Shown piece after piece: positions 1-58,753 of a stretch of DNA of 58,753 nt. The stretch is from contig CAJOJO010000001.1 of the NCBI GenBank assembly GCA_905235045.1, positions 1-58,753 of the forward strand, given 5' to 3'. The translations under genes and the position numbers were made by a program. Positions within the stretch are counted from its first letter, which is position 1. Every line of letters begins with the position of its first letter. Under the pieces are notes generated by a model. It searched no databases and was not told where the DNA came from. It saw only the letters and a list, made by a program, of their open reading frames with translations. This DNA is from an uncultured Bacilli bacterium (lineage in GTDB: Bacteria; Bacillota_I; Bacilli_A; RF39; UBA660).

Positions 1-290
1 TATTGCAGAAAAATAGGGCTCTATCCGAAAATAGACCCCTTACAAAAATGTATTACCATTTTTTCCTTGCATAGATAATATAGCATATTTTTTTATCTAT
101 GTCAAACTATTGATCCAAATTTTCTTTATAATTTTTTTCTATTATTTTATCGAAATATTCATAAATGGATTTCAATAGTCCATTATTATTATAGTTTTTT
201 CTATTAACAATTATTTGTTATAAAATAAAAAAGTAATAGGACTAGCCTATCTCCAAGAGAAAGAAAGCATTAAATCAAAAAAAAATAGTA

Positions 291-527
291 TTATAATTTA
301 ATACCTTTTTTCTTAACTCCATAATGATTTCTATCTTTACCTGTTTCAATTCCATGTGTATGAGAAATATAGTCAACACCACTAACATTTTTTTCATGAA
401 GTAATAATTCTCTTAAACTTTGCAATATACTCTTTTGTGATTCTTTTACACATAAAGGTACATCTTTACCTTTTAAAACCAATTCTTTTTTCTCATTTAT
501 TGTTAAAAATCGCATTTCTTTACTCAT
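291..527 (-). CDS. hypothetical protein (78 aa)
   Basis: ORF with plausible SD (aaggagaaag) upstream; no recognised family. Confidence 0.5.
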   Translation of the reverse strand: MSKEMRFLTINEKKELVLKGKDVPLCVKESQKSILQSLRELLLHEKNVSGVDYISHTHGIETGKDRNHYGVKKKGIKL

Positions 528-600
528 AAACTTTCTCCTTGTCTAAAATCATTATATCATATATTTAATAATATTATAAAAAAAATTAAAATAAAAAAAA

Positions 601-618
601 TGGAGCCTTTAGGCTCCT
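601..618. terminator. hairpin ggagcctttaggctcc
   Basis: perfect 6-bp inverted repeat with 4-nt loop, next to A/T runs. Confidence 0.5.
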
Positions 619-781
619 TCAGGGGGTCAAAAATTTCGGCTTTATTTGCAATATAATACTCTTTAATCCCCTATAATACTTAATGTTTTTTGTATTCTAC
701 TACACTCTAGAACACTTTGGAATTTAGAAAATTCGTATATAAAATCGTATATAAAAATTGTTTCTAAATATGTTTATATCT

Positions 782-1411
782 CTATATTTCATTTTCTTTT
801 AAATATTCAATTATTGCTATAAAGTTTTTATCATCTTCATACTTACTTCTGTCAAATTCAATCCAAGCATTAGAAATGTTTTTTTCGCTGGCTAATACTT
901 TTCTGACACTAGGATTATTTATAATTGGATTATTAGGTTGATTATTTAAATCAAAACATCCTTCCTGATCATATAATTTCATTTGCATATCACATTCTAA
1001 CTTATCACAATGATAAGCAAATATTGCTTCATCAGTTTTTCTTTCATTATATTCTTCTAACAAAGCTGATATTTCATCTTTTCCTAAAAAATCTTTTAGA
1101 ATATAATCAGTTGCTTCTTTCCCTTTAATTAATTTTTCTTCTCGTGTTGTTTCATAAAAGGCTAAATCACCAATTTCAATCTCTTCAAGTTCATGAATGG
1201 CAAGCATAAATATTACTTTGTTTAAATCTAATTTATAACTAAATTGATAATAAATTGAGATAGCTAACATTTGAACACCATAAATATGTTCTGCTACGCT
1301 TTCTATTCTTGATCTATTTGCATTCCAAGTTAATGGTCCTTTTCTTATTGTATCTTTTAATTTACTACACAATGTATAAAACTTTATTGAATTTTCTATT
1401 TTTGAATTCAT
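782..1411 (-). CDS. HD-domain hydrolase (YfbR/HDDC2-like 5'-nucleotidase type)
   Basis: ESVAEHIYGVQMLAISI...ILAIHELEEIEIGD motif typical of the HD family. Confidence 0.75.
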   Translation of the reverse strand: MNSKIENSIKFYTLCSKLKDTIRKGPLTWNANRSRIESVAEHIYGVQMLAISIYYQFSYKLDLNKVIFMLAIHELEEIEIGDLAFYETTREEKLIKGKEATDYILKDFLGKDEISALLEEYNERKTDEAIFAYHCDKLECDMQMKLYDQEGCFDLNNQPNNPIINNPSVRKVLASEKNISNAWIEFDRSKYEDDKNFIAIIEYLKENEI

Positions 1412-1774
1412 TTATTTCACCTCTACATATTAATTATATCATAAATCTCGCTCTCTTGGAGAGTGAAGAGAACAATTTTTTTATTCAATATTTGTAAGGC
1501 AATTAATCCTTTAAAAATCGCGCTTCTTGTATTTTTAAGTCTGAAATTCGTATATAATTCGTATATAAATGGTAAATTCTTGCAACTTTTTAAATATCAA
1601 AATCCTCACAATCCCTTTATTTATGGGCAAACAAAATGAGGAAACATTTAATCGTTTCCTCTTCAGGGGGGGGGGTTTTGGTTGCGCACTCTCAGCTGTT
1701 AAAATCGTAAGAGTGCTTACGTGATATCATCACGCTATTATAATTATATCGTATTTTAAGAATTTGTCAAATTT

Positions 1775-3748
1775 TTAATTAAGATCAGTTACTTCCATTA
1801 GTCTTTTAACTAAATCACTATTTGGATTATTATTAATATAATTAGCAGCATCTTCTTTAGCTTTTAATAAAATAGGATAATCATTTTTAATATTAGCTAT
1901 TTTAAATATCATATCACCACTTTGACGAAAACCAAATAAATCACCTGATCCTCTTAATTGAAAATCTTCTTCGCTAATTTTAAAACCATCATTTGTTTTA
2001 GTTAAAATACTTAATCTTTTAGTTTCTTTATTACTAATTAAAATACAATAAGATTGTAAATTATTACGGCCAACTCTTCCTCTTAATTGATGCAAAGCTG
2101 AAAGACCAAACCTATATGCATCAAAAATAACCATCATTGTAGCATTCTTAACATCAATACCAACTTCTATTACTGTTGTACTAATTAAAATATTGATTTT
2201 ATTATCTTTAAAATCATTCATTACCTTATCTTTTTCATCATTAGTCATTTTACCATGTAAGATACCTACTTTATATAATTTACCAAATGCTTTATTAAAT
2301 TTTTCTTCTAACTTATATACATTTTCTAAATCACTATCTTCACTATCTTCTATTAAAGGAGATACAACATATACTTGGTGTCCTTCTTTTAACTCATTAT
2401 ATATATCCATTAAAACATCTTTTATCTCTTTTTCACTTTTTAAAGTCGTTATAATTTCCTTTTTACCACCTGGTAAAGTTTTAATATTAGAAACATCCAT
2501 ATCACCATATAAAGTAATAGCGTAAGTTCTAGGTATCGGAGTTGCACTCATATATAGAATATCTGGTGTTATACCTTTATTTTTTAAATTACTTCTTTGA
2601 TTAACACCAAAACGGTGTTGTTCATCAGTAATAACTAAACCTAAATTCTTATAAGTAACCGCTTCACTAATTAAAGCATGGGTACCAATAATAATATTTA
2701 TTTCGCCGCTTTCTAATTGCTTATATATTTCTTTTTTTTCTTTAGCTTTTAATTTGCCTGTTAATAAACCAATCTTAATATCATAATCTTTAAATATATT
2801 TAACATATTTTGATAATGTTGAATAGCTAATATTTCGGTTGGAGCCATTAAAGCTGATTGATAACCACTTAAATAATTAATATACATCCCAATAATAGCC
2901 ACAATTGTTTTACCACTACCGACATCTCCTTGAAGTAATCTATTCATTCTATATTTACTATTTAAATCATTATGTATATCTTTAACAGCTTTTAATTGAT
3001 CACTAGTTAATTCAAAAGGTAAATTAGAAATAAATTCTTCTACTTTAGAATAATCAACACTTCTTTCTAAACCTAATTTTAACTTATTATTTTTTAAATA
3101 TTCCATCTTTAACATAAATATAAATAATTCCTCATACTTAAAACGATTACGAGCTTTTTTTAAATTTATTAAACTAGTTGGATGATGAATTTCTTTTAAA
3201 CATTCTTTTTTATCTTTAAACTTATATTTTTCTTCTAAACTAGAAGGTAATAAATTATCAGTATCAAAATCTTTTTTTAATGCTTCATCAATATAACCTT
3301 TAATATTTTTGCCAGTTAAACCATAAGTAGTATGATAAACTGGTTCAATAGATTCTTTTAGGATTTTTCCAAAACGAATCTCAGAAGCTACTAGTGTATT
3401 ATGTTTTTTATCATATTTACCAATCAAAGTAATACCAGTACCAATTTTTAAATTACTTTTTAAAAAACTACGATTAAAGATAACGATATTTATTAATTTA
3501 GTACCACTATTTAGTTTAAAACTCATTTTATCCATTTTTTTATTAAAATGAAAAACACTAGGAATAGTTTCTACTACACCATCAATAATTGCTTTATTAT
3601 TTTCATCTAAGTTATCTAGATCACTTCTTTTAATTACTTCATATCTAAAAGGATAGAAGTTAATTAAATTGTTAGTATCATAAATACCTAATTTGTTTAA
3701 TAAATCAATCTTTTTTGGACCAATTCCTTTAATACTTGTAAGTTCCAA
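1775..3748 (-). CDS. recG: ATP-dependent DNA helicase RecG; start corrected to TTG at 3748
   Basis: QGDVGSGKT, DEQHRFGV, SATPIPRT, QLRGRVGR motifs; SD ggtaggtgat before TTG; consensus promoter just upstream. Confidence 0.93.
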   Translation of the reverse strand: MELTSIKGIGPKKIDLLNKLGIYDTNNLINFYPFRYEVIKRSDLDNLDENNKAIIDGVVETIPSVFHFNKKMDKMSFKLNSGTKLINIVIFNRSFLKSNLKIGTGITLIGKYDKKHNTLVASEIRFGKILKESIEPVYHTTYGLTGKNIKGYIDEALKKDFDTDNLLPSSLEEKYKFKDKKECLKEIHHPTSLINLKKARNRFKYEELFIFMLKMEYLKNNKLKLGLERSVDYSKVEEFISNLPFELTSDQLKAVKDIHNDLNSKYRMNRLLQGDVGSGKTIVAIIGMYINYLSGYQSALMAPTEILAIQHYQNMLNIFKDYDIKIGLLTGKLKAKEKKEIYKQLESGEINIIIGTHALISEAVTYKNLGLVITDEQHRFGVNQRSNLKNKGITPDILYMSATPIPRTYAITLYGDMDVSNIKTLPGGKKEIITTLKSEKEIKDVLMDIYNELKEGHQVYVVSPLIEDSEDSDLENVYKLEEKFNKAFGKLYKVGILHGKMTNDEKDKVMNDFKDNKINILISTTVIEVGIDVKNATMMVIFDAYRFGLSALHQLRGRVGRNNLQSYCILISNKETKRLSILTKTNDGFKISEEDFQLRGSGDLFGFRQSGDMIFKIANIKNDYPILLKAKEDAANYINNNPNSDLVKRLMEVTDLN

Positions 3749-3769
3749 TTTATCACCTACCTTTAATCC

Positions 3770-3798
3770 ATTATATAAAACAAATGTTCGATTGTCAA
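3770..3798 (-). promoter_or_regulatory. sigma-A type promoter TTGACA-N17-TATAAT for recG
   Basis: minus-strand ttgacaatcgaacatttgttttatataat; exact consensus hexamers with 17-bp spacer. Confidence 0.8.
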
Positions 3799-4132
3799 TA
3801 TAAAAAAGTGGGAAATAACAAACATAGTTTCTGATTAATGAAACTTTTTTTAAATTTTTAAAATTTCCCAAAAAAAAGACTTGACTTTGCAAGCTTTTTA
3901 AGTTAGTATATAAGGCACCAGTTCGATATAGGCGAATTGGTGCTAGTATCACACTAGCCAACCCCTTTTTATTCTTTTATGAAACTGTCTCAGGGGGGCA
4001 GTTTCAATTTTTTTTACCCTTTTATGAACTGTCCCAGATGTGCCTTATTTACTATAATGACTATAACATAAAAAAAAGAATACTTAAATAGGTATTCTTT
4101 TGTTTTTATTAAATTTGACACAATTTGACAAA

Positions 4133-4672
4133 CTAGTAATTTTCAGCTTTAATTTCAAAATAACTTTGTGGATGATTACATACAGGACATACTTCTGGAG
4201 CACTAGATCCAATTACGATATGACCGCAATTACGACATTTCCAAATACGATCACCATCTTTACTAAATACTAAACCACCTTCTATATTTTCAATTAACTT
4301 ACGATATCTAGCTTCATGCTCTTTTTCGATTTCACCAACACTTTCAAATAGAAAAGCAATTCTGTCAAATCCTTCTTCACGAGCTTCTTTGGCAAATTCT
4401 TGATACATATCAGTCCATTCATAATTCTCACCATCAGCAGCTGCTTTTAAGTTATCTAAAGTATCAGGTATTTTTCCACCATTTAATTCTTTAAACCACA
4501 TTTTAGCATGTTCTTTTTCATTTAAAGCTGTTTCTTCAAAAATAGCTGCTATTTGTTCATAACCATCTTTTTTAGCTTTTGAAGCAAAATAAGTATACTT
4601 ATTTCTTGCTTGACTTTCTCCAGCAAATGCCTTCATTAAATTTTGTTCTGTTTTAGATCCTTTTAGTTCCAT
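4133..4672 (-). CDS. rubrerythrin
   Basis: ferritin-like N-terminus ([19 protein letters not shown]) plus C-terminal rubredoxin CxxCG..CPVC. Confidence 0.93.
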
Positions 4673-4686
4673 ATTAAATCCTCCTT

Positions 4687-5850
4687 CTATAAAACCTTTT
4701 GTCTTTTATATTCAATATGTACTCTTTGTACCATAGCAAGTGATACTAAAAGAGCAATAATGAAAGAACCACCATATGTTAAAAATGGTAATGGGACACC
4801 AGTAAATGGTATTAATCCAAATAAACCACCTAAATTAACGATAATATGAATTCCAATATAACTACCTACACCATAGCAAATATATTTTCCTTTAATACTT
4901 TTAGTTTTACCACCTAGTTTAAAGATACGATATAGTAAAATTATATAAGCGATAAAAATAAATGTACAGGGAATTAAACCTAACTCTTCAGCAATAATTG
5001 CGAATACACTATCAGTATGTGATTCAGGTATATAAGATATTTGTTTACTTTCACCTATTCCAACGCCAAATAAACCACCATCATTTATCGCAATATAACC
5101 ATTACATATTTGGTAACCGCCCTCTTCATATTTACTACATGGATTTTTATAATCTGTTAAGCGATTACTTTGGGAAGCTGTTAAAACGCTTCCTTTGGTT
5201 GAAAGCAAAAATACTATAATAATTAATAATAATACACCAATAAGACCAATTGCTTTTATTTTATCTTGACTACGAATAGGACTAGTCAAGAACATAATAC
5301 CAAATATTCCTGACATAATAATCGCGGTACCTAAGTCTTTTTGCAATAATACAATACCAATATATAAAGCACCACTAAATAAAATAATACCAATTAGTTC
5401 CCATCTTGTTGTTTCATCAATACGTGTACTTCTTAGTTTTTTAGATAGCTTTTCAAATAAAACTGCGACAAATAGAATCATTGCTGGTTTAGCAAATTCA
5501 CTAGGTTGAAAACTAACTGGACCTATTTTTAGCCAGTTAATTGATCCTTGATATGATTCACCTCTTAATAATAGCCACATAAGTAAAAATAAACATCCTA
5601 TATAAGCTAGAAAACCATATCTAGGATATTTTTTAAGTGGTCTAGTAACAACAAATAAAGATAAAACCAAACCAATAAAAATATACATTGCCTGTTTATA
5701 AAAAAAGTTATATAATGATGTTCCAAATCTTATAACTACTGCTTGACTTGATGCATTAACAATATTTAATAAACCAAAGACAAGTAAAACAATCGTTATA
5801 ATTAAAATCGGAATATCCATATCACGTATTAGTTTCTTCATCCTATTCAC
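4687..5850 (-). CDS. FtsW/RodA/SpoVE family SEDS protein
   Basis: [38 protein letters not shown] motifs. Confidence 0.92.
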
Positions 5851-5985
5851 CTTATAATAATAATATCATATTATTAAATTTATCTCAATTAACTTTATTA
5901 AATTTGACTAAATATAGGTACTTTTATTAACTATTTTTTGTGATTTTAATACAATATATTGAAAGCTTAGATTGGAGGGATTTTA

Positions 5986-6143
5986 TGTATTATTATGGTG
6001 GATACCAAGGTTATGGTAATAGCTGCTGTGGTGGTTACCCTAACTATGGTGGATATGGAACAGGTTATGGCGCTTCCATCATTTTAGTATTATTCATTTT
6101 ATTGGTTATTATCATTGGTGCTAGAGCTTGGGGTAATAACTAA
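5986..6143 (+). CDS. YjcZ-like small Gly/Tyr-rich protein with C-terminal TM (sporulation-associated family)
   Basis: MYYYGGYQGYGNSCCGGYPNYGGYGTGYGASIILVLFILLVIIIGARAW; SD ggaggga before ATG 5986; start trimmed from ORF track. Confidence 0.7.
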
Positions 6144-6166
6144 AAAGGCTATATGCCTTTTTTATT
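6143..6166 (+). terminator. intrinsic terminator (aaaggctatatgccttttttat)
   Basis: short hairpin plus T run. Confidence 0.6.
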
Positions 6167-6208
6167 TTACTAAAATATGATATAATTGATATATATATGA
6201 GGTGAAAT

Positions 6209-6757
6209 ATGTTTCGTAAATTAGATATATTAGATGAAAAAGAAAAAGTTTTACGTCAAGTTAGTAAAGAAGTAAAACTACCTTTATCAAAAGAAGATAA
6301 GAAAACCATCGATGAAATTATCACTTATCTTACTTATAGTCAAATACCAGAATATGAAAAAAAATATGAATTAAGACCAGGCATGGGTTTATCTTTTGTT
6401 CAATTAGGTATTTTAAAAAGAATTATTGTCATTGTTGATGAATATGAGGAAGGTAAATTTGATAACTATGTAGTTATCAATCCTGTTATTGTAAGTAATT
6501 CAACAGAAATGATTGCTGCTAGTGAAGGAGAAGGATGTCTAAGTGTTAATAGAGAAGTACCTGGACATGTAGCACGATATGCAAGAGTTACCGTTGAAGG
6601 ATATGATGTTGATGGTAACAAAATAAGAATTCGTGCGCGTGAAGAGTTATCAATTGCTTTTCAACACGAGATTGATCATTTAAATGGTATTTTATTCTAT
6701 GATAGAATTGATAAGAATAAACCATTTTATACTGAAAAAGAAATGCGATTATTATAA
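6209..6757 (+). CDS. def: peptide deformylase
   Basis: GEGCLSV and HEIDHLNGILFYD motifs. Confidence 0.95.
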   Translation: MFRKLDILDEKEKVLRQVSKEVKLPLSKEDKKTIDEIITYLTYSQIPEYEKKYELRPGMGLSFVQLGILKRIIVIVDEYEEGKFDNYVVINPVIVSNSTEMIAASEGEGCLSVNREVPGHVARYARVTVEGYDVDGNKIRIRAREELSIAFQHEIDHLNGILFYDRIDKNKPFYTEKEMRLL

Positions 6758-6767
6758 AAAGAAAGAT

Positions 6768-7499
6768 TTAATCTTTCTTTTTTACTTTTATTTTTAATAC
6801 ATCATTAGGATTATACATTGGTTGTTCTCCTAAAAGAGAAGCAATTCTATAAACTGATACCCATTCATCTTTTTGACTCGCAAAATCTACTAAGCATTCA
6901 TGACAATTTCTATAGTCTTTACATCTATCTACTTCTTGTCTAGCTGCATTACTAGGCGCACATAGTCCCAAACTTTCCCATTCATCTACTTGTTCTTTAG
7001 CAGTATTGTTTCCATTTTTATAAATTTCATTAATTCTTTCTTGGGTTATTTCTGGAACTGATTCTTTACCACAAAATAGTTTACTTGGATCATCCCATAG
7101 ACCAGTTACTTCTTTAACATCACTATTATCAGTTTGACTTATAAAATTACTATATCCTTGATATATTTCACTAGATAAATCATATTTTATTAATTTAAAA
7201 TTTTTAAATAATGAAGGCCATTTATCCTGACTACTAGCGTAATCAACTAGACAATCATTGCATTGATGAAATTTATGACATCTCCATGTAGCTGAACCCA
7301 ATGCATCACCAGGTGCGCATAAACCAATGTCATTCCACTCATCTATTGCTTCTGCCTGAGTAATATAACCTTCTTTATGTATTTTATCGATTTCTTCTTG
7401 CGACAGTTTTTTCAGTTCTGGACTTTTATATAGTTCAATTTCTTTATCTGAATTCTTTTTAAATAACTTTAATATTTTAGATAAATTCATAAAACCCAC
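6768..7499 (-). CDS. hypothetical protein with two tandem C-x12-C-x5-C-x2-C domains
   Basis: internal duplication: DEWNDIGLCAPGDALGSATWRCHKFHQCNDCLVDYASSQDKW / DEWESLGLCAPSNAARQEVDRCKDYRNCHECLVDFASQKDEW. Confidence 0.8.
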   Translation of the reverse strand: MGFMNLSKILKLFKKNSDKEIELYKSPELKKLSQEEIDKIHKEGYITQAEAIDEWNDIGLCAPGDALGSATWRCHKFHQCNDCLVDYASSQDKWPSLFKNFKLIKYDLSSEIYQGYSNFISQTDNSDVKEVTGLWDDPSKLFCGKESVPEITQERINEIYKNGNNTAKEQVDEWESLGLCAPSNAARQEVDRCKDYRNCHECLVDFASQKDEWVSVYRIASLLGEQPMYNPNDVLKIKVKKKD

Positions 7500-7548
7500 C
7501 TCTAATTAAATTATACTAAAAAAATAACTTTAAAACAAGAAAAAAGAA

Positions 7549-7983
7549 CTATTCTTCCTCTAGTTCTTCATCTTCACTTAGAATTGATAAATCATCAATA
7601 TCATCATCATCATCAGTTATATCATTTTCATCATCATAAATAGTATCATTATCGTCTTGTTCTTCTTCATTTTCTTCTTCATCTTCAATTTCTTCGTCTT
7701 CTTCTTCATCTTCTTCATCTAATTCTATTTTAATTGAATGATTATCACGAATATCCCATTCATTATTATCTAATAGAACAAATCTTTTATCCAAAGTTAA
7801 AGAAGTATAATAGTCCCCTATTTTAGATGAAAACTCATCTTCACTATATTCTAATAAATCACATATTTTGTGAAATATTGTTGGTGTATTCATTGGTTTT
7901 TTTTCTTCTTTTAAGATTGCATATGTTAAATCTGCATATGACATTAGCTCTAATTCATTTGGTCGCATCTCACTTAATTTCAT
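7549..7983 (-). CDS. rpoE: RNA polymerase delta subunit (RpoE, HARE-HTH plus acidic tail)
   Basis: N-terminal MSYADLTYAILKEEKKPM..., long D/E-rich tail; adjacent to argS. Confidence 0.88.
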   Translation of the reverse strand: MKLSEMRPNELELMSYADLTYAILKEEKKPMNTPTIFHKICDLLEYSEDEFSSKIGDYYTSLTLDKRFVLLDNNEWDIRDNHSIKIELDEEDEEEDEEIEDEEENEEEQDDNDTIYDDENDITDDDDDIDDLSILSEDEELEEE

Positions 7984-7996
7984 AAAATCCTCCTAA

Positions 7997-9676
7997 TTAC
8001 ATAATTGTTGGTACATCAATAATAATTAAATCTAACATCTCTTTTAATATTTTTTTTGTTAAATTAATTATATATAGCCAATCAGCTTTCTTGATGTTAT
8101 CATTACAACTACTAATATGATTATTTTGATAAAAATTATTTGCGCAAATTGCTAAATCATAAAGATAGTCAGCTATATATGATGGCATTCGTTCGGAAAA
8201 CGCCTTTTTTATTTCACTATCTAACTCTAAAATTTTTAATCTCAAATTTCTATCTACATCATTATATATTATATTACTTATTTTGTCACTACTTTTTTCA
8301 CATTCTATAATTTTATTTAATCTTAAATAGGTATATAACATATAAGGACCAGTTTTTCCAACAACATTAGAAAATTTATTTATATCAAAAATATAGTCAC
8401 GATCGCGGTTATTTTGTAGATCAGCAAATTTTAAAATTGCGTTAACTATTTTTTTAGTATCTTCATCATCCATATTTTTATTACTTTCTTTAGAAGTTTT
8501 GAAGATATTTTCTACTTCTTTAAATAAATCATCTAATTTAGGTGTTTCACCATTTCTTGTTTTATATGGTTTTCCATCCACTCCATTAATTGTTCCAAAA
8601 CCCAAATGTTCTAATTTAGCATCTGTTATACCAGCTTTAAGGCTAGCTCTAAATACTTGTTCAAAATGTAATTTTTGTCTTAAATCAGTTACATATAAAA
8701 TATAGTCAGGATGAAAATCTTGTTCCCTTTGATAAATTGTTGCCATATCAGTTGAACCATATAAATAAGCGCCATTACTTTTTTTAAATATTAGTGGTGG
8801 TAGTTCTTTAGGGTCACCTTTTTCGCTAACATCAACCACACTAGCACCCTCACTTATGGTTAATAAGTTTTTATCTTTTAAGATTTGTTCAACATCTTTC
8901 ATGTATTTACGAGAATCCATTTCACCATACCATAAATCAAAATCTACATCTAAATAATTATATATTCTTTTAATATCATTTAATGACAATTCTAGAATTT
9001 TTTTATAATATGTTTCATATTCTAAATTTCCATCTTGTAATTCTTTAGTGATATTCGCACATATTTCTTTTATTTCTTCATTTTCTTTGCACAATTTACT
9101 AATACTAGGATAAATGATATTTAAATCATTTAAAGTAACATTTTCTAAAGGAATGTTTTTTTCTTTAATGCCATAAATTACTTCGCCTATTTGTAAACCA
9201 AAATCTCCATAATGAACATCTGATATTACTTCTTGATCAAAATATTTAAGGATTCTTTTAATTGATTCCCCTACTATTGCTGGTCGCATATGACCAACGT
9301 GTAGTGGTTTAGCAATATTAGGTCCACCATAATCTATCACATAAGTTTTATGTTGATCTATTTTTATTCCAAATTTATTAGTATCATTCATAAACCTTAA
9401 AATACGATTAATAAATGTATCAGATAAAGTTATATTGATAAAACCAGGGTTACAAAAACTTACTTCTTTAAAATAATCATTAAAATTATCTAACTTATTT
9501 ATTTCACTTACTATTTCTTCACCAATTACCATAGGACTTTTATGATAAGTTTTAGCTAAGTTAAATAAATCATCACATTGGTAATCCGCAATATTAGATT
9601 TTTTTATTGAGAGTTTACCATATCCTAACTTTTCACTCACCATTGATATAATTTGTTCTAATTCAGTTATAACCAT
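7997..9676 (-). CDS. argS: arginyl-tRNA synthetase
   Basis: GGPNIAKPLHVGHMRPAIVG (HIGH), AYLYGSTDMATIYQRE; DALR domain end. Confidence 0.96.
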   Translation of the reverse strand: MVITELEQIISMVSEKLGYGKLSIKKSNIADYQCDDLFNLAKTYHKSPMVIGEEIVSEINKLDNFNDYFKEVSFCNPGFINITLSDTFINRILRFMNDTNKFGIKIDQHKTYVIDYGGPNIAKPLHVGHMRPAIVGESIKRILKYFDQEVISDVHYGDFGLQIGEVIYGIKEKNIPLENVTLNDLNIIYPSISKLCKENEEIKEICANITKELQDGNLEYETYYKKILELSLNDIKRIYNYLDVDFDLWYGEMDSRKYMKDVEQILKDKNLLTISEGASVVDVSEKGDPKELPPLIFKKSNGAYLYGSTDMATIYQREQDFHPDYILYVTDLRQKLHFEQVFRASLKAGITDAKLEHLGFGTINGVDGKPYKTRNGETPKLDDLFKEVENIFKTSKESNKNMDDEDTKKIVNAILKFADLQNNRDRDYIFDINKFSNVVGKTGPYMLYTYLRLNKIIECEKSSDKISNIIYNDVDRNLRLKILELDSEIKKAFSERMPSYIADYLYDLAICANNFYQNNHISSCNDNIKKADWLYIINLTKKILKEMLDLIIIDVPTIM

Positions 9677-10024
9677 CTAAATCACCTCGTATTCTAATTC
9701 ATATTGATGCTTATCACCGCTTTCAACAATCTCATAATCAACGAAAAATTGTCTTGGCTTGATTATTAAAATATTTGTTTTAATGTTTAAAGGTACGTTA
9801 CCCATATCAGTGACATCATAATGCGCTATTCGTACTTCATTTAGCTTAAAAGACATATTAATAATTCCTAATTTACTTTTTTTAGTAATTTGAATTTCAT
9901 CTGGATTCTTAATAATTTCTAAATGATCACCATTACTGACAAATACTAGTTTATTTTCATTTAAAATACCCATACAACTAAATGTTTCATTATCATGTTT
10001 ATACTTAATCATTACTTTACTCAT
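9677..10024 (-). CDS. DUF1934 / YwiB-like protein
   Basis: position upstream of argS and beta-barrel-like pattern ending YELEYEV. Confidence 0.65.
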   Translation of the reverse strand: MSKVMIKYKHDNETFSCMGILNENKLVFVSNGDHLEIIKNPDEIQITKKSKLGIINMSFKLNEVRIAHYDVTDMGNVPLNIKTNILIIKPRQFFVDYEIVESGDKHQYELEYEVI

Positions 10025-10136
10025 AATTAACCTCTTTATTTCGTTTATAATTATATCATATATTTAAATAAAATATTTAAAAAAAATGAATTATTTAACT
10101 ATTTCGTTTAATAATAAAAGTAGTGAGGTGATTTAT

Positions 10137-12083
10137 ATTAAAAAAAGAAGAAAAATTTTTAAAATAATTGCCTTAAGTTTAATTATTCTTTTACTAGTTT
10201 ATAGTTCATTTTATATAGTAGCCCGTTTAATGAGTAAATTACCTATTCGAAGTGCGAATAGTTTTTATATGTATGATAAAGATAATCATTTATTTGAAGG
10301 CATGAATGAAAACTGGATACCGCTAAGTGAAATATCACCAAATTTAATAAATGCAACAATATCAATTGAAGATAAACATTTTTATAGTCATGTAGGTTTT
10401 GATTATTTAAGAATTATTAAAGCATTATTTACTAATTTAACAAGCAAGAAAACGATTGAAGGAGCATCTACTATAACCCAACAGTTTGCCAAAAATTTAT
10501 TTTTAGATTTTGATCGTAATTTAAATCGTAAATTAGATGAAGCTTTTTTAACAATGCGATTAGAAACGCATTATTCAAAGGATGAAATATTAGAAGGATA
10601 CTTAAATACTATTAATTATGGTGGAGTATTTGGTATTGAAAATGCCAGTATATACTATTTTGGAAAGAAAGCAAAAGATTTATCTTTAGCAGAAGCAACA
10701 ATTTTAGCAGGTATTCCTAAATCTCCAGCTAATTATTCCCCAATTTCTAATTATAAAAAAGCTAAAAAAAGACAAAAACTTATTTTAAATTCAATGGTTA
10801 AAAATAACTATATTAGTGAAACTGATGCAAATATCGCTTATCAAGAAAAATTAAATTTTAAAACCGAAGAAAATAAAAATACTTCTAAGTTACTTAAATA
10901 CTACCAAGACGCAGTTATGAAAGAGTTAGAAACAACTAATATTCCATCATCTTTTTTAGAAACTGGTGGTCTTAAAATATATACTAATCTTGATATGAAT
11001 GCTTTAAATATTTTAGAAAAAAATATTGATATTTACTTACAAGACACTGATTTACAAATAGCTGGAGTAATAATGGATCCTAACACTGGAGAGATTAAAG
11101 CTATCGCAGGTGGGAAGGATTATAGTAAAAGTGAGTATAACCGAGTTATTAGTTCGAAAAGACAAATGGGTTCATCTTTTAAGCCAATTTTATATTATGC
11201 CGCTTTAGAAAATGGATTTACTCCTTCTACTACTTTTTCAAGTGAAAAGACAACTTTCAATTTAGGTGGTGGTAAAAAGTATTCACCAAAGAATTATGGT
11301 GATATATATGCTAATAAAGAAATTAGTTTAGCTGCAGCTTTAGCTTATTCGGATAATATTTATGCGGTTAAAACAAATATTTTTTTAGATGAGAATACTT
11401 TAGTTGATATGGCTAAAAGATTAGGTATTACATCTAAATTAGAGGCTAATCCATCTTTAGCTTTAGGAACAAATGAAGTTGGAATTCTAGAAATGATGCA
11501 AGTATATAGTACTTTTGCGAATGAGGGATATCAAGTTACACCACATTTTATTAATAAAATAGAAGATATAAACGGGAACATTTTATATGAGTTTAATGAA
11601 AAGAAGAAAAGTATTTTAAATAAAAGTATTGTTTTTGTTCTAAATGAATTATTAACTGGTAGTTACGCTAATGAATTAATTGATTATAATTACCCTACTT
11701 GTATTGGTATTAGGGATAAGATGACAAAAAAATATGCGATTAAAACGGGAACAACAAATACTGATCATTTAATATTTGGATATAATAAAGATTTACTTAT
11801 TGGAATGTGGTTAGGATATGATGATAACCAAAACACCGAAGTTAAAGATGGAAATACCTTAAAGAATATTTGGGTAAACACTATGGAAGAGTATCTAAAA
11901 GACAAACCAGATAACTGGTATGAAGTTCCTAGCAATGTTGTAGGTGTACTAATTAATCCAATTACTGGTGAGTTATCCAATGATTCTGATAAGAATAAGC
12001 GAATTGTTTATTATATTAAAGGTACCCAGCCTTTAAGTGAAAGTTTAGAAGCAACCATCGCACCCTTGACAAATCAAGAATAA
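10137..12083 (+). CDS. penicillin-binding protein 1A-type (transglycosylase/transpeptidase); start uncertain
   Basis: GT51 motifs SIEDKHFYSHVGFD, GASTITQQFAKNL; TP motifs KRQMGSSFKPILYYAAL, KTGTTNTDH; SD gaggtgat lies just upstream of ATT 10137. Confidence 0.9.
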   Translation: MKKRRKIFKIIALSLIILLLVYSSFYIVARLMSKLPIRSANSFYMYDKDNHLFEGMNENWIPLSEISPNLINATISIEDKHFYSHVGFDYLRIIKALFTNLTSKKTIEGASTITQQFAKNLFLDFDRNLNRKLDEAFLTMRLETHYSKDEILEGYLNTINYGGVFGIENASIYYFGKKAKDLSLAEATILAGIPKSPANYSPISNYKKAKKRQKLILNSMVKNNYISETDANIAYQEKLNFKTEENKNTSKLLKYYQDAVMKELETTNIPSSFLETGGLKIYTNLDMNALNILEKNIDIYLQDTDLQIAGVIMDPNTGEIKAIAGGKDYSKSEYNRVISSKRQMGSSFKPILYYAALENGFTPSTTFSSEKTTFNLGGGKKYSPKNYGDIYANKEISLAAALAYSDNIYAVKTNIFLDENTLVDMAKRLGITSKLEANPSLALGTNEVGILEMMQVYSTFANEGYQVTPHFINKIEDINGNILYEFNEKKKSILNKSIVFVLNELLTGSYANELIDYNYPTCIGIRDKMTKKYAIKTGTTNTDHLIFGYNKDLLIGMWLGYDDNQNTEVKDGNTLKNIWVNTMEEYLKDKPDNWYEVPSNVVGVLINPITGELSNDSDKNKRIVYYIKGTQPLSESLEATIAPLTNQE

Positions 12084-12120
12084 ATGATATAATAACTAAA
12101 CGTATTAAGGGGGAATTTAT

Positions 12121-12606
12121 ATGTATAGAAGATGTTTTTTAGCAAATAGTTTACCATTAAATCTTAAAAGATTTAATAATAAACTATTGTATCTATATAA
12201 ATTTGATAATGTAACATCAGTAGAAGAATTATGTGAACTTGATAAAGAGAATTGTGTAACTCAAACTGACTGGAATCTTGTTTCTTTTAATAATAACTAT
12301 CTAACAACTGAAAAGATAAAAAAAATGAATTGGAAAAAAAGAAAAAATTTGAGTTGGCTTACTATTGACAATCATTATAAAAAAATTCGTTATTATGTTC
12401 CATTAACTTCTAATTTAAATGCTGAAATTGATGTCCCAATTCTTAAATTTGAAGATTATTATGGTAAAGTTAATACAGAACTTTATCCAATAATTAATGT
12501 TGATTTTAATAGTAAAGAAGAAGCCGATAATTTTGAAATACCAAGTTGGTTTGATGCTGAATTAGTACCAGAATTAATGGTTAAGACAAAAAGAAAAAGC
12601 AAGTAA
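12121..12606 (+). CDS. hypothetical protein (161 aa)
   Basis: ORF with SD aaggggg; no recognised family. Confidence 0.75.
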   Translation: MYRRCFLANSLPLNLKRFNNKLLYLYKFDNVTSVEELCELDKENCVTQTDWNLVSFNNNYLTTEKIKKMNWKKRKNLSWLTIDNHYKKIRYYVPLTSNLNAEIDVPILKFEDYYGKVNTELYPIINVDFNSKEEADNFEIPSWFDAELVPELMVKTKRKSK

Positions 12607-12622
12607 TTGCTTTTTTTTATAT
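12600..12622. terminator. bidirectional terminator (aaaagcaagtaattgctttttt)
   Basis: hairpin between convergent genes. Confidence 0.65.
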
Positions 12623-13108
12623 CATTTTTGTGATAAACAGTGGTATTAAGATAACTGCTAACAATAGAAGTATTCCTAAACCAATAACAAATTTTAAGTT
12701 TTTATTTCCTTTAAAGTCTAATTTAATACTTGCTGGATCTATTTCTTCTTGTTGTACTTCTTCTTGTTTATTTAATTTAATTTTACCCATTGGATTTTCA
12801 TTTATTTCTTGTTTAACTGATTTTGATACAACTGGTTTTACATCACCATTTTCATCATCATATGTTTCAACTGGAGCTTCTTCATAAACTGGAGTTGGTT
12901 GTACTGGCGTAACTGGAATTTCTTGTTCTACAGGTGCTTCTTCATAAACTGGTTCAGGCGCTACTGGAGCAACTGGTTCTTGTGTAGCTTGTTCTACTGC
13001 TGGTTGTAAGAAATCTAATTCTTCAGTATAACCATTTTCTAAATTATTTTGTGGTTCTTCATTAATTAAATCATCTTGGGAAAATAATACATTTTTTTCT
13101 TCTTCCAT
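12617..13108 (-). CDS. hypothetical acidic Pro/Glu-rich protein with C-terminal TM anchor
   Basis: repeats of PVYEEAPVE; C-terminal LKFVIGLGILLLLAVILIPLFI. Confidence 0.7.
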   Translation of the reverse strand: MEEEKNVLFSQDDLINEEPQNNLENGYTEELDFLQPAVEQATQEPVAPVAPEPVYEEAPVEQEIPVTPVQPTPVYEEAPVETYDDENGDVKPVVSKSVKQEINENPMGKIKLNKQEEVQQEEIDPASIKLDFKGNKNLKFVIGLGILLLLAVILIPLFITKMI

Positions 13109-13122
13109 TTTAATCCTCCTTT

Positions 13123-14838
13123 TTATTCATTAGAATATAATTTTAATAATTTATCATATATTCCTTTTTCTACTTTATTCAATGAATTAATTGCTATTTC
13201 TAATGATTTTTGATATTCACCATTAAAGAATAGTTTTTCAGCATAAATTAAATATTTATCTAATTCTTCTTCTTCACTACGATATCTATTACCATATACT
13301 ATAGCCATTTCAGCAAACATAGCCGTACGCATCATTTCTTTTGTTGTTTTAAATAGTTTTAAAGCCAAATCACGAGCTGTATCAACACGAGTATTTAATA
13401 CTTCAATAGTAATTGGTTTTTTCTCTAATTCTTTAACTATTTCCTTAATTGCTATTTGGGCTTCATTTAATTCAACAAAGTAAGTTTTTGGTATAATTGG
13501 TAAGTTATATTCTCTAATCTTATGTTTTGATTCATTTATAATTAATTTAATTTCTTCTAATTGTTGACGAGCTCTAACTTCATCATCTTTCATATTACCA
13601 ATAGAGTTTAATATAACATCAACTTGTTCTTCTGCTGAAGCTAATTTTAAGGATAAGTTTTCAATCTCCTTAATTAACTTTGAATAAGCAAAAGTATTGT
13701 TACCTGTATGATCAAGTAATAATTTATAATCATTATTTAAATTATCAATATCATCACGAACTCGTTCTAATGTTTTAACATCATCATCTTTTAAATTATA
13801 AACTTTTTTAATATCATCTAATTGATTAAATAATTCACTCATTAAATGATTATTTTTATTTAATTTACGACTAAATACTTTATTAGCTTCTTCATAAGTA
13901 CTTTTGTTTAGTTTTTCTTTTTCAAAGTCAGTAAATACAGAATCAAAATAATCAGATAAAATTTTTAATTCAAATAAACTATCTTCTAAATTAAGGACTT
14001 TCGCACGATCTTTAATATCACTTATTTTATTATTTGCTTCATCAATATTATATTCAATATTTAAATAGTCTAATGGATATCCTTCATTAATCATGTTCTC
14101 ATATTCTTTACTAATTTCATCCATTTTCTTAGGTAAAATACTTGTTGTTAAGAGTACAATATTTGGAACTTCTTCAATAACAACTGTCATATGTTTAATC
14201 ATATCATCAATGTTTTTAACGATTGCTGGAACTTCAGTATATTCATTATTTTCCATTGTACGTTCAAATTCTTCAAATTTTAAAGCGATGTTTTCAAATT
14301 GAAGTTGAATTGATTCAGCTATTTCACCATAATCATTTTTTGAATTAGTAAATTTTTCATATAAATCACGATATTTAGATTTTAAATCAGTTATAATTGT
14401 ACGATTACGTTCTTCACTAGTTGTTATTTCTTTTATTTCGTTAAGTAAGAAATCTGAATTAGTTCTTACTTTATATATTTCCATTTCTAGTTTAGCAATT
14501 TTACATAATGTTTCTTTATATTCTTGTTGTGATAATGAGTAATTAGCATCTAATAACATATCAGTTATTTTAGGTATTTGATTAGTCCTAATTACATCTA
14601 AACGATCTTTCCACTTATTATACATTGTCTCAAGTTTTTCATTTTTAACTAATGATTCAACTTTAGTTAATTCAGGTATAATAGGTGCACCATCAATTTC
14701 ATTTTTTTCGATTTCTAATTGTTTTAATTGTTTTTTTATTTTATAAACTTTTTTCTTTTGGATTAGTACTAAAGCAGTTACACATAAAACAGCTGCTAAA
14801 ACAACTAAGGAAACCATTACCAAAATTATATTATCCAT
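13123..14838 (-). CDS. ezrA: EzrA-like septation ring formation regulator
   Basis: N-terminal TM, long coiled-coil with YxxxxKWK, EEVPNIVLLTTSILPKKMDEI; next to rpsD as in Bacilli. Confidence 0.85.
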   Translation of the reverse strand: MDNIILVMVSLVVLAAVLCVTALVLIQKKKVYKIKKQLKQLEIEKNEIDGAPIIPELTKVESLVKNEKLETMYNKWKDRLDVIRTNQIPKITDMLLDANYSLSQQEYKETLCKIAKLEMEIYKVRTNSDFLLNEIKEITTSEERNRTIITDLKSKYRDLYEKFTNSKNDYGEIAESIQLQFENIALKFEEFERTMENNEYTEVPAIVKNIDDMIKHMTVVIEEVPNIVLLTTSILPKKMDEISKEYENMINEGYPLDYLNIEYNIDEANNKISDIKDRAKVLNLEDSLFELKILSDYFDSVFTDFEKEKLNKSTYEEANKVFSRKLNKNNHLMSELFNQLDDIKKVYNLKDDDVKTLERVRDDIDNLNNDYKLLLDHTGNNTFAYSKLIKEIENLSLKLASAEEQVDVILNSIGNMKDDEVRARQQLEEIKLIINESKHKIREYNLPIIPKTYFVELNEAQIAIKEIVKELEKKPITIEVLNTRVDTARDLALKLFKTTKEMMRTAMFAEMAIVYGNRYRSEEEELDKYLIYAEKLFFNGEYQKSLEIAINSLNKVEKGIYDKLLKLYSNE

Positions 14839-14951
14839 ATGTAAACCACCTCTTTACTATACCCGCTATTATAATTTTACCACATTTTCCCTTATTTTTA
14901 CAATTTTTTTTCTATTTATCGTATTTTCTACATATAATTAAGTGGTTTTGC

Positions 14952-14980
14952 TTGACATAAAAGCTTAAAATCTATATAAT
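14952..14980 (+). promoter_or_regulatory. sigma-A promoter TTGACA-N17-TATAAT for rpsD
   Basis: exact consensus hexamers, 17-bp spacer. Confidence 0.85.
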
Positions 14981-14986
14981 TATAAA

Positions 14987-15140
14987 TGCTGAAACGTTGG
15001 CAGCGTTATATTGAAGAGTATAATGTGTTTATTACCTTATTGGGTTTATTGCGTAGCTAGTGCTGCAAAGTGAAGATATTCGAATAAACTCCCTATACTT
15101 TGGCAATATGACCTTGATGTTTTAGACAGAAAGGAGAAAA
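14987..15140 (+). promoter_or_regulatory. rpsD 5' leader, probable S4 autoregulatory leader of Firmicutes
   Basis: about 155-nt structured, GC-richer leader between promoter and rpsD SD (gaaaggag). Confidence 0.65.
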
Positions 15141-15144
15141 GTTT

Positions 15145-15744
15145 ATGGCAAGATATACAGGTTCAACATATCGTAAATCAAGAAGATTAGGATTTTCGGT
15201 ATTAGAAAATGGTAAGGAATTAACAAGAAGACCTTATGCTCCTGGTCAACATGGTGCAGATCGTCACAAATTATCTGATTATGGTATCCAATTACAAGAA
15301 AAACAAAAAGTTAGATTCATGTATGGATTAAATGAAAAACAATTTAGAAAAACTTTTGATGAAGCTGCTAAAATAAAAGGTGTTCATGGTGAAAACTTCT
15401 TAAGATTACTAGAATCTAGATTAGATAACTTAGTTTATCGTATTGGTTTTGCAACTACTAGAAAAGGTGCTAGACAATTAGTTAATCATGGACATGTTAC
15501 TGTTAATGGTAAAAAAGTTGATATTCCATCATACAGAGTTAAACCAGGTGATGTTATCAGTATTAAAGATAACGATAAAGAATTAAAAATCGTTAAATCT
15601 TCTTTAGAAGCTACACATAACAGAGCTGAATTTATTACTTTTGATGATAAAAAATTAGAAGCTACTTATGTTAGATATCCTGAAAGAAGTGAATTAAACG
15701 CTGATATTAATGAATCATTAATCGTTGAATTCTATAACAGATAA
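15145..15744 (+). CDS. rpsD: 30S ribosomal protein S4
   Basis: [19 protein letters not shown]..., S4 domain [25 protein letters not shown]. Confidence 0.97.
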
Positions 15745-15766
15745 TTATTTATCTGTTTTTTTTATA
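15735..15766 (+). terminator. intrinsic terminator after rpsD (aacagataattatttatctgttttttttat)
   Basis: hairpin plus T8. Confidence 0.75.
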
Positions 15767-15777
15767 CAAAAAAAAGA

Positions 15778-16527
15778 CTATGTTTCTAATAGTTTATCTA
15801 AATAAACGATTTCATAGCCTTTACTTTTTATATAGTTAATTATTAAATTTAATTCATTTAAAAATTGGTTATTTACTTCATATGTTATAATAGAACCATT
15901 CATAAGATTTTTTTTCGTCATTAGTAAATAATTATTACTAATAACGTCTGTTTTAATAACGTACAAATTATTTTTAAAGCATTCCTTATCAACAAAGCAA
16001 TAATTAACTTTTATATGATTAGCTTTATAAGTACTACTTAACCAATCATCATATTTATAATAACCTTTTATTCTTTCTTTATAATCTTGATAATTATTTA
16101 GAGTTTGTTTTGGAAAAAGATTTAGACTAATGTTATTTGGTATTTTATCAATATATTTATTATCTATTAAGAGAATTAAACTCACCATTTCTTTACTTCT
16201 ATTACCGCTTATTATGTATTTATCTTTATTATCTTCTAGTAATTGTTTTGGTAGTACTTTTTTATATACAAGTAAATTTTCATTATATTTTCCATATTCT
16301 TTCATTTTTAAGTATGATTTATTTATATCTATTTTTAGTCCACTAATGCCAGGAATAATAGTATCATTTTTTATAATTGGTTCTATTGGTTTTATTTCTT
16401 TTTTTACTTCTTTAATTTTAATCATAATATCATCATATTCTCTAACTACTAATATAGTTTTTTCTGAGTATATAAAACAAGTAATAACTAATGATCCTAA
16501 AGCAATTAATTGGAAGATTTTTTTCAC
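15778..16527 (-). CDS. secreted/membrane-anchored polysaccharide-deacetylase-like protein (divergent)
   Basis: N-terminal signal/TM; IIPGISGLKIDINKSYLKMKEYGKYNENLLVYKKVLP resembles N-terminal region of some deacetylase-like proteins. Confidence 0.45.
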   Translation of the reverse strand: MKKIFQLIALGSLVITCFIYSEKTILVVREYDDIMIKIKEVKKEIKPIEPIIKNDTIIPGISGLKIDINKSYLKMKEYGKYNENLLVYKKVLPKQLLEDNKDKYIISGNRSKEMVSLILLIDNKYIDKIPNNISLNLFPKQTLNNYQDYKERIKGYYKYDDWLSSTYKANHIKVNYCFVDKECFKNNLYVIKTDVISNNYLLMTKKNLMNGSIITYEVNNQFLNELNLIINYIKSKGYEIVYLDKLLET

Positions 16528-16571
16528 ATTATCACCTATTTAATTATATTAAAAAAAATAAGTATAAATAC

Positions 16572-16772
16572 TTATTTTGCTTTTTCTCTTTTAAAATTAG
16601 CTGTTTCATCTTTAAATATATCGATATCATTATATATTTCATCAACAATCATATCTAATTCATGGATTCCAGCTTCATTGATGGTATCTTTTTTTGCTTC
16701 TAATTTTTTCAATAATTCTTCAACATATGTTTTAATAACATATTTTCTTAAATTTAATTCTTGTTCACTCAT
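16572..16772 (-). CDS. hypothetical protein (66 aa)
   Basis: ORF in spo0A-proximal run; no recognised family. Confidence 0.55.
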   Translation of the reverse strand: MSEQELNLRKYVIKTYVEELLKKLEAKKDTINEAGIHELDMIVDEIYNDIDIFKDETANFKREKAK

Positions 16773-16796
16773 ATAATCACCTAATTATAGCATAAA

Positions 16797-17570
16797 TTAA
16801 ACACCAATTTTATTTCCTTCTAATTTTAATTTATCGGCAATCGTCACAATAAATTCTGAATTAGTTGGTTTTGCTCTATCTATATCAACACTATGACCAA
16901 ATATTTTTTCCATCAACTCCCAATTACCTCTATTCCAACTAACTTCAATAGCGTGTCTAATTGCTCTTTCTACTCTTGAATTGGTTGTATTATATTTACT
17001 TGCGATTTCTGGATATAATTCTTTAGTTATACCACCTATTTTATTTGGGGTTGTATAAATAATACTAATACCTTCTCTTATATATTGATAACCTTTTATA
17101 TGTGATGGAATTCCTAGTTCGTGCAAAATATTAGTTATAGATATTTGCAAATTGTTATGAACGAAATCAATTGTTTTACTTTTTTGTTCTTCACTTTCCA
17201 TAGCTTCATTAATACGATTTTCTAAGTCAGCTAAATCAAATGGTTTTAAGATAAAATAACTAACGCCATATTCTGATACTTTTCTTATTACTTCACCAGC
17301 ATTATAACTAGTTGCAACAATTACTTTTTTATTAATGCCTTTCTTTTTCATTTGTTCTAAGACATACATACCATCTTTGTTAGGCATAATTAAATCTAAG
17401 ATAATAACATCATATAAATCTTGGCTTTCTTCAATCATTTTAAATCCCGATAAACCATCATTTGCTTCTAAATCAATACTAATATTACTACCAGAAAAAT
17501 ACTCTTTTATCATTTCAATCAAGTTAACATTATCATCAATCATAAGTACTCTAGTTTTTTTCATATTCAT
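16797..17570 (-). CDS. spo0A: sporulation transcription factor Spo0A
   Basis: receiver domain (VLMIDDN...[13 protein letters not shown]...ILKPFD) plus Spo0A_C ([42 protein letters not shown]). Confidence 0.97.
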
Positions 17571-17644
17571 CCTCTTTCTTTTTTTGCCAACATATTAGAT
17601 TATACTACATAAAAAGCCAATTTTAAAGAATATTTTTTAGCTAA

Positions 17645-17664
17645 TTTTGTCGTATTTTGTCGAA
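17645..17664 (+). promoter_or_regulatory. two tandem 0A-box-like sites (ttttgtcgta, ttttgtcgaa)
   Basis: exact TGTCGAA at 17658-17664 and TGTCGTA at 17648-17654, 10 bp apart, upstream of spo0A. Confidence 0.6.
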
Positions 17665-17682
17665 TAATATCAAAAAAAGTCG

Positions 17683-18369
17683 TTAGTCATTAACAACTTC
17701 TATTATCTTTTTAAATTCAGTAATATTTGTTGAAGCTTTTCCAATTAAGAAGCCATCAACATTTGGTATTTCTTTTAAAGTTTCGATGTTATTTTTATTA
17801 ACACTACCACCATATAATACTTTTACGTCAATACCATATAGTTCTTTTACTAATCTTTTAATGTACTCAACATTTTTTTCTATTTCTTCATTGGTTGGAG
17901 TTTTACCAGTACCAATAGCCCAAACAGGTTCATAAGCAATTATAACATTTTCTAAAGAAACAATATTAATTAATTCACTAATTTGTTTTTTTAGTTTTTT
18001 ATTAGTTGCTTTATCGTTATAATCATCAATATTTTCACCAATGCATAAGATAACGTTTAATTTATTATTTATTGCGTCATTAACTGCACTAGCAATGTCT
18101 TCATTATAGTTTTCTCTTCTTTCACTATGACCAATGATAGTAAATTCAATACCCATTGACCTTGCTTGTTTAGCTGTTATCTCACCAGTCACAACTTGAT
18201 CAGTAGATATAATATTTTGAATACCAACATGAATACCTCTTTTTAGATAATAAGGTATAAATATATTAGAGGGACATATAACAACATTATGAAGTCCCAT
18301 CATTTCCGATAAGTATTCCTTAACATCTTTAGTGGTCATATAATTTTTTTGATTACCAACTATTAACAT
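17683..18369 (-). CDS. tpiA: triosephosphate isomerase
   Basis: GHSERR, AYEPVWAIGTGKTPT, LYGGSVN. Confidence 0.97.
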   Translation of the reverse strand: MLIVGNQKNYMTTKDVKEYLSEMMGLHNVVICPSNIFIPYYLKRGIHVGIQNIISTDQVVTGEITAKQARSMGIEFTIIGHSERRENYNEDIASAVNDAINNKLNVILCIGENIDDYNDKATNKKLKKQISELINIVSLENVIIAYEPVWAIGTGKTPTNEEIEKNVEYIKRLVKELYGIDVKVLYGGSVNKNNIETLKEIPNVDGFLIGKASTNITEFKKIIEVVND

Positions 18370-18370
18370 A

Positions 18371-19582
18371 TTATCCCCTCTTTACTATTTTTTTTAATCT
18401 ATCCATAAATGTCGATGGTTTTGTTGAATTTATAGCTCTTTCATAAACATCTAATACTTGCTCAGCGAAATATTTTAATGAATGTGATTCAGCTGTTATA
18501 CGAGCTTGTTCACACATTTTTTTATACTTTTCTTTATTACTATATAGTAATTCAATAGCGTTTAAGTACTCCTTATCTTTTTTAAATAAGAAACCATTTA
18601 AATCATCTACTACTGCGTCTCTAAATGCTTCATCATCAGAACATACTACCGGAACACTAGCTGCCATTGCTTCAATAATTGTTAAACCTTGAGTTTCTGT
18701 AACTGATGCGGTAACAAATACATTGGATATAGCGTAATAAGCTGGAATATCATAATGTGGTATCGCACCAGTAAATATTATTCTATCATCTATTTTTAAA
18801 TCTTTACTCATCTTTTTAAAATGTTCTAAATCAGGTCCATTACCGACGATAAGTAATTTAATTTTTTTATTTAATTTTGTGTGATTTTTAAGTAAAAATT
18901 CAATGCTTTTTTCTTGCGCTAATCGTCCCACATAGGTAATAATAAATTCATCCTTTTTAATTTTCAAATCTTTTTTTAGTAATTCTAAATCTTTTGGATT
19001 TTGTTTTTCTTTAAAGAAACGTTCAACATCAATTCCAGTCGGAACAATATGAACTGTTTTATTTACTTTATATTTTTCTTTAAACAAGTCATATGTTTTC
19101 TTTGATGGAACAATTAGTTCTTTTGCGGTTCTATCACAATAGAATTTAGTAAAGTATTCTGCTAATTTTTTACTTGATTTATTGAAATAACCTTTAGTTA
19201 TATAATGCACATAATCTTCATACATAGTATGATATGTATGAACTAAAGGAATATCAAATTGTTTAGCTAAAATACGAGCAAAAGTTCCAACACCGAATTC
19301 AGTATGCGAATGAATTACATCTAAATTCCATTTTTTAATTTTGTTTATTGCTCGTAAAGGATATATTCCGGTTAAACGATAATCATATATTCCAGTTGGA
19401 ATACCAGGTATTCTAATAATATGATCATCATTTTCATATTTATATGATAAATTATCAGCATTAACTGTTACTATATATACTTCATGGCCTTTTTGTCTTA
19501 AGGCTTTTTCTAAACTAGCAATGCTCGTTGATACACCATTTATATATGGTGGATATGTATCAGTAAAAATTCCAATTCTCAT
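18371..19582 (-). CDS. GT4 glycosyltransferase (diacylglycerol glucosyltransferase-like)
   Basis: MRIGIFTDTYPPYINGVSTSIASL; VGRLAQEKS; ETQGLTIIEAMAASVPVV; start trimmed to ATG 19582. Confidence 0.9.
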   Translation of the reverse strand: MRIGIFTDTYPPYINGVSTSIASLEKALRQKGHEVYIVTVNADNLSYKYENDDHIIRIPGIPTGIYDYRLTGIYPLRAINKIKKWNLDVIHSHTEFGVGTFARILAKQFDIPLVHTYHTMYEDYVHYITKGYFNKSSKKLAEYFTKFYCDRTAKELIVPSKKTYDLFKEKYKVNKTVHIVPTGIDVERFFKEKQNPKDLELLKKDLKIKKDEFIITYVGRLAQEKSIEFLLKNHTKLNKKIKLLIVGNGPDLEHFKKMSKDLKIDDRIIFTGAIPHYDIPAYYAISNVFVTASVTETQGLTIIEAMAASVPVVCSDDEAFRDAVVDDLNGFLFKKDKEYLNAIELLYSNKEKYKKMCEQARITAESHSLKYFAEQVLDVYERAINSTKPSTFMDRLKKIVKRG

Positions 19583-20598
19583 GCTTTTTTCTCCTTTTTC
19601 CTGCAACTTAAAACAACAGCCCCTAGTATCATTCCAAAATAGTAAGTTATAAATCTCCATACTAACATTATTGCATTTAAACTTCCGCCTTTAATAAAAT
19701 TACCAAAGAAAGCAATAAAACCATATTCTAATCCACCAGTGCCACCTGGAATAGGTACAAATGAACCAATAAGCATTACATAAGCTGATGTTACAATAAC
19801 TATTAATGGATTTATATATGTAACGCCTGATCCAATTATAAGGGCAAATGGAATTAAATATTCAGCTATCAATGCTAAAAATTGCAATAAAATACAGCCA
19901 AAAAATTCTAGCTTATTTTCCAATAAAATAGTTGCGCCAGTATGAAAATCATTTAAATAATTTTGAATTTTTTCTTTCTTTTCTTGTTTATTTTTAACAA
20001 TTCTTAATTTAGCTAAAACAGAAATAAAAAAGTTAACTATTTTTTTACTTAGTTTTTTTTCAAATGTTAAAATAAATAATCCGACGATTACTAAGAAATT
20101 AGCAATAAAGCCAATTGTCACTAATTTAGATAATATTGCGCTTGATTGATAGAAATTAAATATCGCATTACAAGCAATAGCCAATATTCCCAAGAATACT
20201 AAAGCCACTTGATATGTAATAAAGCTTTGAATTGATATGTTAGTACTATCTAATAATTTAACACCTGCTTTTTTTAATGAATATATTTCGTATGGTTGAC
20301 CCCCAGTTGAAAAAGGTGTTACTGCATGAAAAAAATTTGTTTCAATTATCATACGTGCAGCTTGGCGAAAACGATAATCTTTTTTAAAGTGGTGGGTCAT
20401 AATCCACATAACCATACTTTTAAAAAACCAGTATGAACCAATTAGGAAAAAGCCAATTAGTAACCACCATTTATTTAAACCTAGCAATGTATCAATTACT
20501 ACTTCATAGTCATCTTTTAATGAAAAATACAATACTAAGCCCGTAAAAATAAAAATTAATAATCCACTAAATATTCTTTTATTTAAAGCTCTCTTCAT
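19579..20598 (-). CDS. flippase-like / lysylphosphatidylglycerol synthase TM domain (YbhN family)
   Basis: multi-TM; FFHAVTPFSTGGQPYEIYSLKKAG, PIPGGTGGLEYGF; 4-nt overlap with GT4 gene. Confidence 0.88.
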   Translation of the reverse strand: MKRALNKRIFSGLLIFIFTGLVLYFSLKDDYEVVIDTLLGLNKWWLLIGFFLIGSYWFFKSMVMWIMTHHFKKDYRFRQAARMIIETNFFHAVTPFSTGGQPYEIYSLKKAGVKLLDSTNISIQSFITYQVALVFLGILAIACNAIFNFYQSSAILSKLVTIGFIANFLVIVGLFILTFEKKLSKKIVNFFISVLAKLRIVKNKQEKKEKIQNYLNDFHTGATILLENKLEFFGCILLQFLALIAEYLIPFALIIGSGVTYINPLIVIVTSAYVMLIGSFVPIPGGTGGLEYGFIAFFGNFIKGGSLNAIMLVWRFITYYFGMILGAVVLSCRKKEKKA

Positions 20599-20600
20599 AA

Positions 20601-21776
20601 TTACTTATCCTTAATTACTTCAATACCTGGTAATTTTTTACCTTCAAGTAATTCTAAGGATGCTCCACCTCCAGTTGATATATGTGTCATTGCATCTTTA
20701 AATCCTAAATTTATAATTGCTGATCCTGTATCTCCACCACCAATTATTTTAACTGCATCTATTTCTTTTAAGATTTCGCATAAACCAATTGTTCCTTTAG
20801 CAAATTCTGGATTTTCAAATAAGCCAACTGGTCCATTCCAAATAACTGTTTTACTATTTTCTAGGTAAGTTTTAAATAATTTAACGGTGTTATAACCAAT
20901 ATCTAATCCCATCTCATTATCTTTTATTTCATTAATAAAACAAGTTCTACCTGTTCCTTCTATACTTTCACTATTAACACTATCAATTGGTAAAATTATT
21001 TTATCTTTATATTTTTCTAACATTGTTTTACAAAAATCTAAATTTTCTTCATCTAATAATGATTTACCAATATTAATTCCTTGTGATTTTAAAAAAGTAT
21101 AAGCCATTCCGCCACCAATTAAAATATAATCAGCTAATGGAGCAATATTCTCAATTACACCAATTTTATCAGCTACTTTAGCACCACCTAAAATAACTGT
21201 AAAAGGACGTTTTGGATTTTCTAGTACTTGATTAAACATTTTTAATTCCTTTTCAATTAAAAATCCTATTCCTGAGGGTAAAATGCTTGCAATACCGACA
21301 TTTGATGCATGGGCTCTATGTGATGTACCAAAAGCATCATTAATAAAAATATCTCCTAAACTAGCCCAATATTTACCTAATTCTGGATCATTACCAGATT
21401 CTTTTTTACCATCTAAATCTTCATAACGTGTATTTTGAATTAAAAGAATCTCACTCGTTTTTAAATTATTAATAGTTTCTTCTAATTCTTTTCCTCTAGT
21501 TTCATTTATAAATTTAACTTCTTTGTTTATTAATTCACTTAATCTAATAGAAACTGGATATAAGTTGTTTTTAATTTTATCTTCTTCCGTTTTTACTCTT
21601 CCTAAATGTGATAATAGAATTACTTTAGCGCCTTTATCTAAAGCATAATTAATAGTTTCTAAGCTTTCTCTAATACGGTTATCATCAGTTATTTTTCCAT
21701 CTTTAATTGGGACATTAAAATCAACTCTAATAATAACTTTTTTATTTTTTAAATCAAAATCTCTTATTGTTTTCAT
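20601..21776 (-). CDS. pgk: phosphoglycerate kinase
   Basis: KKVIIRVDFNVPIKDGKITDDNRI, NDAFGTSHRAHAS, GGGDTGSAI. Confidence 0.97.
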   Translation of the reverse strand: MKTIRDFDLKNKKVIIRVDFNVPIKDGKITDDNRIRESLETINYALDKGAKVILLSHLGRVKTEEDKIKNNLYPVSIRLSELINKEVKFINETRGKELEETINNLKTSEILLIQNTRYEDLDGKKESGNDPELGKYWASLGDIFINDAFGTSHRAHASNVGIASILPSGIGFLIEKELKMFNQVLENPKRPFTVILGGAKVADKIGVIENIAPLADYILIGGGMAYTFLKSQGINIGKSLLDEENLDFCKTMLEKYKDKIILPIDSVNSESIEGTGRTCFINEIKDNEMGLDIGYNTVKLFKTYLENSKTVIWNGPVGLFENPEFAKGTIGLCEILKEIDAVKIIGGGDTGSAIINLGFKDAMTHISTGGGASLELLEGKKLPGIEVIKDK

Positions 21777-22150
21777 TATTTCTCCTCAATTTCATAGTTT
21801 AAAACGTTATCTTCATCACGCCATACTTTAATTATTATTTTTTGGTTAACTGGTTCTAAAACTGATTTTTTATTATGAGGATTTTTAACGGTACTTTTTA
21901 AATAACCTGATGAAATTAATTCACCAATTGTAATAGCAGCTGGTTCTTCTTCTGTATTATTTACTTCAATTAAAGAGCCATCATTTATGTATGCTTCAGT
22001 AGCAATAAATACAGTATCTTTAAATGAATCATACTCACTATCATTACCATTTTTTAGGATTCCAGTAACTAATGGTACTGAGATTAATAGAATAAGCGCT
22101 GTTACCGTAAATACAGCTAAAATTTCAATCATTGTAAAACCTTTTTTCAT
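21776..22150 (-). CDS. type IV pilin-like/pseudopilin (ComGC-like N-terminus)
   Basis: prepilin motif KKGFTMIEILAVFTVTALILLISVP. Confidence 0.85.
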   Translation of the reverse strand: MKKGFTMIEILAVFTVTALILLISVPLVTGILKNGNDSEYDSFKDTVFIATEAYINDGSLIEVNNTEEEPAAITIGELISSGYLKSTVKNPHNKKSVLEPVNQKIIIKVWRDEDNVLNYEIEEK

Positions 22151-22234
22151 ATTATCACTTTCCTTATATATATTATATCTAAAATCACTATATTTTTCAA
22201 GATAAAAACGACTTTATAAGTCGTTTATATTTTA

Positions 22235-23347
22235 TTAATCAAATAATGATTTAGACACCTCTATAACTGGGCGAATGCCAAGGATACCATAGTCAGGCTG
22301 ACCACCATAGTAGCCAGTTGCGCCATTTGGAGATACGTACCAGATAAATCCCCAACCACCTATAGGATCTATTGGCGTAGATGTCCAATATCCATCCAGG
22401 CTATCAGCGCCATCTTTGTCATAATCCATATATGAATTATTATCCTCTATTGTACATCCAAAATTGTTTGTCTTACATTTATAAGTATTATTATATAACC
22501 AATCATAACTACTTCTAACTGAATCACTAAATATAGCTTTTGTTTGGGTTAATGTATCAAAATAATACCAGCTATTTTCATTGGTTGAATCAAATCCAGT
22601 CTTGCCTGTTATCGTATTTACTTCTTCTACTGTTATTAGTCTTGGTGTTACTTTCCAACCACTTGTAGTTACTAAATTATCTACTTCTGGTTTTAAGTTA
22701 CTGTTTTCATATGCTACAATAATAGCCTCATTATTCCACTTAATTCTAGCTATTGTATTATGATCTAGTATCATTGTATAGTTATCTCCTGTATCATCAA
22801 ATATATACCATTTCATACAACCCGTTTTTATTTCAGTTGGTGTCCCAAATTCATTTACATTAGCATCAGCATCTTCCTCAGTACATACTTTAGTTAAATC
22901 GGTTGGATCTAAATATACAATACCCTTATGTGTTTCTCCTGCTTGAGCAGCTACTAAAGTTGGACCAGGTACAAAATGTTTCTCATATAATTTATAACTA
23001 TATTCATCATTATCATTTAAATATACTTCAACCGTAAAATTTTCTTCGTCTACCCTTTTTTTATTCTTAGGATCATATACATCACTTTTTAAGTAATGAG
23101 CATTAATTAAATTTTCAAAATAAATATATACTTTTTCATTTTCAACAGAAATACTAGCGTATTCTTCTATATTTGCTTGAATATAAGCTTCAGTTGCTAA
23201 AAATACGTCACTTAAAAATCTTTGATATTTTTCATCATCTATTTTTTTTAGTAAACCAGTTATATTAGGAGCTACTATTAAAATAATAAATCCTAATATT
23301 GAAACTGTTATTAACATTTCTGGTAAAGTAAAACCCTTTTTATTCAT
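22235..23347 (-). CDS. pseudopilin with C-terminal DUF6273/FISUMP-like domain
   Basis: prepilin motif KKGFTLPEMLITVSILGFIILIVAP; C-terminal DGYWTSTPI...ILGIRPVIEVSK. Confidence 0.8.
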   Translation of the reverse strand: MNKKGFTLPEMLITVSILGFIILIVAPNITGLLKKIDDEKYQRFLSDVFLATEAYIQANIEEYASISVENEKVYIYFENLINAHYLKSDVYDPKNKKRVDEENFTVEVYLNDNDEYSYKLYEKHFVPGPTLVAAQAGETHKGIVYLDPTDLTKVCTEEDADANVNEFGTPTEIKTGCMKWYIFDDTGDNYTMILDHNTIARIKWNNEAIIVAYENSNLKPEVDNLVTTSGWKVTPRLITVEEVNTITGKTGFDSTNENSWYYFDTLTQTKAIFSDSVRSSYDWLYNNTYKCKTNNFGCTIEDNNSYMDYDKDGADSLDGYWTSTPIDPIGGWGFIWYVSPNGATGYYGGQPDYGILGIRPVIEVSKSLFD

Positions 23348-23435
23348 ATAATCACCTATTGTTATATATATTATAACTTTTTTTTATAAAAAAATAAATA
23401 GTATAAATTAAAATGTGTAAATAAGATTAAAAAAT

Positions 23436-23478
23436 ATGTAGTTAATATGTTGACATTATCTACATATAATAGTAATAT
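23436..23478 (+). promoter_or_regulatory. promoter (TTGACA-N17-TAATAT) overlapped by an imperfect palindrome (ATGTAG...CTACAT)
   Basis: TTGACA 23450-23455, TAATAT 23473-23478; palindrome 23436-23465. Confidence 0.6.
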
Positions 23479-23498
23479 AATTTTAAAGGAGGAATAGT

Positions 23499-23786
23499 AT
23501 GAGTAGTTTAACAAGTGCGATTAATATTAATATTGATAAAGAAACAAAAGATGAAGCAACTAAAGTATTAAATAGTTTAGGTATGAATATGACAACGGCT
23601 ATTACTTTGTTTTTAAGACAAGTTATTAAAACTGATGGTATTCCATTTGAAATTAAAAATCCTAAACCAACGAGAAAATTAAAACGAGCATTAAAAGAAG
23701 CTGATAAAATTGCTTCTGGAAAAATTAAAAGTAAGGGTTATAGAAATATCGATGAATTGTTTAAGGATATTTTAGATGAAGATTGA
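23499..23786 (+). CDS. RelB/DinJ-family antitoxin
   Basis: ININIDKETKDEATKVLNSLGMNMTTAITLFLRQVIKTDGIPFEI. Confidence 0.93.
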   Translation: MSSLTSAININIDKETKDEATKVLNSLGMNMTTAITLFLRQVIKTDGIPFEIKNPKPTRKLKRALKEADKIASGKIKSKGYRNIDELFKDILDED

Positions 23787-24084
23787 TATTAAAAACACCA
23801 CTAAATATATAGTAAGATCAACTAGCGATTTTAATAGAGATTTAAAAAAAGTACATAAACAAGGAAAAGATATTTCTAAACTGATGTATGTTGTTGAAAA
23901 ACTAGCAAATGAAGAAGATTTAGAAGTATGTTTTAAAAATCATAAATTAAAAGATGATAAAAATTATAAAGACTGTTATGAATGCCATATTGAACCTGAT
24001 TGGTTACTTATTTATAGATATGTTAATAATGAATTAATTTTACTTCTTGTTAATACTGGTAGTCATAGTGAATTATTTAAATAA
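23776..24084 (+). CDS. YafQ/RelE-family mRNA interferase toxin
   Basis: STSDFNRDLKKVHKQGKDISKL...KDCYECHIEPDWLLIYRY...LLLVNTGSHSELF; overlaps antitoxin. Confidence 0.93.
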   Translation: MKIDIKNTTKYIVRSTSDFNRDLKKVHKQGKDISKLMYVVEKLANEEDLEVCFKNHKLKDDKNYKDCYECHIEPDWLLIYRYVNNELILLLVNTGSHSELFK

Positions 24085-24113
24085 AAAAAGCACTTTTAAG
24101 TGCTTTTTTAAAT
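24085..24113. terminator. bidirectional terminator (aaaaaagcacttttaagtgctttttt)
   Basis: hairpin between convergent genes. Confidence 0.75.
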
Positions 24114-24659
24114 AAACAATAGTTCTTGATTAAATGTTTCTTCTTTTTCTATATATTTATCTAATTCAACTACTCTTCCTTCTTCTAATGAAGATTGAAC
24201 ATCAATAATGCGTTGATTCTTTGAACCACGATATTTACATTCATAACTTTTTTCTTCTAAGATAAATTTACCATCAATTAAAACATCAATGTTTTTAAGT
24301 AAATCCATAATGACAGGTTTTGTTTTAGATAAAACTCTTAATTGATCAAAAGTAAATCCCGTATAAGACCATACATTTAATCCTAATTTTTTTGCATGTA
24401 GAGCAATTTCTAAACATGCTTCAGGTTGCATAAAAGGGTCACCGCCAGATAAAGTAATACCATCTTGAAATTCCAAAGTATTTAATTCTTTTTTTATTTC
24501 TTCAATATCTACTAATACGCCACCGTTAAAATCGTGCGTTTCTGGATTATGGCAACCTTTGCAGTTATGAGGGCATCCTTGTGTCCAAATAACAGTTCTG
24601 ATTCCCTCACCATCAACAATACTATCCGATTGTAATGGGGCTGCTAAACGAATTTTCAT
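24108..24659 (-). CDS. nrdG: anaerobic ribonucleotide reductase activating protein
   Basis: radical SAM CPHNCKGCHNPETHDFNGG. Confidence 0.95.
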   Translation of the reverse strand: MKIRLAAPLQSDSIVDGEGIRTVIWTQGCPHNCKGCHNPETHDFNGGVLVDIEEIKKELNTLEFQDGITLSGGDPFMQPEACLEIALHAKKLGLNVWSYTGFTFDQLRVLSKTKPVIMDLLKNIDVLIDGKFILEEKSYECKYRGSKNQRIIDVQSSLEEGRVVELDKYIEKEETFNQELLFI

Positions 24660-24662
24660 ATA

Positions 24663-24827
24663 CTAAGCCTTTTTTACATTTTCACTTAAATCTTTGGTAC
24701 TATGTTTTACTCTATCTTTTTCTTCAGCTCTTTTAGCATTGTTAAATCTTTTAACATCACCTGCTAAATAACCTGTTACTCTTCTAATTCTTTCAAAGCC
24801 AACATTTTCTCCTACCATTTTTTCCAT
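24663..24827 (-). CDS. 54-aa ORF homologous to the C-terminal glycyl-radical tail of NrdD (not in ORF track)
   Basis: MEKMVGENVGFERIRRVTGYLAGDVKRFNNAKRAEEKDRVKHSTKDLSENVKKA; SD aaggaggt overlaps the nrdD stop region. Confidence 0.85.
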   Translation of the reverse strand: MEKMVGENVGFERIRRVTGYLAGDVKRFNNAKRAEEKDRVKHSTKDLSENVKKA

Positions 24828-24840
24828 TTACATTACCTCC

Positions 24841-27126
24841 TTATGCTATTCTATCTACAGGAATTTCTTCAAATTCACGACGTCCACAGCCAGGACATAC
24901 ATCTTTGATAATTCCAACATATCCACAAACTGGATCACGATCAACTGGATGGTTAATAGCGCCATAACCAATTCCTGATTCTTTCATTAAACGAATAACT
25001 TTTTCAAATGCTTCAACATTTTCAGTTAAATCGCCATCCATTTCGATATAACTAATATGTCCTGCATTTGTTAAAGCATGGAATGGTGCTTCTTTCTTTA
25101 TTTTATCAACAATTGAAATATTATAATAAACTGGTACATGGAATGAGTTTGTATAATATTCTCTATCTGTTACTCCTTTAATTTTACCGTAAATAGCTTT
25201 ATCAATATTAACAAAGCGTCCAGATAAACCTTCTGCTGGTGTAGCTAAACAAGTAAAGTTAAGATTATATTTTTCACTGTACTCATCACATTTTTTTCTC
25301 ATAAAGGTAATTATTTCAACACCTAATTTTTCAGCTTTATCTGATTCCCCATGATGTTCACCAATTAAAGCTTTTAAAGTTTCGGCAAGGCCAATGAAAC
25401 CAATTGATAATGTACCATGTTTTAATAATTTACGAATACGATCATTTGGTTTTAAATTATCACCATCGGTCCAAATTCCTTGTCCTAATAAGAATGGGAA
25501 ATTATAAACCTTTTTACTACATTGAATTTCAAATCTTTCTAGTAATTGGTCTCTAACCATATCCATTTCTTCTTCTAATTCTTTATAGAATCCATTCATA
25601 TCAGCTTTATTTCTTTCCTTTAAACATATACCATGTTTAATACCAATCCTTGGTAAGTTAATTGATGTGAATGATAAGTTACCACGCCCAGTAACAATCT
25701 CGTTAGTTCGATCAGTTACATCGCCAATAACTCTTGTACGACATCCCATATAAGCAATCTCAGTATTGAAATCACCTGGTTTATAATAAGGAATATTATG
25801 TGGGGCATCAATAAATGAGAAGTTAGGGAATAATCTTTTAGCTGATACTTTACAAGCTAATTTAAATAAATCATAATTCTTATCTCCAGGATTATAGTTA
25901 ACACCTTCTTTAACTTTGAAAATTGAAACTGGGAAAATTGGTGTTTCTCCATTTCCTAGTCCTCTATCAGCGGCTTCTAAGTAGTTCTTAATAATCATAC
26001 GGCCTTCTGAAGAAGTATCTGTACCAAAATTAATTGATGAGAATGGAACTTGTGCTCCTGCTCTTGAATGCATTGTATTTAAATTATGAATAAATGCTTC
26101 CATCGCTTGATAAGTTAATCTATCAGTTTTAGCAACTGCTTTTTTAACTGAAGTTTTAAAGATACGATCAACTTCTTTTGAATCTTTGATAAATTGTTTA
26201 AAATCATCTAAATTAACATCAATACTATCTAATTTATCAATTTCTTTAAGTACTTTATCAAAATTTACAAAACTAATAAAATCAGTAAATTCTAAATAAT
26301 CATATAATGTTTGTTTAAATTGTTTCTTAAATGTTTTTAAAACACCTGGTGCCATATAATAATCAAAAGCTGGTACTGATTGGCCACCATGTTGATCATT
26401 TTGGTTTGATTGAATAGCAATAGCTGCTAATGCACTATATGACATAATATCATTTGGTTCCCTTAAGTGACCATGTCCGGTATCAAATCCACCTTTAAAT
26501 AATTTGTGTAAATCAATTTGGCAACAAGTAGTTGTACCCATTGGTAAGAAATCCATATCATGAATATGTATTTCACCCGAATCATGAGCTTCAGCATATC
26601 TTGATTTCATTAAATATGACTTAGCAAATTCTTTTGATACAGTACTACCATATTGAAGCATTGTACCCATTGCCGTATCACCATCAACGTTAGCATTTTC
26701 TCTTTTAGCATCTTCTTCGTTTGCTGATTTTAATCCTAAGCTTTCTAATGATTTTAAAAATTTATGAGTTTTCTTTTCTCCAAAAAATAACTCTCGAGAT
26801 GCTGCTCTTCTTTCACGATATCCTTTAAATGATTTATAAACATCTTCATATCCTTTAGCATCTAATTCTTCTTCAATCATATCTTGAATTTCTTCAATTT
26901 TAATTTTTGTTTTTCCTTTATATTCTTTTTCAATTCTTGCAATGACAGCTTGATATACTTTTTGAATATCTTTTTCCGTATAAATTTTTACTTGATCATC
27001 TTCAACATCATTTACAATACTATCAAAACCTTTTTTAATAGCTAAAGCAATCTTTGATCCATCAAAATCTACTTTCTTTCCGTTTCTTTTTTCAACTTTT
27101 AAAGTTGCTAATTTTTCCTCTATCAT
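24841..27126 (-). CDS. nrdD: anaerobic ribonucleoside-triphosphate reductase, main polypeptide (ATP-cone plus catalytic; ends after zinc-ribbon-like CPGCG)
   Basis: ATP-cone N-terminus, HIHDMDFLPMGTTTCCQID, MHSRAGAQVPFSSINFGTDTS; C-terminus HPVDRDPVCGYVGIIKDVCPGCGRREFEEIPVDRIA. Confidence 0.96.
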   Translation of the reverse strand: MIEEKLATLKVEKRNGKKVDFDGSKIALAIKKGFDSIVNDVEDDQVKIYTEKDIQKVYQAVIARIEKEYKGKTKIKIEEIQDMIEEELDAKGYEDVYKSFKGYRERRAASRELFFGEKKTHKFLKSLESLGLKSANEEDAKRENANVDGDTAMGTMLQYGSTVSKEFAKSYLMKSRYAEAHDSGEIHIHDMDFLPMGTTTCCQIDLHKLFKGGFDTGHGHLREPNDIMSYSALAAIAIQSNQNDQHGGQSVPAFDYYMAPGVLKTFKKQFKQTLYDYLEFTDFISFVNFDKVLKEIDKLDSIDVNLDDFKQFIKDSKEVDRIFKTSVKKAVAKTDRLTYQAMEAFIHNLNTMHSRAGAQVPFSSINFGTDTSSEGRMIIKNYLEAADRGLGNGETPIFPVSIFKVKEGVNYNPGDKNYDLFKLACKVSAKRLFPNFSFIDAPHNIPYYKPGDFNTEIAYMGCRTRVIGDVTDRTNEIVTGRGNLSFTSINLPRIGIKHGICLKERNKADMNGFYKELEEEMDMVRDQLLERFEIQCSKKVYNFPFLLGQGIWTDGDNLKPNDRIRKLLKHGTLSIGFIGLAETLKALIGEHHGESDKAEKLGVEIITFMRKKCDEYSEKYNLNFTCLATPAEGLSGRFVNIDKAIYGKIKGVTDREYYTNSFHVPVYYNISIVDKIKKEAPFHALTNAGHISYIEMDGDLTENVEAFEKVIRLMKESGIGYGAINHPVDRDPVCGYVGIIKDVCPGCGRREFEEIPVDRIA

Positions 27127-27507
27127 AATTCATCCTCCTGTTATCTTAACTAAATTGTAATGCAAAAAGATAACCAAAGTCAATACATTTTTGAAAGTTT
27201 TTGCGAAAATTTGTTTGGGCTATTAAATTAGACCTTATTTTTCAATAAATTTCATTTTTTAAATTTTACATTTTTTTACTTTTTTAATTTTTTTGTATTT
27301 TTATTTTTTTCGTTTTTTTCGTCAAATGTTCGCTTTTTCTTTAGTTTTCAACCCTTAATCGTATTTATGACGCAAAGTACAAAAAAATATTTTTTTCAAT
27401 TTTTTTACTTTTTTGATTTTTTAAGTTTTTAAATTTTTAATTTTTTTAAAAATATTATAGTTGCCTATTTTTCACTTTTTCATATATTATGATAGGAGGT
27501 AACACTT

Positions 27508-27750
27508 ATGAATTTTAGTGATAATTTTTTCAAGAAAGTTGAGAAAAAAACAAGCGTTGATAAAGATACAATCTTATCACTTGCTGACAAATTACAAAAG
27601 AATAATTTAAAGGATGAAGCCACTTTAAGAGAAGTAATTCAGGAATTAAGTAAGATGACTGGCCGAGTTGTTGATAAAGATAAGGAAGACAAAATAATTA
27701 ATGCGGTTAAAAATGATAAAGTTCCAAAAGATATTGATAAGTTTATCTAA
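27508..27750 (+). CDS. stage VI sporulation protein F-like
   Basis: FFKKVEKKTSVDKDTILSLADKLQKNNLKDEATLREVIQELSKMTGRVV. Confidence 0.8.
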   Translation: MNFSDNFFKKVEKKTSVDKDTILSLADKLQKNNLKDEATLREVIQELSKMTGRVVDKDKEDKIINAVKNDKVPKDIDKFI

Positions 27751-27805
27751 TTCGTGAATATATTTTAATTCTTTTTCATATAGTTCATTAGAAAGTAGGG
27801 ATTAT

Positions 27806-29281
27806 ATGGATAAGTTAGAAATTATTAAAAGTATTGCTAGTAGAACAAACGGTGAATTATATTTAGGTATAGTTGGTGCGGTTCGTACTGGTAAATCTAC
27901 TTTTATTAAGAAAACTATTGAAACGCTTGTTGTTCCTAATATTGAGGATGAATATGAGCGTAAAAGAACACTAGATGAAATACCACAAAGTGCACAAGGA
28001 AAAACAATTATGACAACTGAGCCTAAGTTTGTTCCTAGCAATGCTGCCTGTATTAAGATTGATGATTTTGAAGCAAATATCCGTTTAGTTGACTGTGTTG
28101 GCTATGTTATTGATGGCGCAAAAGGTTATGAAGACGAAAATGGTCCAAGAATGGTTAAGTGTCCATGGTATGATGAAGAAATACCTTTTGTTGAGGCTGC
28201 TGAAATTGGAACTGAAAAAGTTATTAGAGATCACTCTTCAATTGGCATTGTTATAACTACCGATGGATCATTTGGCGAGATTAGTAGAAGTAGTTATATT
28301 GAAGCTGAAGAAAGGGTAATTAACGAGTTAAAAGAAATAGGTAAACCATTTATTGTTGTTTTAAATTCATCGCATCCTATGTTACCAGAAACTGAGCGAT
28401 TAGCAGAACAATTAAAAGAAGAGTATGAAGTTCCAGTAATACCAATGAATGTTGAAAATATGGCTGAACATGATATTTATTCAGTTTTAAGAGAAGCATT
28501 ATACGAATTTCCAGTTTTAGAAGTTAAAGTTAATATGCCTGAATGGGTTGCTTGTCTTTCTAAAAACAATTGGTTAAAACAAGAGTTACTAGAAAAAATA
28601 AAATCAAGTGTTTGTGAAATAGATAAGCTACGAGATATTAACAATATTACTGATCCTTTTAACGAATCTGAGTATATATCTAATGCTTATTTATCTAACG
28701 TTGATGCTAGTACAGGAATTGTTACTGTAACAATAGATACTAAAGATGGATTATATGATCAAATCTTAAATGAAATGATTGACATTGATATAAGCAATAA
28801 AACTGAATTGTTAAAATTAGTTCAAGATTATAGTGAGTCAAAAAATGAATATGACCAAATAGCTTCCGCTTTAAAAATGGTTAAACAAACGGGCTATGGT
28901 ATTGCTTCTCCAACTATTGAAGATATGAAATTAGAAACGCCTGAGATTATTAAACAAGGTAGTCGTTATGGTGTTAAGTTAAAGGCAAAAGCTCCATCTA
29001 TTCATATGATAAGGGTAGATGTTGAATCAACTTTCGAACCAATTATTGGTTCAGAAATACAAAGTAAAGAATTAATTGATTATTTAATGAAAGATTACGA
29101 TACTAACCCAGCTAGTATATGGAAAAGTGAAATATTTGGTCGTAGTTTAGAAACTATTGTTAAAGAAGGTATTCAAGCTAAATTATCGCTTATGCCTGAT
29201 AATGTTAGGTTTAAGCTAAATCAAACTTTAACTAAACTAGTTAATAAAGGGTCAAATAATTTATTTGCTGTTGTAATATAA
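27806..29281 (+). CDS. spoIVA: stage IV sporulation protein A (spore coat ATPase)
   Basis: YLGIVGAVRTGKSTFIKKTIETLVVPNIEDEYERKRTLDEIPQSAQGKTIMTTEPKFVPSNA. Confidence 0.97.
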   Translation: MDKLEIIKSIASRTNGELYLGIVGAVRTGKSTFIKKTIETLVVPNIEDEYERKRTLDEIPQSAQGKTIMTTEPKFVPSNAACIKIDDFEANIRLVDCVGYVIDGAKGYEDENGPRMVKCPWYDEEIPFVEAAEIGTEKVIRDHSSIGIVITTDGSFGEISRSSYIEAEERVINELKEIGKPFIVVLNSSHPMLPETERLAEQLKEEYEVPVIPMNVENMAEHDIYSVLREALYEFPVLEVKVNMPEWVACLSKNNWLKQELLEKIKSSVCEIDKLRDINNITDPFNESEYISNAYLSNVDASTGIVTVTIDTKDGLYDQILNEMIDIDISNKTELLKLVQDYSESKNEYDQIASALKMVKQTGYGIASPTIEDMKLETPEIIKQGSRYGVKLKAKAPSIHMIRVDVESTFEPIIGSEIQSKELIDYLMKDYDTNPASIWKSEIFGRSLETIVKEGIQAKLSLMPDNVRFKLNQTLTKLVNKGSNNLFAVVI

Positions 29282-29310
29282 AAAGAATTCTTATTTGAAT
29301 TCTTTTATTT
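29279..29310. terminator. bidirectional terminator (aaaaagaattcttatttgaattctttta)
   Basis: hairpin between convergent genes. Confidence 0.65.
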
Positions 29311-30393
29311 TTTATTTTCTTCTAATAATTTGATAATATCGTTAATTATTTTTTGTGACATATCACTTTTTATATCAATGCTTTTTAAACTATCTAAGCA
29401 ATAATGTTTTAAAATAAGATGAATTTCTGGATATTCTGAAGTAGCAATTTCTTCAATCTTCTCATTTAGTTTTTCCTTTTTTTCTAAAATGTCATCTAAT
29501 ATTTTTTGGGCATTAATATCTTTATATTCATTATAATATTTCTCATATGTTTTTAACTCAATATCTTTAACATATTCTTTAAATGAATCTTTATTTTTAG
29601 AAGAATGTTGTTTATCTTTAGTTTCTAATTTTTGCAATTCCTCCATATTTTTTTCTTTTTCATCAATTAAGTTATTAATAATTTGATTACAAAATTCCAT
29701 TTTTTCTTTTTTACGGATAGTGATTTTTTTATTTTCTAGTTTTTGTAATTCTTTTTCTTTTTCACTTATTTCTTTATCAATATTTTTTAAATTGAGTTCT
29801 AATATTTCTTTTCCCTCATTATATGTTTCACTTTCATATTCAATTGATTTTAAATACGTTTCATAATAAAAACGATATTTTTTAACAATCAAAAATTTTT
29901 TTAGTTTTTCTTCTAAGTCTTTAATTTCTTCATTTAATTTCTTTTCTTCTAATGACATATGCATAAAGGCATCTTTATTTTGTTTATCTTTCATATAGTT
30001 AATATATGTTTCAACTAAATAGTATAATAATTGCTCATATGAAAATAATTCTAATTTTATTTTAATACCTTCATTAAGGATTCTTATATATGTTGATATA
30101 AATAAATCAATATTAGGGTATAGTTCTTTTAGAGTTAATAATTCGGATTTATTTAATTGATATTTTAATCTAATGATTGATTGAATATCATCATGAAGTT
30201 TTTTATTATCAGAGGAAATAATGTCACGCATATATTTTTTTAATTCATATTTAGTTTTTATTTCCACTATATTATTATTATATTTGATTATGTAATATTT
30301 ATCATAGGTAATTTCAATTTTATCTTTATATAAACTATTTAAAATTTTAATACTATTTTTAGTAAATTCAACTCTATCTTGCATACAATACAC
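29305..30393 (-). CDS. hypothetical coiled-coil protein (362 aa)
   Basis: long ORF, heptad-rich K/E segments. Confidence 0.75.
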   Translation of the reverse strand: MYCMQDRVEFTKNSIKILNSLYKDKIEITYDKYYIIKYNNNIVEIKTKYELKKYMRDIISSDNKKLHDDIQSIIRLKYQLNKSELLTLKELYPNIDLFISTYIRILNEGIKIKLELFSYEQLLYYLVETYINYMKDKQNKDAFMHMSLEEKKLNEEIKDLEEKLKKFLIVKKYRFYYETYLKSIEYESETYNEGKEILELNLKNIDKEISEKEKELQKLENKKITIRKKEKMEFCNQIINNLIDEKEKNMEELQKLETKDKQHSSKNKDSFKEYVKDIELKTYEKYYNEYKDINAQKILDDILEKKEKLNEKIEEIATSEYPEIHLILKHYCLDSLKSIDIKSDMSQKIINDIIKLLEENKK

Positions 30394-30433
30394 CCTACAT
30401 ATATAATACCAAAAAAAATAAAATAAGACTAGC

Positions 30434-31759
30434 TTATTTTATTGATTCTGATTCACTTTTGCTTTTAAAGTTTAAAACAATTGGTGTTCCCGTAAAATCA
30501 AATGCTTCTCTTATTTTATTTTCTAAATATCTTTCGTATGAAAAATGTACTAAACCTTTACTATTAACTTGAATATTGAATGTTGGTGGTTTAATACTTA
30601 CTTGATTAGAAAAATATATTTTTAAACGTTTACCTTTATATGATGGTGGTAAATTAAGCTCATAAGCATCTCTAATAACATCATTTAGCAAACTTGTTTT
30701 TACTTCTTTTTTACTATTTTCATATACTTTTAATATTTCTGGCATTAAAAGATGAATTCTTTTTTTAGTTTTTGCTGACAAGAAAACAATTGGCGCATAA
30801 GAAATAAATTCTAAGTCACTACGAATTAATTTCGTCCATTTTTTCATTTCTTCATCTTTATTTTCAATTGTATCCCATTTATTAACAACTAGTACTATTG
30901 CTTTACCAGCATCAATTGCATAACCAATAATATGTTTATCGTGTTCTATAATTCCTTCACTAGCATCAATTACTACTACGCAGACATCTGATCTATCAAT
31001 CGCTTTCATTGATCTAAGTAAACTATATTTTTCAATTCGTTCATATACCTTACCTTTTTTACGCATACCAGCGGTATCAATTACAACCATATCTTGTCCA
31101 TAATAAGTAAATGGAGTATCTACAGAGTCTCTTGTCGTTCCCGCAACATTTGAGACAATTGATCTTTCTTCATTCAAAATAGCATTAACTAAGCTACTTT
31201 TACCGACATTTGGTCTACCAATAATAGAGAATTTTAGAACTTCATCACTATATTCATCTTCTATTTCTGTAAAGTCTTTGGTAACTTCATCTAACAAATC
31301 ATAAACACCAATATTTTGTTCTGCACTAACATTTATATAGTTATCAAATCCTAGTTCATAAAAATCATATAGATGTTCCCTAGACTCCCTAGCATCTACT
31401 TTATTAATAGCAACTATTACTTTTTTATGAGATTTAATTAACATATCTCTAACAACATAATCATTAGCATTTAAGCCTTCTTTTCCATCAACAACAAATA
31501 CAACAACATCAGCTTCATCAACCGCTAATTCTGCTTGTACTTTAATATCTTGGTTAAAATCACCTTTTCCTAAGTCAATACCACCAGTATCAATTAAATA
31601 AAAATGATAGTTATTATATTCAGCATTACCATAAATACGATCTCTTGTAACTCCAGGGGTATCCTCGATAATGGAGATTTTTTTACCAATAATTTTATTA
31701 AATATTGTTGATTTACCAACATTTGGTCTTCCTACTAAGGCAACAACTTGTTTTCTCAT
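30434..31759 (-). CDS. der: ribosome biogenesis GTPase Der (start trimmed to MRKQ)
   Basis: two tandem G domains GRPNVGKSTIFN / GRPNVGKSSLVN. Confidence 0.97.
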   Translation of the reverse strand: MRKQVVALVGRPNVGKSTIFNKIIGKKISIIEDTPGVTRDRIYGNAEYNNYHFYLIDTGGIDLGKGDFNQDIKVQAELAVDEADVVVFVVDGKEGLNANDYVVRDMLIKSHKKVIVAINKVDARESREHLYDFYELGFDNYINVSAEQNIGVYDLLDEVTKDFTEIEDEYSDEVLKFSIIGRPNVGKSSLVNAILNEERSIVSNVAGTTRDSVDTPFTYYGQDMVVIDTAGMRKKGKVYERIEKYSLLRSMKAIDRSDVCVVVIDASEGIIEHDKHIIGYAIDAGKAIVLVVNKWDTIENKDEEMKKWTKLIRSDLEFISYAPIVFLSAKTKKRIHLLMPEILKVYENSKKEVKTSLLNDVIRDAYELNLPPSYKGKRLKIYFSNQVSIKPPTFNIQVNSKGLVHFSYERYLENKIREAFDFTGTPIVLNFKSKSESESIK

Positions 31760-31801
31760 AAAATCACCTACAATTTCCAAAATATTATAGCATATTTTCC
31801 T

Positions 31802-32242
31802 TCATATTTCTATTACTTTTGCTTTTTTTAAAATGTTATCAGTTTTATAGACTAGATTACCCATTTCAATGTTTAAATAATCACTATAATATTTATTACG
31901 ATAAATATATATTTTGTGATTATAAAAACTATCTAAGTTACTTGTTTCAAGTAAAAATTTACCGTTATAAATTTTTATCTGCATATCTATTTGGTCAAAA
32001 TAACAGTCTATATCTAAATCATCTTTTTCAATTTCTAATACCATACCATAATTATCATCAATATAGACATCGATATTGTATAATCCTTTTAATTTAATAC
32101 CATAGTTTTCTTTTAAACTTTCACATATTTCTTTTAAACAGTTTTCTATGTTATTAAAAGTGATATTTTTATTTTCTAAGTATTTTTTATTTATATAAAT
32201 AACTAATTTATCAGTATATTCTATTTTCATAAAAAAACTCAC
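31802..32242 (-). CDS. hypothetical protein (146 aa)
   Basis: ORF between der and engB; no recognised family. Confidence 0.65.
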   Translation of the reverse strand: MSFFMKIEYTDKLVIYINKKYLENKNITFNNIENCLKEICESLKENYGIKLKGLYNIDVYIDDNYGMVLEIEKDDLDIDCYFDQIDMQIKIYNGKFLLETSNLDSFYNHKIYIYRNKYYSDYLNIEMGNLVYKTDNILKKAKVIEI

Positions 32243-32277
32243 CTATATTATTTTATGTGAGTTTATTTTTTTGGTAA

Positions 32278-32859
32278 TTAAATTATTCTTTCGATTTTTT
32301 CAATAATCTCGTCTTTTCCAGTTTTTGTAATGTTTGAGAAAATAACAAAGTCATCTCCTACTAATAAATTAAGTTCATCTAATATTGCTTTTTTTTGGGC
32401 AAAATGTTTAGTTATACCTAATTTATCTGATTTAGTAGCTACTATTGTTACTGGAATATTATAATGTTTTAAAAATTTATACATTAGTAAATCATCACTA
32501 GTTGGTTTATGACGAAAATCGATTAACATAAATACTTGTTTTAAGTTTTCACGATTAGTTAAATAATCTTCCATCATCAAACCAAATTTTTTCTTTTTTG
32601 ATTTACTTAGATTAGCAAAGCCATATCCAGGAGCATCTACTATATAAAATTCCTCATTAACTAAGTAAAAATTAATTGTTTGCGTTTTACCTGGTTTAGC
32701 TGATGTTCTAGCGTAGTTTTTACGATTTATAATTGTATTTATAAAACTACTTTTACCTACATTAGAACGTCCAACCATTAAGAATTCTGGTTTATTATCA
32801 GTTGGATATTGACTTCTTCTTACAGCTGAAATAGTTAAATCAACTGAATTTATTTTCAT
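32278..32859 (-). CDS. engB: ribosome biogenesis GTP-binding protein YihA/YsxC/EngB
   Basis: MVGRSNVGKSSFINTI, DAPGYGFA, TKSDKL. Confidence 0.96.
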   Translation of the reverse strand: MKINSVDLTISAVRRSQYPTDNKPEFLMVGRSNVGKSSFINTIINRKNYARTSAKPGKTQTINFYLVNEEFYIVDAPGYGFANLSKSKKKKFGLMMEDYLTNRENLKQVFMLIDFRHKPTSDDLLMYKFLKHYNIPVTIVATKSDKLGITKHFAQKKAILDELNLLVGDDFVIFSNITKTGKDEIIEKIERII

Positions 32860-33020
32860 TTTTAATCACCCTTTTTATTAACATATGAATTTACAGATAG
32901 TCGTCAGAATACAACTACCATCTAGTTTTATATCTTTCATACCTAGTAATAATTTTTTTGTTTATAATTATATTTATTGTATTATATTTCGCTCATGATT
33001 ATGAATTAAGATTAGTTAGA

Positions 33021-33938
33021 TCATTGACATGAATTTATACAACTAGATCCATCAGTTGCCGATGATACGATAGAACAATCTATTGAAGAATTGTTTAAAG
33101 AAGGATCATCGACTTGCCAAGAACATCCAAAATAACTATTAAAATATCTACATTTATAACATTTTTGTTGCTTTTGGGCATTTTTGCTATTACAATCTGC
33201 ATATCCAATATTTATAATACTACAATAATTTGTGTTTGGATTGCTATACTCCCATCTATAATATGGTTGAGAACCTGGTGGATTACATATAAAACATGAT
33301 TTTGAAGATTGTTGTCCTTCTGTAACACATTTATTTAAATTATTATCCCAATCACATTTAGCATCATTACATTCCTGACGTGCTAATCCATTGCAAGTAT
33401 AATAATTATTGCGTTTACTTGACTCATTTCCCTCACTATAACTTGGCGTATATCCTTCGTCATTATCCCATATTGGAATTCCATTACCAGTAACTCTATC
33501 AGGACAATGTGAATCTCTATCTGGGCCTGTTAGAAAGTATGATATACATTCCATAACATCAATATCGCTGTTAGTTAAATCAGGAATTGCAGTAAAAGCA
33601 AATTCAACAATAGCAATAACTAAATAAATCATTATCCCGGCAATTGTTTTTCTAATTAAAGAATCTTTAGATTCCGACATCTTCTTTTCGTCTGAAGCAA
33701 TTACTGCTTTAAACAAATCAATCATCCCAACGATAATTATAATTACAGGAACCATCACTTGAATAAAGCCAATAATATTCGCGCATAATTTAACTAAATA
33801 AGCTGGAAAATATGTGTCACTACCACACTTAACGCAAGCACCATTAAAATCTAATTTATCAATGGTGTCACATCCGGTCATTAATGCAACAACCATAACA
33901 ACAATTAAAATCCTAAATATTTTTTTATGTTTTTTCAT
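33021..33938 (-). CDS. lipoprotein-signal protein with TrbC/VirB2-like two-TM region and Cys-rich C-terminus
   Basis: VVALMTGCD lipobox; MVPVIIIIVGMIDLFKAVIASDEKKMSESKDSLIRKTIAGIMIYLVIAIVEF; many C-terminal Cys. Confidence 0.65.
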   Translation of the reverse strand: MKKHKKIFRILIVVMVVALMTGCDTIDKLDFNGACVKCGSDTYFPAYLVKLCANIIGFIQVMVPVIIIIVGMIDLFKAVIASDEKKMSESKDSLIRKTIAGIMIYLVIAIVEFAFTAIPDLTNSDIDVMECISYFLTGPDRDSHCPDRVTGNGIPIWDNDEGYTPSYSEGNESSKRNNYYTCNGLARQECNDAKCDWDNNLNKCVTEGQQSSKSCFICNPPGSQPYYRWEYSNPNTNYCSIINIGYADCNSKNAQKQQKCYKCRYFNSYFGCSWQVDDPSLNNSSIDCSIVSSATDGSSCINSCQ

Positions 33939-34033
33939 AAACGTTCTCCTTAAAATCTCTATTAATATTATAACTTAAATTAGCTATTTAATCAAGAATA
34001 TGGTGTAAAGAAAAAATAAACTAATTTCTTAGT

Positions 34034-35062
34034 TTATTTTACCATCCAAGCATTAGGAATCCATCTTTCTCCTGTTTCACTAACAGCACATGGTTTACTA
34101 TATAATTTACCATTAACTACTAAGCTAGATGATGCTCCGCCATCTAAATTAGCAGCATTATAAGCTTTGTATTTAACTAATAAATCCGTTAGTTCAACCA
34201 TATCAATACCTAAACTATATCCTGGTTGTCTTCCATCAATAACAACGAATAAAACAATTCCGTCTTTTCTTTGGGCAATCGCCGTTCTAGCTGATAATCC
34301 CCAACCGCCATTACCTTTAGCTTCTGCTCTTACACCATTAACGATTAAGAATGGTCCAAATTCAACAGCATCTACCATACCATTTTTAATGGCTTGACGT
34401 GGGCTTTCTTTAGTTAATACTAATACGTGGTCTTTATTAAATCCGATTAATCCGCCACCAACGCCAGTATCATAGCCACCTGATATTACTTTACCATTAG
34501 AAATAACTGTTCCAGCAATTATTCCCCCAGTTCCAACACCACCTGGATCAGCAAAACCTCCAGCATTTATCGATACAATTGATTTATGATATTTAGACAT
34601 ATCTTCCAAAAATTCTCCATATGATCCTAAATAACGACTATTAACTAAACTAATACGTGATGGGTCATATATAACCGCTATATAACCAACCCATGTACTA
34701 CCTTTTATATCAATAATTTTATACAAATCATTGCCTTTATCTTTTTTTAAAATTTGTTCTTCATATTTTGATTCATATTTTGTTTTTTCTGATATTTTAT
34801 CAAAGGTTATTTTAGAAGCATCAGTATTTTCATTTATTTCTTCTATATAATTTTCATTTAAAACTTTATTAATCGTTTTATCACTATAAAAAGTACGAGC
34901 AATAAATTTATGACTTTTACTATGCATAGCAGTTGTTATAACAGTTACTCTAACATAGCTGAATGGTCCATAAAGTATAAACAAACCAATGAAAGCTAAG
35001 ACATCTAAAATAATTGTTGTAATAAATAATTTTTTATGTTTCAAACATCTCACCTCATTCAA
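34034..35062 (-). CDS. phosphodiester glycosidase (NAGPA) family exported protein
   Basis: VSINAGGFADPGG, GLSARTAIAQRKDGIVLFVVIDGRQPGYSLGIDMVELTDLL, NLDGGASSSLV. Confidence 0.92.
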   Translation of the reverse strand: MNEVRCLKHKKLFITTIILDVLAFIGLFILYGPFSYVRVTVITTAMHSKSHKFIARTFYSDKTINKVLNENYIEEINENTDASKITFDKISEKTKYESKYEEQILKKDKGNDLYKIIDIKGSTWVGYIAVIYDPSRISLVNSRYLGSYGEFLEDMSKYHKSIVSINAGGFADPGGVGTGGIIAGTVISNGKVISGGYDTGVGGGLIGFNKDHVLVLTKESPRQAIKNGMVDAVEFGPFLIVNGVRAEAKGNGGWGLSARTAIAQRKDGIVLFVVIDGRQPGYSLGIDMVELTDLLVKYKAYNAANLDGGASSSLVVNGKLYSKPCAVSETGERWIPNAWMVK

Positions 35063-36809
35063 TTATAAAAGGGTCTTCTAATGTACCGGTACCACCAGTA
35101 ACTTGATATTCTAAATCAAGATTAATAACCGGATATACAAATAATTCTTCGGTTACATCTACTTCTGATAAACTACCATTTTCATTTAATGAATATAACA
35201 GCTTACCTGTTTTATTTAAAGTAAATGTATTGGATTTATTATTTTCAACAATATCTAATATACCAACTTTTGCTTCTACTGAGTCAGTATAAATATTATT
35301 ATAATCATAATTAGAAGATGCACCATATTCACCAGTATACCATGTACCTTTAACTAAATGGGTACTATCTAAATTATAGATGAAACTATTATTTAAATAA
35401 TTAGCTAAAGAATAGTATTTTGTTTGGTCATAGTTATTTGTGGAACTTGAAAAATTGTATTCAATACATTCATCACCTTGTTTTAAGCAATCGGTCATAA
35501 CTAGTTTTAAAGTATCTTTTTTACTAATAACTTTCCAAGTATAATTGCTATAGGTAACATAACTACCAACATTTAATTCAGTACTATTATCAATTATATA
35601 TGGATCATTTTTAGTACCGTCACCACTTATATAACTAGTATCAGCTTTTAAATTAATACTTGGTCTAACACCGAAACTATAATATGTATTATCATCATAT
35701 GAAGCATCATTAATGCCACCTTCACTAAATACATACCATACTTTATTATCTTGAGAACTATTCATTGTCCACCAATATTTGTTTATGTTTAAATAACTAT
35801 TATTTGAATTAGCTAAAACATAATCATTATATGTAAGTAACCCAACATTTGCTTTTAGTTTATTCTTACATGCATCATATTTTTTAGCAATTTCATCAAT
35901 GCACCAATCTTCAGTTGCTAAATAATCTTTAGGGTTAATAAGCGTTTCATAAAATTTTTCTTCTAAGTATTGTTTAATATATGATTCTTCATAATTTTTA
36001 TCATAACTCCATACCAAAGATGTAGTAATATCATCAGTTACTAATTTTATCGTTTTATCCTCATTTATACCAACAATACGGAATAAATAACCTGAATATA
36101 ATACATAATTATTTTTAACTTCACCTTTAAAAATATATTTATCACCATTTATTACTAAACCATTATTATTGACAATTTTATTGTTAGTAATAATTTTATT
36201 TACAAGGGTATTATCAGCCATAATCCCGGTGTGTTCAATTTTATAAAAATGGATAAAACGAATACTATATATTAATAATATTGTGAATAATATGACACCA
36301 GATATAATGATAAAAATATCGGCTTTATCTTTAGTTTTAAATAAGCTAGAGCCAATAATGTTTTTAGCTTTTTTAATATTTAGAATTTCTAACATAGTTG
36401 GTGTAGTATCAACTAAACTACCTTTTCTTAATTTCTTATTTGTTTTAATATAGCAAGTTGTTTCTTTATCAGAGTTATTAATTACTAAAATCATTTCCCC
36501 TTCTAAAGATTCTACTTTAGTAATTATTTCTTTAACATATTGATCAACATTATTATAATCTTTACTTGCTAAATTAACAATTGCTCCATCACGTTTATTT
36601 ATTTCATGATTAAATTTATCTATTAAATCATTTATATTCATTTCTTTTAGGGTATATGCAGCTATATTAGCTAATTTTCGTAAGTTTTTAATGTTATTAT
36701 TAACATCATCTTTTTTACTTTTTTTTAAAGTTGTTTTTTTATAATCTTTTGTTAAAAAAGACAAATCACTATTATCACCATTTATTATACAAAGTACTAC
36801 TGGTTTCAT
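35055..36809 (-). CDS. membrane protein: degenerate GpmI-like (alkaline phosphatase superfamily) N-terminus, TM, two extracellular DUF6273-like domains
   Basis: MKPVVLCIINGD..., DTTPTMLEILNIKKAKNIIGSSLF vs GpmI; TM IFIIISGVILFTILLIYSI; two YWWT/FGVRPSINL and YPVINLDL modules. Confidence 0.65.
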   Translation of the reverse strand: MKPVVLCIINGDNSDLSFLTKDYKKTTLKKSKKDDVNNNIKNLRKLANIAAYTLKEMNINDLIDKFNHEINKRDGAIVNLASKDYNNVDQYVKEIITKVESLEGEMILVINNSDKETTCYIKTNKKLRKGSLVDTTPTMLEILNIKKAKNIIGSSLFKTKDKADIFIIISGVILFTILLIYSIRFIHFYKIEHTGIMADNTLVNKIITNNKIVNNNGLVINGDKYIFKGEVKNNYVLYSGYLFRIVGINEDKTIKLVTDDITTSLVWSYDKNYEESYIKQYLEEKFYETLINPKDYLATEDWCIDEIAKKYDACKNKLKANVGLLTYNDYVLANSNNSYLNINKYWWTMNSSQDNKVWYVFSEGGINDASYDDNTYYSFGVRPSINLKADTSYISGDGTKNDPYIIDNSTELNVGSYVTYSNYTWKVISKKDTLKLVMTDCLKQGDECIEYNFSSSTNNYDQTKYYSLANYLNNSFIYNLDSTHLVKGTWYTGEYGASSNYDYNNIYTDSVEAKVGILDIVENNKSNTFTLNKTGKLLYSLNENGSLSEVDVTEELFVYPVINLDLEYQVTGGTGTLEDPFIIE

Positions 36810-36877
36810 TGTATCACCTACTATTCATTCTATCACTATTTGTTATTTTTTCAAAATAAAAAAGAGTTTTATAACTC

Positions 36878-37207
36878 TTATTTACATTTAAATCCTGAAT
36901 CTTCCATGGTTTCAATGAATTCTTTTTTAGAAATTTTTTCATCTTCTGTTGCTTCTTCTTCAGAAACAACTTTTTTACCACTAAGTTTAGAACCAGTCAT
37001 ATATTTACTATATTCTTTAGCTGTGTCTTCATTACTAAATTCCATAGTAGTTGTAACTTTAGATACAACATCATCTTTTAATGTAGCTGCTATTTCCATA
37101 GTAACTTTTTCATCACCTGATTCTTCAGTTGCTGTACAAACAACTTTATTACCACCACAACCAGCGAATAATAAACAAATTCCTAAACCTAAAACAACTT
37201 TTTTCAT
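36878..37207 (-). CDS. small lipoprotein
   Basis: MKKVVLGLGICLLFAGCGG lipobox. Confidence 0.8.
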   Translation of the reverse strand: MKKVVLGLGICLLFAGCGGNKVVCTATEESGDEKVTMEIAATLKDDVVSKVTTTMEFSNEDTAKEYSKYMTGSKLSGKKVVSEEEATEDEKISKKEFIETMEDSGFKCK

Positions 37208-37303
37208 TAAACAAGCTCCTTTCTATAAAATATTATACCAAATTATTTTTTAAAGCGCAATTTATTTTTTTTTGAATATTATATTATGAAAGGAGAATGA
37301 AAT

Positions 37304-37504
37304 ATGTATAATTATCCATATTATAAAAATAATTTTCAGACAGGTAAAAATGATCGCATTGCTGGTGGCTTTTTAGGACCTTTTATTTTAGGTGGTTTAA
37401 CCGGTGGTTTAATCGCGCCTGCTTTCTATAATCGTCCTTACTATAATCAATATCCATACTATCCTATGCCATATTCTTATTATTATGGCGGTTATTATCG
37501 CTAG
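37304..37504 (+). CDS. small Tyr-rich protein, spore-coat-like
   Basis: MYNYPYYKNNFQTGKNDRIAGGFLGPFILGGLTGG...YYNQYPYYPMPYSYYYGGYYR; SD aaaggag. Confidence 0.6.
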   Translation: MYNYPYYKNNFQTGKNDRIAGGFLGPFILGGLTGGLIAPAFYNRPYYNQYPYYPMPYSYYYGGYYR

Positions 37505-37579
37505 TTATTTTTCTATTAGACAATCATATTATTCATAAATTATTAGCTTCATAAAATGTATATGAAAAGAGAGATATTT

Positions 37580-37828
37580 ATGAATAACTGTGGTGGAAAC
37601 TTACAAAAAGCATTACAAAAAATAGCAAATGATAGCAAATTTAAACCTACTTGCTGTTATGGTCCCGTCGGTCCAACTGGTCCTCAAGGCCCTGCAACTA
37701 TAGAAGTTGGCACTACAACAACTGGTGCTCCTGGTACTGCAGCTAGTGTTACAAATGTTGGAACAACAAAAACTGCTATTTTAAAACATGGTAAAATACC
37801 AGAGTTAAAAGAAGAAATTAAGAAGTAG
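37580..37828 (+). pseudogene. collagen-like (BclA/exosporium-type) protein stub, probably truncated and fused to glycosyltransferase debris
   Basis: CCYGPVGPTGPQGPATIEVGTTTTGAPGTAASVTNVGTT then unrelated KHGKIPELKEEIKK. Confidence 0.6.
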
Positions 37829-38309
37829 TTATTTAAAATTACTTGAATTATCTATTAAAGAAAATCCTAATGATGATCGAAATATGCACTATTTAGGTAG
37901 AGAATATATGTATTATGGTAGAATGTATTGATACCTTAATTAAACATCTAAATATGCCTAATGCATTATGGAAGGATGAACGATGTGCCTCTATGCGTTT
38001 TATTGCTCGTTCTTATAAAGCTTTAAACGTTATAACGAAGCGAAAATGTGGTTAAATAAAGCTATGTTAGAAGCTCCTTATTTGCGCGATCCGTTTATGG
38101 AAAGGGCATTACTTGTATATGAATTAAATGAATGGCCCGATACGATTAATTATACTTTACAAGCATTAGAAATAAAAACACATCCCAAAACATATATAAA
38201 TGAGCCCTTTAGTTTTGATGCAACACCATATGACTTATTATCAATAGCTTACTTTTATATCAGTGATTACCAAAAGGCACTAGATTATGTTAATAAAGCA
38301 CTTAAATAA
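37786..38309 (+). pseudogene. glycosyltransferase/TPR C-terminal remnant with multiple frameshifts
   Basis: conceptual SYLKLLELSIKENPNDDRNMHYLGREYMYYGR / CIDTLIKHLNMPNALWKDERCASMRFIARSYKAL / RYNEAKMWLNKAMLEAPYLRDPFMERALL in successive frames. Confidence 0.75.
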
Positions 38310-38315
38310 GTGCTT

Positions 38316-38852
38316 TTAATCTTGATACATTCCTTGAATTTTCATTCGATCAGTATTTGTTAAATCATTTATTTGCCATTCATTATCAACTTTAGTTAAA
38401 TAAATATTTAAAGTATATTTAACTCTTTCTTTTGATTCTTTTAATTTATTTAAACGATATGTCGTAAATAATGTTTCATCATATTCATCATTTTCATCAT
38501 TAAATTCTTCTTTGTGTTCATTTAAATAATCTTCGGCATCTCTCATAGCACTTGAATAGTCAGTAACATCAATTTCAACAACTACTGTAGCTTCTTCGCC
38601 ATCAATTATCTCGTCTTTTATTTCATAAGTTAGGTTTTGATAGTGATTTTTCATTAGTTTAATATATTCTTCCTTTTGTTCTTTATTAAATTTTGTTTCT
38701 GAATCAGCTGTAGTGTTTAATTGTTCTACCACTTTATCATCTAATGTTTGGTATGACGCCATAAATGATTCAACTTTTTTGGTTGGAGTACTACTTACTG
38801 TACCACAGCCAATAAATAAAAATGGTAATAAAAATACTAGTAATTTTTTCAT
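38316..38852 (-). CDS. lipoprotein (178 aa)
   Basis: MKKLLVFLLPFLFIGCG lipobox. Confidence 0.75.
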   Translation of the reverse strand: MKKLLVFLLPFLFIGCGTVSSTPTKKVESFMASYQTLDDKVVEQLNTTADSETKFNKEQKEEYIKLMKNHYQNLTYEIKDEIIDGEEATVVVEIDVTDYSSAMRDAEDYLNEHKEEFNDENDEYDETLFTTYRLNKLKESKERVKYTLNIYLTKVDNEWQINDLTNTDRMKIQGMYQD

Positions 38853-38885
38853 TTTCTGCCTCCTAAATATTAAAATACCTTAAAT

Positions 38886-39518
38886 TTAATGTTTTATACA
38901 TTTTTTTAAGTTAATAAATTCATTTACTTTTTTAGTAATGTCACCGCTTAGGATTTTATTATATAAAGTTTCTTTTATTTTATCTATATTATCATTTTTT
39001 TCATTAAAGCAATCATAATATAAATATTGTAATTCCAATACGTTATTTTTTTTAATAATACTATTTAATTCTTTTAGTGCCTTCTTTTCTAATTCGTTTT
39101 CTTTTCTTGTCTTATAAAAATCATTTTCTTTTTTAGATAATATTTTATAATTAACTACTGATTCTTTTAAACGCAAAACAACATCTAGCACATCTACTTC
39201 TTCATCTACTAATAATTTACTATATAAATTATCTTTAGTAATTTTTAAACCAATTACTGATATACCGTCAGATAAAAGGAAAGCATATTCTATTTTTTTT
39301 GATTTATGATTTGTATATTCTTCAGTTTTATCTTTTATTTTTTCTAGTAATTCATTATCAAAGACGATGTTATTAGTGATTATTTCTTTTAATTTTTTAG
39401 TGCTTATTTTAAGAATAGGTATTTTTTTTATATGACTTATATTATCGTTTTTATTCCAATCATAAAAGTCGTATAAACAATCATTAAAATTTAATAAAAT
39501 ATCATATATGTAACTCAT
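38886..39518 (-). CDS. hypothetical protein (210 aa)
   Basis: long ORF, overlaps next gene. Confidence 0.65.
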   Translation of the reverse strand: MSYIYDILLNFNDCLYDFYDWNKNDNISHIKKIPILKISTKKLKEIITNNIVFDNELLEKIKDKTEEYTNHKSKKIEYAFLLSDGISVIGLKITKDNLYSKLLVDEEVDVLDVVLRLKESVVNYKILSKKENDFYKTRKENELEKKALKELNSIIKKNNVLELQYLYYDCFNEKNDNIDKIKETLYNKILSGDITKKVNEFINLKKCIKH

Positions 39519-39738
39519 ATTTACCTCCTATGGGAAAAGATATTGAAAAGAAGATTAATAGTATACCAATTATTACATAGTAACATTCTACCCTTCTAAG
39601 TATAAAATAAACATATTCAAAAAAATTATACCCAATGGACATTAGATTAAGATAGCTTATTAAATAAACAAAGCCTATCACTGTTAATGCATAACCTAGT
39701 AAAAAGAGAAATATTTTTAGTAGCATAAGTATCACCAT
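39502..39738 (-). CDS. small two-TM membrane protein
   Basis: hydrophobic ORF coupled to 38886..39518. Confidence 0.6.
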   Translation of the reverse strand: MVILMLLKIFLFLLGYALTVIGFVYLISYLNLMSIGYNFFEYVYFILRRVECYYVIIGILLIFFSISFPIGGKYELHI

Positions 39739-39781
39739 TTATTTTTTTTCTATTTTATTATATAATTAAATAGGTGATAAA

Positions 39782-40591
39782 ATGATTGAAATTTTTAAAT
39801 ATCTTTTTTTAGGGATGATTCAAGGTGTTACTGAGGCTTTACCAATATCTTCTAGTGGCCATTTACTTATTTTTAAAAAACTACTTAATGTCGAGGCTGA
39901 TTTTGATACTTTAGCAATTATTACTAATTTTGGTAGTTTACTTGCGATTATCTTTGTTTTTCGAAAAGATATTATCCGTTTAATTAAGAATTTTTTTGCA
40001 TATTTATTTAAAAATAATAAACAAGCTAAATATGATTTTAGATATTGTATATTACTTATTATTGCTTGTATTCCAGCTGGATTAGTTGGCGTTATTGTTA
40101 AAAAATTAGATTTATTAAATGCGATTGATAATAATGTTAAAATAGTTGGTATTTCATTATTAATAACAGCGATTATGCTTTTTCTGATTAGAAATTTTGA
40201 TGGTATTAAAGATGATAAAAATTTAAGACCTATGGATGCCTTAAAAATTGGCTTATTTCAAATTGCCGGAATTTTTCCAGGAATTAGCAGAAGTGGATCT
40301 ACAATTGTTGGAGGAATGTATAGTGGATTAAATCGTGATACTGCTTTTAAATTTTCCTTCCTTTTATATATCCCAATGAGTTTGGCTGCGGCTATATTAG
40401 AAATTAAAGATTTATTAGATGCTTCTATTAGCAGTACAATGTGGTTATATTATATATTAGCTACGATTGTTGCTTTCATATTTACTTTATTAGTTATTAG
40501 ATGGTTTAGAAAAATTGTTAATGAAGGCAAATTAGGATATTTTTCAATTTACTGTTTAATAGTTGGTCTATTAGTAGTTATATTCTTATAA
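39782..40591 (+). CDS. uppP: undecaprenyl-diphosphatase
   Basis: GMIQGVTEALPISSSGHL; GIFPGISRSGSTI. Confidence 0.96.
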   Translation: MIEIFKYLFLGMIQGVTEALPISSSGHLLIFKKLLNVEADFDTLAIITNFGSLLAIIFVFRKDIIRLIKNFFAYLFKNNKQAKYDFRYCILLIIACIPAGLVGVIVKKLDLLNAIDNNVKIVGISLLITAIMLFLIRNFDGIKDDKNLRPMDALKIGLFQIAGIFPGISRSGSTIVGGMYSGLNRDTAFKFSFLLYIPMSLAAAILEIKDLLDASISSTMWLYYILATIVAFIFTLLVIRWFRKIVNEGKLGYFSIYCLIVGLLVVIFL

Positions 40592-40617
40592 AAAAACAAG
40601 TCTTATGACTTGTTTTT
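40588..40617. terminator. terminator (aaaaaaacaagtcttatgacttgttttt)
   Basis: hairpin plus T/A runs. Confidence 0.75.
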
Positions 40618-40756
40618 AGTTACGATGTAAGGCATTATATACTACAAAGAATAAACCTATTCCACCAAAGAAAACGATTATCCAGAACCATGGATTTTCA
40701 CCTTGTTCTAAAATAAAGTCTTTAATACCTCCAAAGAAATTATTAATTGCTTCCAT
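40616..40756 (-). CDS. 46-aa small single-TM protein (not in ORF track)
   Basis: MEAINNFFGGIKDFILEQGENPWFWIIVFFGGIGLFFVVYNALHRN; SD aaggtgg upstream. Confidence 0.65.
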   Translation of the reverse strand: MEAINNFFGGIKDFILEQGENPWFWIIVFFGGIGLFFVVYNALHRN

Positions 40757-42848
40757 TATTTTCCACCTTTCTAAATGCTTTATGTCCTTTTATACTTTTA
40801 ATTATACCAGTTGGGTGCGGAAATGCAATAGTTATAACTGATTTTTCGACTTGAACAACTATACCAATTCCGTATTTATCATGTTCAATTTTATCTCCAA
40901 CATTATATTCTAAAGCTTCATCTATATTATCTTCCTTGACAAAAGTTTTACTTAATCTTGGTTTTGGATTATCAATTTCTAAGTGATTATTATCTATTTC
41001 ACTTACAAATCTACTTTCCAAATTAACACCTGTTTCACCAAATATTGTTCTTTTTGATGCATTTAATAAATATAAATTTCGTTTAGCTCTAGTTATGGCT
41101 ACATACATAAGTCTTCTTTCTTCTTCTATTTCATCATTACTCATTAAAGAATTACGATGAGGAAATAAACCTTCTTCTAAGCCAATAACAAATACACTAT
41201 TAAATTCTAATCCTTTAGCTGAATGAACAGTCATTAAACTAACTACATTAGGGTTATTTTTATATTCTTCAACATCACTTACTAAACTAATAGTAGATAA
41301 AAATTCTTCCAAAGAAACAATTCCGGTTTGTTCTTCATAGTTTTTCGTAATTGTTTTAAATTCTTCTAAGTTTTCAATACGAATATCAGCTTCTAAGCTT
41401 TTTTCGCTTTTAAGTTCTGCTAGCATTCCTGTTTCATTTAAAATCAAATCAATTAATTCAGTTAGTGATATATTATCTTGTTTTTCTTTTATTTTTTCTA
41501 TTAATTCTTTAAATTCTAAAGGTTTACCACTATCAATAGCATTATATAAACTCTTATTTTCTAAATAAGCTTTTTTATTTAAATCACTTACTGTTTTTAA
41601 ACCAATTCCTCTTTTAGGAACATTAATTATTCTATTTAAGCTTACATCATCATTACTGTTATAAATTACTTTTAAATAAGCAATTAAATCTTTTATTTCT
41701 TTTCTGTTATAGAAATAAAAACTACCAATTACTTTATAAGGAATATTTTTAATTCTTAAAAATTCTTCAATATTACGTGATTCAGCATTAGTTCGATATA
41801 AAACAGCAATTTCTTTTAATGGTTCATTATTATTAGCTAATTTTTCTATTTCATTAACTACATATCTTGCTTCATCTTTTTCATCATAAGCAGTATGATA
41901 AATAGGCTTTTTGTCATCTTTGATATCAGTCCATAATTTTTTTAATTTGCCACTTTTATTATTTTTAATAATGTCATTTGCACAATCTAAAATTTCTTTT
42001 GTTGAACGATAGTTTTGCTCTAACATAATTATTTTAGTGTTTGGATAATCTTTTTCAAAGTTTAAAATATTTTTATAATCCGATCCTCTAAATCCATAGA
42101 TAGATTGCGCATCATCACCAACAACACATATGTTTTGGTACTTGTTTGATATCATTTTAACTAAAATATATTGAGCCTTATTAGTATCTTGATATTCATC
42201 AACCAAAATATATTTAAATTGTTCTTGGTATTTTTCTAAAACATCAGGATTTTCTCTAAATAGTTTAATCGGTAAATATAATAAATCATCAAAATCTAGA
42301 GAATTATTTGCTTTTAAAGTTTTTTCATATACTTCAAAGACTTGGTGTACTTTTTCATCAAAATCACTTAAAGCATATTTAGCATATTCATTAGAATTTA
42401 ATAATTCGTTTTTAGCACCAGATATACTATTTTTAATTGCTTTTGGGTTATAAAATTTAGGATCAATATCTAATTCTTTCATTATTTTTTTAATAAGTGT
42501 TAAAGTATCATCACTATCTAAAATAGTAAAGTTTTTTTCATAATTTAATAATTTATAATTTTCTTTAATTATTCTAAGACCAAACGAATGAAATGTAGAT
42601 ATTTGCATTCCATAAGTGTGTTCCAACATACTACTTATTCTTTCTTTCATTTCATTAGCAGCTTTATTAGTAAATGTAATTGCTAAAATGTTATTTGGAT
42701 GCACTTGTTTTTGATTAATCAAATAAGCTATTCGAGTTGTTAAAACTCTAGTTTTGCCACTACCAGCACCAGCTAATACAAGTAAAGGCCCGTCCGTACA
42801 TTTAACTGCTTCTAATTGTTCTTTATTTAAGTTTTCTAACATATGCAT
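40743..42848 (-). CDS. pcrA: UvrD/PcrA family DNA helicase
   Basis: LAGAGSGKTRVL, VDEYQDTN, MTVHSAKGLEF, VAITRAKRNLYL. Confidence 0.96.
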   Translation of the reverse strand: MHMLENLNKEQLEAVKCTDGPLLVLAGAGSGKTRVLTTRIAYLINQKQVHPNNILAITFTNKAANEMKERISSMLEHTYGMQISTFHSFGLRIIKENYKLLNYEKNFTILDSDDTLTLIKKIMKELDIDPKFYNPKAIKNSISGAKNELLNSNEYAKYALSDFDEKVHQVFEVYEKTLKANNSLDFDDLLYLPIKLFRENPDVLEKYQEQFKYILVDEYQDTNKAQYILVKMISNKYQNICVVGDDAQSIYGFRGSDYKNILNFEKDYPNTKIIMLEQNYRSTKEILDCANDIIKNNKSGKLKKLWTDIKDDKKPIYHTAYDEKDEARYVVNEIEKLANNNEPLKEIAVLYRTNAESRNIEEFLRIKNIPYKVIGSFYFYNRKEIKDLIAYLKVIYNSNDDVSLNRIINVPKRGIGLKTVSDLNKKAYLENKSLYNAIDSGKPLEFKELIEKIKEKQDNISLTELIDLILNETGMLAELKSEKSLEADIRIENLEEFKTITKNYEEQTGIVSLEEFLSTISLVSDVEEYKNNPNVVSLMTVHSAKGLEFNSVFVIGLEEGLFPHRNSLMSNDEIEEERRLMYVAITRAKRNLYLLNASKRTIFGETGVNLESRFVSEIDNNHLEIDNPKPRLSKTFVKEDNIDEALEYNVGDKIEHDKYGIGIVVQVEKSVITIAFPHPTGIIKSIKGHKAFRKVENNGSN

Positions 42849-42925
42849 CCCTCCTAACTATTTTATCATTTATACATAAAAAGAACAAATATATTATATC
42901 ATACATTTGTTCGTTATACAATATT

Positions 42926-43396
42926 TTATTTTTTCTTTTTTATATATCTTTTTTTCTTAATATATTCAGCGATTATATCAGAATTACCCATTTTCATTTG
43001 GGCTTTACCATTTTCCTTAATATCATACCATATTTGTAATTCTCTTAATTCTTCTAATTTATCTTTTAGTTTAAATAAATCATATATTTGTTCTTCTCTT
43101 AATTGCTTTGGCATCAAAATTATTCCAGATTTTCCATATCGCGATAATATTTCTTCATTATAAGATGTTGTATTTAGAAAGACAATTTCACCCATACGAG
43201 ATAAATAAATAGCTATTTTATTAATTGCCGTATAATAGTCACATTGCATCAAATATAAATCATCAGGATAATGTTCTTTTATATAATCAAGCATTAAAAC
43301 AATATGAGGATTATCATCGATAATATCATCCATAATATAATCCGATTTGCCATATTCATGAATAACCGCCATTTTCATAATTTCCATTTTAATCAC
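42926..43396 (-). CDS. hypothetical protein (156 aa)
   Basis: ORF overlapping 43389..43880; no recognised family. Confidence 0.6.
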   Translation of the reverse strand: MIKMEIMKMAVIHEYGKSDYIMDDIIDDNPHIVLMLDYIKEHYPDDLYLMQCDYYTAINKIAIYLSRMGEIVFLNTTSYNEEILSRYGKSGIILMPKQLREEQIYDLFKLKDKLEELRELQIWYDIKENGKAQMKMGNSDIIAEYIKKKRYIKKKK

Positions 43397-43880
43397 CTAT
43401 ATATTTTTCAAGTTTTTGGATAAATTTTTCATTATTACTAACAAATGGAGTTGGTGTGAATTTCTCAATTTGCATTAGTTTATTACCTAATCTTTTTAAG
43501 TTACCACAGTCCATAATATAACCTAAACGATCAAATTCTTCAACTATTTCTATTTGATGATTATTGACATGTTCATGATATTTTTCTAGTCTTGGTATCG
43601 CAATAACTTTTTTATTATGCTTAATTGCATCTAAAATAGATCCTACGCCACCATGTGTAATAATAATATCAGCTTCTTCAATATATTCATGAAATTTTTG
43701 CATTGGTAAGTAATCAATTATATCCATTTCATTACTTTTGAAATTAGTTGAACCAGCTTGAACAATAACTCGATTAGTTATTATACCATCTTTTATTAAT
43801 TCGTCAATCTCTTTTAGCATTCTATCGAATCCTTTATCTTGAGTACCTAATATAACAAATATCAAAAGATCCACCCCCAA
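43389..43880 (-). CDS. Alg13/PssE-like glycosyltransferase catalytic subunit
   Basis: VILGTQDKGFDRMLKEID; ADIIITHGGVGSILDAI. Confidence 0.88.
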   Translation of the reverse strand: MGVDLLIFVILGTQDKGFDRMLKEIDELIKDGIITNRVIVQAGSTNFKSNEMDIIDYLPMQKFHEYIEEADIIITHGGVGSILDAIKHNKKVIAIPRLEKYHEHVNNHQIEIVEEFDRLGYIMDCGNLKRLGNKLMQIEKFTPTPFVSNNEKFIQKLEKYIGD

Positions 43881-45469
43881 TACACTGCTTTAGGATACAA
43901 TTTTAACATACTCTCCCATTGAACAATAAATAGTGACGCAATTGGATAAATCATTCTACCCGTTAGTGTTTTACTAAACATATTAGCAAATGTTTCAATA
44001 TAGATAATTTTTTTATGGTGCAATTTAGCTATGTAGCACATTGGAACACAAGTATGCGCACCAGTTGTTATAATATAATCTGGTTTTATTTTATGATATA
44101 ATCTAATACTTTTAATTACATTAAAGATACAAACATAAATATATTTGAATGGGTTATGTCTAGTACCATATTTTAGATAATCAACGCTTTTAAATTCAGT
44201 TTGTAAATTTAAAGTTGTTTGTGTTTTTTCAGTTATTAAATAACTATCATATTTATCAAACATACTTCGTAATTGTAACAATTCATTTAAGTGTCCACCA
44301 GTTGAAGAAATGAAAACAACTTTTTTCTTATCTTCTTTTACTGCTTTTCCTTGGTTAAAAAGATGAAACCATTCTTTTTTTATTTTATTAATATTATATT
44401 TACTTGCTTCAGTTAAAGCATTTGTTCCCATTACTACTCTACGATTTGGACTCGCAATAAGTTCACAAATACGTTTTGCCATTTTTACTTTATCACTATC
44501 TTTTATTAAGTAGCCATTCCAACCATCACTAATTAGATTTTTTGCCCCATTGGCTCTATCAAAAGCAACACATGGTAAACCATAGGAAAAAGCTTCTAGG
44601 ATTACCAAACCAAAGGATTCACTACGAGATGGTAGCACATAAATAGATGATTTAAATAGTTGTGTGTTGACATAATCTTTATTTTGATAACCATGAAGAA
44701 TTACTTTACCAGCTAAGTTCATGCGTAATATTTTGGCTTCAATTTTAGCTCTTTCTACTCCATCACCAACAATATTTAATTTCCAATCCGGATATCTATC
44801 GTTTACTAATTTAAAAACATCAATTAAATCATCATAACCTTTTTCGTAAGATAAACGACCAACTGAAACAATACTTTTTTCTTCTAAAGAAGCATATTTT
44901 GTTGGATAGCTATCTAAAGAGTTTGGAATATAGATACATTTTGTTTTCGTTCTTTTTTGATAAAAGTCTCTTAAATCTTTTGATACTAAAACAAAATAAT
45001 CTAATTTCGTAATTGAGTTTAATATTTTTTTAATATAATTATGATTATTATTGTGATAATTATGTTCCCAGCCTATTTTAACAACGCTATTTTTACCATA
45101 TTTACCTAACCAACTATTATGAATATCACGAGTTGAGATAATTATATTACTATTACATTCTTTTATTGTTTTAATCATTAATTTCTTTTTAAGTTTTAAT
45201 ATTTTATGAGCTTTTTTTAGTTCTTTTAGCAGTTTTATATAATGATGTGAGTCAATTGCGCGATTTATTTCATCACGATTAGGACCATAATCCATTAAGT
45301 ATTTTACTTGAACACGATCATCTAATTTAAATCTTGGTTTATCATATAATTTATATGTTGATATTATTTCCACATCATAGTTATCAACTAAAGCGTTAGC
45401 TAGAGTTATAATGCTTCTTTCAATTCCACCATAACCCAAATGTAATGCTAAGAATGTAATTTTCTTCAT
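43862..45469 (-). CDS. fusion protein: GT4 glycosyltransferase + Alg14/PssD-like domain
   Basis: GT4: SVGRLSYEKGYDDLI, SRSESFGLVILEAFSYGLP; C-terminus VVFISSTGGHLNELLQL...PDYIITTGAHTCVPMCYIAK. Confidence 0.88.
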   Translation of the reverse strand: MKKITFLALHLGYGGIERSIITLANALVDNYDVEIISTYKLYDKPRFKLDDRVQVKYLMDYGPNRDEINRAIDSHHYIKLLKELKKAHKILKLKKKLMIKTIKECNSNIIISTRDIHNSWLGKYGKNSVVKIGWEHNYHNNNHNYIKKILNSITKLDYFVLVSKDLRDFYQKRTKTKCIYIPNSLDSYPTKYASLEEKSIVSVGRLSYEKGYDDLIDVFKLVNDRYPDWKLNIVGDGVERAKIEAKILRMNLAGKVILHGYQNKDYVNTQLFKSSIYVLPSRSESFGLVILEAFSYGLPCVAFDRANGAKNLISDGWNGYLIKDSDKVKMAKRICELIASPNRRVVMGTNALTEASKYNINKIKKEWFHLFNQGKAVKEDKKKVVFISSTGGHLNELLQLRSMFDKYDSYLITEKTQTTLNLQTEFKSVDYLKYGTRHNPFKYIYVCIFNVIKSIRLYHKIKPDYIITTGAHTCVPMCYIAKLHHKKIIYIETFANMFSKTLTGRMIYPIASLFIVQWESMLKLYPKAVYWGWIF

Positions 45470-45572
45470 ATTATCACCTATCTAAATTATATCATATATT
45501 AAATTCTTTTCATATTGTTTTTGTATGTAAGTTATGTTAAAATATAAACAGTAATAATGAAGAGGTAAAAAT

Positions 45573-46097
45573 ATGAAGCAATATACTAAAAAGCAATTTA
45601 AAAGATTACGAGTAGCGCTTATTTTTGATTCTAAAAGAAGAACTAAATATATTGTTAAACATAATATTTTTGAAAGTGTTGGAGATAATTTCTTTTTTCA
45701 ACCAAGAATTATTCCCTCTGATCCAAAATTAATTAGGTTTCACAATAATGTTAGTGTTGCGAGTGGTGTTACTTTTATTAATCACGACCTAGTGCATAAT
45801 GTTTTAAATAATTTGGGTGAAGGTGAATTTGCTTATACAGCTGGTTGTATTGAAATCATGGACAATGTGTTTATTGGTTCAAATGCAACTATTTTACCAA
45901 ATGTTAAGATTGGTCCCAATGTAATAGTAGCAGCTGGAGCAGTTGTAACTAAGGATGTCCCAGAAAATAGTATTGTAGCTGGGGTACCTGCTAAAGTGAT
46001 TGGTAAATTTGATGAGTATGTAGAAAAAAGAAAAGATAATGTAACATACAATAATCAACAATTATGGGATTTATTCTATGAAGAAAAAAATCGATAA
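45573..46097 (+). CDS. hexapeptide-repeat acyltransferase
   Basis: IGSNATILPNVKIGPNVIVAAGAVVTKDVPENSIVAGVPAKVIG. Confidence 0.92.
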   Translation: MKQYTKKQFKRLRVALIFDSKRRTKYIVKHNIFESVGDNFFFQPRIIPSDPKLIRFHNNVSVASGVTFINHDLVHNVLNNLGEGEFAYTAGCIEIMDNVFIGSNATILPNVKIGPNVIVAAGAVVTKDVPENSIVAGVPAKVIGKFDEYVEKRKDNVTYNNQQLWDLFYEEKNR

Positions 46098-47370
46098 TAT
46101 AATTGAAAAAAATATTAAATTAATCATTGTTTCTTTTTTATTTTTACAACCCACTTTAGATATTATTGCTGCTGTTAGTATTAATTTAATTCATACCGAA
46201 ATTACTATTAGTTCAATTATTAGACTTTTATTTTTATTCTTTTCTATTTATTATGTGTTCTTTTTAGATAGTACAGAACATAAAAAAAGGAATGAAATAT
46301 TTATTGGTTTAATTTTTGGATATATATTATTATTTGCTGGAATTATTTTATATTATAAAGGTATTGGTGCTTTTACGTATGAAATTAGAAACACCTTAAA
46401 TACTTTTTATTTACCAATTATTTTAATAGCCTTTATTGATATGTTTAAGCAATACAAAATTAAAATTGATTTTAAAAAAATTATTGTTTTATATTTAATT
46501 TATCTTGTATTTGTAACAATTCCTAATTTAACGCATACTGGTTTTAATAGTTATGCCCATTCAAAAACTGGTAGTGTTGGGTGGTTCTTATCGGCAAATG
46601 CCGTTGGTAATATTCTAAGTATATTATTACCTTTAGTTATTCTTTATATTATTGAATTTAAGACAAAAAAAATATATAAAGGTATTATTGCTATTTTAAT
46701 TCTATATGTGTTTGCTAGCATGGGAACTAAAGTACCTATTCTAAGTTTAGGAATTTGTGTACTAGTTAATTTTATATATTATTTTATTTATTGTATTAAA
46801 GAAAAAAAATATTTATACAATGTAATTATAAGCATACTTATGATTGTTATGATTATTGCTTCAATTATTGTTATTCCAAAAACTTCATTTTATAAAAATA
46901 TTCAAATTCATAAAGAGTTTTTAGGATTTGATAGTTATTTAGAGGTTTTTACTAATTATGAATTATTAGATCATTTTGTTTTCAGTCAACGTCTTACTTT
47001 TTTAGGTAATACTCATAAGTCATGGGAAAAAGCTGAGCCTTTAGAAAAAATTTTAGGAATTGGCTATATTGAAAACTACAGTACTGATAACGCCAGTATG
47101 AAAACAATTGAGATTGATTATTTTGATTTATTATATCGTAATGGTATTGTTGGTTTTATTATTTACTTTATAATTGTTGGTCCAATTATTATTAATTCAT
47201 TTAAGGGTAAAATTAAATCAATTAAGGATTTAGAATTTAAAACAAGTATTATTTTAATTCTATTATTAGCAATTTTCTCAGGGCATGTTTTAATTACTCC
47301 AGCAGTTAGTATATTTGTTGCTTTAATATTTACTTTAAAAGAATATGGATTTAAAGAAAAAACTACTTAA
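46078..47370 (+). CDS. O-antigen ligase/polymerase-like multi-TM protein
   Basis: about 10 TMs; overlaps acyltransferase gene; ILGIGYIENY...IDYFDLLYRNGIVGF. Confidence 0.8.
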   Translation: MKKKIDNIIEKNIKLIIVSFLFLQPTLDIIAAVSINLIHTEITISSIIRLLFLFFSIYYVFFLDSTEHKKRNEIFIGLIFGYILLFAGIILYYKGIGAFTYEIRNTLNTFYLPIILIAFIDMFKQYKIKIDFKKIIVLYLIYLVFVTIPNLTHTGFNSYAHSKTGSVGWFLSANAVGNILSILLPLVILYIIEFKTKKIYKGIIAILILYVFASMGTKVPILSLGICVLVNFIYYFIYCIKEKKYLYNVIISILMIVMIIASIIVIPKTSFYKNIQIHKEFLGFDSYLEVFTNYELLDHFVFSQRLTFLGNTHKSWEKAEPLEKILGIGYIENYSTDNASMKTIEIDYFDLLYRNGIVGFIIYFIIVGPIIINSFKGKIKSIKDLEFKTSIILILLLAIFSGHVLITPAVSIFVALIFTLKEYGFKEKTT

Positions 47371-47384
47371 GTAGTTTTTTTATT
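47362..47384. terminator. bidirectional terminator (aaaaactacttaagtagtttttt)
   Basis: hairpin between convergent genes. Confidence 0.7.
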
Positions 47385-48213
47385 CTTTAACAAACATTAC
47401 GTTTATATCAACATTAGTATTTATACCATCTATCTTACCACTATTAGTATATTGCCACATATTGTATGTTTCTTGATAGTTAAATGTGTAATTATATTGA
47501 GCTATCCACGTAACATATTTTTTTGTTTCCTCATTTAATTTATACTTATATAGTTTTGAATACGTATATACTGATACTTGATAATCTTCTAAGTAATTAA
47601 TATAAGTTTCAATTATTTTTTGATATGTATCTTTTGTTATATTTATTTTATGACCATTAATATAAAATTCTTCAATATCATAATAAACTCCTAAAGTAGG
47701 ATCTAAATTATATTTTTTTATTATTTCTTCGGTAAATTTAGCTTCGTTTAAAGCTTCAATTTTATTTTCCGCGTAACTATATAAATAAATTCCATAAGGT
47801 ATTTTTTTATCTTTTAATTCAGTTATATATTCTTCTAGTCTACTATCAAGATTAGTACCAAAACCTATTCTTAAAATAATTCCATCCACTTCTTCTTTAA
47901 CTTTAGAAAAATCAATCGTTCCTTGGTAAGAAGAGATATCAATTATTTTTTTAGTATTATCTGATACTAACCCAGTTACACTATTATAAAATTTTCCGTT
48001 TTCAAAATAGGAATATGACTTATTTAGTAATTGAACATCTCTAGGTCTTTCACTATACATTTTGGTTGCGACTACATTTAATCTGTTTGGTAAGGTTATA
48101 ATTAATGGATTTGGTTCTAGAATAATTTCGGTTGTTTTTTTAGGATTTAAAAGTAATATTAAACAACCAGTTAAAATAAATAAAATTACAAATAATTTTC
48201 GCATATACTTCAC
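47380..48213 (-). CDS. GH25 lysozyme, membrane-anchored
   Basis: KKIIDISSYQGTIDFSKVKEEVDGIILRIGFG...YDIEEFY...NMWQYTNSGKIDGINTNVDINV. Confidence 0.92.
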   Translation of the reverse strand: MKYMRKLFVILFILTGCLILLLNPKKTTEIILEPNPLIITLPNRLNVVATKMYSERPRDVQLLNKSYSYFENGKFYNSVTGLVSDNTKKIIDISSYQGTIDFSKVKEEVDGIILRIGFGTNLDSRLEEYITELKDKKIPYGIYLYSYAENKIEALNEAKFTEEIIKKYNLDPTLGVYYDIEEFYINGHKINITKDTYQKIIETYINYLEDYQVSVYTYSKLYKYKLNEETKKYVTWIAQYNYTFNYQETYNMWQYTNSGKIDGINTNVDINVMFVKE

Positions 48214-48303
48214 CTAATCATTTATTATTATACATTATTTTTTAAAAAAAATATATTAAATATTTAAAATATATTATATAATATTTTTAAGGTAGTTGAT
48301 ATT

Positions 48304-49005
48304 ATGAGAAAAAGAAAGTATAAAAAAACTAATCTATATACATTGTTTATTTCTTTATTATTTGCGCTTATTTTTACTTTATATACTAGTTTAGAAAAAA
48401 AGGAAATTATTTCTTATAGTAAAGATAATATTCCTGAATATAACGGTGAAGCATATATTTATTTAGATAATAATGAACCTAATTTTAGTGATAAAGAAAA
48501 AAATACTAATTCATTTGAAAATTATAGTGATTTAGATTATTTAGGAAGAGCTGGTACTGCTTCAGCAAATATTGGTACTGATTTAATGCCAACAAAAGAA
48601 AGAGAAAGTATTGGTAGTATTAAACCTAGTGGATGGCAAATTTCTAAGTATGATTTTATTGAGGGAAAATATTTATATAATAGGTGCCATTTAATTGGTT
48701 ACCAATTAACTGGGGAAAATAAGAATGCTAAAAATCTAATTACTTGTACGAGGTATATGAATACTAAAGGTATGTTAGAATGGGAAAACAAAGTAGCTTC
48801 TTACATACAAAAAACTAGTAATCATGTCTTATATCGTGTTACCCCATATTACAAAGATGATAATTTAGTTGCTAGTGGGGTTGAAATGGAAGCTTATTCG
48901 GTTGAAGATAAAGGAAAAGGAATTAAGTTTCATATCTATGTATATAATGTACAGCCTGGTGTTAAAATTAATTATAAAAATGGTGATAATGAAAAAGATG
49001 AATAA
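48304..49005 (+). CDS. secreted DNA/RNA non-specific endonuclease (EndA/NucA-type)
   Basis: YNRCHLIGYQLTGENKNAKNLITCTRYMN; N-terminal TM. Confidence 0.88.
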   Translation: MRKRKYKKTNLYTLFISLLFALIFTLYTSLEKKEIISYSKDNIPEYNGEAYIYLDNNEPNFSDKEKNTNSFENYSDLDYLGRAGTASANIGTDLMPTKERESIGSIKPSGWQISKYDFIEGKYLYNRCHLIGYQLTGENKNAKNLITCTRYMNTKGMLEWENKVASYIQKTSNHVLYRVTPYYKDDNLVASGVEMEAYSVEDKGKGIKFHIYVYNVQPGVKINYKNGDNEKDE

Positions 49006-49106
49006 TCATCTTTTTTATTTTTCAGTTTATTTGACATTTTTTCCTTGACATGAACATATATAATATGGTAACATTTTGAAAGTTGTGTAAGAGAGGAGAG
49101 TAAAAA

Positions 49107-49853
49107 ATGGAAAAAATTGAAAAATTAAAATTTAAAAAAAGAGTTCTAACAAGTACGCTTGGTTTAACTACTCTTTTATCATTAACCCCAATTTCTAGTG
49201 AAAAAGTATCTGCCAGTGAATTTATTAATTATGATATTAATTATAATTATGATGTTTTATCAGATATTAACCACTATTGTGCAGTTTACAATTTAAAGCC
49301 AGAATTAGTAGTTGATATTATCAAAAATAGAACTTATGATTTTGGTGATGTAGCTTGGGGACAATATAATATGATTGGTTATAAAATCTATGATAATAAA
49401 AAACTTGCATTATTAGAGGTAATAAAGGATATTCATGATAATCCTAAATCATATGGTTATACAAAAGAAGAAATTAAAAGTAATTATATTTATGAAAGTA
49501 CTAATACGCCAGAAATGATGGTTGAAGAATATGCTAGTATATATGATATACCTAGTGAAATTGCTTTAGCTATTATGTATAGTGAATGTGGTAGAGAAAT
49601 GAATAGTCATAATTATTTAGTTAATAATAATCCTGCTGGTATAGGACCACATATGCATTTTGAAAATAAAGAAGTTGGAATAATTTATTTTATTGATATG
49701 TTAAAAACTAAGTATGGATGCAATAATGAAAGTACTAATGAATTCTTTGATTTAGTTGCTAAAAAATATTGCAACGAAAATAAAGAACATTGGGTCAGTA
49801 TGACTAATAGTTTTTATAATGATATAAAAAATAATAAAGTTCTAGTTAAATAA
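49107..49853 (+). CDS. secreted protein with lysozyme-like (SLT/glucosaminidase) domain
   Basis: signal peptide; YASIYDIPSEIALAIMYSECGREMN...NNNPAGIGP. Confidence 0.65.
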   Translation: MEKIEKLKFKKRVLTSTLGLTTLLSLTPISSEKVSASEFINYDINYNYDVLSDINHYCAVYNLKPELVVDIIKNRTYDFGDVAWGQYNMIGYKIYDNKKLALLEVIKDIHDNPKSYGYTKEEIKSNYIYESTNTPEMMVEEYASIYDIPSEIALAIMYSECGREMNSHNYLVNNNPAGIGPHMHFENKEVGIIYFIDMLKTKYGCNNESTNEFFDLVAKKYCNENKEHWVSMTNSFYNDIKNNKVLVK

Positions 49854-49886
49854 AAAAAATATTTTACAGGTGGTAAAATATTTTTT
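49852..49886. terminator. terminator (aaaaaaaatattttacaggtggtaaaatattttttta)
   Basis: hairpin flanked by A and T runs. Confidence 0.7.
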
Positions 49887-49888
49887 TA

Positions 49889-50760
49889 TTATTTATTATT
49901 CAATAATTCATTTTTCTCATATTTATATTTTAAATTATTATTGTTAGTTACTACACTTGAGCCAAGCTCTTTTTCAAGATTATTTCTAGTTCCTTTTGCT
50001 ATTTTTCCGCCTTTTTTTGCAATAACGATATTTTCGTCTAATCCTTGAGGCTTTTTAGTTTTCGCTATTTCGCGGGCTGCTAATTCACCCAAGTCAGTTA
50101 AAAGAACTTCAACATCTGACATATTATCCCTTAATGATTCCTTCCTAATATTTTTAAATTCTTTATATTCTTTTGCTGTCATACCAAACCATTCCTTATA
50201 TATTTCGTTTGTTAAAATTGCGTATTCAACGTTATCATTTATTCCTCCTTCTTTCCAAGTTTTAGTTAATTTTTTTCTATTTATAATAGCTTTTATTCTT
50301 ACTTCAATCCACTCTAATGAATAACCTTTCTTTAAATAAAAATCTATCATTTGATCAATTCCTTTTGACGGATCAAATACTTCATCTACTTTTTGTTTAC
50401 CTAATTTAGCTAACCATAGTTTAAATGCTCAGCATTAGAACTAGGAACTGATTCAATAAGTCTAAATACTCCTTCTGTATCTAATGTATCAGTCAAGTAG
50501 TTTTTACCATCTTTATTAGATTTCATTTTCAGTTGTACACAATTTGTGTACAACTCACTTCCTTCATTAGTTAATCGAGTTTTTAGCATATTCCAATAAT
50601 TTCTAGGATTTAAGCTTCCAGTTAAAGCTGCAATTACATCAACCACACTGAAATAGTAATCTTCCTTTTCACTATCCCAGATACTTCTAATTTCTTTTCC
50701 TTCAAATAAGTTTGTTAAAGTTTCTAGTTTATTTTCCATATTTTTCTCCTTTCTAAACAA
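49889..50760 (-). pseudogene. BRO-family phage antirepressor-like gene, split by one frameshift (ORFs 49889..50350 and 50410..50760)
   Basis: IRSIWDSEKEDYYFSVVDVIAALTGSLNPRNYW...RLIESVPSSNAEH then frameshift; restored frame gives (F)KLWLAKLGKQKVDEVFDPSKGIDQMIDFYLKKGY. Confidence 0.8.
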
Positions 50761-50789
50761 AAAACTAATAATTTTTTTATTATTTAAAT

Positions 50790-51647
50790 TTACTTAATTC
50801 TTTTTGTATCTATTAATTTTTTAATACCAAGTACATTTTTATCTTTTGATAAAATACTAAGTTCTTTTCTTGCAGTAACATTTAATTTTTCTAATCTTTC
50901 GCTTTGTTTTATGTTATTATCAATCATACTAGCATTTAACACTTCTAAATTACTTAAAACTATTAAGTGCAAAATGTCGGTGTAATCTCTTATATTACCT
51001 TTTAAATTAGGATTTTTATTTCTCCATTCCTTAGCTGTTTGTCCAAATAAAGCAACATTTATTACATATGCTTCATCAGCATAAACAAATTGTTTTTGTT
51101 TATTTGTTAATATAGGAACAATATTATCTTTAATACTATTTGTGTGTATTTTATAGTTTGTCTTAGTAAGCATTCTCCTTACTGACCATTCTACTTCATT
51201 TTGATAATTCTCATTATATTTTAATCTTTCAAATTCCTTAATTAAATATAATTTAAATGCAGGATCTATCCAAGAAGCGAATTCTAATGCTATATCTGGA
51301 TGAGCAAATGTTCCGCCATCATACTTTCCTCTTTTGCTAATAAAACCTATCGCATTCGTTAAATTTATCCATCTAGATGGACTCATCGTAAAGGATTGAG
51401 TTGCTGATTCATTTTTAAAGTGGCGGGATTCCGCTACTTTAAAATTGTCGTTAAATAGTTCTTCCCACAACGAATAAAAATCATATGAACTTTTATTACT
51501 CATCCATTTAATTATGACTTCTCCTGGTTCTTCTGGATTCTTATATCTTGCTAAATCAGTTAATGAAATATAATCTTCATTATTAATTCTCATCACCCTA
51601 ACTTCATTTTCATTTACATTCATAATAGTTGTAATTTTATTTTCCAT
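50790..51647 (-). CDS. KilA-N domain protein
   Basis: YISLTDLARYKNP...IKWMSNKSSYDFYSLWEELFN...GGTFAHPDIALEFASWIDPAFKLYLIKEFERLK. Confidence 0.92.
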   Translation of the reverse strand: MENKITTIMNVNENEVRVMRINNEDYISLTDLARYKNPEEPGEVIIKWMSNKSSYDFYSLWEELFNDNFKVAESRHFKNESATQSFTMSPSRWINLTNAIGFISKRGKYDGGTFAHPDIALEFASWIDPAFKLYLIKEFERLKYNENYQNEVEWSVRRMLTKTNYKIHTNSIKDNIVPILTNKQKQFVYADEAYVINVALFGQTAKEWRNKNPNLKGNIRDYTDILHLIVLSNLEVLNASMIDNNIKQSERLEKLNVTARKELSILSKDKNVLGIKKLIDTKRIK

Positions 51648-51678
51648 ATTTTTCTCCTTTCTTTAGGTCAATACTCAT
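51637..51678 (-). CDS. putative 13-aa leader ORF overlapping the KilA-N start
   Basis: SD aaaggagg, ATG 51678, MSIDLKKGEKYGK*, stop inside KilA-N codons 3-4. Confidence 0.4.
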   Translation of the reverse strand: MSIDLKKGEKYGK

Positions 51679-51700
51679 ATATTTTTCCTCCTTTCTAAAC

Positions 51701-51732
51701 AAAAAAAGAGCATACTTTAAAAAAGTATACTC
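51701..51732 (-). terminator. intrinsic terminator in KilA-N 5' leader
   Basis: GAGTATACTTT-TTT-AAAGTATGCTC followed by T7 on minus strand. Confidence 0.75.
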
Positions 51733-51866
51733 CGCATCATGCATATTTCTATTTTGCCTTTAGAAATACACGTTATCGACCTATATTGTCATAATAGATA
51801 TCAGGCAAATTATCTAATACATTTACATTATATCATAGAATATAAAAAAGAGAAAAGTTTCTCTTT

Positions 51867-53510
51867 TTATCTAAATTTAACATTTAAATCTACTCTTGTA
51901 CTTATACCAGGTAATCTTCCATCTGATGTATATTGCCATATATCATATGTACCTTGGTATTCGCAAGTAGAGTTATATTGAGCTATCCAATTGATATTAC
52001 TTCTGATTCCTTCGCTTAATCTTGTATATGCATAGTTAACACCTGTATATACACCTACATTATATCCTGTTAAATTATTTTTAAAAGCATTAATCATTTC
52101 ATCATATGTTTCTTTAGTAATACCATTTGAATTAGCTACTTCAACACCATTATATTTTAAACTCCATCCTTCAATATCATAGAATACTCCTAGTGTTGGA
52201 TGAACATTATGATCAGTTAATACTTTTTTAAGTAAGTTTGCTTCATCTATTGCTTCATCTTTAGTTTCAGCATAACTAAACCAATATACTCCGTAAGGTA
52301 TTCCTAATCTTTCTAATGCTTGCATATTGTAATCTAATTGGCCATCAACTTGATTTGCATTACTACCAAATCCAGCTCTTAGAATAACACCATCAATATC
52401 AGCACTTCTTTTAACGTGATCCCAATCAATTATACCATTATGTTCAGAAACATCAATTATTTTTTTAACGTTTCTTCCAATTTCTCCTGATACTGTATTT
52501 ATTAATACTTTAGTACCACCATCATAATACCAAACAAAATTAGATTCAGTAACAGGTGCTTCACCACCTTTTTCAATCATTTTTATTTCTATTGCTTCTA
52601 ATCTTCTTGATTGACCTGTTGTTCCTGATATTTCACCATTTTTAACCCATTTTGTCCAACCAATATCTTGAACATGAGTACGATAGTATACATCATAATG
52701 ATTAGCCACTTCACCCTCTAAGATAATTTTAATTGCTTCTAATCTTAATGACATTCCTGTTGTTCCTGACATTGCACCATTACGAGACCAAGTTGACCAG
52801 CCTAAATTTTGAATATGTGTTTGATAAACAATATCGCCACTATATCTTGGGCTATTATAAGCAATATTAATAGCTTCCATTCTTAAACTTCTACCAGTTG
52901 TTCCAGATGTAGCTCCATTATATGTATAATTAGTCCAACCTATATTTTGAACATGCGTATTATATAAAACTTCAATAGGCTTTTCGTAATAATGATTCAT
53001 AACATTACCTGGAGCAGGTGCACCTTTTTCAACTAGGATTATTTGAATGGCTTCTAGTCTTAAAGCAAAACCAGCAGTACCAGCTTCTTCACCATTACGA
53101 GCCCAACCTAACCAGCCATAATTTTGAGCATGAACTTTATAATAAATATCATAGTGTTCTGCTAGTTCACCTGTTAGATTAATTCGAATAGCTTCTAATC
53201 TTAAACTTCTACCAGTTGTTCCAGCTATATTACCAGCGGTAACACTATCCATCCAACCTATATTTTGAACATGAACTTGGTAAGTTAATGTTCCTTCATA
53301 TCCATTATTATTTAAGTTAATTTTAATGGCTTCCATTCTTTTAGATTGACCAGTTGTCCCCGATATATCTTTAGAGGTTACTTCATTCATCCAACCTATA
53401 TCTTGAACGTGAGTTGAATAAGTTAGTGTTGGAGTATCAGCTTTTACTGTTATATTAAAGCCAAAAAACATAAATAAACCAATAATTAAGAATTTAATTT
53501 GTTTTTTCAT
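51867..53510 (-). CDS. secreted GH25 lysozyme with N-terminal ChW repeats
   Basis: signal peptide; six YxxHVQxxGW...SGTTGxSxRxEAIxI units; GH25 IDVSEHNGIIDWDHV...YDIEGWS. Confidence 0.95.
   Translation of the reverse strand: MKKQIKFLIIGLFMFFGFNITVKADTPTLTYSTHVQDIGWMNEVTSKDISGTTGQSKRMEAIKINLNNNGYEGTLTYQVHVQNIGWMDSVTAGNIAGTTGRSLRLEAIRINLTGELAEHYDIYYKVHAQNYGWLGWARNGEEAGTAGFALRLEAIQIILVEKGAPAPGNVMNHYYEKPIEVLYNTHVQNIGWTNYTYNGATSGTTGRSLRMEAINIAYNSPRYSGDIVYQTHIQNLGWSTWSRNGAMSGTTGMSLRLEAIKIILEGEVANHYDVYYRTHVQDIGWTKWVKNGEISGTTGQSRRLEAIEIKMIEKGGEAPVTESNFVWYYDGGTKVLINTVSGEIGRNVKKIIDVSEHNGIIDWDHVKRSADIDGVILRAGFGSNANQVDGQLDYNMQALERLGIPYGVYWFSYAETKDEAIDEANLLKKVLTDHNVHPTLGVFYDIEGWSLKYNGVEVANSNGITKETYDEMINAFKNNLTGYNVGVYTGVNYAYTRLSEGIRSNINWIAQYNSTCEYQGTYDIWQYTSDGRLPGISTRVDLNVKFR
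52530..53430 (-). repeat. six tandem ChW (clostridial hydrophobic W) repeats within the GH25 protein
   Basis: visible periodicity of about 45 aa in the translation; boundaries approximate. Confidence 0.85.
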
Positions 53511-53627
53511 TTTATCACCTCTTTTACATATAATATGATAACATATTTAAATGTATTGTTCAAATAAAATTAAAAAGAAATAGATTATTTCTTTTTTGGC
53601 ATATAGTATTAATTATATATTATTAAC

Positions 53628-56369
53628 TTACTGAATACTTAAGCGTGCTTTTTTTTGCTTAAACAAATTCTTTTCTTCTTTGCTAATGCATAGTTTTCCT
53701 AAATTAGTAATTGTTTTCTTAGAAAAATAATCTTTTCTAAATTCAATTCCTAATTTTTCAAATATCTGCTTTCGATATCTATTATTAATATCCTTAATAC
53801 ATGATAAATAGTTATTGATAAATTCTTTATCATTTGTATTTAGCACCGCTTCAATTACATCTGGTTTTTGTTTTTTATCTTTAAAAATAAATAATTTACT
53901 TGCACTTAGTCCTGATTTGTTGCAATAATTATATAAATAATCAATCATCTCTTGTGATACTTTATAGACAAAGCTATTATGAGACATAAAGAATTTTATA
54001 TATGAGACTCCTAATAATTCAAGTCTTTCTGGTTCGATAATTAGTTCTTTTTTTCTAAAGGTAAGTAATTCAACATATTTATCATAATGTCCACATTCAA
54101 ACATTTTTAAAAGCATGTTATCATTTAATAGCACATTTTTATTAGTTTCACTAATTTTATCTATTCCTTGATCTGAAACAAACGAGTATCTATTACATAT
54201 TTCTATATATTTTTGAATTTGATTATCATCGTCGCTATTAATTAGTTTTAAATATTTATTATCTAAAAGCGATGAATAGTAATCTATTTTATGAATAAAG
54301 TTTGTAAATTTTTCATAATCATCTAAGTTAATTTTCCTAATTGAATAATTGTAAATTTTTTTTACATCACTATCGTTAAGATTAATTCTTTGAAAGTCTA
54401 TCATGAAAAAGATTTCATAATACCTTTCCGGTAACAATGATTGATTTTTTGATAAATTCATTATTATTTCCATAATTTTTGTTTTAGATTGAGCGTTCAG
54501 TTGTTGAACAAATCTATTTACATAATCACTATTAATCTTGGACATATCAGTTAATTCATATAATACTGATATATTATCAATATAATTCATTTCCTCTATA
54601 CTAATTAAGTTATTATCATTAGAGAATAATCTTTTGAAAAATAACGAATCATTTTTAAATAATTTTACTAATTTTGTCCTTATAATATTTCTTTCTTCAG
54701 TTGATAATTCAATTAATTTAAGTTCTTTTTGACTAAAATAATCTTTCATTATTTCATTAAACAAACTTTTTTTTACCATATATATTTTTGATATGACATT
54801 ACTAAATTTTTCAAAATTATTTACTAAATCATATTGTTCTATTAGCGTATTCATAAACGTCTTTTTATTTAACGCGTATGCATTTTCAAGTAATCTTTGA
54901 TTCTCGAAAATAACACTTGGAAAAAAGTTAGGATCTAATTTTTTACTTAATAATTTTTTGATATCATCATCTGATAAATGTGCGATTGAATCTTTAAGTT
55001 GCGAATTAAACTCATTAAAAAATATTGAGTTATATACATTCAACTCATATATATTAAATGACCTTTTACTTCTAGGAAATTTAAAAAAGTAATACATATA
55101 ATCAATCGCTATATATTTTTTAATTATTCCATCTTTAATAATTTCCTTTTCTTTATTTTTTAACTCAGTTATATTAATTAATTCTGTATCATTAGTGTAT
55201 TCGATTAATATTTTATTTATAAGGTTATTATCGCTAATTAATTTTTTATATAATCCATTCCATTCATCTTCTAAATATGCAATATACAAGCATTTATAAA
55301 AATCTATAACTTCTACTCCAGAGCTCTTTGCTGATTCATATAAAGACATGGCAAAATTATATCGGTGTTTAATATCCCTAATACTAATATCTTTTCCTAA
55401 ATATAGGTATCGCCATTTATCAACATTTTTGACGTTTGGTGTAGGAACACCTTCTGGTTTACTATTTTTTTTATATCTTAATAAATTTATAACTATTGCA
55501 TCATAGTCATAAATGCTTACTTTATTTAAATTTAGAATAAAATCAAAAACCTTTTCATATATATCTTTAGTTTTAGAACTATTTTTATATTTATATGCCG
55601 GCTTGATAGCAATAATAAAAACTACATTCTTATCAATCAATTTATAAAATTTATAAAATTCTTTTATATAGTTAATTACAACTTCATTATTTTCATATCT
55701 ATCTAATTCTTCCAAACATATGATAAGTTTCTTATTTTTATTCTTTTTTTTTGAAAAATATTCATCAATTATTTCAACATATAAATCTTTTGTATCATTT
55801 TCATCTATACTTCGTAATGTATCATCACGTCTGAATGCTATGAGTGGTTTACATAGCATAATACAAAAAATCGTTAAAAGTGCTAGTAAAAAGTAAAAAA
55901 TAATTTGGTTTATATCATTATTAAACAAACTAATTAATTCAAATTTATTAAAAAAAACCATTAAATAAAATGAAAATAAAATAATCACAAAAGCAACATA
56001 TCGTTTCTTGCCTTTTATGTCAAATAAACCATAATTTTTATCAAGCATTTTTTTATAGTAATTACTACTTTTAATACTTAATTTATTAATTAGTTGATGA
56101 AGAAAAATATTATGAATACCCATTTTATCTTGATTATTAGTTTTATTATTACAATTCCATAAATTTATTGAGATAATTTCATAATTTTTATTTTCACTTT
56201 TGTTAAGCATTTCAATTAGGGAACTTTTACCTGTTCCAAAGTCTGAGACTAAACCTATAAATTTTGATCCATTATTTATTGCTGATTTTAAAGCTACTTT
56301 ATATGAATCAAAACCTATAATATCTTTATCCGCAGTTCCTTCAATAAAATAATAATTTTTTTCGTTCAT
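53628..56369 (-). CDS. YobI/KAP-like P-loop NTPase with two TM segments
   Basis: Walker A GLVSDFGTGKSSLIEML, Walker B KLIICLEELDRYENNEVV; TMs VAFVIILFSFYLMVFF and IIFYFLLALLTIFCIML. Confidence 0.85.
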   Translation of the reverse strand: MNEKNYYFIEGTADKDIIGFDSYKVALKSAINNGSKFIGLVSDFGTGKSSLIEMLNKSENKNYEIISINLWNCNNKTNNQDKMGIHNIFLHQLINKLSIKSSNYYKKMLDKNYGLFDIKGKKRYVAFVIILFSFYLMVFFNKFELISLFNNDINQIIFYFLLALLTIFCIMLCKPLIAFRRDDTLRSIDENDTKDLYVEIIDEYFSKKKNKNKKLIICLEELDRYENNEVVINYIKEFYKFYKLIDKNVVFIIAIKPAYKYKNSSKTKDIYEKVFDFILNLNKVSIYDYDAIVINLLRYKKNSKPEGVPTPNVKNVDKWRYLYLGKDISIRDIKHRYNFAMSLYESAKSSGVEVIDFYKCLYIAYLEDEWNGLYKKLISDNNLINKILIEYTNDTELINITELKNKEKEIIKDGIIKKYIAIDYMYYFFKFPRSKRSFNIYELNVYNSIFFNEFNSQLKDSIAHLSDDDIKKLLSKKLDPNFFPSVIFENQRLLENAYALNKKTFMNTLIEQYDLVNNFEKFSNVISKIYMVKKSLFNEIMKDYFSQKELKLIELSTEERNIIRTKLVKLFKNDSLFFKRLFSNDNNLISIEEMNYIDNISVLYELTDMSKINSDYVNRFVQQLNAQSKTKIMEIIMNLSKNQSLLPERYYEIFFMIDFQRINLNDSDVKKIYNYSIRKINLDDYEKFTNFIHKIDYYSSLLDNKYLKLINSDDDNQIQKYIEICNRYSFVSDQGIDKISETNKNVLLNDNMLLKMFECGHYDKYVELLTFRKKELIIEPERLELLGVSYIKFFMSHNSFVYKVSQEMIDYLYNYCNKSGLSASKLFIFKDKKQKPDVIEAVLNTNDKEFINNYLSCIKDINNRYRKQIFEKLGIEFRKDYFSKKTITNLGKLCISKEEKNLFKQKKARLSIQ

Positions 56370-56388
56370 TTATTCACATCCTTACTAC

Positions 56389-56430
56389 AAAAAAAGCGCA
56401 GTACAAAATATCTAAGCCTGTACTAGCGCT
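56389..56430 (-). terminator. intrinsic terminator in 5' leader of the NTPase gene
   Basis: AGCGCtAGTAC...GTACTGCGCT followed by T7 on minus strand. Confidence 0.7.
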
Positions 56431-56440
56431 TTCTGCCTAC

Positions 56441-56469
56441 ATATTAACAAATATGTCGATTTTTGTCAA
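56441..56469 (-). promoter_or_regulatory. promoter TTGACA-N17-TAATAT for the NTPase leader
   Basis: hexamers at 56464-56469 and 56441-56446, 17-bp spacer. Confidence 0.7.
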
Positions 56470-56518
56470 TAAAAAAGAAATAATTAATTATTTCTTTTTT
56501 TAATCATCCAATTATTCA

Positions 56519-56794
56519 CTATTTTCTTTGTAAGCTTAATAGATTATCTAATGTAGTATGATTTGGAACACTTTTAACAAATTTCTCGTTATTTTTACTA
56601 ATAGCAGGTACCACATATGGACCATATATTGTTCCGACAACAATGCTTTTAGGATTTGATATCAAATAATCATAAATATTTTCCTTTTTATACCAACCAT
56701 TAGTAGTATTAGTAAGATATATTTGATCAATTTCTAATAGATTGTTCGAATATGCACAACCGTTTTTCATCTTAATAGCTTGAGCTATAATCAT
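56519..56794 (-). CDS. small DUF3892-like protein (91 aa from ATG 56794; in-frame upstream ATG at 56857)
   Basis: SD gaaaggagg before ATG 56794; C-terminal KFVKSVPNHTTLDNLLSL resembles the DUF3892 ending. Confidence 0.5.
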   Translation of the reverse strand: MIIAQAIKMKNGCAYSNNLLEIDQIYLTNTTNGWYKKENIYDYLISNPKSIVVGTIYGPYVVPAISKNNEKFVKSVPNHTTLDNLLSLQRK

Positions 56795-56891
56795 AGTACT
56801 TCCTCCTTTCTCTAATTCAGAGAGTATGAAGCAAATGTAAACTTTCAAAATAACCATTGTATTCCGAGTAAAAAAATGCTATGATTATATT

Positions 56892-56965
56892 AGAAGTTAT
56901 GTCGTATGCTTCTATGCTCTCATTTTTTGAGGGATAACAGTTTGTTGCAGCAAACTGTTTTTTTA
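56892..56965 (+). ncRNA. candidate small antisense RNA, about 74 nt
   Basis: promoter TTGTAT-N17-TATGAT (56857-56885) and strong terminator acagtttgttgcagcaaactgttttttt (56937-56965); no ORF. Confidence 0.55.
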
Positions 56966-56978
56966 TACCCTTAAGCAC

Positions 56979-57007
56979 ATAGTATCATTAAAAAGTAAAT
57001 AAATCAA
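56979..57007 (-). promoter_or_regulatory. promoter TTGATT-N17-TACTAT for the 56519..56794 gene
   Basis: hexamers on minus strand with 17-bp spacer. Confidence 0.5.
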
Positions 57008-57071
57008 GCTTATTTAGTAAAAAAATACATAAATTTGTTCGTTTGCTAAATTTATGTTAATAAAATATGAT

Positions 57072-57105
57072 AAAAAAATCTCTGGTCCATACAGGATCCA
57101 GAGCT
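57072..57105 (-). terminator. intrinsic terminator (ctctggatcctgtatggaccagagattttttt)
   Basis: 6-bp CTCTGG/CCAGAG stem then T7 on minus strand. Confidence 0.7.
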
Positions 57106-57176
57106 TAACTACATATTAAATATATAACTTAATTACTAAAATTGCAAGTACTTTTTAATAATTTACAGATTTCATA

Positions 57177-57320
57177 GATATTTTTTAGTTTTTAAAGCTA
57201 AATGTAAAAACTTGATAAACAAGCCTACACTTGAACTTTTATCAACATAGTAACAAGCAACATTGTTTTTACCAAACAATTCTATCAATTTATGTAGTTC
57301 TTTTTCACTTATCTATGTCT
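57177..57320 (-). pseudogene. short ORF remnant, possibly from a glycan-related gene
   Basis: in-frame SEKELHKLIELFGKNNVACYYVDKSSSVGLFIKFLHLALKTKKYL* without clear start. Confidence 0.4.
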
Positions 57321-57338
57321 ATTTATTCTAATACTACA

Positions 57339-58157
57339 CTATTCATCTATATAATTACTTAAATCAACATTTATAATTCCATGTGTCTTTCTTTTTTCAA
57401 CTGGTGGTAATTCCATATAATTATTATAATAATGAGTTAAATAGTCTTTATAGTTTTCTATAGTACTAAATTGTTCATCTTCAAACAAAATATTAGTATA
57501 ACAATCAAAGTAATTTTTATGAATATACTCTTTATCATGGTATATAAATCCAAAGTTAACCACTGTATCACTATCATTATATTTTGTTAGCCATTTATAT
57601 TGTTTCTTCATCATTGCTTTTTTAGGAACAAAAAATAATGGAATTCTAACTAAATTATATATAACTTTCTTTATAAATGAAACGTCACTATAATAACCCC
57701 CATATTTAAGTAGCATCAATGTTTCTAATCTTGTTACCTTTTTTGCTTGCTTTTTTCTTTTATTGATATCATTAGGTGCACCATCTAAAATAAAGATATC
57801 TAATTGAATACCGAATTTAAACTTAAAATTTTTATAATTTTCACTATTGTTATATAAACCATGCTTAACAATTCTTGGAATTATACATCCGTAATACTTA
57901 TTTGTTTCAACCGATAAAAAATCAAATTCATCTTTATTTAATTCCTTATCAACTACTTTTAAAAATTTTTCATATTCTTCTCTCATGATAAGAACATCAA
58001 TATCATCATCCCATGGAATAAATCCTTTATGTCTTACCGCGCCTAACAATGTACCATAACCAATGGAATACTTTATACTATATTTATCACAAATTCTTTT
58101 AAACTCTTTTAAAATTTCATAACTTATTTTTTGAACTATTTTTAATTTATTTTCCAT
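57339..58157 (-). CDS. LicD-family phosphotransferase
   Basis: FKRICDKYSIKYSIGYGTLLGAVRHKGFIPWDDDIDVLIMREEYEKF. Confidence 0.93.
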   Translation of the reverse strand: MENKLKIVQKISYEILKEFKRICDKYSIKYSIGYGTLLGAVRHKGFIPWDDDIDVLIMREEYEKFLKVVDKELNKDEFDFLSVETNKYYGCIIPRIVKHGLYNNSENYKNFKFKFGIQLDIFILDGAPNDINKRKKQAKKVTRLETLMLLKYGGYYSDVSFIKKVIYNLVRIPLFFVPKKAMMKKQYKWLTKYNDSDTVVNFGFIYHDKEYIHKNYFDCYTNILFEDEQFSTIENYKDYLTHYYNNYMELPPVEKRKTHGIINVDLSNYIDE

Positions 58158-58280
58158 ATCATAATACACCTTTCATAATCGATATTTTAATTATAACATT
58201 TATCAAAAATTATATCAATTATAGTTGACTACTACTTGTTTTTCATTTATAATATATATCATTAATTATGAGGTGATTTT

Positions 58281-58753
58281 ATGGATAAAAATTACTGGGA
58301 AGAATACTATAAAAAAAATGTTGCCCCAACAGTTCCTTCATCATTTGCTGAATTTTGTTTGCCAAAATTTGAAAAGGGCAATATATTGTTAGAAATTGGT
58401 TGTGGTAATGGTAGAGATAGTATTTTCTTTGCTCAAAATAAAATTAATGTAATAGCGATTGATCAATCTGGAGAGGAAATTAAAAAATTAAAAAAAATAA
58501 ATATTCCTAACGTTGATTTTAGAGCAGCTGATATGGTTTATGATAAAGAATTATATATACCTAACTCTAATGATTATGTTTATAGTCGTTTTACATTACA
58601 TGCTATTAGTGAAAAAGAACAATTAATGGTTATGAAAAATGTTTATGAATCATTGAAAAAGGGTGGACTATTTTTGATTGAAGTAAGAAGCACAAAAGAT
58701 GAAATATTTGGTAAAGGTGAAAAAGTTGATAAAAATGCCTATGTATACGAAGG
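58281..58753 (+). CDS. class I SAM-dependent methyltransferase, runs off window end
   Basis: MDKNYWEEYYKKNVAPTVPSSFAEFC...NILLEIGCGNGRDSIFFAQ...SNDYVYSRFTLHAI; SD gaggtgat. Confidence 0.88.
   Translation, partial: MDKNYWEEYYKKNVAPTVPSSFAEFCLPKFEKGNILLEIGCGNGRDSIFFAQNKINVIAIDQSGEEIKKLKKINIPNVDFRAADMVYDKELYIPNSNDYVYSRFTLHAISEKEQLMVMKNVYESLKKGGLFLIEVRSTKDEIFGKGEKVDKNAYVYE

Follow-up and report, generated by a model that had tools for sequence, protein, structure and literature searches.

Does an anaerobic enzyme exist whose catalytic radical sits on a different gene product from its active site? The question is raised by an nrdD gene, encoding a class III ribonucleotide reductase (RNR), in the window, that is, the whole 58,753-nt stretch of DNA analysed here, which comes from a 78%-complete metagenome-assembled genome (MAG; G000). 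The gene ends early, and the missing piece seems to follow as a small open reading frame (ORF). We conclude that this class III RNR is very probably split into a 761-aa catalytic and zinc-binding core and a 54-aa subunit comprising the radical glycine loop and C-terminal tail, which would act in trans and be activated by NrdG. The features on which the argument turns are as follows.

24841..27126, minus strand: nrdD core, 761 aa, with ATP-cone (PF03477 at 10-107), catalytic barrel and zinc-ribbon-like segment, without a glycyl-radical segment.
24886..24927, minus strand: zinc-ribbon-like segment C734...C744-x2-C747, the final conserved element before the split; its three cysteines are invariant in alignments.
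24835..24842, minus strand: Shine-Dalgarno (SD) site AAGGAGGT of the small ORF, overlapping the nrdD stop codon.
24663..24827, minus strand: 54-aa glycyl-radical-domain peptide VGENVGFERIRRVTGYLAGDVKRFNNAKRAEEKDRVKH, corresponding to PF13597 positions 533-562.
24771..24773, minus strand: predicted radical glycine codon, Gly19 of the 54-aa peptide, the counterpart by alignment of Gly711 of P. copri NrdD; this Gly is invariant in peptide alignments.
24108..24659, minus strand: nrdG, radical-SAM activase, scoring 150 bits with NCBIfam TIGR02491 (NrdG), above cut-off.

The core chain ends in ...DPVCGYVGIIKDVCPGCGRREFEEIPVDRIA, with its TAA stop at 24841-24843. The ATG of the small ORF, at 24827, lies 13 nt past this stop and 7 nt past the SD site, and nrdG starts 3 nt past the stop of the 54-aa ORF; core, peptide gene and nrdG form one apparent operon. 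These coordinates agree with the preliminary description of the locus, which had nrdD stopping after the zinc-ribbon segment with an SD site over the stop and an ATG 13 nt further on. Just upstream of nrdD we observe an inverted repeat, GTTATCT...AGATAAC (window 27140-27146 and 27168-27174), a possible operator. Adjoining nrdG, at window 23499-24084 on the plus strand, are two small overlapping ORFs that have the look of a RelB/DinJ-YafQ type toxin-antitoxin pair, recognised from sequence only.

Profile searches divide one protein family between the two ORFs. The large ORF matches Pfam NRDD (PF13597) at positions 1-534 only (634 bits), and the 54-aa ORF at positions 533-562 of 562 (30.7 bits against a gathering score of 26.2), so that the halves tile the family end to end. 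The large ORF also scores 1016 bits with PRK07111 (cut-off 764); NCBIfam PRK14704 and PRK07111 place the 54-aa ORF at the extreme C-terminus, and a phmmer alignment matches it to the radical loop and tail of P. copri NrdD (8p23), at residues 707-738. Thus the HMM search that had been suggested for the 54-aa ORF gave an NRDD match above the gathering score, and its proposed identity as the NrdD glycyl-radical segment is upheld by profile and alignment alike. The C-terminal domain of P. copri NrdD consists of a zinc site, a buried loop bearing Gly711, and a tail across the surface (PMC11226230); this layout and the alignment place the break in the window between zinc site and radical loop. The hallmarks of a class III RNR are found in the window, namely an NRDD catalytic domain with barrel cysteines (C201 and C462, invariant in 31 aligned NrdDs), the RVxGYL motif and an NrdG partner, but the motif is on the separate 54-aa ORF and the core chain has none. 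The Gly, RRxTGYL, an N, a K and a tail His are invariant across radical-peptide alignments. The window genome yielded a single radical-segment match and no stand-alone copy beside an intact full-length NrdD. Since the core chain itself lacks a radical segment, the peptide would be an obligate subunit.

The same split was found in relatives. In a survey of 60 relatives and the window, twelve genomes of the window's own family (f1) had it and five had a fused gene (L010, L014, L015, L017, L018); the other families had fused genes. A radical segment was found in 197 of 386 f1 genomes. Among the 150 f1 places listed, 123 are in frames of <100 aa, bearing out the surmise that similar small ORFs exist in related genomes, 26 are in frames of 784-831 aa, and one is in a 182-aa frame at a contig end. 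The proposed survey of nrdD 3' neighbourhoods showed the core-peptide-nrdG order recurring in f1, with a gap from core stop to peptide open frame of about -26 to +28 nt. All three frame relations between peptide and core occur, and the core stops are TAA or TAG. An SD-like site precedes 42 of 42 small ORFs checked; since the motif was a loose one and overlapping loci make a few genes count more than once among the 42, we take this as supporting evidence only. Median dN/dS was 0.21 over 360 pairs with unsaturated synonymous change, and selection on the split is purifying. A quick LG+G4 phylogeny of 77 cores requires 3-5 changes of state within f1; splitting appears to be an old state with a few reversals or repeats. 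Counting against our reading, two genomes of the window's own genus yielded neither part, although MAGs are incomplete.

Some further features of these families were observed. Many f1 split cores (e.g. L011, L012, L013, L004, L008) end in CC, CNC, CDC or CGC after a conserved.E.VP.E.I tail; these endings resemble redox or metal tails, and the window core has no such cysteines. Two f1 genomes (G404 and G275) have, in addition to the operon gene, another radical-peptide gene unlinked to it (L105:2323-2571 and L107:127-306, both minus strand), and these second peptides are close in sequence to the viral-contig peptides L301 and L314, possibly as prophage copies. In the mycoplasma-like family f4, broken-looking radical frames each had one in-frame TGA; we read them in genetic code 4 and did not count them as splits.

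Two explanations would do away with the split altogether. One is that a sequencing or assembly error, or gene decay, has cut a single nrdD in two by frameshift; the fused homologs in the same family lend this some credit, and the preliminary description had itself named a full-length nrdD in close relatives as the sign of a frameshift. Fused f1 genes do exist, but they do not expose an artefact, for split relatives are the majority in f1, which indicates fission rather than error. Against error there are also a single break point in >100 places of f1, a start and SD site for each peptide, variation in frames, gaps and stop codons, the purifying selection, and separate origins in other bacteria and in phages (below), one of them in a closed genome. 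We consider this explanation practically eliminated, and the earlier judgement that the split is no sequencing error stands on its recurrence in f1, the peptides' own start sites and selection. The other explanation is that a full-length chain is still made, through programmed frameshifting or stop readthrough, as the closeness or overlap of the two ORFs in many genomes might suggest. It accords poorly with the use of all three frame relations and of both TAA and TAG stops, with the SD site and ATG ahead of every peptide checked, and with the segments that in other lineages lie hundreds of nt to Mb from the core, and we regard it as very improbable.

Hosts of the split enzyme probably rely on it as their main or only RNR, given that class I/II RNR (PF02867) is absent from 37 of the 38 split f1 genomes, the remaining one having it; the absence is not certain, since the split genomes are mostly MAGs. 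The PF02867 search had no match in the window genome. A second NrdD was present in two of the 12 split genomes of the 60-relative survey. We also noticed proteins that resemble NrdD but are divergent, 28-39% identical to the window core, at L025 (G006) and L026 (G007) and in G022, G031, G034 and G035; those of L025 and L026 lack the radical segment and the MGCRTR cysteine, and L025 is near another RNR-like ORF. A possible pseudoenzyme-activase fusion occurs at L024 (G045:C52) and L033: there NrdG is joined to an NrdD-like protein that lacks the active-site cysteine motifs (SFNTLQIN for TTTCCQID, YGATRNR for MGCRTR), and the fusion comes after another NrdD ending in a thioredoxin/glutaredoxin-like part.

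How might the two-chain enzyme work? We propose that the peptide is translated on its own, apart from the core, and would dock on it with the RVTGYL loop inside the barrel; NrdG would then place the radical on Gly19 of the peptide in trans, and the radical would pass from Gly19 to a core cysteine as in fused NrdD. The P. copri glycyl-radical domain is highly mobile as a unit (PMC11226230), which we count in favour of a separate subunit. Oxygen cuts glycyl-radical enzymes at the glycine, and the small protein GrcA rescues pyruvate formate-lyase (PFL) from this damage (PMC8683613). By analogy, because the radical peptide is separate, an oxygen-cut one might be swapped for a fresh 54 aa, rescuing the large core.

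Free radical segments are not confined to operons of this kind. An unlinked stand-alone NrdD radical protein of ~90 aa is spread over Bacillota and Eggerthellaceae, mostly in genomes that also have an intact fused NrdD; a class-wide search found this combination in families f5, f7, f13 and f19, with unlinked ORFs of about 90-125 aa. In this protein the full radical segment comes after a conserved N-terminal stretch of some 58 aa. In f13 its gene adjoins what we take, going by sequence recognition, to be dapF or luxS/dinB, presumably a chromosomal setting. A DNA pattern tried on known cases matched at least 119 stretches in the GTDB genome collection, with hosts among Clostridia (Ruminococcus, Oscillospiraceae, Christensenellaceae and others), Bacilli and Eggerthellaceae; among the 119 pattern matches listed, 117 are ORFs of <200 aa with the motif. 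Named isolates with the stand-alone protein are Adlercreutzia hattorii, Gordonibacter pamelaeae, Raoultibacter timonensis, Sporobacter termitidis, Anaerotignum sp. MSJ-24 and strain VE202-01. NrdD was present in 30 of 30 genomes checked that have the stand-alone protein, and in most it was fused. Pfam and NCBIfam searches of the stand-alone proteins returned NRDD C-termini only and no GrcA model. In an AlphaFold model of this type (A4), the N-terminal 58 residues form a confident small alpha/beta fold (block pLDDT 83-92), and Foldseek found no significant relative in the PDB (best E 0.09); the radical segment has one helix and low pLDDT (48-58), as expected of a loop ordered only inside the core.

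Some cores appear to have lost their own segment while an unlinked copy stays, in several genomes of which one is closed. In G059, a single 2.53-Mb contig, NrdD ends in ...GLERIPRINLESE with nrdG directly after, and the sole radical-segment match of this type is a stand-alone gene 1.38 Mb from the core. Both the fused and the stand-alone form are present in other genomes of its genus, so the G059 core probably lost its segment recently; its dependence on the stand-alone copy is not proven, because a second NrdD subtype is also present. Eubacterium sp. HAN012 (G900) and an Oscillospiraceae genome (G897) each have a truncated NrdD as the sole one found (ending ...ERIPRIKVE and ...FERIKRIR), one unlinked stand-alone protein and no PF02867. 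G906 resembles these two (core tail ...ERIRRITCSC), but its match contains stops; G907 and G901 have a truncated core plus another NrdD, with an unlinked stand-alone copy in G907. On the NrdD tree the truncated cores sit apart, among fused sisters. Several of their tails keep a remnant of the FERIRRI segment with which the free protein starts, suggesting that duplication came first and core truncation second.

Phages carry both arrangements. Among 80 IMG/VR contigs with NrdD, 57 have it fused, 17 were counted as core plus separate segment, three run off the contig and three have no segment in the locus; among the 17 is L448, possibly a broken frame (it ends ...DILQRITGLS), and the contigs include several near-copies. 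In the phage split cores the gap from core to segment is -23 to +2136 nt, and viral contig L373 has the window's order of core, peptide (62 aa) and nrdG. Two DNA patterns gave candidate orphan radical segments on 88 viral contigs, with the motif kept, by regular expression, in 42 of 47 and 39 of 41 matches; none of these loci has a core and two have nrdG. The neighbours of one orphan (L297) are portal, minor head and terminase genes, those of another (L313) DNA polymerase and helicase. In Eggerthella phage EL753P1, nrdD stops at the same point, with tail EFEAVP, and the radical ORF is interrupted in the record. The same nrdD has an intein-like insertion (L328 3741-6599) adjoining the catalytic Cys loop (YMGC...HNCRTRV).

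The phage copies bear on what the peptide is for. Orphans with no core nearby, and the interrupted copy in EL753P1, might be expected if the peptide were an accessory, a regulator or a phage decoy rather than a radical-bearing subunit; yet the split cores have no other radical glycine, the residues listed above are invariant, and the split genomes mostly have no other RNR, making such a role very unlikely. A harder question is whether the separation confers anything. Gene fission can be neutral, and the f1 state follows the tree with few changes, so it is a serious possibility that the enzyme is obligately two-chain and gains nothing in repair or exchange; to this we give somewhat less than an even chance. 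What it leaves unexplained is that separation recurs in unrelated lineages, that stand-alone copies are retained beside intact fused NrdD, and that phages carry the segment, which together suggest a use for a free radical domain. Our tentative proposal, to which we would give close to an even chance, is that the NrdD radical domain is exchangeable in many anaerobes and phages: free peptides would repair or recharge oxygen-damaged NrdD, cores would repeatedly have dropped their own segment, and phages would carry peptides for host dNTP synthesis in infection.

Spare parts have been validated for PFL only, being possible and unproven for other glycyl-radical enzymes (PMC8683613). The RNR reviews and phylogenies that we read treat the class III radical domain as the NrdD C-terminus and mention splits for class II only; a search of the open-access literature turned up neither a split NrdD nor a spare part for NrdD. 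The stand-alone NrdD radical proteins are concrete spare-part candidates for an essential enzyme, the one for DNA-precursor synthesis in anaerobes. The split enzymes allow core and radical to be mixed, exchanged and labelled independently, so that activation, radical docking and oxygen repair become open to direct test. The detached tail suggests a replaceable part, a testable case of radical repair outside the sole enzyme where it is known.

The window enzyme shares with known class III NrdD (PF13597; P. copri 8P23, phage T4 1H78) the core, ATP-cone, zinc segment, radical-loop sequence and NrdG operon partner; the solved ones that we found are single chains, whereas here a gene of its own encodes the radical segment. 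The split class II RNR NrdJa/NrdJb of Pseudomonas also comes as two chains, its C-terminal part being detached (PMC4520616, PMC9669993), but it is B12-dependent and its separated part carries no radical, whereas the window enzyme is class III, without PF02867, and it is the radical segment that is separated. A further likeness is to the PFL spare parts GrcA/YfiD and T4 Y06I, likewise small autonomous proteins with the glycyl-radical domain of a large enzyme, with phage versions on both sides. The comparison with GrcA/YfiD drawn at the outset survives in its logic, not in ancestry: the small proteins matched NRDD models only, and neither GrcA models nor Gly_radical (PF01228), so membership of the GrcA family is ruled out by profiles, and GrcA/YfiD descends from PFL as the window and stand-alone proteins do from NrdD. 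GrcA/YfiD is moreover a spare beside an intact enzyme, whereas the window peptide would be an obligate subunit; the GrcA-like layout is instead found in other genomes, where a stand-alone protein mostly accompanies a fused NrdD.
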